A stretch of 64,000 bases of DNA from Pelomonas sp. Root405. Its GTDB lineage: Bacteria; Pseudomonadota; Gammaproteobacteria; Burkholderiales; Burkholderiaceae_C. Location of the stretch: positions 33,154-97,153 of the forward strand of contig NZ_LMDU01000017.1 of the NCBI RefSeq assembly GCF_001425165.1, in the 5' to 3' direction. Positions 1-64,000 of the stretch are shown here, in pieces; positions within the stretch are counted from its first letter, which is position 1; the number at the start of each line of letters is the position of its first letter. Both the position numbers and the translations under genes were made by a program. The notes under the pieces were generated by a model. The model was not told the DNA's origin. It saw only the letters and a list, made by a program, of their open reading frames with translations, and ran no database searches.

Positions 1-1
1 C

Positions 2-2134
2 GTCGACGGCGTGACCCGCCAACTCAACGTCAGCTACCTCATCGCCGGCGCTACCTTCGTCACGCCCACCTCCTCCGGGGTCAGCTATGCCTCCGGCACG
101 CTGACCACCTCATGGCCCACCGCCAACATCACCGACTCGCTGACTGTTCGTGCCTACGCGACGCTGGCGGGTGGTGTCGGAGCCATGATGCAGCTGCGGG
201 TGGATGGGGTGATCGTGGGCAATGCCGAAGTGCGCAGCAGCACCCCTGCGGACTACCGATTTGCTGTGCCGCGCCTCTCGGCCGGAAGTCGCATTGACCT
301 CGTCTACACGAACGACGGCAGCGTCAACGGCGTGGATCGCAATCTGTTCGTGCAGTACGTGAACACCGGCAGTTCCACGCTGGTGCCGTTTGCCAGTGGC
401 GTGGTGTTCGATTCCGGTGTCGGTGAATACGGCCTGGACGGCCTTTCCGCCGCCGCCACCAACGGCGCCATGTACATCCCCGGCGCGCTGCGCTTCACGG
501 TGCCTGCGGCCACGGCTGTCGCCAGCGCTGCCCAGAAATCGGCTTCCCGCTTCCTGCAGCAGGCGAGCTTCGGCCCCACGGTCGCCGAAATCGATCGCGT
601 GGCGGTGATCGGCCAGGCAGCCTGGGTCGATGAACAGCTTGCCCTGCCCTTCACGGCTGACATGGTGGCGGCCGTGCAGTCTCGCTACAACCTGGGCGAT
701 GCCTACCGTCCCAACGGTGCCAGCTACACACCCAACTGGGTGGGCCAGCGCTTCTGGGCATCGGCCGCCACCAGCCCAGACCAGCTGCGCAGGCGCATGG
801 GCTTTGCTTTGCACCACATCCTGATGGTGTCGCAAGCCGATTCGAATCTCTACCACCACGCTCGCGCCTACGCTCAATACGTCGACACGCTCAATCGCCA
901 TGCGCTGGGCAACTACCGCGACCTGCTGGAGCAGGTCGCGCTCAGCCCGGCGATGGGCATCTATCTCTCCCACATCCGCAACAGGCCTGAGAACGCGGCC
1001 GTCGGCCGCATGCCCGACGAAAACTTCGCACGCGAGGTGATGCAGCTCTTCACCATCGGTCTGCACGAGTTGAATGCCGACGGCAGCCCAAAGCTCAACG
1101 GCAGCGGCCAGCCCATCGAAACCTACACCAACGATGACGTGATGGCCCTGTCGAAGGTGTTCACAGGCTGGAGCTGGGCCTTCCCCGACGCGCAGCTCAC
1201 CGAACACACCTTCCGCTACGCGAGCCCCGACATCAGCGCCGCCAACGACCAGCGAATCGACACACTGCCGCTGAAAGCCTACCCAGGGCTTCATTCGATG
1301 AGCGAAAAACGACTGTTCAGCGGCAAGCCGAATGCGGCAGTGATGCCGGCAGGCAGCAGTGCGCAGGCTGACCTGAAGACGGCGCTCGATGCCCTGTTCA
1401 ACCACCCGAACGTCGGACCCTTCATCAGCCGCCAACTCATCCAGCACCTTGTAAGCAGCCACCCCAGCAATGCCTATGTGGGTCGCGTTGCTGCTGCGTT
1501 CAACAACAACGGCAAGGGCGTGCGGGGCGACCTGGCCGCCGTGGCACGCGCCATCCTGACGGATAGCGAAGCTGTCAACCCGCCGGCCAACAGCGTTGGC
1601 AAGCTGCGCGAGCCGGTCGCCCGCGTGGCGCACTGGATGCGCAGTTTGCAGGCCACGTCGATGAGCGGCCAGTACACCATCACCAACGACCTTGAACCGC
1701 TGGGCCAGCGCCAGTTCCACGCTGGTTCGGTGTTCGGCTACTTCAGGCCAGGCTACGTGCCGCCGAACACGGTCTTCTCAGGCGACCGCATCACGGTGCC
1801 AACGATGCAGATCGTTAGCGAAGCGACCACAACGCAATGGGTGAACATAGCTCAACGCATGGCTGGCGCCGGCATCGGCTGGAACGGCTCGCAAATTGAC
1901 ACGACTGCTGAGCTGCAACCGCTGGCCTCCCTGGTGGCCACAGGTCAGTTGGCAGCGGTGGTCGAGCGACTAAACCTGCTGCTGTATGCCGGCCGCATGA
2001 GCAGCGCGCTCAAGCAAGACCTGATGGACGCCATGATCAGCGTGAGCGGTATCGACGCGTCCAGCCACCTCAACCGCGCCCGCGTCGCCGTGTTCCTCGC
2101 GCTGGCCTCACCCGAATACCTGGTGCAACGATGA
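2..2134 (+). CDS. DUF1800 family protein, copy 1 (5' end outside window)
   Basis: Secreted-type DUF1800 protein of unknown biochemical function. The reading frame is open to the left edge, and the first visible residues (VDGVTRQLNVSYL) look like the end of a module repeated downstream, so the true start lies outside the window and the GTG at 11 is probably internal. Next comes a module ending in VYTNDGSVNGVDRNLFVQY, resembling the Asn-Asp-rich calcium sites of CBM36/60-type carbohydrate-binding modules (inference). The DUF1800 core follows, with GRMPDENFAREVMQLFTIGL and VFTGWSWAFPD. It overlaps the next gene by 4 nt (ATGA), the usual DUF1800-DUF1501 pairing. It is a paralog of 3894-6260. Confidence 0.85.
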   Translation, partial: VDGVTRQLNVSYLIAGATFVTPTSSGVSYASGTLTTSWPTANITDSLTVRAYATLAGGVGAMMQLRVDGVIVGNAEVRSSTPADYRFAVPRLSAGSRIDLVYTNDGSVNGVDRNLFVQYVNTGSSTLVPFASGVVFDSGVGEYGLDGLSAAATNGAMYIPGALRFTVPAATAVASAAQKSASRFLQQASFGPTVAEIDRVAVIGQAAWVDEQLALPFTADMVAAVQSRYNLGDAYRPNGASYTPNWVGQRFWASAATSPDQLRRRMGFALHHILMVSQADSNLYHHARAYAQYVDTLNRHALGNYRDLLEQVALSPAMGIYLSHIRNRPENAAVGRMPDENFAREVMQLFTIGLHELNADGSPKLNGSGQPIETYTNDDVMALSKVFTGWSWAFPDAQLTEHTFRYASPDISAANDQRIDTLPLKAYPGLHSMSEKRLFSGKPNAAVMPAGSSAQADLKTALDALFNHPNVGPFISRQLIQHLVSSHPSNAYVGRVAAAFNNNGKGVRGDLAAVARAILTDSEAVNPPANSVGKLREPVARVAHWMRSLQATSMSGQYTITNDLEPLGQRQFHAGSVFGYFRPGYVPPNTVFSGDRITVPTMQIVSEATTTQWVNIAQRMAGAGIGWNGSQIDTTAELQPLASLVATGQLAAVVERLNLLLYAGRMSSALKQDLMDAMISVSGIDASSHLNRARVAVFLALASPEYLVQR

Positions 2135-3567
2135 CTCGATCTACCCGCACTGACGCCTCCCGCCGCAGCTTTCTTCGCGCCGTGGGTGGCTTGGCTGCCA
2201 GCGCGGCAATTCCGCACCGCAGCCTGCCCTTGGTCACGAGCCTGGCCGGCTTGGCTGCTCTGGCCAGCCAGAACAGCCAGGCGGCCACTACCAGCGGCTA
2301 CAAGGCACTGGTTTGTCTGTACCTGAACGGCGGCAGCGATACCCACAACTGGGTCGTGCCCATCGATGCCACGGGTTACGCCGAATACGTCAGCGCCCGA
2401 GGCGAGCTCGCCTGGGCAGCCAACCGCCTCCAGGGCATTACCGCCACAGGCCAAGCCGCCGGCCGCAGCTTCGGCATGCCGATGGAGCTGTCCCCCCTGC
2501 GTGACCTGTACGAGGCCGGACAAGCCGCCGTCGTCGCCAACGTGGGCCCGCTGGTGCGCCCCATTACCAAGGCCGAATACGTGGCCGGCATGGGCGTGCC
2601 CGCCAAGCTGTTCTCGCACAACGACCAAGCTTCCACCTGGCAGAGCCTCGCTCCGGAAGGCGCTCCCTCCGGCTGGGGTGGGCGCATGGGCGACATTCTC
2701 ATGTCGGCCAATGCGCAACCGGTCTTCACCGCCGTGTCGGCCAGCGGCAATGCCGTGTTCCTGTCAGGCAGCAGCGTCAGTCAGTACCAGATTGGCCAGG
2801 AGGGACCCGTCCTGGCAACCAGCATGAACGGCGGCAGCGTATTCAATTCCAGCAGTGCCGGTGCTGCGTTGCAACGAGCCTATGCGGCCAGCACCACCGA
2901 CCGCCTGCAGACCGAATACGCGCGCGTGATGCAACGGGGGTTGAGCGCCAATGCCATGCTCCAAACCGCACTGTCGAGCGTGAATGTGCCCGCCATTCCC
3001 ACTACCGCCATCGCGCGGGTCAACGCCTCCAACACCACGCTGGACCAGCTGAGCCTGGCTCGCCAGTTGCGAGTGGTGCTGCAGATGATTGCTGCCAACC
3101 AGACCCTGGGTATGCGGCGCCAGGTTTTCATGGTGCAGATGGGCGGCTTCGACACCCATGCCAACCAGATGCGCGACCAACCTGTGCAGATGGCTCAGGT
3201 TGCACAGTCGATCAATTACTTCATGACGGCGTTGAATAGTCTGGGCCTGCAGAACAACGTCACTCTGTTCACCGCCTCAGACTTCGGCCGTACGCTGCTG
3301 AGCAACGGGGCGGGCAGCGACCACGGCTGGGGCAGCCATCATTTCGTGGCCGGCGGTGCGGTCAAGGGCAAGCAGATTCTCGGCAACTTCCCCACCACCG
3401 CGCTGGGTACCGCGACCGACATCGGCTCCGGCCGGCTGTTGCCCAGCACCGGCGTGACCCAGTTGGCCGGCAGCCTGTCGGGCTGGATGGGCCTGAGCCC
3501 CACCGAGCAGCAGCTCGTGCTGCCCAACCTGTCCAGCTTCGGCGCCGGGCCAGCGCTCTTCGCTTGA
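2131..3567 (+). CDS. DUF1501 family protein, copy 1 (Tat substrate)
   Basis: 478-aa DUF1501 protein, a family with an alkaline-phosphatase/sulfatase-like fold but no established substrate. The N-terminus has a twin-arginine motif (SRRSFLRAVGG) followed by a hydrophobic stretch ending SQAA, so export by Tat to the periplasm is predicted. Typical DUF1501 blocks are YLNGGSDTHNWVVP, VQMGGFDTHANQ, FTASDFGRTLLSNG and DHGWGSHHFVAGG; the Asp/His residues could bind metal (inference). The start ATG overlaps the stop of the upstream DUF1800 gene (ATGA), indicating translational coupling. It is closely similar to the copy at 6296-7714. Confidence 0.88.
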   Translation: MTRSTRTDASRRSFLRAVGGLAASAAIPHRSLPLVTSLAGLAALASQNSQAATTSGYKALVCLYLNGGSDTHNWVVPIDATGYAEYVSARGELAWAANRLQGITATGQAAGRSFGMPMELSPLRDLYEAGQAAVVANVGPLVRPITKAEYVAGMGVPAKLFSHNDQASTWQSLAPEGAPSGWGGRMGDILMSANAQPVFTAVSASGNAVFLSGSSVSQYQIGQEGPVLATSMNGGSVFNSSSAGAALQRAYAASTTDRLQTEYARVMQRGLSANAMLQTALSSVNVPAIPTTAIARVNASNTTLDQLSLARQLRVVLQMIAANQTLGMRRQVFMVQMGGFDTHANQMRDQPVQMAQVAQSINYFMTALNSLGLQNNVTLFTASDFGRTLLSNGAGSDHGWGSHHFVAGGAVKGKQILGNFPTTALGTATDIGSGRLLPSTGVTQLAGSLSGWMGLSPTEQQLVLPNLSSFGAGPALFA

Positions 3568-3804
3568 AGCCAGCGCAATCCATCGAGGTTTCCGCACGCA
3601 TCAAGCGCAGCGGATGCAGCCCTGCGCTCGTTTGTCTGAGACCCGTTTGAGCACCTGCTGAATAGACGAGCACGCGACGTGAGATGACCCGCCGCACGGC
3701 GCCAAAACGCTGTGCTGCGGTTTGTATCTGGGCTTCATGCCCGTCACGCTCCACGGCCGCGTGGTTTGCATCACGGCTGCAACTTTTGCTTTCGGGCCGT
3801 ACAC

Positions 3805-3820
3805 CCCCTCAAATGAGGGG
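3805..3820. promoter_or_regulatory. inverted repeat, candidate operator in the gap 3568-3893
   Basis: CCCCTCA-AA-TGAGGGG is a 7+2+7 inverted repeat about 75 bp upstream of the chosen start of the second DUF1800 gene. No T-tract follows, so it looks more like a protein-binding site than a terminator. The regulator is unknown. I see no gene in the rest of the 326-bp gap. Confidence 0.4.
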
Positions 3821-3893
3821 CTACGCGGACAATTCCGAGCACACGCCGGCGGTCGGCCAGGCGTGGTTGTCCTCCTTCATGGCCGCAAGTCTC

Positions 3894-6260
3894 ATGCACC
3901 TCCTGCCCCCCGTTTCGCGCCCGCTGTCATCTGTCATCGTGCTCCTTTTCATGGCGGGCTCACTGACCGCCTGCGGCGGTGGTCGCGAAGCTTCCGAGTC
4001 ATCTCAAGCCAACACGGCGGCAGTGGCGGAACCGACGAGCGAGGCAGCAGCCGCGCCCCCTGTCGAGCCCCCCACAGCAGCGCTGCTGGCGACACAAGCC
4101 GAGGCGCAAGCGCGCGCCGCCCAGCAAACCGCAGAAGCGGCCTTGGCGGCCGAGAACGCAGCTCAGACGGCGGCCGCCGGGTCATACACCGAGATGTTGG
4201 TGCAGGCTGAAATTCAACCTACAGCGAGGGCCATGGCGGCCACTGCCGCAGCCGGCCCCACGCTGACCGTGCGCGCCAGGGCAGACGTCGCAGGCGGTGT
4301 TGGCGCCCTCATGACGGTGATCGTCGATGACATCTCGCTTGGCACTGTCGAGGTGACCGCAACGAGCTTCGCCAATTACCCCTTCAGCGCACCCGGCCTC
4401 AAGCCGCGCTCAAAGGTCGAGGTCGTCTACACCAACGACGGCAGGGTCAACGGCGTCGACCGCAACCTCTACCTGTCCTATCTGAGCGACGGCACAACCG
4501 TGCTGCAGTTGAATTCGGCCAACGCCATCGTCGACCGTGGTGCCGCTCGCATGGCGTTTGACAGCCTCGACGTGCTGCCCTGGGGCGGTTGCGTCTGCTG
4601 GTTCGGCGCCATGCGCATGGTGTGGCCCACCGTCACGCCTGACGCGCAATGGGCCCAGAAGGTTGATGCGGTGCGCTTCCTGCAGCAGGCCACCTTCGGC
4701 CCCACGACAGCGGATGTGAACGCTCTGCTGGGCACCACCTACGCCAATTGGATTTCGGCCCAGATGGCACTGCCCTATGCGCCGAATTATCAGAACTACG
4801 TCTGGGGCAAGTATTCGCAAGGCGATGCCTATCGCCCTCGGGGCGCCAACTACACGACCAACTGGATCCAGCAGAAGTTCTGGGAGCGTGCCACCAGTGC
4901 GCCAGATCAGTTGCGCGCTCGCACGGCATTCGCGCTGCACCAGATCTTCATGGTCTCGCTGGCTGACAGCAACCAGTACTACCACGGCCGTGCCTATGCC
5001 AACTACGTGGACCTGTTGCACAAGAACGCCTTCGGCAACTTCCGCACCCTGCTGCAGGACATGGCGCTTAGCCCATCGATGGGCATCTACCTGTCCCACA
5101 TGCGCAACCGCAAAGAGGACGCTGCCACCGGCCGCATGCCGGACGAGAACTTCGCCCGCGAGGTCATGCAGCTCTTCACCATCGGCCTGCACGAGCTGAA
5201 CATCGACGGCACGCCCAAGCGCGACGGCTTCGGCAATCCCGTCGAGACCTACACCAACGCCGACGTGTTGGCTCTCGCCAAGGTCTTCACCGGCTGGAGC
5301 TGGGCTTTCCCGGACTCCAAGCTGAACGAGCAGCACTTCCTGTGGGAGTCGCCCAGCACCACTGCGGCCAACGACCCTGGCATCGACGTGCTGCCGATGA
5401 AGGCTTACCCGGCCTTCCACTCCACGGCGCAGAAGAAGTTCTTCGCCGGCAAGCCCTGGGCGACCACGCTGCCCGCGGGCAACAGCGCCCAGGCTGATCT
5501 CAAGGCGACGCTCGATGTCCTGTTCAACCATCCCAACGTTGGGCCCTTCATCGGCCGCCAGCTCATTCAGCACCTCGTCACGAGCCACCCCAGCACTGCC
5601 TACGTGGGCCGCGTCGCTGCCGTCTTCAACAACAACGGCAGCGGCGTGCGCGGAGACCTTGGCGCCGTCGTTCGCGCCGTGCTGCTGGACACCGAAGCCC
5701 GCAGCGCCCCAACTGCCACTGCCGGCAAGCTGCGTGAACCCGTGCAGCGCCTGACCCACTGGATGCGGGCCATGGGTGCCAAGTCGGCCAGCGGCGAGTA
5801 CACGCTGCAATGGGCCCTTGAAGACCAGGGCCAGCGTGCCATGGCGGCGCCCTCCGTGTTCGGCTACTTCCGACCGGGCTACATCCCGGCCAACACAGCC
5901 TTCAGCACGCGCGGCGCCACGGCCCCGGAGTTCCAGATCATCAACGAGACCACGGTGGCGTCATGGCTCAACATGGCCGAAGCCATGGCGGGCTCCGGGC
6001 TCGGCTGGAACGTCAGCGCCAACGACGTCGTGGCCACCTACGCATCCCAGGTCGCCCTCGCCAAGAGCACCAATCTCACCATGCTGCCTGACCAGATCAA
6101 CCTGATGCTGCTGGGCGGCCGCATGACCCCTGCCCTGCGTCAGCAGATCGTCGACATCATGAGTCAGATCGACACGGCCAGCGCTGAAGGCGCCCTGTCC
6201 CGAGCCCGAGCAGCCGTCTTCCTGGCACTCGCGTCGCCCGAGTACATGTACCAGCCCTGA
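3894..6260 (+). CDS. DUF1800 family lipoprotein, copy 2
   Basis: 788-aa paralog of the first DUF1800 gene. The frame is open from 3684, but the ATG at 3894 (or 3879) puts a lipoprotein signal at the N-terminus: a hydrophobic stretch ending in SLTAC followed by GGG, a good lipobox. An Ala/Glu/Gln-rich linker follows, then one CBM36/60-like module ending VYTNDGRVNGVDRNLYLSYL, then the DUF1800 core (GRMPDENFAREVMQLFTIGL, FTGWSWAFPD). It is therefore predicted to be membrane-anchored and perhaps glycan-binding. No convincing ribosome-binding site decides between 3879 and 3894. The DUF1501 partner begins 35 bp downstream. Confidence 0.85.
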   Translation: MHLLPPVSRPLSSVIVLLFMAGSLTACGGGREASESSQANTAAVAEPTSEAAAAPPVEPPTAALLATQAEAQARAAQQTAEAALAAENAAQTAAAGSYTEMLVQAEIQPTARAMAATAAAGPTLTVRARADVAGGVGALMTVIVDDISLGTVEVTATSFANYPFSAPGLKPRSKVEVVYTNDGRVNGVDRNLYLSYLSDGTTVLQLNSANAIVDRGAARMAFDSLDVLPWGGCVCWFGAMRMVWPTVTPDAQWAQKVDAVRFLQQATFGPTTADVNALLGTTYANWISAQMALPYAPNYQNYVWGKYSQGDAYRPRGANYTTNWIQQKFWERATSAPDQLRARTAFALHQIFMVSLADSNQYYHGRAYANYVDLLHKNAFGNFRTLLQDMALSPSMGIYLSHMRNRKEDAATGRMPDENFAREVMQLFTIGLHELNIDGTPKRDGFGNPVETYTNADVLALAKVFTGWSWAFPDSKLNEQHFLWESPSTTAANDPGIDVLPMKAYPAFHSTAQKKFFAGKPWATTLPAGNSAQADLKATLDVLFNHPNVGPFIGRQLIQHLVTSHPSTAYVGRVAAVFNNNGSGVRGDLGAVVRAVLLDTEARSAPTATAGKLREPVQRLTHWMRAMGAKSASGEYTLQWALEDQGQRAMAAPSVFGYFRPGYIPANTAFSTRGATAPEFQIINETTVASWLNMAEAMAGSGLGWNVSANDVVATYASQVALAKSTNLTMLPDQINLMLLGGRMTPALRQQIVDIMSQIDTASAEGALSRARAAVFLALASPEYMYQP

Positions 6261-6295
6261 CCCGCTCAACGCCGCCACCGCCACCGAATCGCACC

Positions 6296-7714
6296 ATGAA
6301 CGCATCTCGCCGCGCCTTCCTCTCCGCCGCCTCCGGTCTCGCCGCCGCAGGACTGGGTCGCCACGCCGCCCCCCTCGCGCTCAACCTTGCGGGCCTGGGC
6401 GCCCTGGCCGCCAATCAGGCCCAGGCCGCCACCACCGACGGCTACAAGGCGCTCGTCTGCCTGTTCATGCACGGCGGCAACGACAGCCACAACTGGATCG
6501 TGCCGATGGATGCGGCCAATTACGCGAGCTACGCCGCCGCACGCGGCGGACTGGCCGTGCCGCTGAACAAGCTGCTTGCGCTCAGCACTCCAGGGCAGGG
6601 CAGCGGCCGCGAGTTCGGCATGCCGCAGGAACTGGCGCCGCTGCGTGCCAAGTACGAAGCCGGCCAGTGCGCCGTCGTCGCCAACGTCGGCACGCTGCTG
6701 CGGCCGATCAGCAAGAGCGAATACCAGGCTGGCATCGGCCTGCCCAGCAAGCTCTTCTCGCACAACGACCAGGCCTCCATGTGGCAGTCGCTCCAAGTCG
6801 AAGGGGCTCCCACCGGCTGGGGCGGCCGCATGGGCGATGCGCTGATGGCCGCCAACGGGCAGCCCGTCTTCACTGCCGTCGGCGCCAACGGCAACGCCGT
6901 CTTCCTGTCCGGCTCCAAGGTCACGCCCTATTGCGTCGGCCTCAATGGCCCCATCCAGGTCAGCGCCGCCCAAAGCGGCTGGCACGCCGGTAGCACGGCC
7001 GTTCCCGCCGCCTTGCGCAGCATGTTGGCCACGTCATCCAGCCCCAACGACTTCCAGGCCGAGTACCTCAAGGTTGCCCAGCGCTCGCTGAACGCCTCGG
7101 CCACGTTGCAAACTGCGCTGACCGGCGCCAGCCTGCCCGCCCTGCCCACCGGCGCCATCGCCCTCTCCAGTGGCGGCTCAATCACGCTGGCCAATGAATC
7201 CATCGCCAAGCAGCTTCGCGTCGTGGCGCAGATGATTGCGGCTGGTAGCCGCCTCGGCATGAAGCGTCAGGTCTTCATGGTCAGCCTCAGCGGTTTCGAC
7301 TGCCACGCGTTCCAGATGCGCGACCAGCCCCTGCAAATGGCTCGTGTCGCCCAGTCCGTGGGATGGTTCATGGACGCGCTGCAGGGCCTCGGCTTGCTCA
7401 ACAATGTCACGCTGTTCACCGCGAGCGACTTCGGCCGAACCCTCATCAACAACGGCGACGGCAGCGACCACGGCTGGGGCGGGCACCACCTCGTGGCGGG
7501 CGGTGCCGTCAAGGGCAAGAGGATCATCGGCAACTTCCCAGTCACCGCCCTCGGGACAGCAAGCGACATCGGCTCCGGGCGACTGCTGCCGACGATGGGC
7601 GTCAGCCAGCTTGCCGGCAGCCTTTCGGGCTGGATGGGCCTGAGCTCGACCGAGCAGCAGGTCGTGCTGCCCAATCTCTCCAGCTTCGGTGCGGGGCCGG
7701 CACTCTTCAGCTAG
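6296..7714 (+). CDS. DUF1501 family protein, copy 2 (Tat substrate)
   Basis: 472-aa DUF1501 protein, paralog of 2131-3567. The Tat signal SRRAFLSAASG lies at the extreme N-terminus, with a probable cleavage region NQAQAA. Conserved blocks are FMHGGNDSHNWIVP, MVSLSGFDCHAFQM, FTASDFGRTLINNG and DHGWGGHHLVAGG. It follows its DUF1800 partner by 35 bp rather than overlapping it as copy 1 does. The conserved pairing implies a joint envelope role, but no activity can be assigned from sequence. Confidence 0.88.
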   Translation: MNASRRAFLSAASGLAAAGLGRHAAPLALNLAGLGALAANQAQAATTDGYKALVCLFMHGGNDSHNWIVPMDAANYASYAAARGGLAVPLNKLLALSTPGQGSGREFGMPQELAPLRAKYEAGQCAVVANVGTLLRPISKSEYQAGIGLPSKLFSHNDQASMWQSLQVEGAPTGWGGRMGDALMAANGQPVFTAVGANGNAVFLSGSKVTPYCVGLNGPIQVSAAQSGWHAGSTAVPAALRSMLATSSSPNDFQAEYLKVAQRSLNASATLQTALTGASLPALPTGAIALSSGGSITLANESIAKQLRVVAQMIAAGSRLGMKRQVFMVSLSGFDCHAFQMRDQPLQMARVAQSVGWFMDALQGLGLLNNVTLFTASDFGRTLINNGDGSDHGWGGHHLVAGGAVKGKRIIGNFPVTALGTASDIGSGRLLPTMGVSQLAGSLSGWMGLSSTEQQVVLPNLSSFGAGPALFS

Positions 7715-7730
7715 CAGCCCGCTCGTCAAG

Positions 7731-7750
7731 GCCGTCTAGGGATAGACGGC
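7731..7750 (+). terminator. perfect stem-loop after DUF1501 copy 2
   Basis: GCCGTCTA-GGGA-TAGACGGC, an 8-bp perfect stem with a 4-nt loop, begins 16 bp after the DUF1501 stop. No U-tract follows, so it may be a weak or Rho-assisted terminator or a 3'-end stabiliser separating this unit from the PEP-CTERM gene. Confidence 0.45.
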
Positions 7751-7812
7751 TGGGCGCGGTCCATCGTCCACTGAGTCCTCCGGGGATCCCTTCCCGGCGC
7801 AAAGGATTCGTC

Positions 7813-8478
7813 ATGGCCATCCCCCGCCGTTCGCTGCGGTCCTCACCCGCACGCATCGCCGCCCTTGGCGCTCTCGCCCTGGGCTGCAGCCAGGCAAACG
7901 CCCTCGTCTCCTGGGACGAAGTCACGTTCTACCTGACCTACGCCAGCTACAGCCCTGGTGATGCGGTCAGCACAAATTTCACATTCGGGACCAAGCCGGG
8001 CATCGACCTCAGCAGCTTCGAGTTCACGCTGGCCTGGGACAACGTCCTTGCCACTCCGGTCGCCAGCGGTCCCGGATCGGTCGCCGACTGGGCGGCAGCG
8101 CTGGGCACCAAAGGCAGCGTCAGCTACAGCTTTGCAACCCCGCTGTCCATCAAGGGTGCGTGGACTGCCGATCCCCTCGGCGGCGCGGCCAGCCTCATCT
8201 CGACCGACTACGCCCACTACGTCAAGGCAAGCTTCGCGTTCGAAACCAGCCCCGCGTTGAACCTGCCCTTTGTGGTCAGCATCGAGCTGACCAACATCAA
8301 GGACGCTACAGGCGACACGGTGGACACCGGCTCCGGCTTCATCAACTGGGCCACCATGACGCCCGTCCCAGAGCCCGCCAGTTGGCTTGGCATGGCCTGC
8401 GGTATGGGTGCCCTCGCCTGCCTGCGTCGCTCGCGGCGAACCGACACACAAACCACTGCAACTTCACGAACCGGATGA
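7813..8478 (+). CDS. PEP-CTERM sorting domain-containing protein
   Basis: 221-aa exported protein. The ATG at 7813 is preceded by an AAAGGA ribosome-binding site; the open frame extends further upstream, but that part overlaps the DUF1501 gene. The N-terminus is a signal peptide (basic residues, then AALGALALGCSQANA). The middle is a beta-rich region of unknown function. The C-terminus is a canonical PEP-CTERM signal: VPEPASWLG, a hydrophobic segment, then LRRSRR. It should be a substrate of the exosortase XrtB encoded at 23565-24434. Its stop overlaps the start of the next gene (ATGA), so it is probably co-expressed with the GH99-like protein. Confidence 0.85.
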   Translation: MAIPRRSLRSSPARIAALGALALGCSQANALVSWDEVTFYLTYASYSPGDAVSTNFTFGTKPGIDLSSFEFTLAWDNVLATPVASGPGSVADWAAALGTKGSVSYSFATPLSIKGAWTADPLGGAASLISTDYAHYVKASFAFETSPALNLPFVVSIELTNIKDATGDTVDTGSGFINWATMTPVPEPASWLGMACGMGALACLRRSRRTDTQTTATSRTG

Positions 8479-9866
8479 ACGACTTCGCAGCGCGCCTGAT
8501 CCTCGCCGCCATGGCCGCCATTGGCGGCACGCACACCACCACGGCGGCAGCAGACGATGCCGCAGCGCCCACGGGCAAAGGCTCTTGCCGCCTCCATGAA
8601 AGCAAGAGCTTCGGCGATGCCTGCTACGCCGCAGCCAATGCAAGGCTCGCCGATGGAGGCAATGCACAGTTCCCAAACACACGGCCCGGCTACCGGGGCA
8701 GCATCACAGCCAGTTGCAGCAACGGGACCGTCACCTGGACAGCGGGTGAGTGCGCCTCGATTTCCAAAGCCCTGGCGAAGGCCGGCGACGCCGCGGCAGC
8801 TGTTGCCAGATCGAGCACGGCAACCGCGGCTGCCTCCCCAGTCGAGGCTGGCGCGCCCAGTGGCAGCTACCGCATCGGCACCTACTATTTCCCGGGCTGG
8901 AAGAGCAACCAGTTGGGCAACGCCCGCAAGCAGCCGTGGGACGTCCTCAAGCTCTATACCGACCGCGAGCCCAAACTGGGCTGGTACAGCGAAGACGGCC
9001 CTGGCGTGATGGACCAGCAACTCCGGTGGATGCGTGACTACGGCATCGACTACGTCGTCTTCGATTTCCTGTGGAGTGGCGACAACAGGCCACTGTTGAC
9101 CGCCGGCATCGACGCCTACCTCCGTCTGCCTGACCGCCGTGGCGTGCAGTTCTCGGTGCTCTGGACCAACCACACCCGCTATACGTTCTCGAAAGCTCAG
9201 TTCGAAACCCTGTTCACCTTCTGGGCGACCCAGTATTTCAAACACCCCGACTACTTGAAGATCGACGGCAAGCCAGCCGTCTTCATCTTTTCCGCCGAGA
9301 CCTTGGATGCCAATGCCAGGGCGATCGGCATGACGTCACAAGACCTCATCGCGTTGGCAGAAACCATCGCCAAGCCGATGGGCATCCCGGGTATTGCCTT
9401 CATCGGCGCAAGCACCGGGTCGCGCTACAACTACGCCGGCAGCGGCTATCAGGGATTTTCAGCCTACAACTACCACAGCCCTGCTGCAGCGGCTCTCGCA
9501 CCCGCACGGCCCGGCAACCTGTCCCGCAGCTTTGTCGAACTCGACGCCGCCTATCAGGACCAATGGTCGTCGATGCGCGACAAGGGCGTTGGCCTCTACG
9601 TTCTGCCCATGACCTCGGGATGGGACAAGCGCCCGTGGGGTGGCAGCAAGGACCCGCTTCACGACGACAGCCGCTCGACGCCGGCAGAGTTTCGCGACCA
9701 CCTGCTCGCCGCGCGCAGATTCATGGACGGCAACCCCACGCTCACTCGCCGCTTGGGCGTGATCTGCTGCTGGAACGAATTCGGCGAAGGCTCCTTCATC
9801 GAGCCGACCAAGGTGGATGGCATGAAGTATCTGGAGCAGATCCGGGACGTGTTCGGCGCGAAGTAG
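8475..9866 (+). CDS. GH99-like (WbsX-type) exported protein
   Basis: 463-aa protein; the ATG at 8475 overlaps the previous stop. The open frame continues upstream to 8160 but those codons overlap the PEP-CTERM gene. It has a signal peptide (MNDFAARLILAAMAAIGG). A roughly 55-residue module with three Cys (CRLHESKSFGDACY ... GEC) is followed by a linker and then a domain beginning YRIGTYYFPGWKSN. That domain resembles the glycoside hydrolase 99-like/WbsX family found in polysaccharide loci: MRDYGIDYVVFDFLW, SGWDKRPWGGSKDPL and ICCWNEFGEGSFIEP. The likely role is processing or modifying an extracellular glycan (inference). Paralog at 10123-11895. Confidence 0.8.
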   Translation: MNDFAARLILAAMAAIGGTHTTTAAADDAAAPTGKGSCRLHESKSFGDACYAAANARLADGGNAQFPNTRPGYRGSITASCSNGTVTWTAGECASISKALAKAGDAAAAVARSSTATAAASPVEAGAPSGSYRIGTYYFPGWKSNQLGNARKQPWDVLKLYTDREPKLGWYSEDGPGVMDQQLRWMRDYGIDYVVFDFLWSGDNRPLLTAGIDAYLRLPDRRGVQFSVLWTNHTRYTFSKAQFETLFTFWATQYFKHPDYLKIDGKPAVFIFSAETLDANARAIGMTSQDLIALAETIAKPMGIPGIAFIGASTGSRYNYAGSGYQGFSAYNYHSPAAAALAPARPGNLSRSFVELDAAYQDQWSSMRDKGVGLYVLPMTSGWDKRPWGGSKDPLHDDSRSTPAEFRDHLLAARRFMDGNPTLTRRLGVICCWNEFGEGSFIEPTKVDGMKYLEQIRDVFGAK

Positions 9867-10122
9867 AAACACCGCGGAACGGCGGCTTGCACAGCTGTCG
9901 AGTTGTCGCGGGGCAGCGTCGTGAAGGCAACGCAAGCTCAGCTCGATCTTTAGGTTAGGCAGACAGCTCGTCCACCGGTCGGGTAGGAATGAGGAATTGT
10001 TCAGGTCTTCGGGCGCCGCAGCGCGACGCCGGGCGAAGAGCGGTGGTTCGCGCGACATCTTGCGCACGCAGTACAAGAAGCCGCGGCTCACAATTCCATG
10101 AGCACGCAGTACTGCCGAAACC

Positions 10123-11895
10123 ATGCCCATGAACGCCCCCCATCCTGCCCGCGCGCCAGCGTTGACCCCGCTTGCCGCCCTCCTTCTTTCTTGCTCGTTG
10201 ATCGCCTGCGGCGGAGGCGGTGGTGGTGGCGGCGCCACCTCCAGTTCGCAATCGATCACGCCCACGACACCTGGCACCAGCACCGCAGCGGCGCCTGAGG
10301 CAGCAAGCAGCCCCGCCGGGGCCAGCAGCGCCGTCGCGTCAGCGTCAATTCCAGCATCCGGTCCTGACGTTGTGGCCAACGCCTCCAAGAGCGGGGAAGG
10401 CGTACCTGAACCCGCACCTGCTACGGCAGCCGCGCCTGCACCGACGCCTGTCGCTGCGCCCGCACCTGCACCTGCACCTGCACCAGCGCCCGTCAATGTT
10501 GCTGCGCCGGCGCCCATACCCGCCCCACCCGCAGCCATCACGCCACCCGTGAACGCCAGCACCGGCTCAACTGTGCAAGCCACCGCTCCGGTCGAGCCGA
10601 CACCGGCCGCAACCACCGCAACGGCGAATGCGCCCTGCGCCGTCCGGCTTAGCAAGACCTTCGGCGAGGCTTGCTATGCCGCAGCGAGCGCCGACCTCGC
10701 CAGCGGCGGCAGCGCCACGTTCCCGAACACCCGGGCCGGCTACCGCGGTGGCATCACGGCCACCTGCAATAACGGCGCGATCACCTGGTCGGCCAGCAGC
10801 TGCACCTACATCGCCTCGGTGCCCAAGGCAGCGACGAGCGCTGCCACAACTGCCGCTGCCGCCGCCACGACGGCGTCGGCCAGCAGCTACCGCATCGGGA
10901 CGTACTACTTCCCAGGCTGGAAGAGCAACCAGGTGGGCAACGAACGCAAGCAGCCGTGGGACACCATCAAGCTCTACACCGACCGCGAACCGACCCTGGG
11001 TTGGTATTCCGAAGATGGCCCCGGCGTAATGACACAGCAGCTCAAGTGGATGCGCGACTACGGCATCGACTACGTCGTCTTCGACTCCTATTGGGGCGCA
11101 GACAACAAGGCGCCCTTGACCGCGGGCATCAACGCCTACCTCAATGCGCCTGACCGCTACGGCGTTGAGTTTTCGGTGATGTGGGCCAATCACACCACGT
11201 ACACCTTCTCGAAATCCCATTTCGAGGCGCTCTTCGATTTCTGGGCTGCCAACTATTTCAAACGCTCCGACTACGTCAAGCTCGACGGCAAGCCGGTGGT
11301 CTTCATCTTCTCTGCTGAGACGCTGGACAACAACGCCAAGGCGCTCGGCATGACCACCGAGGCACTGGTCGCCATGGCAGAAAGCGCGGTCAAGGCAAAG
11401 GGATTGCCGGGCATCGTCTTCATCGGTGGCGGGTCACCGTCTGCCAAGAACTACAGCAGCAGCAGCGGCTATCAGGGCTTCAGCACCTACAACTATCACA
11501 GCCCTGTTTCCATCGCCTTGACGCCGCTTCGCCCCGAGAACATTTCGCGGAGCTATGCCGAGCTGGACACGTCCTACCAGAACCAGTGGAGCTGGATGCA
11601 AAAGAATGCCTCTGGCATCTACGTCACGCCGATCACGTCAGGCTGGGACAAGCGGCCTTGGGGCGGCAGCAAGGACCCGTTGCACGACGACAGCCGCTCG
11701 ACACCGGGCGAGTTCCGGAACCATCTGCTGGCAGCTCGCAGCTTCATAGACAAGTACCCCACCCTCACCCGTCGAATGGGCGTGATCTGCTGCTGGAACG
11801 AATACGGCGAAGGCTCGTTCATTGAGCCGACCAAGGTCGACGGCACCAAGTACCTTGAGCAGATCAGGGACGTCTTCGGTACCAATACCGACTGA
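10123..11895 (+). CDS. GH99-like lipoprotein with Pro/Ala-rich linker
   Basis: 590-aa paralog of 8475-9866. The N-terminus is a lipoprotein signal (LLLSCSLIAC followed by eight Gly), so membrane anchoring is expected. Residues about 45-165 are a low-complexity Ala/Pro/Thr spacer with AP dipeptide repeats. Then come the same Cys-containing module (CAVRLSKTFGEACY ... SSC) and the GH99-like domain (YRIGTYYFPGWKSN, RDYGIDYVVFDSYWG, ICCWNEYGEGSFIEP). An alternative start is the ATG at 10129. The domain content repeats the soluble paralog, but with an anchor and a long spacer suited to reaching across the envelope (inference). Confidence 0.8.
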   Translation: MPMNAPHPARAPALTPLAALLLSCSLIACGGGGGGGGATSSSQSITPTTPGTSTAAAPEAASSPAGASSAVASASIPASGPDVVANASKSGEGVPEPAPATAAAPAPTPVAAPAPAPAPAPAPVNVAAPAPIPAPPAAITPPVNASTGSTVQATAPVEPTPAATTATANAPCAVRLSKTFGEACYAAASADLASGGSATFPNTRAGYRGGITATCNNGAITWSASSCTYIASVPKAATSAATTAAAAATTASASSYRIGTYYFPGWKSNQVGNERKQPWDTIKLYTDREPTLGWYSEDGPGVMTQQLKWMRDYGIDYVVFDSYWGADNKAPLTAGINAYLNAPDRYGVEFSVMWANHTTYTFSKSHFEALFDFWAANYFKRSDYVKLDGKPVVFIFSAETLDNNAKALGMTTEALVAMAESAVKAKGLPGIVFIGGGSPSAKNYSSSSGYQGFSTYNYHSPVSIALTPLRPENISRSYAELDTSYQNQWSWMQKNASGIYVTPITSGWDKRPWGGSKDPLHDDSRSTPGEFRNHLLAARSFIDKYPTLTRRMGVICCWNEYGEGSFIEPTKVDGTKYLEQIRDVFGTNTD

Positions 11896-11899
11896 AAGA

Positions 11900-11927
11900 T
11901 GGCTGCCGCTCAGCGCCGCGGCAGCCA
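11900..11927. terminator. bidirectional stem-loop between convergent genes
   Basis: TGGCTGCCGC-8 nt-GCGGCAGCCA is a perfect 10-bp stem immediately after the GH99-like stop, overlapping the last codons of the convergent glycosyltransferase. Read on the minus strand it is followed by a short T-rich run (ATCTTTC). It is probably a shared terminator for both transcription units. Confidence 0.6.
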
Positions 11928-13028
11928 CGTTTGGAGCAGCGCTTCGTACTGACCCAGGATCTGAGGCCAGGTCAGGCCTTGCTCGAAACGCTGAAGGCTG
12001 CCGGACTTCATGGAAGCCAGCGTTCCGGGGGCGGAGAGCACGGCATCCAGCACCGCTGAAAACTCCTCACCATCGCGGAAGTAGCGAGCAGCCTCTCCGG
12101 CCACCCACTTGTTGAATCGGTTGTCGTGCGCAACAACCGCGTTCCCGGCTCCCAATGCTTCAACAAGCGATGGATTGGTGCCGCCCACCTGATGACCATG
12201 CACGTAGGCCGCGCTGTGAAAGCGCAGCGCCTGCACCACCGGCTTGTCGTAGATGGCACCCAGGAAGCGCACCTCGGGCCCTGCCGCCGCCTTCACAGCG
12301 CGGTGGTAGGCGTTGGCCTCGTTGTAGTTGCCCAGCACTGCCAGCTGCATGCCGCGCGTGCGCTTGGAGAAGCCGCTCACCACCTCGAGGATGGAGTTCT
12401 CCGGCTCGGGGCGAGCCACCAGCGTCAGGTATCTGCCCGGCTCAAGGCCCAGCGCCCGAACGGCGTGGTCAGGCATCGCATCGACGCGATCAGCACCATA
12501 GGCAATGGTGGTGATCTTGTCGGGCCTGACGCGTGAGCTGAGATGGACCTTGATCTCCGGGTGGTCGGCCACGAGATGGTTGCCCAGCCAGCAACCCGCC
12601 CAGTCGTTCAGCCAGAACCAGGTCTTGGCCACGGGGCCCCACTTGGCGCGGGACCACTCGATGCCGTCCATGTTGATGACGTTCGGAACGCCCTTCAGCC
12701 GCAGCAACGCGCAGAAGATCGCGGTGTTGTAGCCCAGCGTGAGGCACAGGTCGCGGTGGCGGCTGGCATGCAGGGTGGCCTGCCAGTCGAACACGATGGT
12801 GCTCTTGGGGCCGTCGCCCTTGACCGGGATATGCACGCGCTCGACGCCTTCCCAGCGGTCCTCGAAGACCGGGCCCTCGCCCTCGTCCTGGCAATAGACG
12901 ATGACGCGCCAGCCGCGGGCAGCGAGGTACACGGCCAGCTGCTCGGCGAAGGTTTCGAAACCACCGTGGGCGGCGGGCACGCCACGGGTGCCCAGGATGC
13001 GAAGGGTGCGAGGTTCAGACACGGTCAC
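11910..13028 (-). CDS. glycosyltransferase family 4 with DUF1972-type N-terminus
   Basis: 372-aa GT-B glycosyltransferase. It begins TLRILGTRGVPAAHGGFETF, the DUF1972/rhamnosyltransferase-type N-terminal signature. The C-terminal half has a GT4 nucleotide-sugar site (TNPSLVEALGAGNAVVAHD, with the E of the EX7E-type motif). It likely adds a sugar to the growing lipid-linked EPS repeat unit on the cytoplasmic face. It is the last gene of the long minus-strand EPS operon and overlaps the preceding gene by 4 nt. Donor and acceptor sugars cannot be read from sequence. Confidence 0.85.
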   Translation of the reverse strand: MTVSEPRTLRILGTRGVPAAHGGFETFAEQLAVYLAARGWRVIVYCQDEGEGPVFEDRWEGVERVHIPVKGDGPKSTIVFDWQATLHASRHRDLCLTLGYNTAIFCALLRLKGVPNVINMDGIEWSRAKWGPVAKTWFWLNDWAGCWLGNHLVADHPEIKVHLSSRVRPDKITTIAYGADRVDAMPDHAVRALGLEPGRYLTLVARPEPENSILEVVSGFSKRTRGMQLAVLGNYNEANAYHRAVKAAAGPEVRFLGAIYDKPVVQALRFHSAAYVHGHQVGGTNPSLVEALGAGNAVVAHDNRFNKWVAGEAARYFRDGEEFSAVLDAVLSAPGTLASMKSGSLQRFEQGLTWPQILGQYEALLQTWLPRR

Positions 13029-14155
13029 GCTTTTTCAAAGTAATGTCGATAGGCGGCTGCCAGCGTTTCGGCGGAGCGGCGCCACGTGAAAACATCGGCC
13101 CGCGCCAGCCCGCGCTGCACCAGTTGCGCGCGCAGTGCCGGGTCGGCCAGCAGGCGCTCGATGGCTGACTGCAGCGCCTGTGCATCCGTAGGATCGATCA
13201 GCAGACCCGCATCACCCACCACCTCGGGAATGGCCGTGGAGTCGGATGTGATCAGGGGCGCACCGCTGGCGAGAGCCTCCAGCGGCGGCATGCCAAAGCC
13301 TTCGGCGAACGAGGGGTAGATGAAGATCTGCGCATGCCGGTACAGCGCCGGCAGTTCGCCGTCGCCGACGTCGCTGAACAGGTGCACCTGGCGTCCTGCC
13401 GGCAACTGGGCCAATTCGGTCTCGAATTCGCCGTAGCCGAAATCCCGTTGACCCACGATGACCAACGGAGGTGGCGTGCCGGGCAGCAGCCGGTAAGCCC
13501 GCAGGAGGGCTGCATGGTTCTTGCGCGGCTCGATGCGCCCCACGGTGAGCAGATAGCCGCCCGGCGTGAGCCCACGAGCGCGCACGAGATCAGCGCCTGT
13601 CTCGCCTGGAAAGAAGAGCTGCCGGTCCACCGCGTTGTGCAGCACACCGATGTCCGCCGCGTGCGCGCCATAGCGTTGCGCGATCTCGTCGCGCGAATAG
13701 TCGCTGACCGTGAACAACAGGTCCGCCTTGCGTGCAGACCAGCGCATCAGCGTGCGCGAGCGCAGCACGAACAGCCGGCTGAAGAACTGGGGAAACGGCT
13801 CAAACAGCACGTCGTGGATGGTCACCGCGTTGCCGCGTGCCGGTTGCAGCGGGATCACGTACTGCGTGTGCACCAAGTCCAGCGCCAACTCTCGTCGCAA
13901 GCGCGGCAGCTGCAGCCCGAGGCGCACGAACGGGTTGGCATGCGGCATGCGCACACGCTCGACGTTAGGCCCCGAGAAGCCAGGCAACCGGCCCAGCGCA
14001 TCCGTCTGTTCGAGCAGGAAGACAAAGTCGTACTCCGGGCAAAGCCGGGTCAGCTCGCCGAAGATGCCGATCAGGTGGCTGCGCGAACCCTGGAACTTGC
14101 CGTCGAAGACATGGAAATCGACGCCGATGCGCCGGCGCGATGTCGGTTGAGTCAA
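13025..14155 (-). CDS. glycosyltransferase family 4
   Basis: 376-aa GT4 enzyme. The N-terminal domain starts RRRIGVDFHVFDGKFQGSRS. The C-terminal Rossmann domain has YLLTVGRIEPRKNHAALLRA and PSFAEGFGMPPLEALASGAP, the classic E-x7-E donor-binding motif. It overlaps both neighbours by 4 nt, so translation is coupled within the EPS operon. It probably adds one residue of the repeat unit; sugar specificity is unknown. Confidence 0.87.
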   Translation of the reverse strand: MTQPTSRRRIGVDFHVFDGKFQGSRSHLIGIFGELTRLCPEYDFVFLLEQTDALGRLPGFSGPNVERVRMPHANPFVRLGLQLPRLRRELALDLVHTQYVIPLQPARGNAVTIHDVLFEPFPQFFSRLFVLRSRTLMRWSARKADLLFTVSDYSRDEIAQRYGAHAADIGVLHNAVDRQLFFPGETGADLVRARGLTPGGYLLTVGRIEPRKNHAALLRAYRLLPGTPPPLVIVGQRDFGYGEFETELAQLPAGRQVHLFSDVGDGELPALYRHAQIFIYPSFAEGFGMPPLEALASGAPLITSDSTAIPEVVGDAGLLIDPTDAQALQSAIERLLADPALRAQLVQRGLARADVFTWRRSAETLAAAYRHYFEKA

Positions 14156-15369
14156 GGGCGACCTCCGATGGCCAGGCCCGTCGGGGGCACGATGGCTTGT
14201 TGGATTGCCGCGAGAAGCGCCTTGTCCGAGAACAGCGCGCGCGCGGCGGTTCGGTGTTCAGTCTCCGCCGCCGCTTCGCCCAGCCCACGCTCGATGGCTG
14301 CGCCAAAGGCTTCGGGCGCATCAGCCACCGCGAAGCACCGCCGCGCAGCCTCGGGCAAGCCCTTCACGCCGACAGAGGTGCTGACCAGCGCCGCGCGCGA
14401 AAACAGCATCTCCACGCTCTTCAGATTCACGCCACTGCCAGCCAGCATGGGATTCACCAGCACACGCGCCTGGCCCACCACCTCGGCCATGTCGGCCGGG
14501 TTCTCGATCAGCGTGATGCGGGCATCCGTCGCCAGCAGCGCACGCACCGCATCGGTCGGGCGCGACCCAGCGACGGCAATACGCAGGTCGCGCGCCGGCA
14601 ACCGCGGCAATACCGCCCCCACCAGCCAGCGCAATGCCTCCACGTTGTTCGGCGTGTTGAGATTGCCGAAATACAGCAAGTCATACGGCTTGTCCGCGGG
14701 AGCCTGCGAGAGCCGCGCGGCAAAGCCGGCATCGACCAGCGTAGGCACGCAGCTCACATGGCTGAAGCCTTGGGCGCGCCAGTACTCCGCGTCCTCCAGC
14801 GAGATGTCCATCACCTGCACGGCCCGCGCCACTGTCTGGCGCTCGAAGCGCTCGAGCCCCACGCAGTTGGCCGCCAGTCCCAGCCTGCGCGCAAAGCGCT
14901 CTTCGCGAGCCTGCTGATCGTTCATGTAGCGGTGCTCCACGTTGTGCGAGCGATAGACCATGGGCGCGCCCAGCCGCCTGGCCAGCTCCCACGCCACTGC
15001 GCCGCCATACAGGCCGTCCAGCAGCACGACATCGGGTGCAAAGCCGCGAGCCCAGTCCAGCAGGCCGGCATGGCGCGACGTCACCCAGCGCGACGCCACA
15101 TGACTAGGCCAGCGCCAGAGCTGCAGCAGCCGCTGGGCGATCTCGGGCAGTGACCGCGTGATGGGCAGCAGCTTTACGTCGCGGCAGACCGACTGCAGCT
15201 CCGCCAGGATCGCCGGCGATGGGGGCTCCACCCGCCCGGCATCCATCCAGCACAGCAGCGCAATCTCGTGGCCAGCGCGCCGCAGCGCCTGAAGCCGGCG
15301 CCACACATCCACCCGCCCGCCGCTCGTGGCGGGCAAGGGAACGTCATTGGCAATGCACAGTATTCGCAT
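14152..15369 (-). CDS. glycosyltransferase (GT4 type)
   Basis: 405-aa glycosyltransferase starting MRILCIANDVPLPATSGGRV. The frame can be extended to a TTG at 15381, but the ATG at 15369 is preferred. The N-terminal acceptor domain has YRSHNVEHRYMNDQ. The C-terminal donor domain has YDLLYFGNLNTPNNVEALRW and LVNPMLAGSGVNLKSVEML, like GT4 enzymes of EPS and PEP-CTERM loci. It overlaps the downstream GT4 gene by 4 nt. It is separated from the upstream GT2 gene by a 78-bp gap containing a GC-rich hairpin. Confidence 0.85.
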   Translation of the reverse strand: MRILCIANDVPLPATSGGRVDVWRRLQALRRAGHEIALLCWMDAGRVEPPSPAILAELQSVCRDVKLLPITRSLPEIAQRLLQLWRWPSHVASRWVTSRHAGLLDWARGFAPDVVLLDGLYGGAVAWELARRLGAPMVYRSHNVEHRYMNDQQAREERFARRLGLAANCVGLERFERQTVARAVQVMDISLEDAEYWRAQGFSHVSCVPTLVDAGFAARLSQAPADKPYDLLYFGNLNTPNNVEALRWLVGAVLPRLPARDLRIAVAGSRPTDAVRALLATDARITLIENPADMAEVVGQARVLVNPMLAGSGVNLKSVEMLFSRAALVSTSVGVKGLPEAARRCFAVADAPEAFGAAIERGLGEAAAETEHRTAARALFSDKALLAAIQQAIVPPTGLAIGGRP

Positions 15370-15390
15370 GGTCAGGTTCAAGTCTTCGAT

Positions 15391-15410
15391 GCCGGCGCGC
15401 CTACGCCGGC
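15391..15410 (-). other. GC-rich stem-loop between glycosyltransferase genes
   Basis: GCCGGCG-6 nt-CGCCGGC is a perfect 7-bp stem in the only sizeable gap between the glycosyltransferase genes of the EPS operon. It has no T-tract. It may be an attenuating or processing hairpin ahead of the three distal glycosyltransferases, or chance in GC-rich DNA. Confidence 0.3.
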
Positions 15411-15447
15411 GGAGCCGCGCTCTGGCAGGCGCAAAGGCCGTGCCACA

Positions 15448-16455
15448 TCACGGCCGCGCCGGTGCGGGTGCGGGTGGGCGGGAGAGTTGCAGGATGCCGC
15501 GCAGCGCCGCGCCGACCTGAGGCCAGCGGCGCCGCACCGCCAGCCGTGCCACATCCAGCAGGCTGAAGTACACGACGCTGGCGACGAAGGGCCGATGAAA
15601 GCGCCACGAGAAGCGCAGCCTGTTGCGATACAGGAAATACAGCGACAACGGTGAACCGCCGCTCGCCGCCGTGCCGATGGACGCCCCCTCCTTGTGCAGC
15701 ACGACGCTCCCCGGGGCGTAGCCCAGCCGGAATCGCCCGCCCCCGCGCGTGGCCCAGTCGATCTCCTCGTAGTAAAGAAAATAGTCCTCGCGCATCAGCC
15801 CCACCTGCTCCAGGAAGGCCCGGCTCACCAGCATCGCGGCGCCCACCACGTAGGAAAAGCGCGCCTCGCAAGCCGCGCTGTCTTGCGGCACCTCGGAGCG
15901 CGGCATGAAGGCTCCCACGTGGCGAGACCGCCCGCTCCACCGCGAGTAGCTGGCTCCGCCCAGGGCCTGCACCTTGTCAGGCTCATCGAAATACACCAGC
16001 GTCGACCCGCACAGCCCGACGCTCGGGTCCGCCTGCATGCGCTCCACAGCCTGCCCCAGCGCATCGGGCAGCACGACCGTGTCGTTGTTGAGCACCCAAA
16101 CGTAGCGGCAGCGCGGGTCCCGCAACGCGAGCTTGATGCCCACGTTGTTGCCGGCGGCAAAGCCAAGGTTGCCGCCGTTCTCGATCAGCGCGAACTGCTG
16201 GCTGTCTTCCAGCCTGGCGCCGCCGTCGACATCCGCGCGCGTCAGATTGGCGAACCTCGTACCGAAACGCTGCTCGGCCCAAGTACGAATGCGAGGCACC
16301 GACTCATCGCGCGATGCGTTGTCACATACGAGCACGCGGCATGGCGTGGCACCTTCGGCGAACAGGCTGTCGAGGCATTCGAGGGTGTCGCGCCAACCGT
16401 TCCAGTTGAGAAGAACGACCACAGGCACATCGAGCAACGCGCGCTCCCAATTCAA
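15448..16455 (-). CDS. glycosyltransferase family 2
   Basis: 335-aa GT-A enzyme. It starts VPVVVLLNWNGWRDTLECL and has CDNASRDES, the metal/nucleotide region VWVLNNDTVVLPDAL (NND in place of DXD), and GAAMLVSRAFLEQVGLM with EEIDWATRGG as the acceptor/catalytic block. This matches WbbL/rhamnosyltransferase-like GT2 proteins. The start overlaps the acyltransferase gene upstream by 4 nt. It is GC-rich, unlike the two genes immediately upstream in the operon. Likely role: addition of a sugar to the EPS repeat unit. Confidence 0.87.
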   Translation of the reverse strand: MNWERALLDVPVVVLLNWNGWRDTLECLDSLFAEGATPCRVLVCDNASRDESVPRIRTWAEQRFGTRFANLTRADVDGGARLEDSQQFALIENGGNLGFAAGNNVGIKLALRDPRCRYVWVLNNDTVVLPDALGQAVERMQADPSVGLCGSTLVYFDEPDKVQALGGASYSRWSGRSRHVGAFMPRSEVPQDSAACEARFSYVVGAAMLVSRAFLEQVGLMREDYFLYYEEIDWATRGGGRFRLGYAPGSVVLHKEGASIGTAASGGSPLSLYFLYRNRLRFSWRFHRPFVASVVYFSLLDVARLAVRRRWPQVGAALRGILQLSRPPAPAPARP

Positions 16456-17531
16456 TTTCTGCCTCCAGTTGAGACAGACAAGAATTTAGGAACGACGGAG
16501 GCGAGGAACTTATAGGCAGCACCGCACAGAACAATTACAAGCAGCGCGGGCAAAAAGAACGCAAAAAGCACCTGAATCGTTCCCTCCCAGGGATAAAGGT
16601 TCACCAGAAACTTTTTCAAGGCCATCAAGCCCGGTTCATGTGCGGCGTAAAGAAAGAAAGCCGTCGCCCCCAACGCCTTGATGCTGCCAGCAATAGTTTC
16701 GTTGCGCGAGATTAATTTCCCTACCAGACTGAGCGAAGCGACGCCACAAAGCAAAAAGGCCCGGTGAATGTATTCACCCGCTTCTGAATCTTTAGCGAGA
16801 AAATCACAAATTGCCAGAATCACAAGTCCGACAATCAAGAAAGGCGCTGGTACAGGAAGTTCTAGATTACACCGCACCACCGACGACAGCCCTCCCAGTA
16901 AAAAGAAGAACAAGGCGGTGGACGACGGTATAAGCGTTACGCCATATCCAGAGAACCAGCAAAGCCCCAAGACTGCCGTGACGGTGATGAAAGCACCTCG
17001 ACTCGCAAATATGACCGGGAGCGAGATGGCGACGCAGACTATTAAGTCTCTCAGAAACCAGAATTGGTAGGCGACCGGATATCTGGTAACTCCTAGCAGG
17101 AGATCTATTATCTCCACGAGCGACAGCTGCGCTATGTTCCCCACTCGGCTATCCTCACCCACAGGGACCACACCGATTCGCTGCGCCGCGTAGTAAACCA
17201 ATAGAACCAACAAGCTCCAAATCAGAAAAGGAATCAATAATGTCCTAATCCGCTTCGCAACCTCGGTGACCCACCTATTTAAGCCCGAAGCAAAGGTCGA
17301 CCGAAAAAAGAAGAACCCTGCAAAAACAAAAAAGGCTGGCACGCTGAGACGGGCAAATATCTGCGAAACGAAAAACATCACCACATCAGCGGCGGGGTCC
17401 CTTCCCTGCAAAGAAACAAGCGTACCGTCATACCCCTTGACGGGGTCGTATGCGTGAATGAGCACTACACCAACTATTAATGGATAGCGCAGGCATTCAA
17501 TCCATTCAAGCTTTGCTTTCGCCTGATTCAT
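16452..17531 (-). CDS. acyltransferase family 3 (OafA/NodX-like) membrane protein
   Basis: 359-aa integral membrane protein starting LEWIECLRYPLIVGVVLIHA, the acyltransferase-3 opening block with the catalytic-type His in the first transmembrane segment. About ten hydrophobic segments follow. Such enzymes O-acylate polysaccharides using acyl-CoA. The gene is AT-rich relative to its surroundings (a hand count of 16561-16620 gives 27/60 GC), suggesting separate acquisition together with the polymerase. It overlaps its upstream neighbour by 26 nt and the downstream GT2 gene by 4 nt. Confidence 0.82.
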   Translation of the reverse strand: MNQAKAKLEWIECLRYPLIVGVVLIHAYDPVKGYDGTLVSLQGRDPAADVVMFFVSQIFARLSVPAFFVFAGFFFFRSTFASGLNRWVTEVAKRIRTLLIPFLIWSLLVLLVYYAAQRIGVVPVGEDSRVGNIAQLSLVEIIDLLLGVTRYPVAYQFWFLRDLIVCVAISLPVIFASRGAFITVTAVLGLCWFSGYGVTLIPSSTALFFFLLGGLSSVVRCNLELPVPAPFLIVGLVILAICDFLAKDSEAGEYIHRAFLLCGVASLSLVGKLISRNETIAGSIKALGATAFFLYAAHEPGLMALKKFLVNLYPWEGTIQVLFAFFLPALLVIVLCGAAYKFLASVVPKFLSVSTGGRN

Positions 17532-19035
17532 TCTTTTCTCTATTCAAGCCGACCAAACAACCAAAGGCCAGAAAGAACAAGTACAAGTTCTGCGGAATAG
17601 CCACAGCTGAGAGAGTTACCAAAACGGAGACGCTTGCGGCAACCAATGCACAGGCAAAAAGGCCGGGCGGTCCTTTTGTATTAATGCCATGAGCAACCAA
17701 CCTGCCAATCATCCATACCGCCAAAACGATAAATAGGACGAAACCCACTAAGCCAGAATCCAGCAGCAATGAGATGTAATGCACATCCATAGTGAGAAGG
17801 CCGCCCGAACCAGAAACGCCTGCCAGACCGAGCGCCGAGCTTTGCCCATATCCCAATATTGGGCTGTCCGAAGCGGCAGAGATCGCGGCGTTTAATTGAA
17901 CCAGTCGCGTGCTACTGCTTGACGCTTCGGTTTGACTCTTACCACGAACCAACTCCTGCATTGCCATTGCCCCGACCGCTGCACCCAAGATGAGCACCGG
18001 CACGAGTGCGATAGCCAACCCTCTGAAAACGTTTGAATACTTCAACACCCTCCACCAAACCAGCAACGCCAGCACTGCAACGGATGTAACCGCAGCAAGC
18101 ACGCCGGACCGCGATCCGGATTTCCAGATGCCTACCAGACATAGTAACGTCACCGCGATGATCAACCCACGATAAATAATTCCGCTACGAGACACGAAAG
18201 CGGCAAAGAGAAGCGGCAACATTGCTCCTAGGAATTGACCGAATAGGATCGGATGGCCGAAAACGGATTGAACGCGAAACGTTCCCGATCGCAATTTCTC
18301 ACTGGCAATATTTGCGATCACCGACCCGAGCTGGCCTGCCTCGTCCGCTGAAGCGAACGCGACAAATCGATTTCGCTGTTCGATGGCTTCAACGATACCG
18401 GCGGCGGCAACAACAAGGGAAGCGCAGATCAACAAGTTATTCAATCGCTCGCGCCAGCCGTCACTTCTCGACAATATCAGCCCAACGAAAAATGCAGAAT
18501 GAATGAACACAAACTCGCGGAATATTTCGAGAATGCGCGAGACTGGAAAATCGACGACTGCTGATGTGACAACTCGCCAGCACATCCAGCAAACATAAAC
18601 GATCAGCAGTCCGCGTACTGACGCCAATCCGCGCCCCAGTTCGGCGGAAAAACTTCTGTAATGGAGAGATATTACGGCGACAAGCGCCAAAAAGAGGAAG
18701 CTGCCGAGGGTAAACGGATTAACACGGGGGAGCGACGCGACAGAAAGGAAGATGTATTGCGGCCAAATGATCGCAAACAAGAACATTAGAGAAGCGATCA
18801 GCTTCAAAATTCGATTTGGAGGCTCACGCCCTGGTAAAGATGGATATCCCCAGGCGAACGCAAGGAAGGTTAAAACGCCAAGCGCTGCGAAAGCTCGAAC
18901 CGTCAACCCAGGAGGCAGGACAACCACGGCCATTCCACACAAGACCGTGAAGACCAATAGCACGCCATACTTGGCTGCGCGAAGCAGCGCCAATATGGCT
19001 TGCGGCCGATCCGGGAAGTTGAGTTTTAAGTTCAT
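17506..19035 (-). CDS. O-antigen/EPS polymerase-like (Wzy/ligase family) membrane protein
   Basis: 509-aa polytopic protein with roughly a dozen hydrophobic segments and a large loop near the middle (RLVQLNAAISAASDSPILGY region), the arrangement of O-antigen polymerase/ligase family members. In this locus it most likely polymerises flipped repeat units in the periplasm. It is lower in GC than the rest of the operon. It starts 4 nt inside the end of the pyruvyltransferase gene and ends 26 nt inside the acyltransferase gene. Wzy proteins diverge fast, so the assignment rests on topology and context. Confidence 0.75.
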   Translation of the reverse strand: MNLKLNFPDRPQAILALLRAAKYGVLLVFTVLCGMAVVVLPPGLTVRAFAALGVLTFLAFAWGYPSLPGREPPNRILKLIASLMFLFAIIWPQYIFLSVASLPRVNPFTLGSFLFLALVAVISLHYRSFSAELGRGLASVRGLLIVYVCWMCWRVVTSAVVDFPVSRILEIFREFVFIHSAFFVGLILSRSDGWRERLNNLLICASLVVAAAGIVEAIEQRNRFVAFASADEAGQLGSVIANIASEKLRSGTFRVQSVFGHPILFGQFLGAMLPLLFAAFVSRSGIIYRGLIIAVTLLCLVGIWKSGSRSGVLAAVTSVAVLALLVWWRVLKYSNVFRGLAIALVPVLILGAAVGAMAMQELVRGKSQTEASSSSTRLVQLNAAISAASDSPILGYGQSSALGLAGVSGSGGLLTMDVHYISLLLDSGLVGFVLFIVLAVWMIGRLVAHGINTKGPPGLFACALVAASVSVLVTLSAVAIPQNLYLFFLAFGCLVGLNREKNESGESKA

Positions 19036-20240
19036 CGAAGTGCCTTTAGAACTTCTCTCAGTGCATCTTCATAACGCCGAATGCGGGCATCTACTTGATT
19101 GAGTGCGCGTCGCACATCATCCCGCAGTGTCTCCCGCTGCAGGAAGCCGTCGAGTATTTTGGTGACGACGGCTTCTCCATCTTCCTTTTTGCAATCAGCC
19201 ACATGCGAGTACCCCAGCGTGCCAAACAGGCCGTTGAACTTACGGCTGTACGCCATCGGGATGACCGGCACGCCGCTTGAGAACGCGGCAATGCAGGCAT
19301 GCATGCGAGCGCCGGTGAAAAAGTCCATGCCGGCGATATAGGACTTGGCTTCCGAGGGCCGGGCGAAGGTCGGGGCCACCACGATGCCAGGGAACTCTGC
19401 TGCGAGGAGCTTGGCCGCGGCCACGTCGTCCTCCACCGGCATGTGGGGCTCGATGACGTGGCTGACGAGGTGAACCTCCACATCGGACCGGGACGTGAGT
19501 TGCCTCAGCAACTCGCGCATGGTGGCGGCGTAGTCGATGCTCAGGCCGAACTGGTTGTTTCCGGTGTAGCCGCCATTGAGCAGCAGGCCGGACACGTTGA
19601 TGCCCAAGCGCACCTTGCCGTCGTTGCGGGGTGCAGGGCGCGTGAAGGGCAGGCGGAAGGCGACGTCGATGGCCTCGTCGACGTTGCCGGTCATGCCCAG
19701 CTCCTTCAGATAGGCGCTGGAGAGGTTGTCGCGGGCAAAGACGCGGGCGCAGCGCTTCATCACCTGGCGTGCCAGCAGGCGGGCGATGCCGCCGTCGAAG
19801 GGACCGATGGTCTGCGGCGAAAGGATGAGAGGCCGCCCGACCGAGCAGACGATGTTCTTGCTGTACCAGTAGAAGAGGAAACGCTTGAGGCCGTAGATGT
19901 CGGCAAAGCTGTCGCCCTCGCCGATGTCGAGGACGAGGTCGCAGGCACGCACGGCCTCGCGGAACTCGGCGCGGAAGACGCGGATGCGGCGCACCTGCAG
20001 TTCATGCCCGGCAGCGGCCAGTTCGGCCGCCAGCTGGGGCACCGTGGCATCGCTGGTACCGAGCACGACGAAGCGCACGCGCAGGCCGAGTTCCTCCGCC
20101 ACGCCGCGCACGATGGCGATGTTGGATTCGGTCAGCGCACCGACGCCGAGGTTGCCGGACCCGAGCGAATGCCACATGAGGCCGACGGTGACAAGCCGCG
20201 CGGGAGCGGCGGGGAGCGACGAAGAGGTTTTCTGATTCAC
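19032..20240 (-). CDS. polysaccharide pyruvyl transferase family protein
   Basis: 402-aa protein of the polysaccharide pyruvyltransferase family (CsaB/WcaK type), which transfers pyruvate from PEP to form ketals on sugars. Supporting blocks are LMWHSLGSGNLGVGALTESN near the N-terminus, LVLDIGEGDSFADIYG, RPLILSPQTIGPFDGGIARL and FFTGARMHACIAAFSSGVP (the conserved R-x-H region). Pyruvylation would give the EPS negative charge. It overlaps the FrhB-like gene upstream by 4 nt; these two families often travel together in surface-polysaccharide loci. Confidence 0.87.
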   Translation of the reverse strand: MNQKTSSSLPAAPARLVTVGLMWHSLGSGNLGVGALTESNIAIVRGVAEELGLRVRFVVLGTSDATVPQLAAELAAAGHELQVRRIRVFRAEFREAVRACDLVLDIGEGDSFADIYGLKRFLFYWYSKNIVCSVGRPLILSPQTIGPFDGGIARLLARQVMKRCARVFARDNLSSAYLKELGMTGNVDEAIDVAFRLPFTRPAPRNDGKVRLGINVSGLLLNGGYTGNNQFGLSIDYAATMRELLRQLTSRSDVEVHLVSHVIEPHMPVEDDVAAAKLLAAEFPGIVVAPTFARPSEAKSYIAGMDFFTGARMHACIAAFSSGVPVIPMAYSRKFNGLFGTLGYSHVADCKKEDGEAVVTKILDGFLQRETLRDDVRRALNQVDARIRRYEDALREVLKALR

Positions 20241-21466
20241 AACGGGGACTCACCTTTGGCGCGGCGCAAGGTGCCCCACGCGTTTCTCAACCATTCGACT
20301 TTGCGTGCGTTCAATGCGTTGCGCAGCAGGGCCAGGCGGCGGTAGCGTGGCGCCTGGCGTCGGGCCAGCCAGGTGGCGATGACGCGGCCCAGCACCATTT
20401 GCTTGCGGTTGACCTGGTAGGGCTGCATGCGGGCGATGTCGTCGACGGGCAGCGGGTCGGCCGACAGGGCGCCGGCGGCCATTGCGGCCTGGATGAGGCT
20501 TTCGCCGCGGGCGGTGCGGCTGAGGATGAGGCTGCGGCCGTCGCGCTCGGCGAAGTCGGGATAGCCGTCCTTGCCGTACCAGGCGTCGGCGCAGACGATG
20601 TCGGCGAACTCGCCGGTACCGTCGGGGCAGATCTTGCAGCGGAACTGCAGGTGCTTGTTGAGCACGGTGCCCCAGGAGCTGTTGTAGTCGGTCTCGAAGA
20701 CCTGGCCGTCGTGCTGGACGGCGCGCGCCATGCCGGGCCAGCCGTCTCCGCGGTAGCGGAAGCTTTTGAGCTGGTGCCGGTCGGCACCGAGCTTTGCGAG
20801 GAGTTCGTGAGTGCCGTGGAGGCTCGGGATGCCGGCGCACATGAAGGAGATCATGGCGACCACCAGCTCGCCGACGCGGGCGTCATGACGGCCGTAACTG
20901 CGCAGTGCGGCAACGTCACAGGGCTTGCCGACAAAGGCGAAGCGCTGGCCACGCTCCAGCAGTTGACGCAGGTCGGCCAAAGGCGCCGACGGTGCGTAAC
21001 GCGATCCCGCTGCGGCGAGGATGTCGGCCCGGCTGTTACTGATCTGCAGGTCGTTGCGCAGCGGGTCGTCACCACTGACGGCGATCTGCGCGACGAAGTC
21101 GACCTGGCCGGTTTCGAGCAACCAGGCTGCGACAGCAGAGATGCCGCCGCCGGAGGAGCCCTGCCGACGGATTTCGGGATCGAGCGAATGGCCGGCTCGC
21201 ACGCCGACGAGCGGGCCCCAAAGCGGGTGGTAGTCAGGCTGGCCCGCCTGTGTCGGAGCATGCGCGACATGGGCGCCAGGGCAGGCGTCGGCGAGCACGC
21301 GGGTCTGTTCGTCACTGAGAGCGCCGCGCTGCTGGGGCCGCAGATAGCCCTGGCTGCTGATGCGCATCTGGATGACGCCGGGCGTGGCGACGGAAGCGCA
21401 AAGGCCGCAGCCGGCACACAGGCCGTTCTGAACGACGTTCGGTATCAGGGAGACGTCAGCGGACAT
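20237..21466 (-). CDS. FrhB-like (coenzyme F420 hydrogenase/dehydrogenase beta subunit family) protein
   Basis: 409-aa Fe-S/flavoprotein-type member of the F420 hydrogenase beta-subunit family. An N-terminal ferredoxin-like cluster is seen (LCAGCGLCASV), then GSSGGGISAVAAWLLE and VGKPCDVAALRSYG, and near the middle CKICPDGTGEFADIVCADAW. No hydrogenase or F420 genes are nearby, and family members in EPS loci sit beside pyruvyltransferases, as here (4-nt overlap). A redox step in sugar modification is plausible but not demonstrated. Confidence 0.82.
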   Translation of the reverse strand: MSADVSLIPNVVQNGLCAGCGLCASVATPGVIQMRISSQGYLRPQQRGALSDEQTRVLADACPGAHVAHAPTQAGQPDYHPLWGPLVGVRAGHSLDPEIRRQGSSGGGISAVAAWLLETGQVDFVAQIAVSGDDPLRNDLQISNSRADILAAAGSRYAPSAPLADLRQLLERGQRFAFVGKPCDVAALRSYGRHDARVGELVVAMISFMCAGIPSLHGTHELLAKLGADRHQLKSFRYRGDGWPGMARAVQHDGQVFETDYNSSWGTVLNKHLQFRCKICPDGTGEFADIVCADAWYGKDGYPDFAERDGRSLILSRTARGESLIQAAMAAGALSADPLPVDDIARMQPYQVNRKQMVLGRVIATWLARRQAPRYRRLALLRNALNARKVEWLRNAWGTLRRAKGESPL

Positions 21467-21493
21467 GGAGCGTCAAACGTGGAGGCACGGCGT

Positions 21494-22780
21494 CTACCGC
21501 GGCACATGAAGGAAAGGCAAGAAGCTGGCCAGCGCGAGCGTGGCCAGAGCGGGTTGGCGCCAGCCGGCGCCTGAGAGCTGCCTGCCACGCCACACATAGG
21601 CGACGGCCAGCAACGCATTGCCTGCAGTGAGGCAGATGAGCCAGCCGGCGACGCCATGGCGGGGCACGACGACCAGGCTGAGTGCGCCAATGAAGACCCA
21701 GTGCACGGCGTTGATGGCAGCGCGAAAGCGCTGGGCACCGGCCGAGGTGAGCAGCACGCCCCAGGACGACGCGAAGAAGCGGACGAAGAACAGCAGGCCG
21801 AACCAGGGCATGAGCGCCACCAGGCCGAGGTACTGCTTACCGAAAAGCAGCGCGACCAGGGGCTCGGCCAGGGCGCAAAGGGCGAGGCCGAACAGCAGCC
21901 CGACAGCGACAAAGGCCCACTGGATGCGAACCGACTCCTTGCGCAGACTGCGGCCATCGTCGGCAGCACCTGCCGCAGCCGCAGCGCGCGGCAGGAAAAC
22001 GTTCGCGAGCACACCGGCGGCCTGCGCGCCCCCGTTGAAGAGGCGCATGCCGGCCTGGTAGATACCGACTGCCGCGGGGCCGGCGAAGTGGTTCAGCACG
22101 ACACTGTCGATTTGCCCCAGCAGGCTTTGCAGGCCGAAGTCGACGGCGTAGGCACGCGTTGAGCGAATGCGCGCCCAGGCTACCGAAAGCGTCGCTGGCC
22201 GCAAGGCCGCGAAGTAGCGCTGCTGCGCCAGCCAGGTCAACAGCAGCACGGACAGGCGCGATACCAGGAAAGCGAGCGCGGCCATCACGGGCGTTGCCAT
22301 CCACCAGAGCGCCAAGGTGACGATGGCGCACTGGAGCAGCACGGCTACGGAAGCGATGCGGGTTTCGTCGGCGAACCGGTTCGTCGCCCGAAAGCCGACA
22401 TTCAGGAATTCGGTCAGCGCATCGGCCAGCTGGGCGCCCAGCAGGAGCAGGAAGATGGTGCGCGAGCTGGGCTGCAGCCATGGCAGCGCTGCGCATGCGA
22501 TGAGCAGCACAACGACGGTCAGCAGCAGCTTGGCCGACAGCACCTCGGCCATGACTTCGCCGGCCCGGTCGGGCGCGGCGCCGATCTCACGCAGCAGGAA
22601 GGGAGTGAGCCCGTAGTTGGCCAGCAGCGCCAACAGCGTGGCGACCGACAACCAGAGCATGACAAGACCGAACTGCGTCGGCCCGAGCATGCGCGCCATG
22701 ACGACGAAGGTCAGCATGCCAAAGCCTAGGCGCATGGCAGTGCTGGTCCCCATCAGGGCAAGATTGCGGACGATAGACAT
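21494..22780 (-). CDS. oligosaccharide flippase (Wzx/MATE-like)
   Basis: 428-aa membrane protein with about 12 transmembrane segments, starting VRNLALMGTSTAMRLGFGML and with YGLTPFLLREIG and a VGIYQAGMRLFNG block typical of the polysaccharide biosynthesis/MVF superfamily. It is predicted to flip undecaprenyl-linked EPS repeat units across the inner membrane. It lies 59 bp downstream of epsI and 27 bp upstream of the FrhB-like gene. Together with the Wzy-like protein it marks the locus as Wzx/Wzy-dependent. Confidence 0.85.
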   Translation of the reverse strand: MSIVRNLALMGTSTAMRLGFGMLTFVVMARMLGPTQFGLVMLWLSVATLLALLANYGLTPFLLREIGAAPDRAGEVMAEVLSAKLLLTVVVLLIACAALPWLQPSSRTIFLLLLGAQLADALTEFLNVGFRATNRFADETRIASVAVLLQCAIVTLALWWMATPVMAALAFLVSRLSVLLLTWLAQQRYFAALRPATLSVAWARIRSTRAYAVDFGLQSLLGQIDSVVLNHFAGPAAVGIYQAGMRLFNGGAQAAGVLANVFLPRAAAAAGAADDGRSLRKESVRIQWAFVAVGLLFGLALCALAEPLVALLFGKQYLGLVALMPWFGLLFFVRFFASSWGVLLTSAGAQRFRAAINAVHWVFIGALSLVVVPRHGVAGWLICLTAGNALLAVAYVWRGRQLSGAGWRQPALATLALASFLPFLHVPR

Positions 22781-22839
22781 GCGGAAGCACGGCTGCGGCG
22801 AGGGCCGGTAGAAGCGTTAAGAAACTGGAGCGCGAAACG

Positions 22840-23568
22840 TCAGGCGATATGGTCTACGCCGGCGAATCGTCCTCTGACGCCTTCGGGGATGGCCTGGAGC
22901 AGCGCGTTCGAGAACTGGTCTTGCAGTGCGAAAGCTGCATTGGTGTCGCGATCAATCGACGACACGCGAAACAGCAGGCCGTCAGGGATCAGGTCGCGGA
23001 AGCCGTAGCGCATCTCCGCGAGCTTCTTGTCGATACCCCCGAGTACGGCGGTCTCACCGATGACGGTCCAGTAGGTGACCGGCTCGTAGCGCTGGTTGCC
23101 GAAAACAGTTTCGAGGCGTCTTGCCGGGATGGTGGCCCCGGCCAGCTTCAGCTCGACCTTGCTGTTAGCGGCGAGGCGGAAGCCCTGGGCCGGGTAGCAG
23201 ACCTCGGGATAGTGAAGCTGCAGCCCGTCGCGCTGGTCGTTGCCATAGGCGATGGACAGCATCACGCGCTGGCCCACTCGATTGATGTAGGTGCGCGAGA
23301 GGATCTGGCTGTAGAGCTGCTTGAGCAGTTCTTCCTGCTGCGGGTTGACCACACCGCCCGTGACGGTGAGGTCGACTTGCCATTCGCCGAATTGCTTCGG
23401 GATCATGCTTTCGAGGTTCATCTCGCCATGCAGGCTGGCCATTCGCTGCGTGGGCGTCAGGCGCCACGCAGCGATTGCCGCAGCTCCCATCAGGAGGCTG
23501 GCGATCGCGGCGCGACGGGTCTGGCCCTCGACAGAAAGTTCGCCACTTGGTTTGATGGCTTCGCTCAT
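22840..23568 (-). CDS. epsI: exosortase-associated protein EpsI
   Basis: 242-aa EpsI family protein (DUF3485). One N-terminal transmembrane segment (IASLLMGAAAIAAW) anchors a periplasmic domain with the family block LHYPEVCYPAQGFRL. EpsI proteins are encoded with, and sometimes fused to, exosortases; their biochemical role is unclear. The start overlaps the xrtB stop by 4 nt (ATGA). Confidence 0.88.
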   Translation of the reverse strand: MSEAIKPSGELSVEGQTRRAAIASLLMGAAAIAAWRLTPTQRMASLHGEMNLESMIPKQFGEWQVDLTVTGGVVNPQQEELLKQLYSQILSRTYINRVGQRVMLSIAYGNDQRDGLQLHYPEVCYPAQGFRLAANSKVELKLAGATIPARRLETVFGNQRYEPVTYWTVIGETAVLGGIDKKLAEMRYGFRDLIPDGLLFRVSSIDRDTNAAFALQDQFSNALLQAIPEGVRGRFAGVDHIA

Positions 23569-24434
23569 GCGTGCCCCTTCTCAGTGACCCGCCGCGTACC
23601 GAAGCGCAGCATGCCGTCCGTCGCGATGATGAGCAGCAAAGCGCTGATGAACAGCACCATGCCGGCGAATCCATGCAGGAAACCCTGTCCGGCCTCGTCA
23701 CCAAAGTAGTAGGTGATCAGCGTCAGCGTGCACACCCGGATGACATTGGCTGCAAAGCTGATCGGGACGATCAGGATGGCCAATGCGATGTTGCGGAACA
23801 AGGAGGAGTGCCGAACGATGTTCAGGTAGAGCAGGCCCAAGGCCTCCAGCGTGAACAGCGTGTGCAGGCCGGCGCAGGCATCGGCAACAAGCAGTTGGTA
23901 GGGGCCGATCTGCAGGATGACGCCACTGCGGCTGATCGGGTAGCCAACTGCATGGAGCATGCTCTCGGCCACGTAGGAGACGGCCATCTTCATCGGCTGC
24001 GTCAGCGCATCAACGATGGCACCCGGCAGCGGGATCATGAAGAGCATGAAGAACAGCGCGAAGGCAATCAGCCGCACATGGGCAGTGCCGCGCAGCAGCA
24101 GCACGATGGCCGAGACGACGAGGATGGCAGAGCCGACCTCGAAGACCCAGATGCCCTGGGAGCGCCCGACCGCGTACAGGAAGGCCGCGATGACGAACAA
24201 GGGCCAGGCAAGCCCCGGCCTCGGCTGCGCCGTACTGGTGTCCATGAGCTGGGGCCAGCGCCGATAGATCAACCAGATGCTGATGCCCAGCACGATGGGG
24301 CCATGGCCCTGGGCATCGGAAGCCCAGATGGTGCTGAACAGGCTGATCAGCGTCGGCACATACAGCGCGAGCAGGCCGAGGCCAGCTACCAGCCAGGGAA
24401 CCAGCGCTGCCCGACTGCCGCGCGCCGGAACCAT
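23565..24434 (-). CDS. xrtB: exosortase B
   Basis: 289-aa polytopic transpeptidase-like enzyme that processes PEP-CTERM proteins. The proposed catalytic residues are present: Cys187 in VADACAGLHTLF, Arg233 in AANVIRV and His254 in GFLHGFAG. A GTG at 24455 is possible, but the ATG at 24434 (preceded by GGGGA) is preferred. Its place between epsG and epsI matches the XrtB type EPS locus. Candidate substrates in this window are the PEP-CTERM proteins at 7813-8478 and 33369-34028, and possibly 34471-35082. Confidence 0.9.
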   Translation of the reverse strand: MVPARGSRAALVPWLVAGLGLLALYVPTLISLFSTIWASDAQGHGPIVLGISIWLIYRRWPQLMDTSTAQPRPGLAWPLFVIAAFLYAVGRSQGIWVFEVGSAILVVSAIVLLLRGTAHVRLIAFALFFMLFMIPLPGAIVDALTQPMKMAVSYVAESMLHAVGYPISRSGVILQIGPYQLLVADACAGLHTLFTLEALGLLYLNIVRHSSLFRNIALAILIVPISFAANVIRVCTLTLITYYFGDEAGQGFLHGFAGMVLFISALLLIIATDGMLRFGTRRVTEKGHA

Positions 24435-24456
24435 TGAAATCCCCAAGGTCGACACC

Positions 24457-25344
24457 TCAATACTCGTTCATGACGACGCCTGCGACTTCGGTAGGCGTAT
24501 TGCCCAGCGCGGCGACGAGACCATTCAACGCGGTGACGCGGGTTACACCCTTGCGCGCAATGGCCAGCGCCGCGCCACAACGCGCCGCGATGACGGCGTA
24601 GTCGGCGCCGTGGATGGCGGCCGGCGTATCGACGATGACGTGATCGAACTTGGACACCAGCTCACGCATCAGCAGCGCAAACGCGGGGCGCTCGACCAAC
24701 TCCGTCGGGTTGGGCGGCAAAGTGCCGACCGGCATCACGAAGAGGCTCGGCAAATCGCGGATGGGCCGGATCACATTGGTTTCGGAACGTCCCGACAGGA
24801 TGCCCGACAAGCCGGAGCTGTTTTCCAGCCCGAAGATTTCGTGCTGTCGCGGGCTGCGCATGTCGCCGTCTACCAGCAAGGTGCGGCCACCCAGCTGACT
24901 GAATGCAATGGCGAGGTTGGCGGCAAAGAAGGTCTTGCCGTCCCCGTCGTCCGCGCTGATCACCGCAATGGCCCGCCGCGGCGCATCGGCCGGGTAGAGC
25001 TTCATGTTGATCTGGCTGCGCAGCACACGGAAAGACTCGGCCTGGTCGCTGAACGGTTTGGCAGCCAGCACGAGTTCATCGTTGGGCGCCGGCCCGCCGC
25101 CGGCGGCATAGGGATAGTGGAACTGCTGGCTCAGCGCCCACAGCACATCCTCGCCCTTGGCCAGCCCGAGCGACACGGCCGCCTCGCCGAAGCGCAGGCC
25201 GTGCGACTTCTGGTGGGCCAGGATGCGCTCCACCTGTTCGGTGGTGAGGTTGTTGGCTTCGGCAATGATGTCGCCGATGGATCGGTCATGCAGGGCCGAG
25301 GGACGGACCTCTTCTGCGGAACGGCTGCTCATGTTGTTTTGCAT
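24457..25344 (-). CDS. epsG: chain-length determinant tyrosine kinase EpsG (Wzc/BY-kinase)
   Basis: 295-aa cytoplasmic BY-kinase domain protein. It has Walker A SADDGDGKTFF (about residues 130-140), Walker A' LLVDGDMRSP (about 156-165) and Walker B-like HVIVDTPA. The N-terminal part resembles the GspE/MshEN-type region often fused in EpsG. Unlike Wzc it lacks a Tyr cluster, though the last residue is Tyr. It works with the membrane partner EpsF (12 bp upstream) to control EPS polymerisation and export. Confidence 0.88.
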   Translation of the reverse strand: MQNNMSSRSAEEVRPSALHDRSIGDIIAEANNLTTEQVERILAHQKSHGLRFGEAAVSLGLAKGEDVLWALSQQFHYPYAAGGGPAPNDELVLAAKPFSDQAESFRVLRSQINMKLYPADAPRRAIAVISADDGDGKTFFAANLAIAFSQLGGRTLLVDGDMRSPRQHEIFGLENSSGLSGILSGRSETNVIRPIRDLPSLFVMPVGTLPPNPTELVERPAFALLMRELVSKFDHVIVDTPAAIHGADYAVIAARCGAALAIARKGVTRVTALNGLVAALGNTPTEVAGVVMNEY

Positions 25345-25355
25345 TGGTCGACTCG

Positions 25356-26783
25356 TCAGGCGGCTTTGGACACAGGCGCGGAGCCGAGAAGTCGCTGGCG
25401 TTGCGCCCCGCCAGCAGCGAACCCAATCGAGCGCTTGGATTTCGGACCTGGCAGCACGCCGATGATCGAAAGACCCAGCAGTTCTTGAATGTCATCAATC
25501 TCGCGCACACGACGGTCGCGCAGCTCGGCAGCCATGACCACGCCGACCGCCAGCAGGGCGCCAACGAAGATGCCCAGCGCGATGTTGAGCGGGATCTTCG
25601 GGAAAGAGGCCTCGATGGGCGCCGACGCCGAGGTGAGGACGCTGGCATTGCTGGAGGTTGCCTGACTCTCGATGCTGGTCACCGACTGGCGCTGCATGAT
25701 GTTGTCGTAGTTGCGCTGCGCGTTCTCGATTTCCCGGGTGATGACCGCGCCCTCGTCCCGCACCTGCTTCAGCTTGAGCACCTTGGCGCGCTGCGCCTCC
25801 AGGTCAGCCCGCAGCTGTGCCTCGCGCTGGCGACTGATGTTGCCGCTGATGCCGACGCCCGCGGTCAGACGCTTGACCTCGGCATCGATGCGCTGGCGCA
25901 GCTCGTTGATGCTCGCCTTCAGCTCGATGACCTGGGGATTCTTGTCACCCAGGCGTGCGCTGATCTCCTGCAGGCGCGCTTCAGAGCGCGACATGTCCGC
26001 ACGCAGCGATGCAACCACCGGGTTGCTGGTGATCTCGAACATCTTGTCGCCGGAGCCGGCGTTGGCCTGGGCCTGGCGGCTGCTGGCTTCGGCAGACAGC
26101 GACTGCACCATGACGAGCTGGCTGGAAATCTCGTTGAGTCGCTGGTTCTCAACGTCCAGACGCTCATCCGTCATGATGAGGCCATGCTCGTTCTGGAAAG
26201 CGCTGAGCTTGCTCTGTGCTTTCTCGAGGGCCTCACGCGCCTCCTTGGCGCGACTGTCAAAGAAGCTGCTGTACTGCTTGGCGGGGTCGACACGCAGCTC
26301 GACCGAGGTTTCGATGTAGGCCTGCACGAAGGCGTTGGCCAACGCGGCGGCAAACCTGGGGTCCGGCGCAACGTACGACACGTTGATCACACTGCTTTCG
26401 CGGCCCGGCTTGACGTCGAGGTCTCGCTGCAGGCGGTCGATCAGCCAGGTCTCGATGTCGCCTTCACCGTTTTGCGCTTCTTGCCATTGCTGCCGGACCT
26501 GCGGCACTTCGGTCAACCGGAGCGTGCGCACTGCGCGGCGTGCCACGCGCTCGCTCTGAAGGATGTCGATTTGCGTGGCGATGACGCCCGGCGTCATCAG
26601 CGACTGATACGCGATGGCAGACAGAGGATCGGGCTTGACGTCGACCACGACGCTGGCCACCGCGGTGTAGCGCTTGGGCAGCAGGAAGCTCAGCGCCACA
26701 GCAGGTATGAGGACGCCCAGCAGGATGGCGATGAACAGCCGTTTGCGGGCAACCAGGATCGAAAGGAATTGGCGGAATGTCAT
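25356..26783 (-). CDS. epsF: chain-length determinant protein EpsF (Wzz/GNVR)
   Basis: 475-aa polysaccharide co-polymerase. The ATG at 26783 is chosen because AGGGG precedes it and it leaves 16 bp after epsE; an open extension to 26849 would overlap epsE. Transmembrane segments flank a long periplasmic coiled coil (QAQRKIN-type heptads, residues about 170-390). The N-terminal segment is MTFRQFLSILVARKRLFIAI. The second transmembrane segment (IPLNIALGIFVGALLAVGVV) is followed by a short cytoplasmic tail. Partner of the kinase EpsG. Confidence 0.88.
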   Translation of the reverse strand: MTFRQFLSILVARKRLFIAILLGVLIPAVALSFLLPKRYTAVASVVVDVKPDPLSAIAYQSLMTPGVIATQIDILQSERVARRAVRTLRLTEVPQVRQQWQEAQNGEGDIETWLIDRLQRDLDVKPGRESSVINVSYVAPDPRFAAALANAFVQAYIETSVELRVDPAKQYSSFFDSRAKEAREALEKAQSKLSAFQNEHGLIMTDERLDVENQRLNEISSQLVMVQSLSAEASSRQAQANAGSGDKMFEITSNPVVASLRADMSRSEARLQEISARLGDKNPQVIELKASINELRQRIDAEVKRLTAGVGISGNISRQREAQLRADLEAQRAKVLKLKQVRDEGAVITREIENAQRNYDNIMQRQSVTSIESQATSSNASVLTSASAPIEASFPKIPLNIALGIFVGALLAVGVVMAAELRDRRVREIDDIQELLGLSIIGVLPGPKSKRSIGFAAGGAQRQRLLGSAPVSKAA

Positions 26784-26799
26784 GCGTGGCCCCTGGAAA

Positions 26800-27639
26800 T
26801 CAGAACAGGCTTTCCTTGACGTAGACGACATCGCCGTCCTTGACGCCATCGTCCAGCGCGGCCTGAATCACCTGGACCTTGCCGTCAGCACCCTTGCGGT
26901 GCACGCGAATGCCGCGCTCGGTACCACGCTGGGTCAGGCCACCGCCGGCCGCCAGGGCCTGCATCAGCGTCATGCCACGTTCCAGACGGAAGGGGCCGGG
27001 CCGCTGCACTTCACCATAGATGTACACAAGCGGTGAGCGATCAACCCAGAGCACGTCACCGTTCTGGATCAGTACGTCGTTGGCACGGTTCTGGTCGGCG
27101 CTGAAGACGTTGGGAAGATCGATCTCCATGCGGAAGGGCTTGCCGTTGCGGACGCCGCTGAGCACGAGCATGTCGCCGCCGGTCGTGGCCACGCCGCCGG
27201 CGTTGGCCAGCAGATCGGTCACGCGCATGTCGGCCGTCTCGATGGGATAGCGGCCCGGCCGGTTGACCTGGCCGAGCACGCTGGCCTGGTTGCCCTTGAC
27301 CTGCAGCAGCGTCAGGGTGACCTGGGGCGACTTGACGAAGTTGCCGTTCTTCAGGCCGTCGGCGATGAGCTTCTCGGCCGCGCTGACGCCGAGGCCGCCG
27401 ATGCGCACATTGCCCAACAGCGGAAAGCTGATGACGCCGGTCTCGGAGACGCGGGTCTCGAGCGTCAGGTCCGGGTTTTGGTAGACCATGATGCGGATGA
27501 CGTCGCCAGACCCGAGGCGGTACTCGGGCGAGACGGCCGCGGCCAGTGCTGCCGGCCGAGTGGCCGCGGTCTGAGCCTGTGCGCCCAGGGCAGCCAGGCC
27601 GAGAACGGTGGCGAGAAGCAGTTTTTTCATACGCATCAT
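26800..27639 (-). CDS. epsE: polysaccharide export protein EpsE (Wza-like)
   Basis: 279-aa periplasmic/outer-membrane export protein. It has a signal peptide (KKLLLATVLGLAALGAQAQ) without a lipobox Cys, unlike Wza. The polysaccharide export domain begins EYRLGSGDVIRIMVYQNPDL, and SLBB-type beta-grasp repeats follow (YIYGEVQRPGPFRLERGMTL). It is predicted to form the EPS conduit in the outer membrane. The start overlaps the epsD stop (ATGA). Confidence 0.88.
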   Translation of the reverse strand: MMRMKKLLLATVLGLAALGAQAQTAATRPAALAAAVSPEYRLGSGDVIRIMVYQNPDLTLETRVSETGVISFPLLGNVRIGGLGVSAAEKLIADGLKNGNFVKSPQVTLTLLQVKGNQASVLGQVNRPGRYPIETADMRVTDLLANAGGVATTGGDMLVLSGVRNGKPFRMEIDLPNVFSADQNRANDVLIQNGDVLWVDRSPLVYIYGEVQRPGPFRLERGMTLMQALAAGGGLTQRGTERGIRVHRKGADGKVQVIQAALDDGVKDGDVVYVKESLF

Positions 27640-28634
27640 TTCAGGCCCATGCCCTTGGAGATGGAAGCAGGATCCAGGCCACTCGCTGCCGGCGCGGGAG
27701 CGACCGGCGCTGTAGACACCGGGACTTCGGAAGCGGCAGGCGCCAGGGGAGCCGGCGTCGTCGGGGTCGCAGCAGCTGCGGCAGGAGCGGGCTCGGCGAA
27801 CTTGCCGACGTATTCGATCTTGGAGGTGTCGCGCAGTGCCTTGATGTCCTTCTGCACGGCCTCGGCCTTGCGCTGGTTCAGCAAGAAGGCTTCGATGGCC
27901 GGGCGGGCGCGCACCTCATCGACAGGCTGGCTGCGCGAGCCAACGAGGAAAAGCACCGTCAACCCGTTGGGGTTCTGGCTGATCATCGAATCGCCGTCTT
28001 TCATCTTGGAGATGGCGTCCAGGCTGGCCAGCGGCAGTTGCTCGGCTGCACGCACGGCCTGGTTGCCGTTGAAGCGCATCTCGGCCGACTTCAGGTACTC
28101 GGCGAACTCGTTGAGGTTCTTGGCCGCGGCCAGCTTGGCGCGGATGGTTTCGAACTGCTCGGGCTTGGCCTCGATCTGCAGTTCTTGCAGGCTGTAGATG
28201 CGGCGATCCTTGAACAGGCCCGGCTTGTCGTTGTAATACTTGGCGATCTCGTCGTTGCTGGGCTTGGAGACCGACTCGCCGACGCGCTCGGCGTAGGCGC
28301 GCGCAATGATTTCGCGCTTGGCGGCCTCGATCTGTTGCACCACGCGCGGGTCGCGGTCGAGCTTTTGCTCCTGGGCCTTCTGCACCGCGAGTTCCTGGTC
28401 GACCAGGCGTTCCAGCACTTGGCGGCTGGCCGTCTCCGCCTGTTCGGGCTTCAGGCCGGGCTGGCGCTGCAGCACGAAATTGATCTGGTGGACGGTGATC
28501 TCTTCCTTGTTGACCTTGGCCGCCGTTTGGGAAGCTTTGTCACTCTTGTCGCCACCGCAGGCGGTCAGCAAGGCCGCGGATGCGACGATGGCCAGCAGCA
28601 GGGAGGCCCGGTGATTGATGAGTCGCTTTGCCAT
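27636..28634 (-). CDS. epsD: EpsD family peptidyl-prolyl cis-trans isomerase lipoprotein
   Basis: 332-aa SurA/PpiC-related protein with a lipoprotein signal (VASAALLTAC then GGDKSDK). A SurA-type N-terminal helical domain is followed by a parvulin-like domain containing DGDSMISQNPNGLTVLFLVG, and by a Pro/Ala-rich C-terminus. It is the first gene of the EPS operon and is likely a periplasmic folding helper for the export machinery. The ATG is preceded by AAGGACC. The 225-bp region upstream must hold the operon promoter, but I could not identify it. Confidence 0.85.
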   Translation of the reverse strand: MAKRLINHRASLLLAIVASAALLTACGGDKSDKASQTAAKVNKEEITVHQINFVLQRQPGLKPEQAETASRQVLERLVDQELAVQKAQEQKLDRDPRVVQQIEAAKREIIARAYAERVGESVSKPSNDEIAKYYNDKPGLFKDRRIYSLQELQIEAKPEQFETIRAKLAAAKNLNEFAEYLKSAEMRFNGNQAVRAAEQLPLASLDAISKMKDGDSMISQNPNGLTVLFLVGSRSQPVDEVRARPAIEAFLLNQRKAEAVQKDIKALRDTSKIEYVGKFAEPAPAAAAATPTTPAPLAPAASEVPVSTAPVAPAPAASGLDPASISKGMGLK

Positions 28635-28789
28635 CTGATGAGGTCCTTGTTATGTGGAGGAAGGGCTCCCCGCCCAGTGAACGAACGAGTGTAGTGGTGC
28701 GATATGTCGCTTCTGTGGGCGCCACGCCCCCATTACTGGGTTCGTGAGCCGCCTGCGTTAGAGCGAAATCAAGCCGGAAGTTCCCGAGA

Positions 28790-28845
28790 CCCCCACGTTC
28801 TGGGGGGAGCAATTCAGTCGGCCGAGGATAGCGCCGTCACGGCGC
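28790..28845 (-). terminator. two stem-loops downstream of ubiE
   Basis: Reading leftwards from the ubiE stop there is GCGCCGT-C-ACGGCGC (28831-28845), then CCCCCA-CGTTC-TGGGGG (28790-28806). Neither has a U-tract. They may end the ubiE transcript before the epsD promoter. Confidence 0.4.
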
Positions 28846-28859
28846 GGTCCGTTTGCTGG

Positions 28860-29591
28860 TTAGCACTTGATGCCGGCGTGCAGGGCGACGATGCCGGCGC
28901 TGAGGTTGTGCACGTCCACGTGGCCGAAGCCGGCCGTCTTCATCATGGCCTTGAGCGTGGCCTGGTCGGGGTGCATGCGGATGGACTCGGCCAGATAGCG
29001 GTAGCTTTCAGCATCACCAGCAAACAGCGAACCCAGCTTGGGCAAGATGTTGAAGGAGTACCAGTCGTAGGGCTTGCGCAGCGGCTCGGCGATGCGGGAG
29101 AACTCCAGCACCAGCAGGCGGCCGCCCGGCTTGAGCACGCGGCACATCTCGGCCAGGGCAAGGTCCTTGTGCGTCATGTTGCGCAGGCCGAACGCGACAC
29201 TCACCAGGTCGAAGCTCTCGCTTTTGAACGGCAGCTTCTCGGCGTCGGCCAGGCTGGTGGGCAGGATCAGGCCTTCATCCAGCAACCGGTCGCGGCCCTG
29301 GCGCAGCATGGCTTCGTTGATGTCTGTGTGGACGACCATGCCGGTCTCGCCGACTTTGCGGGCAAAGGCGCGCGACAGGTCACCCGTGCCGCCGGCAATG
29401 TCCAGCGCCCGCTCGCCGGCCTTCAGGTTGGCGACCTGCACGGTGTAGGCCTTCCATGCCCTGTGCAGGCCGGCCGACATGACGTCGTTCATGAGGTCGT
29501 ACTTGGAGGCGACGGAGTCGAAGACGCCGCGAACCTTCGTTGCCTTCTCGTCCTCGTCGACGGTGCTGAAACCGAAATGCGTTTGACTCAT
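28860..29591 (-). CDS. ubiE: ubiquinone/menaquinone C-methyltransferase UbiE
   Basis: 243-aa SAM-dependent methyltransferase of ubiquinone (and menaquinone) biosynthesis. It starts [20 protein letters not shown] and has SAM motif [17 protein letters not shown], then [20 protein letters not shown] and [10 protein letters not shown], with the C-terminal [13 protein letters not shown]. It lies 5 bp downstream of the DUF971 gene, a common betaproteobacterial arrangement. Quinone supply matters to respiration and to photosynthetic electron flow, but the adjacency to EPS genes looks incidental. Confidence 0.95.
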
Positions 29592-29596
29592 GGGAT

Positions 29597-29989
29597 TCAG
29601 TGAGAGTGGCAGGCGCCGCCGCCCTTGGCCGGCATCGGCTCATCGCGAACCTTGCCGGCCGCAGCCAGGCGCGCTTCGTAGTCGCGCCACAGCTGGTCTT
29701 GCTGGCTGCCGAGCTTGTAAAGATAGTCCCACGTGAACAGTCCGCTGGCGTGGCCGTCGGAAAACGTCGGTCGCACGGCGTAATGCCCGACCGGCTCCAT
29801 GCCGGTGACGACGACACTGCGCTTGCCGGTCTGCAGCGTCTCCTGACCCGGGCCGTGGCCCATGACTTCAGCGGACGGGCTGTAGACCCGCATCAGCTCG
29901 AACGGGATGCGAAAGCGCGCGCCATCGTCGAAGGCGATCTCCAGCACGCGCGAGTGCTGGTGGACGGTGAGCTCGGTGGGCGATGCCAT
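29597..29989 (-). CDS. DUF971 domain-containing protein
   Basis: 130-aa protein starting [20 protein letters not shown]. The frame is open upstream to 30151, but homologous-looking sequence begins at 29989. The DUF971 (GBBH-like N-terminal) domain has [20 protein letters not shown] and [19 protein letters not shown]. The C-terminal tail GGGACHSH could bind metal (inference). The domain is linked to Fe-S cluster factors and gamma-butyrobetaine hydroxylases; the stand-alone role is unclear. It probably forms an operon with ubiE. Confidence 0.88.
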
Positions 29990-30012
29990 TCCGGCAGTGT
30001 AGGTGGCGAAGC

Positions 30013-31059
30013 TCAGAACGACTGGTAGGCCGGCAGTTGCCCGTCCTTGGGACGCACCTGCGTGAAGCGTGCGGCAAGGCGCGACTGCACGTTGGTGGGA
30101 AGAGGCGCAAAACCGGAACCGCGCGTCAGGGCGTCGCCGTGCATGAAGCACCAGTAAAGGAACTTCAGCGCACCCAGCGCTTTGGCGCCGGTCGCAGGCT
30201 CGGCGTCGACGAGGGCAAAACTGGTCAGCGTGATCGGCCAGGCGTCGGCACCCGGCCGGTTGAGCAACGTTGCCAGGTCGTCGCCCTGGCGGTGCATGTC
30301 GCTCTCCAGCACCGCGGCGCTGAAGCCTCGCTCGGATGGCGCCACGAAACGGCCGGCCGCATTGCGCAGCTTCACCGCAGCCAACTTGTCACGCAGCACG
30401 CGGTCATAGGACACATAGGCGATGCCGCCCGCCGTGGCCCGCAGCGCCTGCACCATGCCGTCGTTGCCGTCGGCCTTCAGCGGCTCGCCGGGCCAGGCCG
30501 GCGCCTGGCCGGCCCCGGCCTCGGTCTTGAATCGCTCCGAAACGCCGGCCAGGTAGCGGCTGAAGCCGTCGCTGGTGCCCGACTTGTCGGCACGCACGAC
30601 GCGCTTGATCGGCCAGGCCGGCAGGCTGGCGCCCGGATTGAGCGCAGCGATGCGCGCGTCGCTCCAGAGCTTGACGCGGCCCAGGAAGATGTCTGCCAGC
30701 AGTTCGCCGTCAAGCTGCAGTGGCGCACCGAGGCCGGGCAGGTTCACGACCGGCACGACGCCACCGACGAGCATGGGAATCTGCACCAGCTTCTGCCTGG
30801 CCAGCTCGGCGGCGGGAAGCGGCGCGTCGGTGCCGCCGAAATCGACTTGGCGGGCGCTGATCTGCTTGATGCCGTCCCCCGAGCCGGTTGCCTTGTAAGT
30901 CACTGCGCCTCCGCCCGCCTGCTGGAAGGCGCGCGCCCAAGCGTCATAAACCTTGGACGGGAAAGAGGCGCCCTGCCCTTGCACGGGCTGGGCAAATGCC
31001 GTGGTGGACAGCAGCAACGCGGCGACGGGCGCCAAGATCAGACGAAGGGGAAAGGGCAT
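30013..31059 (-). CDS. pstS: phosphate ABC transporter substrate-binding protein, PstS-like
   Basis: 348-aa periplasmic binding protein with signal peptide LAPVAALLLSTTAFAQ. The PstS signature is present: GQGASFPSKVYDAWARAFQQ, YKATGSGDGIKQI, VDFGGTDAPLP and RADKSGTSDGFSRYL. No pstCAB or phoU genes are adjacent, so it is an orphan here, which lowers certainty of a strict phosphate-uptake role. It is transcribed divergently from the M13 peptidase gene, leaving 104 bp for both promoters. Confidence 0.85.
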   Translation of the reverse strand: MPFPLRLILAPVAALLLSTTAFAQPVQGQGASFPSKVYDAWARAFQQAGGGAVTYKATGSGDGIKQISARQVDFGGTDAPLPAAELARQKLVQIPMLVGGVVPVVNLPGLGAPLQLDGELLADIFLGRVKLWSDARIAALNPGASLPAWPIKRVVRADKSGTSDGFSRYLAGVSERFKTEAGAGQAPAWPGEPLKADGNDGMVQALRATAGGIAYVSYDRVLRDKLAAVKLRNAAGRFVAPSERGFSAAVLESDMHRQGDDLATLLNRPGADAWPITLTSFALVDAEPATGAKALGALKFLYWCFMHGDALTRGSGFAPLPTNVQSRLAARFTQVRPKDGQLPAYQSF

Positions 31060-31163
31060 GGCCAGACGGCTTGGTAGAAACCCTCAATGATGCCCTGTGT
31101 CTTCCTGCTGGCATGGCGGGGCGGCGCTCTAATCTCACGTTTCCACCGCTCGCCTCTTCCTCC

Positions 31164-33203
31164 ATGACGCGATTCAACCGCCACCGCCTGGCCAAAGCAG
31201 CGACCCTGCTCAGCCTGGCCGCCACTGTCACCACCAGCCAGGCCCTCGATCTGAGCGGCCTGTCCAAGGAGGTGCAGCCCTGCGACGACTTCTACGCATT
31301 CGTCAACGGCAACTGGGAGGCCGCTACCGAGCTGCCCGCCAGCCGCGCCCGCATCGGCAGCTTCGAGCAGCTGCGCCAGGCGAACGACGCACTGCTGGAG
31401 AAGGCGCTCAAGGAACTGGCCGACAAGCCCACCCTGCAGACGACCCCCGGCCTCAAGCTCATTGCAGCGTATTTCTCCAGCGGCATGGACGAAGCCGCCA
31501 TCGAGGCGCGCGGGCTGTCGTCGATCACGCCGTTGCTCAACCGCATCGACGGCCTGCAGCGACGCGAGGATCTGCCTACGCTGCTGGCCCTGCTGGCCCG
31601 CAGCGGCGTCAGCGCGCCGCTGGGTTACAGCGTGCAGCCCGACCGCAAGGACACGCGCCGCCATGTGCTGAGCCTCAGCCAGTCGGGTCTGGGCCTGCCA
31701 GACCGTGACGATTACTTCCGCAGCGACGAGCGCACCCGCAGCGTTAGCGCCGCCTACCGGGCGTTTGCCAAGACCCTGCTGGGCACCTCGGGCCGCCCAA
31801 ACGGTGATGCCGAGCTGGACGCGCTGATGGCGTTTGAGACCCAGCTTGCCGAGGTCAGCCGCGAGCGCGCCCGACTGCGCGACCCCAACGCCAACTACAA
31901 CCCGATGAGCCCGGCCGAGCTAGCCACCGTCGCGCCCGGCCTGGACTGGAGCGCCTACCTGGCCGTGCTGACGGCCGGCGCCAAGATGCCGCAACGCCTC
32001 CTCGTCGGCCAGCCCGAGTTCGCCACGCGCGTGGCCAAGCTGGCGGCCGAGACGCCGCTGGAGGTCTGGCGCAGCTATTTGGCGCTGCGCGTGCTCGACA
32101 CGACCGCGCCGAGACTGCCAAAGGCGTATGCGAACGCATCATTCGAATACCGCGGCAAGGCCATCACCGGGCTGCAGGCACCGCCGCCGCGCAACGAGAG
32201 CGTCATCTTGCAGATTGGCGGCCGCACCGGCACCGAGCCGGTGGCGCTGGCGCTGGGCGAACTCTTCGTCGCTCGCGCCTTCTCGCCCGAGGCGCAGCGT
32301 CGCTCGCTGCTGCTGGTGGAAGACATCCGCGCCAGCATGAAGGAACGCATCGAGAAGCTTGAATGGATGACGCCGCCGACCAAGGCCAAGGCCCTGGAAA
32401 AGCTGGCCGCCATGCAGCCGGTGATTGGCGCGCCCGAGAAGTGGCCGCTGTACGAAGGCTTGCAGCTCAACAGCACCGACTACGCTGGCAACTGGCTTAA
32501 GACGGCGCTGTGGCACAGCGAACGCCAGATGAAGGATCTGGACGCGCCGGTGGACCGCGGCCGCTGGCGCATCAGCCCGCACATCGTCAACGCCTTCGCT
32601 GGCGGGCTCAACCAGATCATCTTCCCCGCCGGCATCCTGCAGCCGCCCTTCTTCTCAGCGACGGCCGACGACGCGACGAACTACGGTGGCATCGGCATGG
32701 TCATCGGCCACGAGATCACCCACCACTTCGACGACAGCGGCCGCAACTTTGACGCCGGCGGCTCGCTGACCGACTGGTGGACGTCGACGGACGCGGCCGG
32801 CTACAAGGCCCGCGCCGACAAGGTGGCCGAGCGCTATGCCGCCATCTCGCCGCTGCCGGGCTACACCATCAACGGCCGGCTGACGCTGGGCGAGAACATC
32901 TCGGACATCTCAGGTCTCCCCATCGCTTACGAGGGCCTGCAGCGCGCGCTCAAGCGCAGCGGTACGGCGGACAAGAAGATCGATGGCTACACGCCGGCCC
33001 AGCGCTTCTTCATCAGCAACGCGCTGGTCTGGCGCACCAAGGTCCGCAATGAGTTCCTGATCAACCAGATCCGCACGGACAGCCATTCGCCAGCCAAGTA
33101 CCGGGTGCTGACACCGATGAGCAATACGCCGTATTTCGCGCAGGCGTTCTCGTGCAAGGCCGGGAGCGGCATGGTGGCGCCCGACCCGCTGACGGTCTGG
33201 TGA
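31164..33203 (+). CDS. M13 family zinc metallopeptidase (neprilysin/PepO-like)
   Basis: 679-aa secreted endopeptidase. The ATG at 31164 starts a signal peptide (AATLLSLAATVTTSQA); the upstream open frame from 30888 is not needed. The zinc motif HEITHH is at about residues 516-521, with the downstream GENISD Glu at about 577. The C-terminal block YRVLTPMSNTPYFAQAFSC is typical. It is likely periplasmic. A decayed copy of its 3' end lies at 34096-34303. Confidence 0.92.
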   Translation: MTRFNRHRLAKAATLLSLAATVTTSQALDLSGLSKEVQPCDDFYAFVNGNWEAATELPASRARIGSFEQLRQANDALLEKALKELADKPTLQTTPGLKLIAAYFSSGMDEAAIEARGLSSITPLLNRIDGLQRREDLPTLLALLARSGVSAPLGYSVQPDRKDTRRHVLSLSQSGLGLPDRDDYFRSDERTRSVSAAYRAFAKTLLGTSGRPNGDAELDALMAFETQLAEVSRERARLRDPNANYNPMSPAELATVAPGLDWSAYLAVLTAGAKMPQRLLVGQPEFATRVAKLAAETPLEVWRSYLALRVLDTTAPRLPKAYANASFEYRGKAITGLQAPPPRNESVILQIGGRTGTEPVALALGELFVARAFSPEAQRRSLLLVEDIRASMKERIEKLEWMTPPTKAKALEKLAAMQPVIGAPEKWPLYEGLQLNSTDYAGNWLKTALWHSERQMKDLDAPVDRGRWRISPHIVNAFAGGLNQIIFPAGILQPPFFSATADDATNYGGIGMVIGHEITHHFDDSGRNFDAGGSLTDWWTSTDAAGYKARADKVAERYAAISPLPGYTINGRLTLGENISDISGLPIAYEGLQRALKRSGTADKKIDGYTPAQRFFISNALVWRTKVRNEFLINQIRTDSHSPAKYRVLTPMSNTPYFAQAFSCKAGSGMVAPDPLTVW

Positions 33204-33368
33204 AGTCGGCGCATCCACCGCCGCGCGGCGGCTGATTCCGGCCGGGCTGTTTAGCGAGCGTCCGATGAGCCTCGTTGGATGCTAGTCTTGGCCACAGGCG
33301 AGCTACGAAGGCGGCGCTGCGACATGGATCTCCTCAGCCGAGGCACGGATGAGAAAGAGAGGCTCTTC

Positions 33369-34028
33369 ATGAAGAAGCTTGCGTTCGCAGGGGCGGCTGT
33401 GGCGCTCGCCGTCAGCCTTGGCACTGCGAAGGCTTCGACGATCGCGTTCGATACCATGGGCCCGTCGGGCATCTTCGACCCATACGCCGGATGGAACATA
33501 GGGGGCGGGGCGAACGGGTCGCTCGATTTCAACAATCTCCCGGCCGCGCAGTTCACCTCGCTGGCGTCGGGGACGGTCTCGGAGCTTTCCGCTGCGATAT
33601 GGCGCTTGGACGACGCAGCCACGCCAATCTACTTCCAGCTACGCGCTGACAGTGCTGGCCTGCCCGGCTCGGTGCTGGGGCAAGCATTGGTATCGGCCTC
33701 GAACGAGCGCGAAGTACAAAAGGTGTCGTTCCAAGGAATCGGCGTCGCACTGTCTGCCGGAACGAACTACTGGTTCAGCATTGAGGCCATCGAGCCAGCT
33801 ACCGAGGCAGCGTGGATGTTCAACACGTTTGGCGTCAATGCCCCACTGGCGATCTTGCATTCACCGTTGACCCCTCCCGGATCGGACACATGGCATTTGA
33901 GTTCGTCCGCCACTGCACCCGCGTTTCGTGTGGACGTCGCGCTGGTCCCTGAGCCGACAACGGTGCTGCTGCTGATGATGGGCTTGTCGATCATCTCGAT
34001 CCGCTTAAGCCGCCCGAGTGGCACGTAA
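33369..34028 (+). CDS. PEP-CTERM sorting domain-containing protein
   Basis: 219-aa exported protein. The ATG at 33369 is preceded by a GAGAGG element and starts a signal peptide (KKLAFAGAAVALAVSLGTAKA). The middle looks beta-sandwich-like with no recognised enzyme motif. The C-terminus is VPEPTTVLLLMMGLSIISIR plus a short basic tail, a PEP-CTERM signal for exosortase. It lies 165 bp downstream of the M13 peptidase stop. Confidence 0.82.
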   Translation: MKKLAFAGAAVALAVSLGTAKASTIAFDTMGPSGIFDPYAGWNIGGGANGSLDFNNLPAAQFTSLASGTVSELSAAIWRLDDAATPIYFQLRADSAGLPGSVLGQALVSASNEREVQKVSFQGIGVALSAGTNYWFSIEAIEPATEAAWMFNTFGVNAPLAILHSPLTPPGSDTWHLSSSATAPAFRVDVALVPEPTTVLLLMMGLSIISIRLSRPSGT

Positions 34029-34095
34029 GCTTTGACGGGGTTCTCAGACGGAAGCGGCCCTCGGATTACGGCCGGCTGCTTCGCACCGGTTTCCC

Positions 34096-34303
34096 GAAGC
34101 ACAGCGGCACTCGCGGCTGCACGCCGGCAAAGCGCTTGTTCACCAGCAACGTGCTGGTCTGCCTCACCAAGGTCCGCGACGAGTTGCTGATTAATCACCA
34201 GCCAAGTAACAGGTGCCGACGTCGATGAGCAACACGCCCCGTGCGCACCGACGTTCAGCAGCAAGCCGGCAGCGCGATGGTGGCGGCGTTCACCGTCTGG
34301 TGA
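34096..34303 (+). pseudogene. decayed 3' fragment of an M13 metallopeptidase gene
   Basis: This stretch aligns at nucleotide level with the end of the M13 gene (about 32952-33203). Shared runs include ACGCCGGC, CAGCAACG, GTGCTGGTCTG, CACCAAGGTCCGC and the terminal ACCGTCTGGTGA (ACGGTCTGGTGA in the intact gene). A deletion of about 23 bp and smaller gaps break the frame, and no 5' part is present. The peptide TPAKRLFTSNVLV still mirrors TPAQRFFISNALV. It is a relic of a second copy and no product is expected. The remaining parts of 34029-34470 hold nothing I recognise. Confidence 0.85.
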
Positions 34304-34470
34304 CACGCGTCCAGCTTCCATGGAGCAAAAGGGCGGGCAGATCGTCCGGAGGGAGGGCGTTAACGTCTGAACGTGGCGCTTGGGCCAGCGACAACTGGTC
34401 ATCTAGGGATCGCTCAACCAAAGGGTTAGTAAAACACTGCTGTCCCGTTTACCAACCAGGGACTACTGCG

Positions 34471-35082
34471 ATGAAACTTACGCCATGGCTTACGGTCGCC
34501 TGTCTCACATTGAGCGCAATAAGCGCCAATGGGGCAGTTGTCTACAGCTATCAAGGCAATCCAATGCGCTTCGATGGAGAGCCGTGGAATGGCTTCGTGG
34601 AGTCAGGAATCTACGCGAAGCTCGAGTTTTCCGACAATGGAACCCAGCTGCTAAATTGGGTCATCGGAAAGAAGGGTCTGGCGCCGTACGGAACGGTTGA
34701 ACTGACGAAGTCGACCTTAGGCACTCAAGCCGATTTCTTCTTCAAGACCGACGCAGCTGGCAACGTCACAGACTGGAATCTTGCAACTTTCAGCTATCTG
34801 GTCGACGGCTATATAGGCATGACCACGAGATTTAATCCGGGTCCTTCTGCACCCCCCCCCGACAACACGACTGACAGCGCGGTTGCGGCCAAGTGGATCA
34901 CGCCTGAATTCTTGTACTACAACGGTGCGAATCCTGGCACCTGGACCAGGACGGGCGACCTGCCCCATCTCGCCCTCGAATGGCACGCGGCGCCTGTTCC
35001 AGAATTGGACGCCGCTGCGATGCTGGCTGGTGGTTTGGGCATGGTTGGATGGCTCACGGGACGTCGAAGGCGCACAGCTTGA
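34471..35082 (+). CDS. exported protein with degenerate PEP-CTERM-like C-terminus
   Basis: 203-aa protein; the ATG at 34471 starts a signal peptide (LTPWLTVACLTLSAISANGA). The body is of unknown function. The C-terminus is VPELDAAAMLAGGLGMVGWL followed by TGRRRR, so the tripartite plan is kept but PEP is replaced by PEL. It may be a variant exosortase substrate or a degenerate one. It starts 167 bp after the M13 relic, almost the same spacing as in the intact M13/PEP-CTERM pair just upstream. Confidence 0.75.
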   Translation: MKLTPWLTVACLTLSAISANGAVVYSYQGNPMRFDGEPWNGFVESGIYAKLEFSDNGTQLLNWVIGKKGLAPYGTVELTKSTLGTQADFFFKTDAAGNVTDWNLATFSYLVDGYIGMTTRFNPGPSAPPPDNTTDSAVAAKWITPEFLYYNGANPGTWTRTGDLPHLALEWHAAPVPELDAAAMLAGGLGMVGWLTGRRRRTA

Positions 35083-35170
35083 CGCGCCTCAATGAAGGTG
35101 CGCGGAACTCCTCGGCACAAGACCGAGAAGCTCCGTTTTTTAACGGCGCCTGCTTAGACGCGATGCCGGC

Positions 35171-36991
35171 TTACCACTGCAGCTTCAGCGTGTAGGCCCC
35201 CGTGCCGCTGTAGCGCAACACCTGCACATACAGCGTGATGGCGCTGGAGCCGCCGTTTGCATACGACGTGCTGTCGGTCAAGCCGGCCGCCCTTTCGCTC
35301 TTGGCCAGCGTGGTGCCCGCGCTGTTCTTCACGTAGAGGTCGAAGTCCGGCGTGCTGCCCATGCTCAGCGTTGCGCTCAGCGTCTTGCCGGCCGGCAGCG
35401 TCACCCTGAAGTAGTCGGTGTCGCTGCTGGAGCCGATGGTGCCTGCCACGTTGGCCGGTGCCGACACGGTGTTGGCCGTGCCGATGGTGCCGTTGGACTC
35501 TGTCTCGTTGACCGTCGGCAGACCGCCCGTGCCGGTGATGGCCTGGACCGCCGCTTGCGCGTTCAGGATGCCCGTGCCGCAACCCGAGCAAGTGCCCGGG
35601 AACGCGCGCGCGCTGCTTTGCAGGGCCGCCTTGATCTGGTCGGGCGTGGCGGTGGGCTTGGCGCTCAGCATCAGCGCGGCCACGCCAGCCACGTGCGGCG
35701 CGGCCATGGACGTGCCCTGGTAGTAGGCGTAGTTGTCCGCCCCAGGCGCCTTGGTGCCGGCATTGAGCGTGCTCAGGATGCCGTTGCTGGCTGACGAGCG
35801 CACATCGCCGCCGGGTGCGGCCAGAGCCACGACGTTGCCGTAGTTGGAGTAGTAGGCCCGCGCGCCGTTGCGGTCAGTCGCCGCGACGGCGATGACGCCC
35901 GAGCAGTTGGCCGGGCTGGAGTTGCTGGCGTTCTGGTTCTCGTTGCCGGCCGCCACGACGATGACGCTGCCGCGCGAGCGTGCGCTGTTGATGGCGTTCT
36001 GCGACGTCGTGTCGCAGCTGCCGCCACCACCGAGGGACAGGTTCAGCACCTTGGACGGCGTGGCGTTGGCAGGCAGGCCGCTGACAGTGCCGCCGGAGGC
36101 CCAAATCATGCCGTCGGCGATGTCGGATGTGTAGCCGCCGCAGGTGCCGAGCACGCGCACGGCCTGCACCTTCGCGTTGAAGGCGATGCCGGCGATGCCG
36201 GCGCCGTTGTTGGTGCGCGCGGCGATGGTGCCGGCCACGTGCGTACCGTGCCAGCTGGAGTTGCTGGCCGGATCACCCGCCTGACACTGGTTGGCGTTTG
36301 TCCAGTCGCCCGGGTCGCTCGGGTCGTTGTCACGGGCATTGCCGTCGTTGGAGACGGCGGTGTCCTTGATCATGTCGTAGCCGGCCACGATCTGGCCAGA
36401 CAGGTCGGCATGTGGGCGGATGCCGGTGTCGATGACAGCGACGGTGACGCCGGAGCCGGTGGCCAGGTCCCAAGCCGCCGGCGCGCGGATGCCGCCGGTG
36501 TTCTCGAACAGGTCCCACTGCGAGTTGTAGCTGGTGTCGTTGGGCGTCAGCAGCGGGTACATCTTGCGGTCGGGTTCCGCGTAGGCGATGTTGGGGTCGG
36601 CGGCCTGGAGTTCGGCGGCCACGCGCTGAAGGTCGCTGTGCGACAGCGCCTTGTCGAGCTTGAAGACGTGGGCGCCGGTGCCCATCTGGCGCACCAGGCC
36701 GGCCTTCACGCCACGCAGGGCGAGTGCAGCGTTCAGCGCCGCGACCCGTGACGACATGGCCTGAGCGGCAATGCCGCGGGCGCGCAGCACACGGGTGTCG
36801 GACGCGTCGGCCTCGGACGCATCACGGTAGCCAATGATCAGCCGATCGGTGACGGGCGCTGCCCGCTGGACGATGCTGGCAATGCCGAGGTCGACTTGGC
36901 TGTTGGAGACGCCGGCCTGGACTGACCCGGCCGCGACGAGGCTGCAGGCCAGCGCGAGCAGGGTTCTCTGGTTCGCAAAAACAAAGCTCAT
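35171..36991 (-). CDS. S8 family subtilisin-like serine protease with PPC domain
   Basis: 606-aa secreted protease. The ATG at 36991 is preceded by GGAAC; the open frame to 37138 is ignored. It has a signal peptide (RTLLALACSLVAAGSVQA), then a propeptide-like region. The catalytic triad is Asp188 (VAVIDTGIRPHADL), His248 (SSWHGTHVAGT) and Ser428 (YQGTSMAAPHVAG), with the oxyanion Asn in VVAAGNENQN. The C-terminus is a bacterial pre-peptidase C-terminal domain (DTDYFRVTLPAGKTLSATLS, YTLKLQW), which is usually removed during maturation. It is predicted to be an extracellular calcium-dependent protease. Confidence 0.93.
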   Translation of the reverse strand: MSFVFANQRTLLALACSLVAAGSVQAGVSNSQVDLGIASIVQRAAPVTDRLIIGYRDASEADASDTRVLRARGIAAQAMSSRVAALNAALALRGVKAGLVRQMGTGAHVFKLDKALSHSDLQRVAAELQAADPNIAYAEPDRKMYPLLTPNDTSYNSQWDLFENTGGIRAPAAWDLATGSGVTVAVIDTGIRPHADLSGQIVAGYDMIKDTAVSNDGNARDNDPSDPGDWTNANQCQAGDPASNSSWHGTHVAGTIAARTNNGAGIAGIAFNAKVQAVRVLGTCGGYTSDIADGMIWASGGTVSGLPANATPSKVLNLSLGGGGSCDTTSQNAINSARSRGSVIVVAAGNENQNASNSSPANCSGVIAVAATDRNGARAYYSNYGNVVALAAPGGDVRSSASNGILSTLNAGTKAPGADNYAYYQGTSMAAPHVAGVAALMLSAKPTATPDQIKAALQSSARAFPGTCSGCGTGILNAQAAVQAITGTGGLPTVNETESNGTIGTANTVSAPANVAGTIGSSSDTDYFRVTLPAGKTLSATLSMGSTPDFDLYVKNSAGTTLAKSERAAGLTDSTSYANGGSSAITLYVQVLRYSGTGAYTLKLQW

Positions 36992-37178
36992 TTGGTAGTT
37001 CCGAAAAGTCACCGTGACGGACGGCATGCCGGCTCGGCCCATGGGATCTCCACGCGAAGCGCCGCCGTTTTTCTTCAGCTTGCCGGCTGGGCTCGTCATC
37101 CCAACAACTTCAACGTCCCACCACCGGCCTGGCGCCATCCGAAGCAGGACCAGTGTGTTCGTCGCACGAAGCCAGCCT

Positions 37179-37198
37179 TGTCACTGGCCGCAGTGACA
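37179..37198. promoter_or_regulatory. perfect inverted repeat in the divergent gap 36992-37430
   Basis: TGTCACTG-GCCG-CAGTGACA is a perfect 8+4+8 palindrome in the 439-bp region between the divergent protease and 167-aa-protein genes. A second inverted repeat, TCGACGT-CATTC-ACGTCGA (37382-37400), lies 30 bp upstream of the plus-strand start. The first is a plausible operator; its regulator is unknown. No gene was found in this gap. Confidence 0.4.
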
Positions 37199-37430
37199 GA
37201 AGTCACCTGAGCGGGGAATCACGGATGACAACCCCCGTGACGAATGGCACGCACACGCTCAAACACGTGATTTGGCCCCGACGCAATTCAGCTGCGGTTT
37301 TCTGCGAGTCGTCGCATGCCACCGGCAACTCATCGCTTGCTTCTTGGGCCCGCTAAGTCTGGCACCTAGCCTGAGCACAGGTCGACGTCATTCACGTCGA
37401 TTTCCGGACCCAACCCCCAAGGAGCTCGTC

Positions 37431-37934
37431 ATGTCCATTCGCTACTCGATCGCCCAACGCACCCCGTCTCTCAACAGCCTGTTCGCCGGCCTGGCCTGCG
37501 CCATCTCGCTGACGCTCACCGCCGGTCCCGCGCTGGCCCAAACCGAAGAGATGGGGCGCGTCGAAATCAGCGGCCGCGTGGTCGAGGCGCCCATCCGCTA
37601 CGACGTGCATGCCAACTGCCAGGGCATCGAGGACCAGCTGCAAAGCGCACTCGACCTGACATGGCTGCGCGAAGGCCGCTACGGCGAAGTCAAGGTCCAG
37701 CTTGCCCTCGAGAACGGCGAGGTCAGCGGCGTCGAAGCCAAGGGCATTTCCAACATCGTGGCGCGCCAGGTTCGCAACGCGGTGAACCGTCTGGATTGCG
37801 GCCCGCAGTCCACCAGCGGCACGCAGATCTACAGCTTCAGCGTCGACTTCATCGATCCCGCCATGCCCGCCAGCGCTGCGCAATATGCGAAGGCCAAGCG
37901 CACCGGCACACGCATCGCGCTGGTCAGCCGCTGA
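37431..37934 (+). CDS. hypothetical periplasmic protein
   Basis: 167-aa protein of unrecognised family. The ATG at 37431 has a strong ribosome-binding site (AAGGAG). The signal peptide ends GPALAQ. The mature part holds RVEISGRVVEAPIRYDVHAN and two Cys (HANCQG, RLDCGP) that could form a disulfide. The alternating strand/helix pattern resembles TonB-C-terminal-like small domains (weak inference). Its stop lies inside the convergent HIT gene; the palindromic TCAGC/GCTGA sequence supplies both stop codons. Confidence 0.75.
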   Translation: MSIRYSIAQRTPSLNSLFAGLACAISLTLTAGPALAQTEEMGRVEISGRVVEAPIRYDVHANCQGIEDQLQSALDLTWLREGRYGEVKVQLALENGEVSGVEAKGISNIVARQVRNAVNRLDCGPQSTSGTQIYSFSVDFIDPAMPASAAQYAKAKRTGTRIALVSR

Positions 37935-38367
37935 ACACTTGCAGCGCCTCGCGCATGGCGGCGTCCACTACCGCCAGCGACACCGGCAGGCGCGCCTGCG
38001 CGCCGCCCGGGATCTCGTCGCGCTGGGCGGCGGCCCAGACGGGTGCGGGAAAGTGACTGTCCCAGTCGAAGCGGGCGATGACGTGCCAGTGAAGATGCGG
38101 CACGACATTGCCAAGGCTCGCAATGTTGACCTTGGTCGGCGCCAGCAAAGACCTTAGAACCCGCTCGATCTCGGTGACAGCGTCCATGCTGGCGTGTCTA
38201 TCGGTGACCGAGAGGTCGCTGAACTCGGCGACATGGTGGTTCCAGATCAGGCGATAGAAAGCCGGGAAACGCCGCGCTTCGTCGCCATCGACGACACGCA
38301 CGACCCGGAACTGGGTCGTGCGGGCGATGACAAGGCCGCCATCGGTGGTGCACAGCGGGCAGGTCAT
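37924..38367 (-). CDS. HIT family protein
   Basis: 147-aa histidine-triad protein. The active-site motif HLHWHVIAR is present, together with an N-terminal CPLC pair that could bind zinc. HIT proteins hydrolyse nucleoside phosphoramidates or dinucleotides; the substrate is unknown here. It lies 5 bp downstream of the 2OG oxygenase gene in a minus-strand operon with the FAD/Fe-S oxidoreductase. Its 3' end overlaps the convergent upstream gene by 11 bp. Confidence 0.9.
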   Translation of the reverse strand: MTCPLCTTDGGLVIARTTQFRVVRVVDGDEARRFPAFYRLIWNHHVAEFSDLSVTDRHASMDAVTEIERVLRSLLAPTKVNIASLGNVVPHLHWHVIARFDWDSHFPAPVWAAAQRDEIPGGAQARLPVSLAVVDAAMREALQVFSG

Positions 38368-38372
38368 TTGAT

Positions 38373-38735
38373 TCAGCCTTTCAGTACCCAGCCGACGGAC
38401 AGCACATAGCGGCTGCCACCTTCCACTCGGGTGACGCTATGCTCGCACGCGTCGGGTCGAAAAAACTTGATGCGCCGGCTCTGCCAGATCGGCGTCGCGC
38501 ACACGAACTCCCCGCCGCGCGGCGAGCGCTTCAGCACGATGTTGAGCCGGTAGTGGCGCCCGGCCTGCACGGGGTCGGTATGCGGTGGGATGGCGCTGCC
38601 TGCCGGGTAGCGGATCAGGTAGCTGTCGAACGGCAAGGGCCACGGCGCCGTCAGCAGCAGCATCTTGTCGTAGCCGCTGCCCTGCCGCCCACGCTGCCAC
38701 CGCAAGGCGGAGCGCAGGTAGCCAGACAAACTCAC
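38373..38735 (-). CDS. 2OG-Fe(II) oxygenase-type small protein
   Basis: 120-aa single-domain protein with a double-stranded beta-helix pattern. The iron ligands are suggested by HTD (in [19 protein letters not shown]) and the distal His of [10 protein letters not shown], followed by an Arg ([11 protein letters not shown]) suited to bind 2-oxoglutarate. The substrate is unknown. The start overlaps the end of the large oxidoreductase gene by 4 nt, indicating coupled expression. Confidence 0.75.
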
Positions 38736-41700
38736 ACCAACACCCGCTCGATGCCGCCGTTATTGGCCTTGGCGACGTACTCGGGCATCCAGTTCTCGCC
38801 GAGGATCTGGCGTGCCATCTCGACGACGATGTAATCGGCTTCCAGCAAGCCGTTTTGCAGGTCGTTGCCGTAGCGCGAGAGGCCCTGCAGGCAGCTCGGG
38901 CAGGACGTGAGGATCTTCAGGTTCTCCTGGGCGCCGACCTTGCCGGCGTCGCGCAACGCCGTCTCGGCCTTGAGCAGCTCCTCTTCCTTGCGGAAACGCA
39001 CCTGCGTCGAGATGTCGGGCCGGGTCACGCCCAGCGTGCCGCTCTCTCCGCAGCAGCGCTCGTTCTTGACGACGTTCTCGCCCACCAGCGCCTTCACCGT
39101 CTTCATCGGCTCCTGCAGCTTCATTGGCGAGTGGCAGGGGTCGTGGTACAGGTAGCTGGTCTTGGAGCCGAGCGTGATGCCCTTTTCCAGCAAGTATTCG
39201 TGGATGTCGATGATCCGGCAGCCGGGGAAGATGTCCTCGAACTTGTAGCCCTGCAGCTGGTCATAGCAGGTGCCGCAGCTGACGACCACGGTCTTGATGT
39301 CGAGGTAATTCAGCGTGTTGGCGACGCGGTGGAAGAGCACCCGGTTGTCGGTGATCATCTTCTCGGCCTTGTCGAACTGACCCGAGCCGCGCTGCGGATA
39401 GCCGCAGCACAGGTAGCCGGGCGGCAGCACCGTTTGCACGCCGGCATGCCAGAGCATGGCCTGAGTGGCCAGGCCGACCTGGCTGAACAGGCGCTCCGAG
39501 CCGCAGCCGGGAAAATAGAACACGGCCTCCGTCTCGCTCGCCAGCGATGGCGGGCGAATGATGGGCACGTAGTCCTTGTCCTCGATGTCCAGCAACGCGC
39601 GCGCCGTCTTCTTGGGCAGACCGCCGGGCAGCTTCTTGTTGATGAAGTGGATGACCTGTTCCTTGATCGGCGCGCTGTTCAGCGTCGCCGGGGGCGCGCT
39701 GGTCTGCTTGCGCGCTGCCGGCTTGAACAGGTCATGGGCAAAGCGCTGCACCTTGAATCCGATGCCCACCATGGCCGTGCGGGCCAGCTTGATGGTTTCG
39801 GGGTTGGTCGCGTTCAACATGAACATGGCGGCCGCATTGCCGGGCCGGAAACTCTTCTGGCCCATCTTGCGCAACAGGTTGCGCATGTTCATCGTCACGT
39901 CGCCGAAGTCGATCTTGACCGGGCACGGGCTTTCGCACTTGTGGCAGACCGTGCAGTGGTCGGCCACATCCTCGAACTCCTGCCAGTGCTTGATCGACAC
40001 GCCGCGGCGCGTCTGCTCCTCGTACAGGAAGGCCTCGACCAGCAGCGAGGTGGCCAGGATCTTGTTGCGCGGGCTGTAGAGCAGGTTGGCGCGGGGCACA
40101 TGCGTGGCGCAGACAGGTTTGCACTTGCCGCAGCGCAGGCAGTCCTTGATCGAGTCGCTGATGGCGCCGATGTCGCTCTGCTGCATGATCAGCGACTCAT
40201 GCCCCATCAGGCCGAAGGACGGCGTGTACGCGTTGCGCAAGTCGGCCGGATGTGCGGCATCGCGGAGCAGCTTGCCCTTGTTGAAGCGGCCTTCCGGGTC
40301 GACCCGCTTCTTGTAGGCGGTGAAGTTGGCCAGTTCGTCGTCGGTCAGGAACTCCAGCTTCGTGATGCCGATGCCATGCTCGCCGGAGATGACGCCGTCC
40401 AGCGAGCGCGCCAGCGTCATGATGCGCGCCACGGCCGTGTGGGCCGTCTGCAGCATCTCGTAGTTGTCGCTGTTGACGGGAATGTTGGTGTGCACGTTGC
40501 CGTCGCCGGCGTGCATGTGCAGGGCCACCCAGACGCGGCCGCGCAGCACCTCCTTGTGGATGCGCTTGCATTCGGCCAGCAACGGCTCGAAGGCCGCGCC
40601 GTTGAAGATGGCCTGCAGGGGCTTGAGGATCTGGGTCTTCCAGGACGCCCGCAGCTCGTGGGTCTGCAGTCCTTCGAAGAAGCCGGTGTCCAGCCCGTCC
40701 AGCCACCCCTGCCAGAGCTCGCCCACCTCGCGCAGCAGCGCAAGCGCCTGCTGCACGCGGTCTTCCAGCAGCTCGGCGCTCGGGATGTCGCCGGCGTCGT
40801 CGCTCTTGCCCAGCGGCAGCTTGCCCGTCGTGAACAGCGCCTGCAGCGCCGTCACGAGCTCGAGCTTGTTGCGCAGGCTCAGCTCGATGTTGATGCGCTC
40901 AATGCCCAGCGTGTACTCGCCCATGCGGTGCAGCGGGATCACCACGTCCTCGTTCACCTTGAACGCGTTGGTGTGCTTGCTGATGGCCGCAGTGCGCTTG
41001 CGATCGAGCCAGAACTTCTTGCGCGCATCGGCACTGACAGCGACGAAGCCCTCGCCCGAGCGGCCGTTGGCCAGGCGGACAACTTCGCTGGTGGCGCGCG
41101 CCACGGCGTCGGCGTCGTCACCCACGATGTCGCCCACCAGCACCATCTTCGGCAGGCCGCCGCGCTTGCTCTTGGTCGCGTAGCCCACCGCCTTGAGGTA
41201 GCGGTCGTCCAGGTGCTCCAGGCCTGCAAGGAGCACACCGGAGTCGGCAATCGAGAACATGTAGTCCTTGATGTCGACGATGCTGGGTACGCAGTCCTTG
41301 GGGTTGCCGAAGAACTCCAGGCAGACGGTGCGCACATGGGCCGGCATCTTGTGCACGATCCAGCGCGCGCTGGTGATGAGGCCGTCGCAGCCTTCCTTCT
41401 GGATGCCCGGCAGGCCGGCAAGGAACTTGTCCGTCACGTCCTTGCCCAGGCCCTCCTTGCGGAAAACGCGGCCGGGGATGTCAAGGCGCTCGGTCTTCTC
41501 CAGCTTGGTTCCCGAGGCGTCGAAGTAGCGCAGCTCAAAGCTGGCCAGCTCCACGTCGTGGATCTTGCCGAGGTTGTGGTTCAGGCGCACGACCTCAAGC
41601 CACTTGGCCTCGGGCGTCACCATGCGCCATGACGCGAGGTTGTCCAGCGCGGTACCCCACAGCACGGCCTTCTTGCCGCCGGCGTTCATGGCGACATTGC

Positions 41701-42601
41701 CGCCGATGCAGCTGGCCTCGGCGCTGGTCGGATCCACCGCGAAGACAAAGCCATTCGCCTCCGCCATGTCGGCCACGCGCTGCGTGACGACACCGGCCTC
41801 GCTGAAGATGGTCGGCACCTCGCGGTCCAGTCCCGGCAGGACCAGCATCTCGACGCCGCGCAAAGCTTCCAGCTTTTCGGTGTTGATGACGGCGCTGTTC
41901 CAAACCAACGGGATCGCGCCGCCCGTGTAGCCGGTGCCGCCGCCACGGGGGATGACGGTCAGCCCCAGCTCGAAGCAGGCACCCACCAGGCCGGCCATCT
42001 CGGCCTCGGTATCGGGCGTCAGGACGACGAAGGGGTACTCGACGCGCCAGTCGGTCGCGTCCGTCACATGCGACACGCGCGACAGGCCGTCGAACTTGAT
42101 GTTGTCCTTGGCCGTGTGCTTGGCCAGCGTCTTGGAGGCGCGTTTGCGCAGCACTGAGACGCGCTCGAACATCGTCGCGAAGTCCGCCACCGCGCCGCGC
42201 GCCGCTTGCAGCAGCTCACCCACGGCCGCGTCGCGCTGCGCGTCGGCACCCGCATCGCGGCGCTTTTCCACCTCGGACAGGCGGTGATGCAGCGCGTCGA
42301 TCAGCTGGCCGCGGCGCCTGGGGTTGTCGAGCAGGTCGTCCTGCAGGTACGGGTTGCGTTGCACCACCCAGATGTCGCCCAGCACCTCGTAGAGCATGCG
42401 CGCGGAGCGGCCGGTGCGCCGCTCGCCGCGCAGCATGTCCAGCAGCTCCCAGGCCCGGGAGCCGAGCAGGCGGATGACGATCTCGCGGTCCGAGAACGAG
42501 GTGTAGTTGTAGGGAATTTCGCGCAGGCGAGGCAGGTCGCTGGCGTGGAGTGTGTCGGTCGCGTCAGCGGCGGCCGGCATCAGGGGATGCGGGGCATTCA
42601 T
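38732..42601 (-). CDS. FAD-linked oxidoreductase with Fe-S and CCG domains (DUF3683, D-lactate/glycolate dehydrogenase-like)
   Basis: 1289-aa fusion enzyme. In order: a DUF3683 N-terminus ([20 protein letters not shown]); an FAD-binding-4 domain with [17 protein letters not shown]; an FAD-oxidase C-terminal domain with [14 protein letters not shown]; two 4Fe-4S motifs ([23 protein letters not shown]); and two CCG domains ([30 protein letters not shown]). It combines the roles of GlpA/GlcD-like and GlpC-like subunits, so it probably oxidises a 2-hydroxyacid and passes electrons to quinone. The substrate is not determinable. A 50-bp divergent gap separates it from ugpQ. Confidence 0.9.
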
Positions 42602-42651
42602 AGAGGGAAAGGATCGTATCGCAGGGGGGTTTTCCCTTCAGAATCATTGGC

Positions 42652-43386
42652 ATGACGCCTTGGCCCTATCCCTTGTGGCTCGCCCACCGCGGCGCGGGCA
42701 AGCTGGCCCCGGAGAACACCCTGGCCGCCTTCCGGGTCGGCGTGGGTTTCGGCTACCGAGCCTTCGAATGCGACGTCAAGCTCAGCCGCGACGGCGAAGC
42801 CTTCCTGCTGCATGACGACACCCTGGAGCGCACCTCCAGCGGCCTTGGCTCGCCGGCCGACGTCGACTGGGTCGAGCTGGCGCGCCTGGACGCTGGTGGC
42901 TGGCACAGCCCGCCGTTCGCCGCCGAACCCCTGCCGCGCCTGGCGCAGATCGCCGCCTTCTGCCTGGCCAATGGCTGCGCGCTGAACATCGAGATCAAGC
43001 CGTGCCCGGGCGCCGAGCGCCTGACCGGCGAGGTGGCTGCGCGCGAGGCCGAGCGCCTCTGGGCTGGCAATGCGGTGCCGCCGCTGCTCAGCTCGTTCAA
43101 GACCGAGGCGCTGCTGGGCGCCCGCGCCGCTGCCCCCGCCCTGCCCCGGGCGCTGCTGCTGGACAAGCTCTGGGACGGCTGGCAGGACGCCGCCGAGGCG
43201 TTGGGTGTCGTCGCCGTCATCACCAACTGGCGGCTGATGGACTCGGCGCTGATCGATCGCCTGCACGCCAAGGGCTGGCGGGCTTTGGTCTACACCGTCA
43301 ACGACAGCGCGGTGGCAGAACGGTTGATCACCGACGGCATCGACGGCCTCATCACCGACCGTGTGGACGCGCTCGACCCGCGCTGA
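42652..43386 (+). CDS. ugpQ: glycerophosphodiester phosphodiesterase
   Basis: 244-aa cytoplasmic GDPD that hydrolyses glycerophosphodiesters to sn-glycerol 3-phosphate and an alcohol. The TIM-barrel active-site residues are present: LAHRGAGKLAPENTLAAF (His-Arg and Glu-Asn), FECDVKLSRDG (metal-binding Glu/Asp) and FLLHDDTLERT (catalytic His). The C-terminus YTVNDSAVAERLITDGIDGL completes the fold. There is no signal peptide, so it fits the UgpQ type. It stands alone on the plus strand. Confidence 0.93.
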   Translation: MTPWPYPLWLAHRGAGKLAPENTLAAFRVGVGFGYRAFECDVKLSRDGEAFLLHDDTLERTSSGLGSPADVDWVELARLDAGGWHSPPFAAEPLPRLAQIAAFCLANGCALNIEIKPCPGAERLTGEVAAREAERLWAGNAVPPLLSSFKTEALLGARAAAPALPRALLLDKLWDGWQDAAEALGVVAVITNWRLMDSALIDRLHAKGWRALVYTVNDSAVAERLITDGIDGLITDRVDALDPR

Positions 43387-43425
43387 CCTGCGTCACCTCG
43401 CGCCGAGGCGCGACCAACCGGCGTA

Positions 43426-43515
43426 TCAGACGCCAGGCTTTGGCGTGCGGATGAGGTCCACGATGGCTATCAGCAGGGGGGCTCCAATGATCCAGACAGG
43501 AATGAGCGCGCTCAT
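43426..43515 (-). CDS. possible small membrane protein, 29 aa
   Basis: Tiny ORF with a well-placed ribosome-binding site (AAGGAGACCC, then ATC, then ATG). The product is mostly one hydrophobic segment (IPVWIIGAPLLIAIVDLI) followed by RTPKPGV, so a single transmembrane helix is expected. It sits alone between ugpQ (convergent) and bphO (divergent), close to the photosynthesis cluster. Support comes from the ribosome-binding site and hydrophobicity only; function is unknown. Confidence 0.5.
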   Translation of the reverse strand: MSALIPVWIIGAPLLIAIVDLIRTPKPGV

Positions 43516-43698
43516 GATGGGTCTCCTTCGAGGAAGCGGGGACAAATCGCTCCCGTTGCTTTGCGCCGCGGGCGTGACATCGTGCAAGGCGGACATGAAC
43601 CCGCGTGCAGGACGACACGCAATGGTCAGGTAAGACGCCAGCGGGTGGCACGGGCGCCGTAAGGTTCGCAAGCACTGCCGCTGCGGCATCATCCGGTG

Positions 43699-44340
43699 AT
43701 GAACACGACGAGCCGTCCGAGTCTGACCGCGCGACTGAAGGAAGAGACACGCGACCTTCACGCCCTGGCCGAGCGCAGCGGTGTGATGCCCGATCTGCTG
43801 CGCGGCAGAGCCAGCCTCTCGGTCTACTGTGCATTGCTGCGTCATCTCCATGCGATCTATGCGGTGCTGGAAGCTGCGCTGGACCAGCATGCGTGGGATC
43901 CCAGGCTTTGGCGACCTGAACTGCGGCGCCTTCGGGCGCTGGAACAGGACCTGGAGGCGCTGCAGGCCGGCGAATGGCGCGATGCTGCCCTGACTCCCGC
44001 CTGTCGCGTCTACGTGCTGCGCCTGACCACACTGGCCAAGGCGGACCCGACAGCCCTGGCAGCACACGCCTACCTGCGCTACTTGGGCGACCTGCACGGC
44101 GGGCAGATGCTGGCCCGGCTGGTGCGGCAACAGTTCGGGTTGACGGACGCTGCAGGAACGGCCTTCTATGATTTCGGCCCGGCCGAGCAGGTTCAGGCGC
44201 TCAGGCAGGACTTTCGCGCCGGTCTGGACGCGTTGGTCCTAACGCCGCCGCAGGTTGACGCCTTTGTGGCAGAAGCCTGCGAGGGCTTTCGCCTGCATCA
44301 GCGCATGTTCGAAGAGCTGCAGGCCGACGTACCGGCTTAA
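43699..44340 (+). CDS. bphO: biliverdin-producing heme oxygenase
   Basis: 213-aa heme oxygenase that opens heme to biliverdin, the chromophore of the bacteriophytochrome next door. The proximal heme His lies in KEETRDLHALAERSG. The distal helix reads YLRYLGDLHGGQMLARL, close to the family GDLSGGQ signature. A GTG directly precedes the ATG at 43699. The gene faces bphP, and the two stop codons share the sequence TTAA (overlap 44337-44340), which is unlike the usual bphO-bphP operon. Confidence 0.9.
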   Translation: MNTTSRPSLTARLKEETRDLHALAERSGVMPDLLRGRASLSVYCALLRHLHAIYAVLEAALDQHAWDPRLWRPELRRLRALEQDLEALQAGEWRDAALTPACRVYVLRLTTLAKADPTALAAHAYLRYLGDLHGGQMLARLVRQQFGLTDAAGTAFYDFGPAEQVQALRQDFRAGLDALVLTPPQVDAFVAEACEGFRLHQRMFEELQADVPA

Positions 44341-46472
44341 ACCGAAAAGCTGCGGATCTGCGCGTACAGCCCAGCCGCACGGCGGGTGGAAGTTTCCAGC
44401 TCCTGCAGCAACGGGGCCACCGGCGGGCCGCCGCGTGCATCGGCAATGTCCATGGCCGCCAGGCTGGCGTTGGTCAGGATGGCTGAAATGACTTCATCGG
44501 CCTCAAGGGGGCTCGCCTGTGCGGCCAGGCGCAGGGCGCTTTCCAGATTCAGCCGCGCCGTGTCGGCACGGCGTGCCTCACGCAAGTCGAGGAGGGTGAG
44601 CACATAGCCCAGCAGCTTGCCGTCCCGGCCATGCACCGGCTCGGCATGCACCGCCATCGGCAAGGCACCGCCGTCATGGGTCAGGAAGTCCAGTTCCCGC
44701 CGCCATCCGCTTTGCACGCCGCGCATGTGCTCGAGCGCTTGCTGCACGGCGGGTGCCGCGGCGAACAGCGCTGCGATGGCGCTGCCCTTGTCCACGCCCT
44801 GCCCGCGCAAGGCCACCAGGGCATCGTTGGCAAACACCGCCTCCCCCTTCGCATCGGCCACCAGCACCGGTTCCCGCGAGCCCGCCACGGCGCCGCGGAT
44901 CTGCACGAGCTGGTGCTCGGCAATCAGCAGCCGCACCGCGTGCACCTGCACGATGATGTCCACCAGGGCCACGCCGATGCCGCGCGCCAACGCAACCTCA
45001 GTGGTGGACCACGGCACGGCCGTGCCACGCACGATCTCAGACCAGGCCGCGAAAGAGCGCCGGGGCGACAGCTCCAGCGGGTTGTTGGCCACCATGGGCT
45101 TGGACGGGTCGCCAGCCCAGGTGACGCTCTGCAGCTGCTCCTTGCGGAACCAGATCAACCAGTCCGGGCTGTTGGTGGACAGACGCACCGCGAGCACGCC
45201 GCTGGCCGTCGGCGTAAGACTGGCCAGCCCAGGGTTAGCCTGGCCGACCGAAGCGCAGGCAAAGGGAGCATCGCCAGTCTGTGGCTGGGCCTGCACCCAG
45301 TCCAGCAGCGCTCGCAGTTCAGGCGTCGACGGCGCCTCGCCGGTTGTCAGCACTTCGCCTTCGCAGAACAGCGCGGCGCCAGTGGCCTCCAACGGCTGCA
45401 GCAGCGTTCGCGGGTTGCGGAACAGCGCGTAGCGCCAGTCGCCTTCCGTCGACGTGGCTTCGACGAGGCGCTGTTCCAGGCGGCGCACCATCAGAGCGAC
45501 CTGGGCATGGGCGTAGTTTTCGATGGCCGAGATGCGTGTGGAAGCCACCTCAGCCAGCAGATCGGCGGCCGCTCGCACCGTGCAGCGCAGATAGCGCGGC
45601 GAATAGTGGTGGGCCGCGATCAGCCCCCACAGCTGGCCCTCACGCACGAGCGAGGCTGTCAGCGTGGCCGTCACGCCCATGTTGCGCAGGTATTGCAGGT
45701 GCAGCGGCGACATGCTTCGCAGCTGGCAAAGCGACATGTCCAGCGGCTCACCCGTGCCTGGCAGTAAGGGCGACTGCACCGCATCGACATCAACCAGCAT
45801 GCGCACCCGGTTGAGCAGGTAAAGGGCGCGGGCGCGTTGCGGGATGTCGCTGGCCGGATAGTGATGTCCCAGCAGTGATTCCAGCCGCGGGTGGCGCGCC
45901 TCGGCAATGACCTTGCCATGGCCGTCGGGGTCGAACTTGTAGACCACGACCCGGTCATACCCGGTCAGGTGGCGCAGCACCTCCACGACCGCGTCCGCCA
46001 ACACACCGACCGAGGGCGCGGCGCCAAAACGCTGCAGGGCAGCGGTCAGCGTCTCGGTCATGACATGGGGCGCGAGGTCTTGCAGTTCAACGCCGTCGGG
46101 CAGGCTGGTTGAAGGCTCCAACTCCAACACCAGCTCGCCCGTCGCGATCCGGTGCAGGGCACCGTCGAAGCGGCGCAGCGACGGCCCGATCCGGCATTGC
46201 AGCGCAACGGCATCGCGCAGGTCGGCATTGCCTTGCAGATGCGCCACACGGTCGGCAATATCGCCTCCCAACACGGCGAGTGGCCGCTGAAGCAGCGCGT
46301 CGGGTTCCACGCCAAGCAGCCGCGCCACATTGCCGCTGACTTGCAGCACGCGCAGATCCGCCTGGGCAAGCACGAGCAGCGCGCCATGCGGCTGAACAGA
46401 GCCGGCCAGATGGATGAGCTCGCGTTCGCAGTTGGTGAGGTCGGCCTGACCGAAGGCGGGTGCCGCTTGCAT
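44337..46472 (-). CDS. bphP: bacteriophytochrome without kinase domain (PAS-GAF-PHY-PAS)
   Basis: 711-aa red/far-red photoreceptor. Cys15 (DLTNCEREL) is the expected biliverdin attachment site. PAS is about residues 25-115. GAF is about 140-310, with HYPASDIP (205-211), His258 and His288/289. PHY is about 320-500, with the tongue motif SPRRSF (469-474). A second PAS follows (about 530-630) and a short helical C-terminus. No histidine-kinase H-box or ATPase is present. This matches the kinase-less BphP1 type of Rhodopseudomonas and Bradyrhizobium, which acts by binding PpsR. It lies 35 bp downstream of ppsR, so the pair is probably one operon. Confidence 0.93.
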   Translation of the reverse strand: MQAAPAFGQADLTNCERELIHLAGSVQPHGALLVLAQADLRVLQVSGNVARLLGVEPDALLQRPLAVLGGDIADRVAHLQGNADLRDAVALQCRIGPSLRRFDGALHRIATGELVLELEPSTSLPDGVELQDLAPHVMTETLTAALQRFGAAPSVGVLADAVVEVLRHLTGYDRVVVYKFDPDGHGKVIAEARHPRLESLLGHHYPASDIPQRARALYLLNRVRMLVDVDAVQSPLLPGTGEPLDMSLCQLRSMSPLHLQYLRNMGVTATLTASLVREGQLWGLIAAHHYSPRYLRCTVRAAADLLAEVASTRISAIENYAHAQVALMVRRLEQRLVEATSTEGDWRYALFRNPRTLLQPLEATGAALFCEGEVLTTGEAPSTPELRALLDWVQAQPQTGDAPFACASVGQANPGLASLTPTASGVLAVRLSTNSPDWLIWFRKEQLQSVTWAGDPSKPMVANNPLELSPRRSFAAWSEIVRGTAVPWSTTEVALARGIGVALVDIIVQVHAVRLLIAEHQLVQIRGAVAGSREPVLVADAKGEAVFANDALVALRGQGVDKGSAIAALFAAAPAVQQALEHMRGVQSGWRRELDFLTHDGGALPMAVHAEPVHGRDGKLLGYVLTLLDLREARRADTARLNLESALRLAAQASPLEADEVISAILTNASLAAMDIADARGGPPVAPLLQELETSTRRAAGLYAQIRSFSV

Positions 46473-46507
46473 CGCTGCCCTGTCGCTGTGGGTTTTCTGT
46501 CAGTGAT

Positions 46508-47956
46508 TCAGTTGAACAGGGGCGGCTTGCCAACGACGTCCGTCGGATAGCCCATGCCGGACAGGCCGTGCCGCTGGATGCGCAGCTCCAAGGCCTCGGG
46601 TGACATGCCCAGAGCGTCGGCGGCAGTGGCGCGCTGTCCACCGGTGCGCAGCAACGCACTTTCGATCAGCTGGCGCTCCGCCCGATGGGCCACCTCCACC
46701 AGCAGGTCGGCCAGCGGCACGCGCCCGACCTGATCGAGCAGGCCGGCCAGCACGTCATCGCCTGCCAGATGCGCGGGCAGCCGGTGGCCCGGCCGCAAGA
46801 TGAAGCCCAGGCAGGCCTGTTCGCTTTCTGCCATCAGCGCCGCGGACACCCGCACGACTTGCGGGTTGCCGTCCAGCGACCCGACCGCCAGCGCGGCGTT
46901 GGACACCATGCCGGCCACGCGCACCCGTGCCACCAGCTTGGCCCAGCTGCCGTCGGCGTCAAGCAACAGAGCCGGCAATGCCTGGCCCCGCAACCGAACT
47001 TCATCGCTGCAGCGGCTCAGACGCAGGAAGGCCGGGTTGGCCATCAGGATGTTGCCCACCGAATCGGTGATGACCACCGCATCGGGCGTCGTCTCGACAA
47101 ACTCGGCCATGCGCGAAAGCGCCAGGCTGTCTGCCGAGTCGACCACCGTTCCCGCCACCGCTTCATCGCGGCGGGCGCGCAGCAGCAGTTGCTGCTGGTC
47201 ATCGACGAGGAACGGCGTTGCCGAGATATCAAGCGCCCCGGCCGTGGCGAGCGCGCGCACCCGTATCTCTCCGGCACGACCGGTGCTGCGCGCATTCGCC
47301 AGCAGCTCGGCTACGGCGACTCGCGCCGACGGGGGCAGGCTGTCGACCAGCGGCCTGCCTTGGATCAAGCTGAGCTCGTGGCCGAGCAGCACGGCACTGG
47401 CGGCGTTGGCCTCCAGCACCACCAGGGTATTGGCGTCGAGCGCCAGCACGGCGTCGTTGGCGACCTGGAACAACAGCTGGTAGCGCGACTCGGCCTGGCG
47501 ACGGTTCCAGTAATGGCGCTCCATGTCTTGCTGCGCCTCGACGAAACGCTGCTGAATGGCGGCCACGACCCGCAGGTCGCGGCCTACGGCCAGCACCGGT
47601 CCGTCGACGCCCAGGCGGATGGCCGACCAGGTGACGGGCAGTTCCTCGCCACCCGCGTTCGGGTGCGCCGGATGGCTGACCTCGCGGCGCCGCGACACAA
47701 TCCCTTTCTGGCTCACCTCGTCGAGCAGGGACTGGATCTTGGAGCGGGTGCTGGTGCTGACGGTGTCGACCCAGCGCTGGCCGACCCACTCGCCGCAGCG
47801 ATGCGCCTGCACGGCCGCGCCTTCGGCGACGGACGAGATGACGCCGTCCTTGTCAATGACCAGGGCGATGTCGCTGGCCACCCGCGCAATCGTCGTCGCC
47901 AGCTCGTTGGCCAGCGGCGACAGGGCACTGAGGTCGGGTTCAAGAGGCGTGGGCAC
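46508..47956 (-). CDS. ppsR: photosynthesis gene repressor PpsR/CrtJ
   Basis: 482-aa transcription factor that represses bch, crt and related genes by binding TGT-N12-ACA. It has an N-terminal PAS (about 25-125, ARVASDIALVIDKDGVI), a Q-linker helix (about 130-160), PAS1 (about 165-270), PAS2 (about 287-395) and a Fis-type helix-turn-helix (GGQRATAADALGMSPEALEL, about 439-458). The start is a GTG at 47956. Cys residues occur at 54, 316 and 382 only, none in the HTH, so the redox Cys known from the Rhodobacter DNA-binding region is absent. It lies between puf and bphP on the same strand. Confidence 0.93.
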   Translation of the reverse strand: MPTPLEPDLSALSPLANELATTIARVASDIALVIDKDGVISSVAEGAAVQAHRCGEWVGQRWVDTVSTSTRSKIQSLLDEVSQKGIVSRRREVSHPAHPNAGGEELPVTWSAIRLGVDGPVLAVGRDLRVVAAIQQRFVEAQQDMERHYWNRRQAESRYQLLFQVANDAVLALDANTLVVLEANAASAVLLGHELSLIQGRPLVDSLPPSARVAVAELLANARSTGRAGEIRVRALATAGALDISATPFLVDDQQQLLLRARRDEAVAGTVVDSADSLALSRMAEFVETTPDAVVITDSVGNILMANPAFLRLSRCSDEVRLRGQALPALLLDADGSWAKLVARVRVAGMVSNAALAVGSLDGNPQVVRVSAALMAESEQACLGFILRPGHRLPAHLAGDDVLAGLLDQVGRVPLADLLVEVAHRAERQLIESALLRTGGQRATAADALGMSPEALELRIQRHGLSGMGYPTDVVGKPPLFN

Positions 47957-47975
47957 CGGCGTTCTCGATCAGGTG

Positions 47976-48017
47976 ATGACGCCCCGGGGCAACTGCTGGC
48001 CCCGGTGAAGGCGTCAT
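47976..48017 (-). terminator. large interrupted stem-loop between pufC and ppsR
   Basis: ATGACGCC and CCGGGGC (47976-47990 region) pair with GCCCCGG and GGCGTCAT (47999-48017), giving about 15 paired bases, an 8-nt loop and a 4-nt bulge. It begins about 70 bp after the pufC stop and ends about 20 bp before the ppsR GTG. There is no T-tract. It may be a puf 3'-end stabiliser or terminator, or an element controlling read-through into ppsR. Confidence 0.55.
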
Positions 48018-48087
48018 GAATTATCACAAACACGCTGATCGTAGGCGCGGTCGGGTGCCGCACTTGGCTAAATGCAGTGTGGGCGGT

Positions 48088-49188
48088 TCATCCCGGGGCG
48101 GCTGGCTTGGTCACGGCGGCTGGCAGCGTCTCCAGCGCCTTGAGGTCATCGGGGGTCACGGTGGCGACGCCCGATGCGGCGGTGGCGGCCGGCATGGCCG
48201 TCATCAGCAGTTCGGGGTGATGCTTGGCCATCTCGGCGCCGTAAAGCGGCTTGTGCGCGCCCTGGTGGCAGGTGGCGCAGTTGACCTTGGCCACATCACC
48301 ACCCGGCCCCAGGCGGTTGGCCGGGAAGGTGCTGGTCAGCGGCACCATGTGCTCCAGATTCAGTTCGCGCGCCATGCGGATGCCATGCCAGGCGCTCAGC
48401 CGCGGCGGCGAGCTGTTCTCCCAGGATCCCAGCGAGCGGGTGTTGTGGCACTGAGTGCAGTTGACGCCCAGGGACTTGGACATGTGCATCATCAGCCCAT
48501 AGGTCCACTCGGCCTGCTTGGTCGACTGCCGGTTGCCGGCGGGCAGCGCCTCGGTGCCGGCCACGCGGATGTTCTCGTCGCCGAGCAGGAAGGGTGTGAA
48601 GGGGTCGTTTGGCAGCGAGCTCAGGCCCACGCTATCGGCCGGCGCGTTCTGGCCTGCCTTGTTGCCGGCAAAGTCGTTGGCGCCCTTGGGCATCAGCGGC
48701 TGGAACCAGACCTCCTTCGGCACGGGTTCGCCGCGGTGACACGTGAAGCAGGTGACGCCGGTCTTGGCGACATGCGATTTCCAGTCGCTGTTGATCTTTT
48801 GCGTCATCACGAGCATGCGTCGCGCGACGACCTTGGTGTAGAGCGAATCGTCGGCGAAGTTGGCGGCGTTGTGGCAGTGCACGCAGCCCTGCTTGGGCGC
48901 CACCCAGTTGGTCATCGCCACCATCGTGCGGCTGAACTCCGCCACGCTCTGGTTGCCCAGCACCTGCACGTTCTGGTAGACCTGGCTCGCCTTGGGCCCG
49001 TCCGGCGAAGCCGGCTCCAGCGGCGCTGGCGCCTCGTTGTTGGCGGCTTGCTCGGCCAACAGGCGCGGGTTGTAAACCTGCTCCATGCCGGTGCCGCGGT
49101 AGCCACGCTGCACGGTGTCGACCGGCGGCCGCTCGCAGCCGGCGAGAAGTACGCTCAGGCCCATCAGCGCCAAGTGGATTCGGTTCAT
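48088..49188 (-). CDS. pufC: reaction-centre tetraheme cytochrome c subunit
   Basis: 366-aa periplasmic electron donor to the special pair. The ATG at 49188 has GGGAG upstream and starts a lipoprotein signal (MGLSVLLAGC), so it is membrane-anchored. Four heme-binding motifs are present: CVHCH, CFTCH, CTQCH and CATCH. It is the last puf gene. The start overlaps the stop of a possible 64-codon ORF by 4 nt (ATGA). Confidence 0.95.
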   Translation of the reverse strand: MNRIHLALMGLSVLLAGCERPPVDTVQRGYRGTGMEQVYNPRLLAEQAANNEAPAPLEPASPDGPKASQVYQNVQVLGNQSVAEFSRTMVAMTNWVAPKQGCVHCHNAANFADDSLYTKVVARRMLVMTQKINSDWKSHVAKTGVTCFTCHRGEPVPKEVWFQPLMPKGANDFAGNKAGQNAPADSVGLSSLPNDPFTPFLLGDENIRVAGTEALPAGNRQSTKQAEWTYGLMMHMSKSLGVNCTQCHNTRSLGSWENSSPPRLSAWHGIRMARELNLEHMVPLTSTFPANRLGPGGDVAKVNCATCHQGAHKPLYGAEMAKHHPELLMTAMPAATAASGVATVTPDDLKALETLPAAVTKPAAPG

Positions 49189-49379
49189 GCTTGCACTCCC
49201 GTTTGGGAAGCAGCCCGACCTGCGCGCGCGGCGCCTGGCGGGGGTGATACGGGCGGCACAGCGGATGCCAGCGCCGGGACATGCGCCTGGATGGCCTGAC
49301 ACAGCGCCGGGCCGCACAGCCCCTGGCTGAGACCCTCCGACACGCCGATCGCCCAGCGCCTGAATTGAAGCCGGCTCAT
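49185..49379 (-). CDS. possible small coupled ORF between pufM and pufC, 64 aa
   Basis: The ATG overlaps the pufM stop (ATGA) and its TGA overlaps the pufC ATG (ATGA), so the ORF fills the 187-bp gap exactly. The product starts [16 protein letters not shown], has two Cys (LCGPALCQA) and a Pro/Ala/Gly-rich tail. No clear transmembrane helix and no similarity to PufX were seen, although pufX occupies the same genomic slot in Rhodobacter. The frame also runs open through pufM, as is common in GC-rich DNA, so it may be spurious. Confidence 0.35.
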
Positions 49380-50356
49380 GGCTGCACCCCCGGCACGACC
49401 AGGCTCGGGTCCGCCACCGGCGGGAACACCGCCGGATACATCGGCGCGATGCCGTGCTTGACGCCCCACAGGTACCAGTTGTCCACCACCGTGCCGGTCA
49501 GCAGGATGCCTATGCCGCCGGTCAGCGGGCACAGCACCGCGAACCACCAGGCCCACTTGTGGATCGACTCCATCGTCGCGTTGAATCCCATGGTCCAGCG
49601 CCAGAACAGCGCCGCGCGCTCGCTGGCGGTGCCACGGTCGGTGATCTGCTCGATCTCTCGCTCGCCACCGAAGCGGCTGACCGCCAGGATGGTGGCACCG
49701 TGCATCGCGAACAGCAGCGTCGACCCATACAGGAAGGCGATGCTGAGCATGTGGAAGGGGTTGTAGAACAGGTTGCCGTAACGCAGCGAGAAGGCCGCTG
49801 TCCAGTCCAGGTGCGGGAAGATGCCGAAGGGCACCGCCTCGCCCCAGCTGCCCATCAGGATGGGGCGGAAAAAGCCCAGCACCAGGTAGAGCCAGATGGC
49901 CGCGGCAAAGGCCCAGGCCACATGCGTGCCCATGCCGAGCTTGACCGCGCGGCGGTACATGCGCGCCCACCACAGCAGGATGGAAGCCGTCAGGAAGAAG
50001 CCGGCCAGAAGCCACCAGCCGCCCTGGTTGAGCGGCGGCAGGCTCAGGCCGTAGGCCGGCGGCGGCGGCTCCAGCGCCAGCCAGAACAGCTGGCGCGCGA
50101 ACTGCACCGGGTCCCAGCCGACCGAGGCCCACATGTTCAATCCGATGATCTCGATGGCGATGAAGCCGCAGATCAGCGAGCACACGCCCAGCCAGCCCAG
50201 GTAGATGGGGCCGAGCTGCGCATCGCCGATGCGGCCCAGCAGGTGCCAATGCAGCCCCTTGCCCTCGCGCTGGTACTCGTCACTGCCCAGCGGCACGCCC
50301 GGGTACGAGGGCGCCGCGACCTGGACGCTGGTGAAAAGGTTTTGGTATTCAGCCAT
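49376..50356 (-). CDS. pufM: photosynthetic reaction centre M subunit
   Basis: 326-aa five-helix membrane protein that, with PufL, binds bacteriochlorophylls, bacteriopheophytins and quinones. It starts [20 protein letters not shown] behind a GAGGAG ribosome-binding site. Conserved regions are [35 protein letters not shown] (special-pair His) and [18 protein letters not shown] (iron-ligand His). The C-terminal extension [13 protein letters not shown] suits a PufC-bearing centre. It starts 12 bp after pufL. Confidence 0.97.
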
Positions 50357-50368
50357 GGTGGGTTCTCC

Positions 50369-51193
50369 TCACTTCCAGACCGGCAGGTTGAGCCACCAGC
50401 TCCACCATTCGGGCCAGCCGCGGGTCCAGAACGGCCCGCTGATGACGATGCAGACGGCGCTCCAGAAGCCGGCGGACAAAGCCAGGAACAGGCCCAGCCG
50501 GTGGATGCCCAGCGTGCCGATCGAGTAGCCGATGGCATCGCGGAAGAATGTGTTCTCGTGCTCGGCCGTCTTCACCACTTGACCCTTGCCGGGGTTGGTG
50601 GCCGACAGGATCAGAGAGCCGTGCAGCGACAGCGCGAAGGTGGTGGCAAAGAAGAAGCTCACCGCCAGCATGTGCGCCGGGTTGTAGTGGAAGTGCAGGT
50701 ACTGGTAGCCCGTGTTGGAGACCCAGTCCAGATGACTCATGATCCCGTAGGGGAAGCCATGTCCCCAGGCGCCCATCAGCAGCGGCCGGATGATGACCAG
50801 CGTGACATAGGCCAGGATGGCCACCGCGAAGGCAAAAGGCACGTGATAGCCAATGCCCAGCTTGCGGCAGATCTCCACCTCGCGCAGCGCCCAGGACACG
50901 AAGGAGCCGGTGGCGCAGACGGTGATCAGCTGCCAGAGGCCGCCTTCCATCAGCGGCGCCATGCCGAGACCGTATTTCAGGTCGGGTGGCGCAATGTTGA
51001 TCTGCCAGAGGTTCCAGGTACCGCCCTGCGAGGCGCCCCAGACGATCAGCAGGATGCCGACGAGCGAGAAGAATGCCGTCGTCAGACCGAAGAAGCCCAC
51101 GTAGAAGGGTCCGACCCAGAAGTCGAGCAAGTCGCCTCCCAACAGGGTCCCGCCGCGGACGCGGTACTTTCTTTCGAAGTTCAGCATGGCCAT
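50369..51193 (-). CDS. pufL: photosynthetic reaction centre L subunit
   Basis: 274-aa subunit. The ATG at 51193 is preceded by GAGGTG; a GTG 9 nt further upstream is less likely. The N-terminus [20 protein letters not shown] is typical. Cofactor blocks are [46 protein letters not shown] and [16 protein letters not shown] (iron and special-pair His). It follows pufA after a 106-bp gap with a strong hairpin. Confidence 0.97.
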
Positions 51194-51252
51194 GCTTGCC
51201 ACCTCAGGTGGAGAAGGCTCCGCGGTACGTGGAGTCTCCGGTGCATTCAGGG

Positions 51253-51280
51253 CACGACGCGGGGCAGAGCCCGCGCCGTG
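51253..51280 (-). other. pufA-pufL intercistronic hairpin (mRNA stability element)
   Basis: CACGGCGCGGG pairs with CCCGCGTCGTG (one G-U) to give an 11-bp stem, 19 nt after the pufA stop. In other purple bacteria hairpins in this position protect the upstream LH1 mRNA from 3' decay and so raise antenna over reaction-centre output. The same role is inferred here. A weaker CTCC/GGAG repeat lies nearer pufL. Confidence 0.65.
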
Positions 51281-51299
51281 TTTTTCATCAGCGCGACGA

Positions 51300-51485
51300 C
51301 TACTTCGGCGCTGGCGCAGGCATCGATGAGTTCTGGCTCACCGCCTGCGTCCGGGGCCCGTCGAGCCAGTTGAACTTGTTGGTACTCAGCAGCACGAAGT
51401 GAATCACCAGTGCCAGTACGAACAGGAAGGCAAACAACGCGACCAGCGCTCGGCGCGGGTCGAACAGCAACCAAATCTTCCACAT
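51300..51485 (-). CDS. pufA: light-harvesting 1 alpha chain
   Basis: 61-aa LH1 alpha polypeptide. It starts [20 protein letters not shown] with an AGGAG ribosome-binding site; the open frame to 51590 is ignored. His29 in [11 protein letters not shown] is the bacteriochlorophyll ligand, followed by the typical NKFNWLDG. One transmembrane helix is expected, pairing with PufB in the ring around the reaction centre. The gene upstream is not pufB but the pufB-like ORF, whose TAG lies 11 bp before this start. Confidence 0.96.
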
Positions 51486-51496
51486 GCTTCTATCTC

Positions 51497-51721
51497 CTAG
51501 TTCAGGTGGGACAGGAAGGTATAGACACCCGACCGCACACCCTTGATCAGCGATTTCTCGCCCTCGGCGCCAGGCAACCACGTGCGCCACTTCAGGAACA
51601 ACACCTGGGCAGCGAGCGCGATGAAGAACACGAGCACAAAACTCACGAAGAACAGCGCCTCGAAAGTCTTGGAGTCCTGCACAGCAGGGTGGCTCACAGG
51701 AACGGTCGTGATCTCAGCCAT
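51497..51721 (-). CDS. LH1 beta-like polypeptide lacking the bacteriochlorophyll His
   Basis: 74-aa single-helix protein between pufB and pufA. Residues 1-49 align with PufB without any gap: 18 identities, including MAE, F20, F24, S27-F28, I34-A35, A38, V40-L41 and the C-terminal W45-R46, W48-L49. PufB His39, the axial bacteriochlorophyll ligand, is Gln39 here, and PufB His21 is Glu21. The chain then continues 25 residues beyond the usual end ([20 protein letters not shown] and a short tail). An AAAGG ribosome-binding site precedes the ATG. It is probably an LH1-associated accessory subunit derived from beta; function is inferred only. Confidence 0.85.
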
Positions 51722-51744
51722 GGCGACAACCTTTCAAACAAGGC

Positions 51745-51894
51745 TCAAAGCCAGGGACGCCACATCCACACCAGCACATGGGCCACCGCGGCAATCGCCG
51801 TGAAGCCGATGAAGCTGGTCATGAAGATGCCGTGGAATTCCCGGGCCTCGTTGTCCGTCAGCCCGGACAACGAGCCTGTTCTGTGTTCAGCCAT
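51745..51894 (-). CDS. pufB: light-harvesting 1 beta chain
   Basis: 49-aa LH1 beta polypeptide translated from 51894. It starts [20 protein letters not shown], has His21 and the bacteriochlorophyll-ligating His39 in AAVAHVLVW, and ends WMWRPWL, all canonical. A GAGGAG element lies upstream of the ATG. It is the first puf gene, 117 bp after bchZ. The gap carries a small CCGCGC/GCGCGG hairpin and no TGT-N12-ACA site that I could find, so puf may depend partly on read-through from bchC. Confidence 0.96.
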
Positions 51895-52011
51895 ATCGAT
51901 AGCTCCTCATCAATGACCTGGGGAAGATTCCTTCGGCCAACACCGCGCAGGTCCCGCGCGGCAGGGACTTCCGAGGCTGCGAGCCCACGGCAAGTCGTTC
52001 AGGGAAGGCGT

Positions 52012-53496
52012 TCAAGCCAGCGCCCCGATGGCCGCCGCGGCCAGCTGCCGCGTATGACCTTCAATGTCTTCAACGCCCACCGCCACGGCACCACGCGCAC
52101 GCGCCGCCACCTCGGCGCGGTCACGCAGCCGCTTGGCGGCCGAGATGCGCACCAGCACCGGCTGCGCCTCCAGCAGTTCGTCCAGCAATTCCTTGGCGCC
52201 GTCGCTCCAGTCCATCTCGGGCACGGCCCGCGCGGGCGTGGGCGCTGCGCGGTCGAGGTCGGTGCCCAACGGCAGGATGTGGAAGAGCGCGTCGAACAGC
52301 GCGTTGCAGAACTCCTGCACGAGGTATGTGGCGCCGGCATAGCCCATGAACGGCGTGCCGGTGGCGCGGCGGATCAGCGCGCCGGGGAAGGACGCGGGGA
52401 TGAAGGCCGGCTTCATGGGCCCGGCGCTGGACGCCTCGGCCAAGTACATCCGCTCGTTGAAGCTGCCGTACATCACCAGCGGCGGCTTCTCGTGGACGAG
52501 GGCACGGATGGCGGCGTTGTCGGTCTTCTCGCCGGGCTTGCGGGCGACGGCGAAGTTGCAGGGCAGGCCCAGCTCTTCCTCGAAGAAATGACGCAGGCCG
52601 CGCGAATAGGTTTCGCTGGCGACGACCGCAAAGCTGGCCGTGCCGAAGAAATCCTGCGTCACCGATCGCCACAGGTCCCAGATCGGCTTGATGGTGGTGT
52701 GCTTCTCGCGCTCGATGAAGGGCTCGGGGTCGAGGTGCAGCAATTCGCCGAGTTGCCGCAGGAAGGCCGTGGTGCTGTGCAGGCCGATGGGCGCCTGCAG
52801 ATAGGGCCGGTCCAGCGCCTCGCAGAGCATGCGACCGAACTCGCGGTACATGCAGACATTCGCGTCCGCGTCGGCCAACCGGGCCACGTCGGCCACGTGG
52901 CTACCGAGAGGGAAGGCCATGTTGACCTCGGCGCCAATGCCCTCGATGAGGCGACGGATCTCGTGCAGGTCACTGGCGCTGTTGAACTGGCCGTAGCAGG
53001 GGCCGATGATGTTGACCCGCGGCTTCTCGCCAGCCGGTCGCTCGGCAAAAGGCTTGCGCGCCGGCACCTTCTTGACGCCGTACTCCGTCCACAGCCAGAA
53101 CATCGCGCGGTTGGCGCATTGCCACTGGTCTTCGTCGATGGTGCGCGGCAGGAAGCGGGCGATGTTGGTGCCCTCGGGCGTCACGCCCCCGCCGATCATC
53201 TCGGCGATGGATCCAGTGACGACGACGCTGGGCAGGTCAGGGTCGAGCGCGGCGTGCGCGCGCTTCATGGCGCCCTCGGTGCCTTCGCGGCCCAACTGCT
53301 CCTCGGCCAGGCCCGTGACAACGATGGGCAGCTCATGTGGCGGCAATGCGTCGGTGTAGTGCAGCACCGAGGTCACCGGCAGGTTCTCGCAACCCACCGG
53401 GCCGTCGATGACGACCTGCAGGCCCTTGATGGCAGTGAACACGTAGACCGCGCCCCAATAGCCGCCGGCACGGTCGTGGTCGAGAACGAAGTTCAT
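52012..53496 (-). CDS. bchZ: chlorophyllide a reductase subunit Z
   Basis: 494-aa catalytic subunit of chlorophyllide a reductase (with BchY), which reduces the C7-C8 bond to give the bacteriochlorin ring. It starts [20 protein letters not shown] at 53496, where the bchY TGA and the bchZ ATG share one base (TGATG). Fe-S ligand regions [10 protein letters not shown] and [14 protein letters not shown] fit the nitrogenase-like family. The frame open to 53595 is overlap with bchY. Confidence 0.95.
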
Positions 53497-54986
53497 CAGA
53501 CCATCTCCTCGGCCTTGCGACGCTTCTGGATCTTGATGACCTGGCGCCGTGTGTCGGCGCGGAACTCCGGGTGCATCACGGGTGTCTCGGTCCACACGCC
53601 GGCGCGGTCGCCCTGCCCCGTCTCGCCGAAGAATTCGCGCATCTGGTCGAAGCGGTGCTTGTTGGCCATGGCAGCGTTAACGACTTGCGCCAGCGAACCG
53701 GCGCCCGCCGGGCCCATCAGCGGGCGGGCCGAGATGAGGTTGGTGAAGTACAGCGACGGCAGCGCCATCTGCTTGGCCTTCTGCACGACCGGCGTCGTGC
53801 CGATGGCCAGGTCGGGCTTGAACTCGGCCACCGCCGCCAGGTCCTGCTCCAGCGAGGCGCGGTACTGCACGTGGACGCCACGGGCCTGCAGCCATTCGCG
53901 GTCGGGGTCGCTCCAGCGCGTGCGCGGGCAGGCGGTGCCCACGTAGGGCACGTGGGCGCCGCTTTCAATCAGCAGGCGCGCCACCAGCAGCTCCGAGCCC
54001 TCGTAGCCGCTGACCGTCACGCGGCCATTGATCGGGGAGCGGGCGAGCGCCGCCTTGATCGCCGGGAGGAAGCGCTGCTTGGCCGCGTCGATGTTGGCCT
54101 GCGGCACGTTGGCCGCCATGCCGATGGCCTGCAGCCAGGCCTCGGTGCCGTCATGGCCCACCGGCGCAGAGCCGATGACCGGCCGGCCGGCCGCCTCGAA
54201 CTCACGCACGCAGGCCGTGTAGAAGGGATGGATGGCCGCCACGACCGAGCAGTCCAGCGCGGCATAGAGCTCGCGCCATTCGCGCGTGGGCACCACCGGT
54301 CCTGCGGCGAGGCCCATCGGCTCCAGCAGCATGCCGAGCACGACCGGGTCCGCCGGGAACATCTCGCCGAGCAGGCTGACCGTGGGTCGACCTGATTGGC
54401 GCTTCTCCTGCCAGCCGGTGGGCGCACTTACCGGACCGGTCTCGGCCTCGCCGCGGGCGTACTTCAGCATCGCGCCGGCCAGCACGTCCTTGGCCTCCGC
54501 ATGCGTGGGCACGCCGAAGCCAGGCACGTCGATGCCGATGATGCGCACGCCGTTGATCTGCTTGGGCAGCAACTGCAGCGGGACACCGCTGGCGGTCGGC
54601 ACGCACAGGTTGATTACCACCAGCGCATCGAGCTTGGCCGGGTCCGCCTGCGCATGCACGGCCTCACGGATGTCCTCGAACAGCTTGCCCGTCACCAGGC
54701 TCTCGCTGTTGAAAGGCACATAGCCCACGCTGCGCTTGGCGCCGTAGAAGTGCGACGTGAAGGTCAGCCCGTAGACGCAGCAGGCCGAGCCGCTGAGGAT
54801 GGTGGCCGTGCGCCGCATGCGCAGCCCTACGCGCAGTGCGCCGAAGGCCGGGCACATGCTCTGCGGCTGGTCATGCGGGCCCTTGGGATAGTCGGCGGCG
54901 TAGCGCTCCAGCGTGACGCGCGTGGCTTCGCTCTGGGTCTGGCTTTGAGCCAAGGCCATTTCGGGGGTCGAGTGGCAGTTGCTCAT
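53496..54986 (-). CDS. bchY: chlorophyllide a reductase subunit Y
   Basis: 496-aa partner of BchZ. It has [40 protein letters not shown] and [19 protein letters not shown], the Cys-bearing segments that hold the inter-subunit 4Fe-4S cluster. It starts 7 bp after bchX and ends overlapping bchZ. Part of the bchC-X-Y-Z-puf superoperon. Confidence 0.95.
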
Positions 54987-54993
54987 GGTGAAC

Positions 54994-56013
54994 TCAGGCG
55001 GCGTCGTAGACCACTTCGAGCGTCGGCTTGACCAGTTCGGTCTTGCCCACCATGTCGAACAGCGTGGCCGGCTCCATCTGAAAATCGCGGCCGGTCACCT
55101 CTGCGGAGAACAGCCCCAGCAGCTGGTCCTGCGTCTGCGGCTTGGGCCGAACGGGAGGCGCCTCGCCCACGTTCGTGGCCAGCGTCTCGAACAGCGACGC
55201 CCACTGCGTGCCGGGCCGGCCGATGATTTCGTAGCTGGCGCTCTTGCGGCGGATGTCCTCGTTGGCGGGAATGGCCGCCAGCACCGGGATGCCGGCCGCG
55301 GCGGCAAAGGCGGTGGCCTCGCCGGTGCCGTCGTCCTTGTTGATGACCATGCCGGCCACGCCGACGTTGCCACCGAGCTTGCGGAAGTACTCCACCGCGC
55401 TGCAGACGTTGTTGGCGACGTAGAGCGATTGCAAGTCGTTGCTGGCGACGACGATGACCTTCTGGCACATGTCGCGCGCAATCGGCAGGCCGAATCCACC
55501 GCAGACCACGTCGCCGAGAAAGTCCAGCAACACGTAGTCGAAGCCCCAGTCGTGGAAACCGAGTTTCTCCAGCGTCTCGAAGCCATGGATGATCCCGCGG
55601 CCGCCGCAGCCGCGGCCGACCTCGGGGCCGCCCAGCTCCATCGCGTAGACACCGTCGCGCTTGAAGCAGACATCGCCGATGGCGACTGCCTCCCCGGCCA
55701 GCTTCTTCTTCGAGCTGGTCTCGATGATGGTGGGGCAGGCCTTGCCGCCGAACAGCAGGCTGGTGGTGTCGCTCTTCGGGTCGCAGCCGATCAGCAGCAC
55801 CTTCTTGCCCTGCTGGGCCATCATGTAGCTGAGGTTGGCCAGCGTGAAACTCTTGCCGATGCCGCCCTTGCCGTAGATCGCGATGATCTGCGTGGTCTTG
55901 GTGACCGGGCCGGTAGCGACGGCATCGGGCTCGATGGCGGCCTCGGCGCGCAAGGTTTCATGGCGGGGCTGGAAACGCACCGGCGCCTCAGCCGGGATCG
56001 TTGAGGTGCTCAT
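54994..56013 (-). CDS. bchX: chlorophyllide a reductase iron protein subunit X
   Basis: 339-aa NifH/BchL-like ATPase that feeds electrons to BchYZ. The P-loop IAIYGKGGIGKSFTLANL is present, as is GCDPKSDTTSLLF and the 4Fe-4S Cys in GRGCGGRGI and DVVCGGFGLP. The N-terminal extension of about 40 residues before the P-loop is normal for BchX. The ATG overlaps the bchC stop (ATGA). Confidence 0.96.
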   Translation of the reverse strand: MSTSTIPAEAPVRFQPRHETLRAEAAIEPDAVATGPVTKTTQIIAIYGKGGIGKSFTLANLSYMMAQQGKKVLLIGCDPKSDTTSLLFGGKACPTIIETSSKKKLAGEAVAIGDVCFKRDGVYAMELGGPEVGRGCGGRGIIHGFETLEKLGFHDWGFDYVLLDFLGDVVCGGFGLPIARDMCQKVIVVASNDLQSLYVANNVCSAVEYFRKLGGNVGVAGMVINKDDGTGEATAFAAAAGIPVLAAIPANEDIRRKSASYEIIGRPGTQWASLFETLATNVGEAPPVRPKPQTQDQLLGLFSAEVTGRDFQMEPATLFDMVGKTELVKPTLEVVYDAA

Positions 56014-56963
56014 GCTTGGTGTCTCCAGTCCAAAACCATCTTCAGGCAGCCGGCGTCGCGGAACGCTTGGGCATAGGCGTTGCCGGCGTTCTCGGCCGGT
56101 TCGCTGTGGGTGAGCAGGCCGTCGAGCGACAGCCGGCCGGCATGCAGAAGTGCGTTAACCGCCAGCATGTCGGGGCGCTTCCATTCGGCGGCGACCCGGA
56201 TGCGCGCCTCGCGCATGAAGGCTGGTGCGAAGTTCAGCGATAGCGGCTGCGAATAGAACCCAGCCAGCACCACCTCGCCGCCGTAGGAGAGTCGGCCGAT
56301 CAGGCTGTCGAGCAGGCCGGCATCGCCGCTGACGTCGTAGATGGCCTTGTAGTCACGGCGCTTGTCGTCATCCGGGTGCAGCACGGTGTAGCCCACGGCG
56401 CCTTCAGTACGGGTGGGGTTGGTTTCCCAGACGGTGAAATCGGTGATGCCTGCTGCGACGTTCATGCGCGCCAGCAGGCGGCCCAGCACGCCATGGCCCA
56501 CGATCAGGTCGGGCGGCGTGTGCGGCTCGCCCTGCCCGCCACCGGCCACGCTGTGATAAGCGGTCGCAGCCAGTGCGAGCAAGACGGCCTGCTCGCCCAG
56601 GCGCTCATCAACCGGCACGACGCGCTGACCAGGCACCACCAGCCGCGAGGCCGAGCCGCCGAACAGGCCCTTGACCTCGCCGAAGCAGCGCGCGCCCGGC
56701 ACGAAGACCCGCTGACCCACCCACTGCGAGCTGGCTGGACCCACGGCAATGACGCGGCCCACTGCCTCGTAGCCCGGCACCAGCGGATAGCCCATCCCCG
56801 GGAACATCGGCATCGTGCCGGTCCAGATCAGGCGCTCGGTCCCCGTGCTGATGCCACTCCATTCGACCTGCACCACCACGTCCTCGTCTTCCATGACCGG
56901 CAGGCGCAGCTGGGAAAGGCTGAGGTGCTCGGGGCGGTCGATGACAACGGCAAGGGTGTTCAT
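56010..56963 (-). CDS. bchC: 3-hydroxyethyl bacteriochlorophyllide a dehydrogenase
   Basis: 317-aa zinc-type/MDR alcohol dehydrogenase that oxidises the C3 hydroxyethyl group to acetyl in bacteriochlorophyll a synthesis. The ATG at 56963 is chosen for its GGAGG ribosome-binding site; the frame is open to 57005. It has VEWSGISTGTERLIWTGTMP, PLVPGYEAVGRVIAVGP and LIVGHGVLGRLLARM (the Rossmann GxGxxG). It is the first gene after the putative PpsR-controlled promoter. Confidence 0.94.
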   Translation of the reverse strand: MNTLAVVIDRPEHLSLSQLRLPVMEDEDVVVQVEWSGISTGTERLIWTGTMPMFPGMGYPLVPGYEAVGRVIAVGPASSQWVGQRVFVPGARCFGEVKGLFGGSASRLVVPGQRVVPVDERLGEQAVLLALAATAYHSVAGGGQGEPHTPPDLIVGHGVLGRLLARMNVAAGITDFTVWETNPTRTEGAVGYTVLHPDDDKRRDYKAIYDVSGDAGLLDSLIGRLSYGGEVVLAGFYSQPLSLNFAPAFMREARIRVAAEWKRPDMLAVNALLHAGRLSLDGLLTHSEPAENAGNAYAQAFRDAGCLKMVLDWRHQA

Positions 56964-57040
56964 CAGATTGCCTCCGGCGATGCACTTCCGCGGTGGCCCA
57001 GGCACTGGGGCTTGGCGGCTGCGGTTCTTGATCTCATGAG

Positions 57041-57084
57041 AGTCATACTACGCTTACATTGTTAAACGTCAACTCAGATTTACA
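57041..57084 (-). promoter_or_regulatory. bchC promoter with two degenerate PpsR-type sites 8 bp apart
   Basis: On the minus strand there are TGT-N12-ACG (57084-57067) and TGT-N12-ACT (57058-57041), separated by exactly 8 bp. A possible sigma-70 promoter overlaps them: -35 TTGACG (57072-57067), 16-bp spacer, -10 TAGTAT (57050-57045), about 80 bp before the bchC ATG. Paired PpsR/CrtJ sites with 8-bp spacing over the -35 and -10 are known from the Rhodobacter bchC promoter. Both sites here deviate in the last base. Confidence 0.6.
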
Positions 57085-58232
57085 CTTGATCTGCGGTCTG
57101 CCTCGGCGACAAGAACGCTCGCCTGTAGCGGCACGCGGGTCGCCAATCGACGGACGCGGGTGAACCCTGCCTCAGCGAGCAGTTCGCGCAGTCGAGCCTC
57201 GGTGCGTGGCTCACCGCGGCCCATGGCCAGCAGGTAGAAGCCGAAATAGCCATGCCCCATGGCCTCGGCGCCTGCGGTATCGGCGAGCGGTTCAGCGAGC
57301 AGCACGCAGCCGCCGTCGGCGAGCGACCGCCGCACGGCCCGCAGCAGATGCAGCACACGGGCGTCGTCATGGTCGTGCACGATGCGAAGCAGGGTGATCA
57401 GGTCGGCGCCTGCGGGCAGCGTGTCGCGAAAGAAGTCACCGCCCTGGGCACTGCAACGGTGGGCCAGCCCGGCCTGCTCGAAGCGCGACTGCGCGCGCGC
57501 CGTCACGCCGGGCAGGTCGAACACCTGGACCTGCAGCTGCGGCGCATGCCGCGCGGCCGCGCACGCAAATGCGCCATCGCCCCCGCCGACATCGAGCAGC
57601 CTGCGATGGCGCTGCACGGGATAGGCCTGCAGCACCTGCTCCGCGACCAGTGGCTGCGAAGCCGCCATCAGCGCCGAATAGGCGGCCACCTCGTCGGTGC
57701 CCAAGGCGTCGGGTGACTCGGTGCCGGCATAGGGCCAGAAGCCTGCCAGCCGACCCGCTCCCGGCTCACCGCGAAGTAGCGCCAACGGGTCAGCCAGGTC
57801 GCGATAGAGCGCGCCGTGGTGCTCGATCATGGCCATCAGGCCGGCATTGCCCGCCAACGGCGCCCCGAGCGGCCCGAGCCCGAAACGCCCGTGCGGCCGC
57901 ACCTCCAGCAGGCGCAGCGACACGGCGGCGAGCACCAGTCGCTCGGTGGCTGCAGGTGCCAGGCTCAACTGGCCCGCCAGCGACTCCAACGTCTGCGGCC
58001 CCCGTACGAGCAGCAGGTCGAACAACCGCAGCTGCACACAGGCCAGCAGCACCTGGGAGTAGACGAAGCCGGCGACCAGGTCAAACACCTGGGCTGCGCG
58101 GCGCCGGGCGATCCAGCGCGTCGGCGCAAACGCCTCGGCCCAGCGGCGAAAGCGCGCGCTGCCGAGCAGCCGATCGCGCCAGGCCAGCGCTGCATCGCTC
58201 CAGTGGGCCGCAGGCATCAGCCGGGCGCCCAT
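57069..58232 (-). CDS. crtF: hydroxyneurosporene (demethylspheroidene) O-methyltransferase
   Basis: 387-aa SAM-dependent O-methyltransferase of spheroidene-type carotenoid synthesis. A helical dimerisation region (FDLVAGFVYSQVLLACVQLR) precedes the SAM-binding domain with motif I RRLLDVGGGDGAFACAAA, then VFDLPGVTARAQSRF and LLRIVHDHDDARVL. The ATG at 58232 follows the crtE stop by 2 nt; an ATG at 58217 is an alternative. The stop lies inside the bchC promoter region. Confidence 0.93.
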   Translation of the reverse strand: MGARLMPAAHWSDAALAWRDRLLGSARFRRWAEAFAPTRWIARRRAAQVFDLVAGFVYSQVLLACVQLRLFDLLLVRGPQTLESLAGQLSLAPAATERLVLAAVSLRLLEVRPHGRFGLGPLGAPLAGNAGLMAMIEHHGALYRDLADPLALLRGEPGAGRLAGFWPYAGTESPDALGTDEVAAYSALMAASQPLVAEQVLQAYPVQRHRRLLDVGGGDGAFACAAARHAPQLQVQVFDLPGVTARAQSRFEQAGLAHRCSAQGGDFFRDTLPAGADLITLLRIVHDHDDARVLHLLRAVRRSLADGGCVLLAEPLADTAGAEAMGHGYFGFYLLAMGRGEPRTEARLRELLAEAGFTRVRRLATRVPLQASVLVAEADRRSSVNLS

Positions 58233-58234
58233 GT

Positions 58235-59113
58235 TCAGGCCACCGCCGCGACGCGCTCCGCTAACTGTTGCGGAACCAGGCGATTCGCCTCCTGCCGGAT
58301 CAATTGCCTGAACTGTGCGGAGCCCGGGCAGACCGGCACCGTCAGCAATGTGGCCTGCACCAGGCGGTGGAACTCGGCCAGCGCGCCTTCGAGCCCGAGC
58401 GCGCGCGCCGTGCTGGGCCTGCCCAGGGCGACATCCTGCCCCCCGGGCTTGCCCATGGCACTGGCATCGAGCAGCACGTCGCGGATGTCGTCGGCCACCT
58501 GGTACGTCTGGCCGAGCTGCTCGCCCAGCGCCCGCCACGGCGCGCCGTCGGCACCGGCAGCCTGTGCGCCAGCCATCGTGGCGGCCGCGAACAACGCGCC
58601 GGTCTTGGCCTGCTGATAGTCGCTGAGCAAGATCTGCGGTTCGCATTCCCACGCCTGACCGGCCACGATGCCCATGGGCATGCCGACGCCTTGGCTGATC
58701 GTGCGCAGCACCAAGGGCAGGCGCGACAGATGGCGCCGCGCGCTGCCGCCCAACACGTCGAAGGCCGCCACGATGAGGGCATCGCCCGCCAGCACAGCCA
58801 ATCGCTCGCCGAACGCGCGGTGCACTGATGGCCTGCCTCTGCGCGTCTCCGCAGCATCGAAGCACGGCAGGTCGTCATGCACGAGCGATGCACAGTGCAA
58901 CAGCTCGATGGCCGCCGCGACGCCGTCAGTCAACGCGCGGTCGTCCTCGCCGCAGGCCATCGCCACGGCGATGGTCAGCTGCGGCCGGATGCGGGCGCCC
59001 CCGGGGAATACCGCGTGCTGCATGGCTGCCGCCAGCCTGGGCGGATGCCCGGCTTGGAAGCTGGACGCCAGGCTGGCCCGAAGGGCCTGCTCGATCCGGT
59101 CTGCTGGGGACAT
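58235..59113 (-). CDS. crtE: geranylgeranyl diphosphate synthase
   Basis: 292-aa prenyltransferase that makes GGPP for carotenoids and the bacteriochlorophyll tail. The first Asp-rich motif is VHDDLPCFD (DDxxxxD, residues 80-86) and the second is QVADDIRD. Other blocks are FPGGARIRPQL and QAKTGALFAAA. The ATG has AAAGG upstream. It is the first gene of the crtEF-bchCXYZ-puf direction and shares a 89-bp divergent control region with crtD. Confidence 0.95.
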   Translation of the reverse strand: MSPADRIEQALRASLASSFQAGHPPRLAAAMQHAVFPGGARIRPQLTIAVAMACGEDDRALTDGVAAAIELLHCASLVHDDLPCFDAAETRRGRPSVHRAFGERLAVLAGDALIVAAFDVLGGSARRHLSRLPLVLRTISQGVGMPMGIVAGQAWECEPQILLSDYQQAKTGALFAAATMAGAQAAGADGAPWRALGEQLGQTYQVADDIRDVLLDASAMGKPGGQDVALGRPSTARALGLEGALAEFHRLVQATLLTVPVCPGSAQFRQLIRQEANRLVPQQLAERVAAVA

Positions 59114-59140
59114 GAACGCCTTTCTGAGCGACGAGAGGCT

Positions 59141-59184
59141 TGTTTCTCTCGAATTACACTAACATGTGTAAATCAGAATAGACA
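59141..59184. promoter_or_regulatory. two perfect PpsR/CrtJ sites in the crtE-crtD control region
   Basis: TGTTTCTCTCGAATTACA (59141-59158) and TGTAAATCAGAATAGACA (59167-59184) both match TGT-N12-ACA exactly and are separated by 8 bp. This is the cooperative spacing described for CrtJ/PpsR. They fill most of the gap between the divergent crtE and crtD starts, so one repressor complex could silence both directions. The cognate ppsR is at 46508-47956. Confidence 0.85.
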
Positions 59185-59202
59185 CATCGCGGACGGGCGT
59201 CA

Positions 59203-60819
59203 ATGAGGCTTCCTGCAGTGCCGCTTTCTTTCCACGGCACCCGGCCACCGCGTGTGGTCGTCGTTGGCGCGGGCGTGGGCGGTCTGGCGGCGGCGGCCCT
59301 GCTCGGCCGCGAGGGCTTCGCGGTCGAGGTCATCGAAAAGGCTGCAACCCCTGGAGGCAAGATGCGGCAGGTGGCGGTCGCCGGCGGTCCTGTCCTGGAT
59401 GCCGGTCCCACGGTGCTGACCATGCGCTGGGTGTTCGATGACCTGTTCGACCGCCTGGGCCAGTCGCTCGACAGCCACCTCGATCTGCGCCGCTGCGACG
59501 TGCTGGCCCGGCACTGGTGGGGGCCTGGCGAGCAGCTCGACCTCGCGGCCGATCTGGAACAAAGCGTCGCGGCGATTACCGCCTTCAGCAGCGCGGCAGA
59601 AGCCGGCCGCTACCGCGCCTTCTGCGCGCGCGCCGAGGCCGTCTACCGCACGCTGGACCGCCCCTTCATGCGCAGCAGCCGCCCCACCCCGGGCTCGCTG
59701 GCCTGGCGGGTGCTGCGCCAGCAAGGCCTGCCGGGCCTGCGCCAGCTTTTGCAGATTTCCCCGTTCACGACCCTTTGGCGCGAGCTGGGCCGCTACTTCC
59801 ACGACGCGCGCCTGCAACAGCTTTTCGGCCGCTATGCCACCTACTGCGGCTCCTCGCCCTTCGACGCGCCGGCCACGCTGATGCTGGTGGCCCATGTGGA
59901 GCGCGAGGCGGTTTGGCAGGTGCAGGGCGGCATGTTCCAGCTGACGCAGGCGCTGGCGAGCTGCGCGCAGCAGCAGGGCGTGCGGCTGCACTACGGCTGC
60001 GAGGTGCGCCGCCTGCTGATCGCCGACGGGCGGGCCAGAGGCGTTGAGCTGGCGGATGGCCGGCGCCTGGACGCCGCAGCGGTCGTCTTCAATGGCGACG
60101 CCCAGGCGCTCGGCCAGGGCCTGCTCGGCGCAGAGGTGCAACAGGCGCTGGGCCGGCCGTGGGTGGCGAGCCCGCCCAGTCCGTCGCTGTCCGCCCTGAC
60201 GTGGCACTTCGAGGCCGAAGCGAGAGGCGCCGAGCTGTCCCATCACAACGTGTTCTTCGGTCGCCCCCTGGACTATCGCGCCGAGTTCGACGCCATCGCC
60301 AATGGCGGGCTGCCGCAAACCCCTACGGTCTACGTGTGCGCTCAGGACCGCGATGGCCAGCTGCAGGCGGGTCGGGACGGTGCAGGCCGGCCGGAGCGGC
60401 TGATGTGCCTCGTCAACGCACCAGCGAGCGCTGAAAGGCGCCAGCTCACCCAACAGGAGATCGCGCAATGCGAAGAGCAGATGTGGACACAGCTGAGCCG
60501 TGCGGGACTGCGGCTGTCGCACAGCCCGCAGGCGCCGGTGCTAACGCGCCCGCAGGACTTTGCGCAGATGTTCCCGGGCAGCCGCGGGGCGCTGTATGGA
60601 CCGGCCAGCCGGGGCTGGCAGGCGAGCTTCTTCGCGCGCCCGGATGGCCGCACGCGGGTGCCGGGGCTGTGGCTGGCGGGCGGCTCGGTGCACCCGGGGC
60701 CGGGCGTGCCGATGGCGGCGCTTTCGGGCCAGCTGGCGGCCGAGCAGGTGAGCGCGGCCCTGCGTTCGACCTCGCGCTCGACGCCGGTGCTTATGCCTGG
60801 TGGTACCTCGACGCGCTGA
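59203..60819 (+). CDS. crtD: hydroxyneurosporene desaturase (1-hydroxycarotenoid 3,4-desaturase)
   Basis: 538-aa FAD-dependent desaturase of the CrtI/CrtD family. The N-terminal Rossmann motif VVVVGAGVGGLAAAALLGRE is followed by EKAATPGGKMRQ and DAGPTVLTMRWVFDDLF. The C-terminal FAD block LWLAGGSVHPGPGVPMAALS is canonical. The family normally ends soon after this block. Here about 30 further residues (including STSRSTPVLMPGGTSTR) run on, so the 3' end overlaps crtC by about 150 nt. Confidence 0.93.
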   Translation: MRLPAVPLSFHGTRPPRVVVVGAGVGGLAAAALLGREGFAVEVIEKAATPGGKMRQVAVAGGPVLDAGPTVLTMRWVFDDLFDRLGQSLDSHLDLRRCDVLARHWWGPGEQLDLAADLEQSVAAITAFSSAAEAGRYRAFCARAEAVYRTLDRPFMRSSRPTPGSLAWRVLRQQGLPGLRQLLQISPFTTLWRELGRYFHDARLQQLFGRYATYCGSSPFDAPATLMLVAHVEREAVWQVQGGMFQLTQALASCAQQQGVRLHYGCEVRRLLIADGRARGVELADGRRLDAAAVVFNGDAQALGQGLLGAEVQQALGRPWVASPPSPSLSALTWHFEAEARGAELSHHNVFFGRPLDYRAEFDAIANGGLPQTPTVYVCAQDRDGQLQAGRDGAGRPERLMCLVNAPASAERRQLTQQEIAQCEEQMWTQLSRAGLRLSHSPQAPVLTRPQDFAQMFPGSRGALYGPASRGWQASFFARPDGRTRVPGLWLAGGSVHPGPGVPMAALSGQLAAEQVSAALRSTSRSTPVLMPGGTSTR

Positions 60820-61733
60820 GCGACCCACAGCCCGACGGCAGCGCCCACGCGCTGACGCTGATCGCCTTTGTCGGCAGCGTGTTCTCGCCCTACTACGCCT
60901 GGGCGCGGCAGCGCCACGGTGACGGCGGTGCGCGGCCCGAGGCGCACTGTGCGCTGAACGTGTCGCTCTACCGCCGCCCGCCCGGCCACAGCCGCTACCA
61001 GCGCCTGTGGGCCATGACCGAGCGCGGCGACACGCAGCTGCAGCGCAGCGAAGCGCACCTGCAGATCGGCCCGAGCCGGCTGGCCTGGACCGATGGCGGC
61101 GCGCTGCACATCGACGTCGACGAATGGACGGCGCCGTGGCCGCGCCGCCTGCACGGCCACATCCGGGTGAAGCCGCAACGACTGCCCGGCAAAGCTTTCG
61201 CGCTCGACGCCGCGGGGCGCCACCGATGGCAACCCCTGGCGCCGCGCGCACGGATCGAGCTGGACTTCGACGCCCCGGGCCTGCGCTGGCAGGGTGACGC
61301 CTACCTCGACATGAACCACGGCGCGCGCCCGCTGGCGCGCGACTTCACCGGCTGGCAATGGTCACGCCGCGCCTTGCCCGACCACGCCAGCCGCGTGCTC
61401 TACGAGGTGCAGTGCGCCGACGGTAGCGAGCGAGCTGTGGCGCTGGACATCGACGCCGCTGGCCGCATCCACGCCCGCCCTTTGCCGCCTCCATGCGCCC
61501 TCCCCGGCACCGCCTGGGGGCTGGCGCGCAGCACGCGCGCAGCGCAGGCGCCCGAGCTGCTCGCCACGCTGGAAAGCGGGCCGTTCTACAGCCGCTCGCT
61601 GTTGCGCGACGCGCACGACGGCGCGCTGTCCGTGCATGAGAGCCTGTCGCTGCAACGCTTCAGCCAGCCGTGGGTGCAGGCCCTACTGCCCTTCCGAATG
61701 CCACGCCGGCCGAGCTGGGTCGCGAGCTCGTGA
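60669..61733 (+). CDS. crtC: hydroxyneurosporene synthase (carotenoid 1,2-hydratase)
   Basis: Hydratase of the spheroidene pathway. Clear CrtC sequence begins at about 60765 with AYAWWYLDALSDPQPDGSAH and continues with LIAFVGSVFSPYYAWARQ and GDAYLDMNHGARPLARDFTG. No ATG lies close upstream in this frame; the GTG at 60669 is the nearest conventional start, and the frame is open to an ATG at 60468 deep inside crtD. The start is therefore uncertain. The stop overlaps the bciA ATG (TGATG). Confidence 0.85.
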   Translation: MAGGRLGAPGAGRADGGAFGPAGGRAGERGPAFDLALDAGAYAWWYLDALSDPQPDGSAHALTLIAFVGSVFSPYYAWARQRHGDGGARPEAHCALNVSLYRRPPGHSRYQRLWAMTERGDTQLQRSEAHLQIGPSRLAWTDGGALHIDVDEWTAPWPRRLHGHIRVKPQRLPGKAFALDAAGRHRWQPLAPRARIELDFDAPGLRWQGDAYLDMNHGARPLARDFTGWQWSRRALPDHASRVLYEVQCADGSERAVALDIDAAGRIHARPLPPPCALPGTAWGLARSTRAAQAPELLATLESGPFYSRSLLRDAHDGALSVHESLSLQRFSQPWVQALLPFRMPRRPSWVASS

Positions 61734-62725
61734 TGCCGCAACGCGTGCTGCTGCTCGGTGCCACCGGCACCATCGGCCGGGCCACTGCCAAGGCACTGCT
61801 GCGGCGCGGTCATGAGGTCGTCTGTCTTGTGCGCCCGAACGCAGGCGTGGGCGGACGCCTGCAACAGCGGGACATCGAGCGGCTGCTGGCAGGCACCGTC
61901 GTTCGCCTCGGAGATGTGGGCGACCCGGCCTCGCTGCAGCGCGACGGCGTTCGTGGCGAGCGATTCGACGCGCTGGTGTCCTGCCTGGCCTCACGCACCG
62001 GCGCGCCGCGCGACGCCTGGGCCATCGACCACCAGGCCCACCTGCAGGCGCTCGCCGCCGCTCGGCTGGCCGGGGCGGGCCACATGGTGCTGCTGTCGGC
62101 GATCTGCGTGCAAAGGCCCCGGCTCGCCTTCCAGCAGGCCAAGCTCGCTTTCGAGCAGGCGTTGATCGACTCGGGCCTCACCTATTCCATCGTGCGGCCG
62201 ACGGCTTTCTTCAAATCGCTGTCGGGCCAGGTGGAACGCGTCCGGCAGGGCAAGCCCTTTCTCGTGTTCGGCAGCGGCGAACTGACGGCCTGCAAGCCCA
62301 TCAGCGACGGGGATCTGGCGGACTACCTGGCCGACGGCCTGCACCTGCGCGAACGTCGCAACCGTATCCTGCCCATTGGCGGTCCGGGGCCCGCGCTGAC
62401 GCCTCGTGCGCAGGGCGAACTGCTGTTCGCAGCACTGGGGCGCGAACCGCGCTTCAAGAGCGTGCCGGTCGGGCTGCTGGACGCCGTCATCGCGACGCTG
62501 TCCGCCCTCGGTCGCATCGCCCCCCAGCTCGCCGAGAAGGCCGAGCTGGCGCGCATCGGCCGCTACTACGCCACCGAGTCGATGCTGGTGCTGGACCCGC
62601 TCACCGGCCGCTATGACGCCGCCGCCACGCCGTCCACGGGGCGACAGACATTGGCGGACTTCTATGCCGACCTGGCCGGCGGCAGCGAGCAGTTGCCCGA
62701 ACGGGGCGACCACGCGGTGTTCTGA
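61733..62725 (+). CDS. bciA: divinyl (proto)chlorophyllide 8-vinyl reductase, BciA type
   Basis: 330-aa NAD(P)-binding reductase of the atypical SDR family that reduces the C8 vinyl group. The ATG at 61733 overlaps the crtC stop. It has PQRVLLLGATGTIGRATAKA (Rossmann GxxGxxG), ALVSCLASRTG, MVLLSAICVQRP, YSIVRPTAFFKSLSGQVERV and FGSGELTACKPISDGDLADY, which are characteristic of BciA. Co-transcribed with crtD and crtC. Confidence 0.92.
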   Translation: MPQRVLLLGATGTIGRATAKALLRRGHEVVCLVRPNAGVGGRLQQRDIERLLAGTVVRLGDVGDPASLQRDGVRGERFDALVSCLASRTGAPRDAWAIDHQAHLQALAAARLAGAGHMVLLSAICVQRPRLAFQQAKLAFEQALIDSGLTYSIVRPTAFFKSLSGQVERVRQGKPFLVFGSGELTACKPISDGDLADYLADGLHLRERRNRILPIGGPGPALTPRAQGELLFAALGREPRFKSVPVGLLDAVIATLSALGRIAPQLAEKAELARIGRYYATESMLVLDPLTGRYDAAATPSTGRQTLADFYADLAGGSEQLPERGDHAVF

Positions 62726-62729
62726 GGGT

Positions 62730-63179
62730 TCACTGCTGGTCAGCTGGCGGGGGCGTGCGCACCAGCACCCGCAGGATCCCGTCCAAGGCCTGCATCGCCC
62801 GCTGGCGGTCCCGACCCATCTCGGCCAGTGTGTCGGGCAGCTCCGTCCTGGCGCTCAGGCCCGCCCAGGCGGCCACCTCGGCGGCGGTGGCGCCGACATG
62901 GGCCATCGTCCAGTCAGGGAACGCCGCGGCCCCGATCTCGTGCGCCTGCAGCACCGTGACGGTTTCGTGGCGGGGATCGCGGCGGATCCTGTCCATCAGC
63001 GTCTGCACCGGCCCGGCCGGCCCTTCGAGCACCTGCAGAAAGCAGCCGTCCACGTACACCAGCGCGCCAGTGATGCCGGCGGCGGCGTTCTTGCGTTGTG
63101 CCTGCGCCAGCAGTGCGTCGAGGTCCTCGCTCTGCATGGGCGTCGTCGAGGCGGACGAATAGATCACTTGATAAGGCAT
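62730..63179 (-). CDS. BLUF domain blue-light sensor
   Basis: 149-aa stand-alone BLUF photoreceptor. The flavin-pocket residues are Tyr7, Asn31, Gln49, Trp90 and Met92; all are offset by exactly 14 from AppA Tyr21, Asn45, Gln63, Trp104 and Met106, so the domain is gapless against it. The core reads AGITGALVYVDGCFLQVLEG. A C-terminal extension of about 50 residues could be the output region. It lacks the AppA heme/SCHIC domain. It has a strong AGGAGGG ribosome-binding site, 27 bp after the small ORF behind hemA. Confidence 0.93.
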   Translation of the reverse strand: MPYQVIYSSASTTPMQSEDLDALLAQAQRKNAAAGITGALVYVDGCFLQVLEGPAGPVQTLMDRIRRDPRHETVTVLQAHEIGAAAFPDWTMAHVGATAAEVAAWAGLSARTELPDTLAEMGRDRQRAMQALDGILRVLVRTPPPADQQ

Positions 63180-63206
63180 GTCGCCCTCCTGAGCCTGCGC
63201 TTGCTG

Positions 63207-63338
63207 CTATTCGTCCGGGTCGCGCGACTTCTGCCGCTTGCGCCAGCGCCGCCAGTCCCACCATTGCCAGCCGGCCCAGCCGAGGACCAGGCCGAAGACG
63301 AGCAGCAGCTCGATCAGGCCGAACCAGTGGCTGCTCAC
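63207..63338 (-). CDS. small Trp-rich single-pass membrane protein, 43 aa
   Basis: GTG-started ORF 4 nt after the hemA stop, probably translated by coupling. The product is one hydrophobic helix (FGLIELLLVFGLVLGWAGW) followed by WWDWRRWRKRQKSRDPDE, an unusually Trp- and Arg-rich cytoplasmic-type tail. It lies between hemA and the BLUF gene on the same strand. Function is unknown; it could tether an enzyme or sensor to the membrane (inference). Confidence 0.6.
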   Translation of the reverse strand: MSSHWFGLIELLLVFGLVLGWAGWQWWDWRRWRKRQKSRDPDE

Positions 63339-63342
63339 GCGG

Positions 63343-64000
63343 TCACTCGCGCACCGCGGCGGGCCGCAGGAAGAGCCGCTGCACCGAGTCCATCCACTGC
63401 TGGTGGGCAGGGCCAGCACTGCCGTGCAGCTCGCTTAAAGCGCCGTGGAGCATCTTGCGCGTCAGTGCGGCCGACAGCGTCTCCATCACGGCGTCCACGT
63501 CCTGCCCCTTGGCCAGCGCGCGGCGGGCCTTGGCCAGCTCCGTCTGGCGCCAGTCTTCGGTCTGGCGCTGCAGCGCCTGGATCAGCGGCACGCTGGCGCG
63601 CTGCTCCAGCCATTGCGCAAAGCTGTCCACGCCCGCGCTGACGATGGCCTCGGCCTGAGCCACTGCGGCCTGGCGGCGCTCGCCGCTGGTCTGCACATGG
63701 CGGGCGAGGTCGTCGACGGTGTAGAGGAAGACCCCGTCCAGCCGCGCCACCTCGGGCTCGATGTCGCGCGGCACGGCCAGGTCCAGCATCAGCAGCGGGC
63801 GGCGCTTGCGCGCCTTCATCGCGCGCTCCACGGCGCCCAGGCCGATCAGCGGCAACATGCTGGCGGTGCAGCTGATGACGATGTCGAACTCATGCAGGCG
63901 CTCGCCCAGCTCGGCCAGCGGCAGCCGCTCGGCACCCAGCCGCTGCGCCAGACGCTCACCGCGCTCCCGGCTGCGGTTGGCAACGGTCATCTGCAGCGGC
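63343..64000 (-). CDS. hemA: glutamyl-tRNA reductase (N-terminal part outside window)
   Basis: C-terminal about 219 codons of HemA, first enzyme of the C5 route to 5-aminolevulinate. The NADP-binding domain end is seen (MTVANRSRERGERLAQRLGA, DIVISCTASMLPLIG, PLLMLDLAVPRDIEPEVARL, YTVDDLARHVQ), followed by the dimerisation helices. The frame continues off the right edge, so the ATG at 63990 is internal. It is the first visible gene of a hemA-small ORF-BLUF unit and supplies tetrapyrrole precursors for heme and bacteriochlorophyll. Confidence 0.93.
   Translation of the reverse strand, partial: PLQMTVANRSRERGERLAQRLGAERLPLAELGERLHEFDIVISCTASMLPLIGLGAVERAMKARKRRPLLMLDLAVPRDIEPEVARLDGVFLYTVDDLARHVQTSGERRQAAVAQAEAIVSAGVDSFAQWLEQRASVPLIQALQRQTEDWRQTELAKARRALAKGQDVDAVMETLSAALTRKMLHGALSELHGSAGPAHQQWMDSVQRLFLRPAAVRE

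What the first reader, a model, noticed from the sequence alone, without database searches (positions are those of the whole stretch)
51497..51721. LH1 beta paralog with His39 replaced by Gln, encoded between pufB and pufA
pufB and pufA are normally adjacent. Here a 74-codon gene with its own ribosome-binding site separates them. Residues 1-49 align gaplessly with PufB (18/49 identical, including the WR-WL end), yet the bacteriochlorophyll-ligating His is Gln and 25 residues are added at the C-terminus. A beta-like subunit that cannot bind pigment normally could interrupt the LH1 ring, make a quinone channel (as PufX does in Rhodobacter) or hold an extra contact to the reaction centre. Gln as a weak pigment ligand is also possible. 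I do not know of a described protein of this type.
Basis: partly seen in the sequence, partly recalled or inferred. Interest (0 to 1): 0.88.

Follow-up and report, generated by a model that had tools for sequence, protein, structure and literature searches.

The report
Pigment-free twin of an antenna protein
Many light-using Burkholderiales carry, between their two core antenna genes, a conserved copy of one antenna protein that has lost its chlorophyll-holding residue and keeps a tail its partner lacks, which suggests a new accessory part of the bacterial light-harvesting core.

Summary
The 74-aa ORF is real (minus strand, 51497-51721) and lies between pufB and pufA. It is a diverged LH1-beta paralog, called X here. 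X occurs in 54 of 62 readable puf operons of the GTDB family sample and in 33 genomes of other families of the order. It is under purifying selection (Roseateles-like median dN/dS 0.16; tail 0.05).

The ligand site is Gln in 73 of 95 X sequences, otherwise T, A, K, L, S, C, G or (once) His; PufB has His in 95 of 95. So Gln is not a conserved pigment ligand.

The "added" 25 residues match the C-terminal tail of long PufB proteins of relatives without X. Operons have long PufB and no X (12 genomes), short PufB plus X (87), or short PufB plus a PufQ-like gene upstream (4); none read has long PufB plus X. Constraint is reversed: long PufB conserves its membrane helix, X its tail.

Best reading: an LH1-beta duplication whose copies split pigment binding (PufB) from tail function (X). 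X is probably a pigment-free RC-LH1 subunit; a ring gap is possible but unshown. A PufQ-like assembly role is the main rival. The gene was already noted as ORF74 in Roseateles depolymerans, co-transcribed with pufBA.

The parts
51497..51721 (-). gene X (74 aa): pigment-site-free LH1-beta paralog; N-terminus 1-20 variable, membrane helix about 21-44, WR.W 45-48, conserved tail 49-74
   Evidence: ORF; PDB phmmer to LH1 beta; family alignments A1, A2; dN/dS; model helices 12-48 and 55-73, mean pLDDT 70, pTM 0.38
51745..51894 (-). pufB, short LH1 beta (49 aa) ending in WRPWL, with His39
   Evidence: NF040862 E 1e-26, PF00556 E 5.7e-13
51300..51485 (-). pufA, LH1 alpha (61 aa)
   Evidence: NF040861 E 3.9e-22, PF00556 E 4.9e-17
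51253..51280 (-). strong stem-loop in the pufA-pufL gap; candidate 3' border of an abundant pufB-X-pufA message
   Evidence: 97-nt gap folds at -38.8 kcal/mol, z -3.0 against 200 shuffles; no Rfam family at gathering threshold in 50300-52400
50369..51202 (-). pufL
   Evidence: ORF, named by eye; query of the PufL tree
49376..50356 (-). pufM
   Evidence: ORF, named by eye; used as anchor in 399 genomes
48088..49317 (-). pufC, cytochrome subunit with four CxxCH motifs (exact start not determined)
   Evidence: ORF read by eye

Best explanation
X is a second LH1-beta polypeptide, born by duplication of a long-tailed PufB. The two copies then divided the work: PufB kept the bacteriochlorophyll-binding helix and lost the tail, X kept the tail and lost the pigment ligand. 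X probably sits in the RC-LH1 core as a pigment-free beta-type subunit. It packs its helix against an alpha (or next to a beta) subunit, and its conserved amphipathic tail helix lies along the membrane surface and contacts the reaction centre, the cytochrome subunit or neighbouring LH1 chains. Where it replaces a pigmented beta, the BChl ring would be interrupted, which could leave a quinone path. Shown: beta homology, conservation, loss of the ligand, tail homology, reversed constraint, no operon read with both long PufB and X. Inferred: the duplication itself, membership in the complex, copy number, topology, effect on the ring.
For: Profile comparison X against long PufB: 99.6%, E 4e-24, 73 columns; alpha control 5% (clean sets; similar). 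Tails of long PufB in operons without X (e.g. L150-L154) align with the X tail. Family sample: 54 short PufB + X, 7 long PufB without X, 1 short PufB without X, of 62 readable operons among 64 pufM+ genomes of 399 (recounted in 89). Order sample outside that family: 33 (32 complete, 1 at a contig end), 5 and 3 of 41 puf loci. Long PufB with X: 0. Reversed constraint at PufL identity 0.75-0.85: long PufB helix 0.71, tail 0.47 (16 pairs); X helix 0.37, tail 0.62 (3433 pairs). Roseateles-like dN/dS: tail 0.05, helix 0.20, N-terminus 0.32. Ligand site free in X, fixed in PufB. The R. depolymerans homolog is co-transcribed with pufB and pufA on a major 1-kb transcript, among the most induced loci: made with the antenna, as a structural part would be.
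Against: No peptide, structure or mutant data. Charge pattern: 60 of 94 distinct X sequences have more K+R after the helix than before (12 the reverse), whereas long PufB shows 1 of 20 (7 the reverse); by the positive-inside rule the X tail could be cytoplasmic, unlike a beta chain. The X-with-short-PufB association rests on few independent changes: 3 contrasts on well-supported branches, mostly 2 agreeing, 0 opposing, sign test not significant. A 74-column tree puts X with the PufQ-like proteins against all PufB (support 87, not significant), and X with long PufB as one group is not the best tree (p-AU 0.27, not rejected). Four short-PufB Burkholderiales genomes have a PufQ-like gene and no X, and two short-PufB loci outside the order have neither, so X is not always needed. 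Foldseek found no PDB match; the model is weak.
Confidence: 0.55

Rival explanations
1. X is the Burkholderiales counterpart of PufQ: a small single-helix assembly or pigment-delivery factor, moved from upstream of pufB to downstream of it, not a lasting part of the complex.
For: Same size and layout (one helix, conserved C-terminus, divergent N-terminus; PufQ layout from PMC5725709, passages). PufQ-like ORFs upstream of pufB match X by profile: 98.7%, E 3.6e-16 with A2 against A4, 97.3%, E 2e-11 with 94 X sequences. In Burkholderiales operons with short PufB, X (87) and PufQ-like (4) were not seen together. PF05398 is not found in the window's genome. X and PufQ-like proteins group in the short tree (support 87, not significant).
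Against: By profile X is much closer to long PufB (score 115) than to PufQ-like (57) and shows nothing convincing against two canonical PufQ (14%). X lies inside the pufB-pufA message rather than ahead of it. Only 1 of 9 PufQ-like proteins touches PF05398, at E 0.061, below cut-off, so these are themselves not proven PufQ. The 12 long-PufB Burkholderiales have neither gene, though outside the order long PufB and PufQ-like do coexist (L120, L135, L167).
Confidence: 0.28
2. X is a ring-breaking subunit that works like PufX or protein-W: one copy stops ring closure and keeps a quinone gap. This is a special case of the best explanation.
For: Beta homolog without the pigment ligand in the puf operon; open rings elsewhere are held by such membrane polypeptides (PMC10214105, passages).
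Against: No structural evidence. X is encoded in the abundant pufBA part of the operon, not as a late, low-abundance gene. The window has pufC, and in Rhodobacteraceae PufX replaces PufC (PMC6052148, passages).
Confidence: 0.25
3. X is a stoichiometric third LH1 chain, like the gamma polypeptides, filling sites between beta chains in many copies and sealing or stabilising the ring.
For: Gene inside the antenna message; RBS strength of X across the family similar to pufB and pufA (medians -7.6, -8.5, -7.3). Rhodopila globiformis has 11 gamma-like copies between betas, in opposite orientation (PMC9640540, passages), and X's charge pattern allows an inverted topology.
Against: X is beta-derived and 74 aa, the Rhodopila gamma-like chain is 22 aa; no copy-number data; the window's own RBS is weak.
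Confidence: 0.15
4. X still binds BChl through Gln and is a spectral variant of beta.
For: Gln is the commonest residue at the site (73 of 95); Gln can ligate chlorophyll magnesium (recalled).
Against: T, A, K, L, S, C, G and one His also occur there; the +4 Trp (W43, 94 of 95 in PufB) is Leu in the window and variable in X, though Trp in 24 of 95.
Confidence: 0.07

Closest known systems
LH1 beta polypeptide (PufB; PF00556, NF040862), especially long-tailed forms such as Rhodopila globiformis 7xxf_B
   Same: Sequence homology including the tail, WR.W motif, puf operon
   Different: No conserved Mg-ligating His, the His at position 21 of PufB is lost, membrane helix drifts, tail more conserved than the helix
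ORF74 of Roseateles depolymerans (RD2015_RS05155; PMC10037100, passages)
   Same: Same gene by position (between pufB and pufA) and length; the homolog in L015 (R. depolymerans DSM 11813) is 72% identical
   Different: Nothing; the passages seen give transcription only, no relationship or function
PufX of Rhodobacter (PF11511)
   Same: Puf-operon membrane protein without pigment, possible ring role
   Different: No sequence relationship found; PufX lies after pufM where pufC is absent; X lies between pufB and pufA with pufC present
PufQ (PF05398) and unannotated PufQ-like ORFs upstream of pufB
   Same: Size, layout, profile similarity to the PufQ-like ORFs, not seen together in Burkholderiales
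   Different: Gene position; X much closer to PufB by profile; canonical PufQ not matched
LH1 gamma and gamma-like polypeptides
   Same: Pigment-free LH1 accessory helices
   Different: 22 aa in Rhodopila, about 36 aa in Blastochloris (recalled); encoded far from pufLMC in Rhodopila; no relation to X tested

Membership tests
LH1 beta (PF00556 / NF040862) | sequence homology to LH1 beta | tested here: met
   Window protein: no Pfam or NCBIfam hit, but PDB LH1 beta E 3.7e-9; of 40 family members 8 hit PF00556 and 14 hit NF040862 at E<=1; profile E 4e-24 to long PufB
LH1 beta (PF00556 / NF040862) | His ligand to BChl magnesium | tested here: not met
   Q73 T7 A4 K3 L3 S2 G1 C1 H1 in 95 X sequences; PufB His 95 of 95
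LH1 beta (PF00556 / NF040862) | binds BChl in the LH1 ring | not testable with these tools
   needs purified complex
PufX | match to PF11511 | tested here: not met
   Window protein no hit; 1 of 40 members at E 0.27
PufX | gene after pufM, in place of pufC | tested here: not met
   X between pufB and pufA; pufC present
PufX | holds the LH1 ring open | not testable with these tools
   needs cryo-EM
PufQ | match to PF05398 | tested here: not met
   Not among the families hit by any of 40 X members at E<=1; no match in the window's genome
PufQ | gene between bchZ and pufB | tested here: not met
   X is after pufB; no helix-bearing ORF upstream of pufB in the 109 loci with pufB then X, of which 3 have under 350 nt upstream and cannot tell
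PufQ | relationship to PufQ-like proteins | tested here: inconclusive
   Profile 97-98.7% to nine PufQ-like and grouped with them in a weak tree, but 14% to two canonical PufQ and closer to PufB
LH1 gamma | very short helix between beta chains, several copies | not testable with these tools
   X is 74 aa; copy number unknown

The most novel reading that the evidence does not exclude
A large group of phototrophic Burkholderiales builds its core antenna from two beta chains that split an ancestral one: a pigmented, tailless PufB and a pigment-free, tailed X that interrupts or locks the LH1 ring, a beta-derived counterpart to PufX. The PufQ-like proteins upstream of pufB belong to the same superfamily, so assembly factors and ring subunits alike would have been recruited from an antenna polypeptide.
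Probability: 0.3. Interest if true: 0.86.

Novelty: new variant of a known kind. Interest (0 to 1): 0.72.

Why it matters
RC-LH1 cores differ in how the ring is opened, sealed and tied to the reaction centre, and known accessory chains such as PufX and protein-W bear on quinone traffic. Here a conserved candidate is encoded in the antenna message of 87 of 103 readable Burkholderiales puf loci in two samples, yet has no model of its own in Pfam or NCBIfam. If it is in the complex, it is a case of gene duplication separating pigment binding from scaffold function within one antenna polypeptide, and it can be tested by one deletion and one purified complex. It also warns that short or long PufB is not a neutral detail, since the missing tail may sit on another gene.

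Tried and rejected
Chance ORF or decaying gene: rejected by conservation and dN/dS. Gln as a conserved Mg ligand: rejected for the family. A new C-terminal domain: rejected, because the tail aligns with long PufB tails. A consistently weak ribosome-binding site implying one copy per ring: not supported; X is weaker than pufB in 55 of 93 and weaker than pufA in 41 of 93. Phylogenetic test of the X / short-PufB association: too few supported contrasts. Tree of beta, X and PufQ-like proteins: 74 columns cannot settle whether X came from PufB directly or through a PufQ-like stage; the best tree groups X with PufQ-like, without significant support. Structure: AlphaFold model on 12 sequences has mean pLDDT 70, pTM 0.38; Foldseek against PDB gave nothing. 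Plasmid collection: no match to X. Rfam: nothing in 50300-52400. The key older paper (Suyama 2002) is not held, so what it says about ORF74 beyond its citation is unknown to me. A slip of mine: and part of 77 the X set held one PufQ-like row (L119) and, in 77, repeated loci; I repeated these with clean, distinct sets. X against PufQ-like fell from score 71 to 57; X against long PufB did not change.

Full report
WHAT IS THERE. The ORF is on the minus strand, 51721-51497, 74 aa, ATG start. Order along that strand: a bchZ-like gene (named by eye), pufB (51894-51745), X, pufA (51485-51300), pufL, pufM, pufC. X and PufB agree at 18 of 49 positions without gaps; none of 20,000 segment-wise shuffles reached 18. 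The window protein has no hit in Pfam or NCBIfam up to E 5. In PDB sequences it finds LH1 beta chains, best 8z81_B at 3.7e-9 and 7xxf_B at 2e-6. In the window's genome the LHC family matches only pufB and pufA up to E 1, so no LH2 was found.

DISTRIBUTION. In the genus sample, 7 of 20 genomes match (one, L007, only a 25-residue end at a contig edge). The named-genome scan gave 14 loci, including Roseateles puraquae, R. toxinivorans, R. terrae, R. depolymerans, a Paucibacter, Sphaerotilus mobilis and Leptothrix discophora; in one of the 14 (L021) the contig ends 19 codons into X, right after pufB. In the family sample of 399 genomes, 64 have pufM and 61 match the X profile, some only through PufB. 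Reading those loci (recounted by genome): 54 have pufB-X-pufA with short PufB, 7 have pufB-pufA with long PufB, and one (G133) has short PufB and pufA adjacent without X. Two of the 64 are unreadable: G226 at a contig end, G388 with a broken operon. In the order sample of 379 genomes, 54 match at E 0.01 or better. Outside the family: 33 with X (32 pufB-X-pufA, one cut by a contig end before pufA), 5 long PufB without X, 3 short PufB with a PufQ-like gene, and 9 weak hits (one, G511, was fetched and showed no pufB or pufA; eight were not fetched); 4 more lie in the family already counted. The order sample was not anchored with pufM, so its denominator is only the puf loci that the profile could find. 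In class and phylum samples (185 and 209 genomes) no pufB-X-pufA locus was seen outside Burkholderiales among the loci read.

SEQUENCE LOGIC. In 95 X sequences (distinct as genes; 92 distinct proteins) the ligand site is Q 73, T 7, A 4, K 3, L 3, S 2, C 1, G 1, H 1. PufB has His in 95 of 95 at that site, His in 95 of 95 at position 21 and Trp in 94 of 95 at +4. In the window X has Gln, Glu and Leu at these places; in X at large the +4 site is Leu 43, Trp 24, others. Tail residues P50, G51, A52, E53, V62, V66, Y67 and S71 are each kept in at least 91 of 95. Roseateles-like pairs (55 pairs, 11 loci): median dN/dS 0.163 for X, 0.150 for PufB, 0.129 for PufA; within X, N-terminus 0.32, helix 0.20, tail 0.05. 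X changes faster than PufB and PufA in absolute terms (mean dN 0.146, 0.054, 0.060). Synonymous sites are near saturation in the wider set, so only the close set is used.

THE TAIL. The 12 Burkholderiales operons read with long PufB and no X have PufB of 76-78 aa with tails such as PGAEGYTSMLDGVKAAANTITPYMMS (L153) and PGSGGYTSMIDGVKAAVNSFMPYVFMA (L150); X of the window ends [25 protein letters not shown]. Profile comparison joins X and long PufB over 73 columns at 99.6%, E 4e-24, against 5% for X and PufA. Totals over the two samples: 87 short PufB + X, 12 long PufB without X, 4 short PufB without X, 0 long PufB + X. At equal PufL divergence (identity 0.75-0.85) long PufB keeps 0.71 of its helix and 0.47 of its tail, X 0.37 and 0.62 (16 and 3433 pairs, not independent). 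The simplest reading is a duplication after which one copy kept the pigment site and the other the tail.

LIMITS OF THAT READING. On a PufL tree of 123 rows (duplicate loci of one genome dropped before the count), long PufB and short PufB + X are interleaved, but only 3 independent contrasts stand on well-supported branches: in most random pairings X goes with short PufB in 2 and against it in 0, sign test not significant. Operon transfer may explain part of the pattern. Two loci outside the order (L121, L136) have short PufB and neither X nor a PufQ-like gene. In a 74-column tree of 107 chains X is one side of a branch (support 94), and X with the PufQ-like proteins is too (87); neither reaches the 95 mark; X with long PufB is not in the best tree but is not rejected (p-AU 0.27). 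So descent from PufB directly is favoured by profile scores, not by that tree.

PUFQ. G133 and three f23 genomes (L156-L158), the Burkholderiales read here with short PufB but no X, carry a single-helix ORF between bchZ and pufB. Similar ORFs occur in other classes, for example in Thiodictyon (annotated hypothetical) and Methylobacterium. As a profile they match X (98.7%, E 3.6e-16; 97.3%, E 2e-11) and long PufB (97.3%), but canonical PufQ only weakly (25%), and 1 of 9 touches PF05398 below cut-off. No helix-bearing ORF was found upstream of pufB in the loci with X (109 loci, repeats included; 3 have too little upstream sequence). So X and PufQ-like genes replace each other in short-PufB Burkholderiales, which keeps a PufQ-like function alive as the main rival. 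PufQ of Rhodobacter sphaeroides steers porphyrin flux through ferrochelatase and has a conserved C-terminus (PMC5725709, passages).

EXPRESSION. In R. depolymerans the gene between pufB and pufA is ORF74; pufA, pufB and ORF74 are co-transcribed as a major 1-kb transcript, show the greatest changes under carbon starvation, and fall to 0.71, 1.09 and 2.34% in a sigma-factor mutant (PMC10037100, passages; it cites Suyama 2002, not held). In the window a strong stem-loop follows pufA (-38.8 kcal/mol for the 97-nt gap, z -3.0), fitting such a stable message. RBS strength across 93-94 loci does not mark X as low-copy.

TOPOLOGY AND MODEL. AlphaFold on 12 sequences gives helices 12-48 and 55-73, mean pLDDT 70, pTM 0.38. 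The tail helix of the window protein is amphipathic (moment 0.44 against 0.22 shuffled, p 0.03), and 51 of 94 distinct X tails pass p below 0.05. K+R lie more often after the helix than before (60 of 94; 12 the reverse), unlike long PufB (1 of 20; 7 the reverse), so a tail on the cytoplasmic side cannot be excluded.

LITERATURE. Searches bearing on this gene or a pigment-free beta. Among listings and passages seen, only PMC10037100 mentions the gene. A review of RC-LH1 structures (PMC10214105, passages) names PufX, protein-W, protein-Y, subunit X of Roseiflexus, RC-S and RC-U in the passages shown, none of them this protein. This is a statement about an open-access library, seen in part.

VERDICT. 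Identity as a beta-derived, tail-bearing paralog without a conserved pigment ligand, under selection: about 0.95. Lasting subunit of RC-LH1: about 0.6. Ring gap or quinone role: about 0.25. PufQ-like assembly role: about 0.28.

Noticed in passing
L119, L120, L135, L156-L158, L082, L167, L168 (ORF between bchZ and pufB): PufQ-like single-helix proteins upstream of pufB in alpha-, beta- and gammaproteobacteria, mostly below the Pfam PufQ cut-off; by profile they resemble LH1 beta and X, so PufQ may be wider spread than annotated and may itself derive from an antenna beta chain.
   Followed up: partly
L067 (G110): The one X of 95 with His at the ligand site; whether this is a reversion or a pigment-binding X is open.
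   Followed up: no
L155 (G463), near 1509-1712: An X after pufB whose tail end (ANSVIPLMFM) looks intermediate between X and long PufB or PufQ-like tails; the contig ends before pufA.
   Followed up: no
   Followed up: no
window 49317-49376: R. depolymerans has a further small ORF77 whose locus tag lies between those of pufM and pufC (PMC10037100 Table 2, passage); the window leaves no room for it between pufM and pufC.
   Followed up: no
window 43696-47956: By eye only: a heme-oxygenase-like gene (plus strand) converges on a phytochrome-like gene, which is followed by a PpsR-like regulator, at the edge of the photosynthesis cluster; suggests red-light control of the cluster.
   Followed up: no
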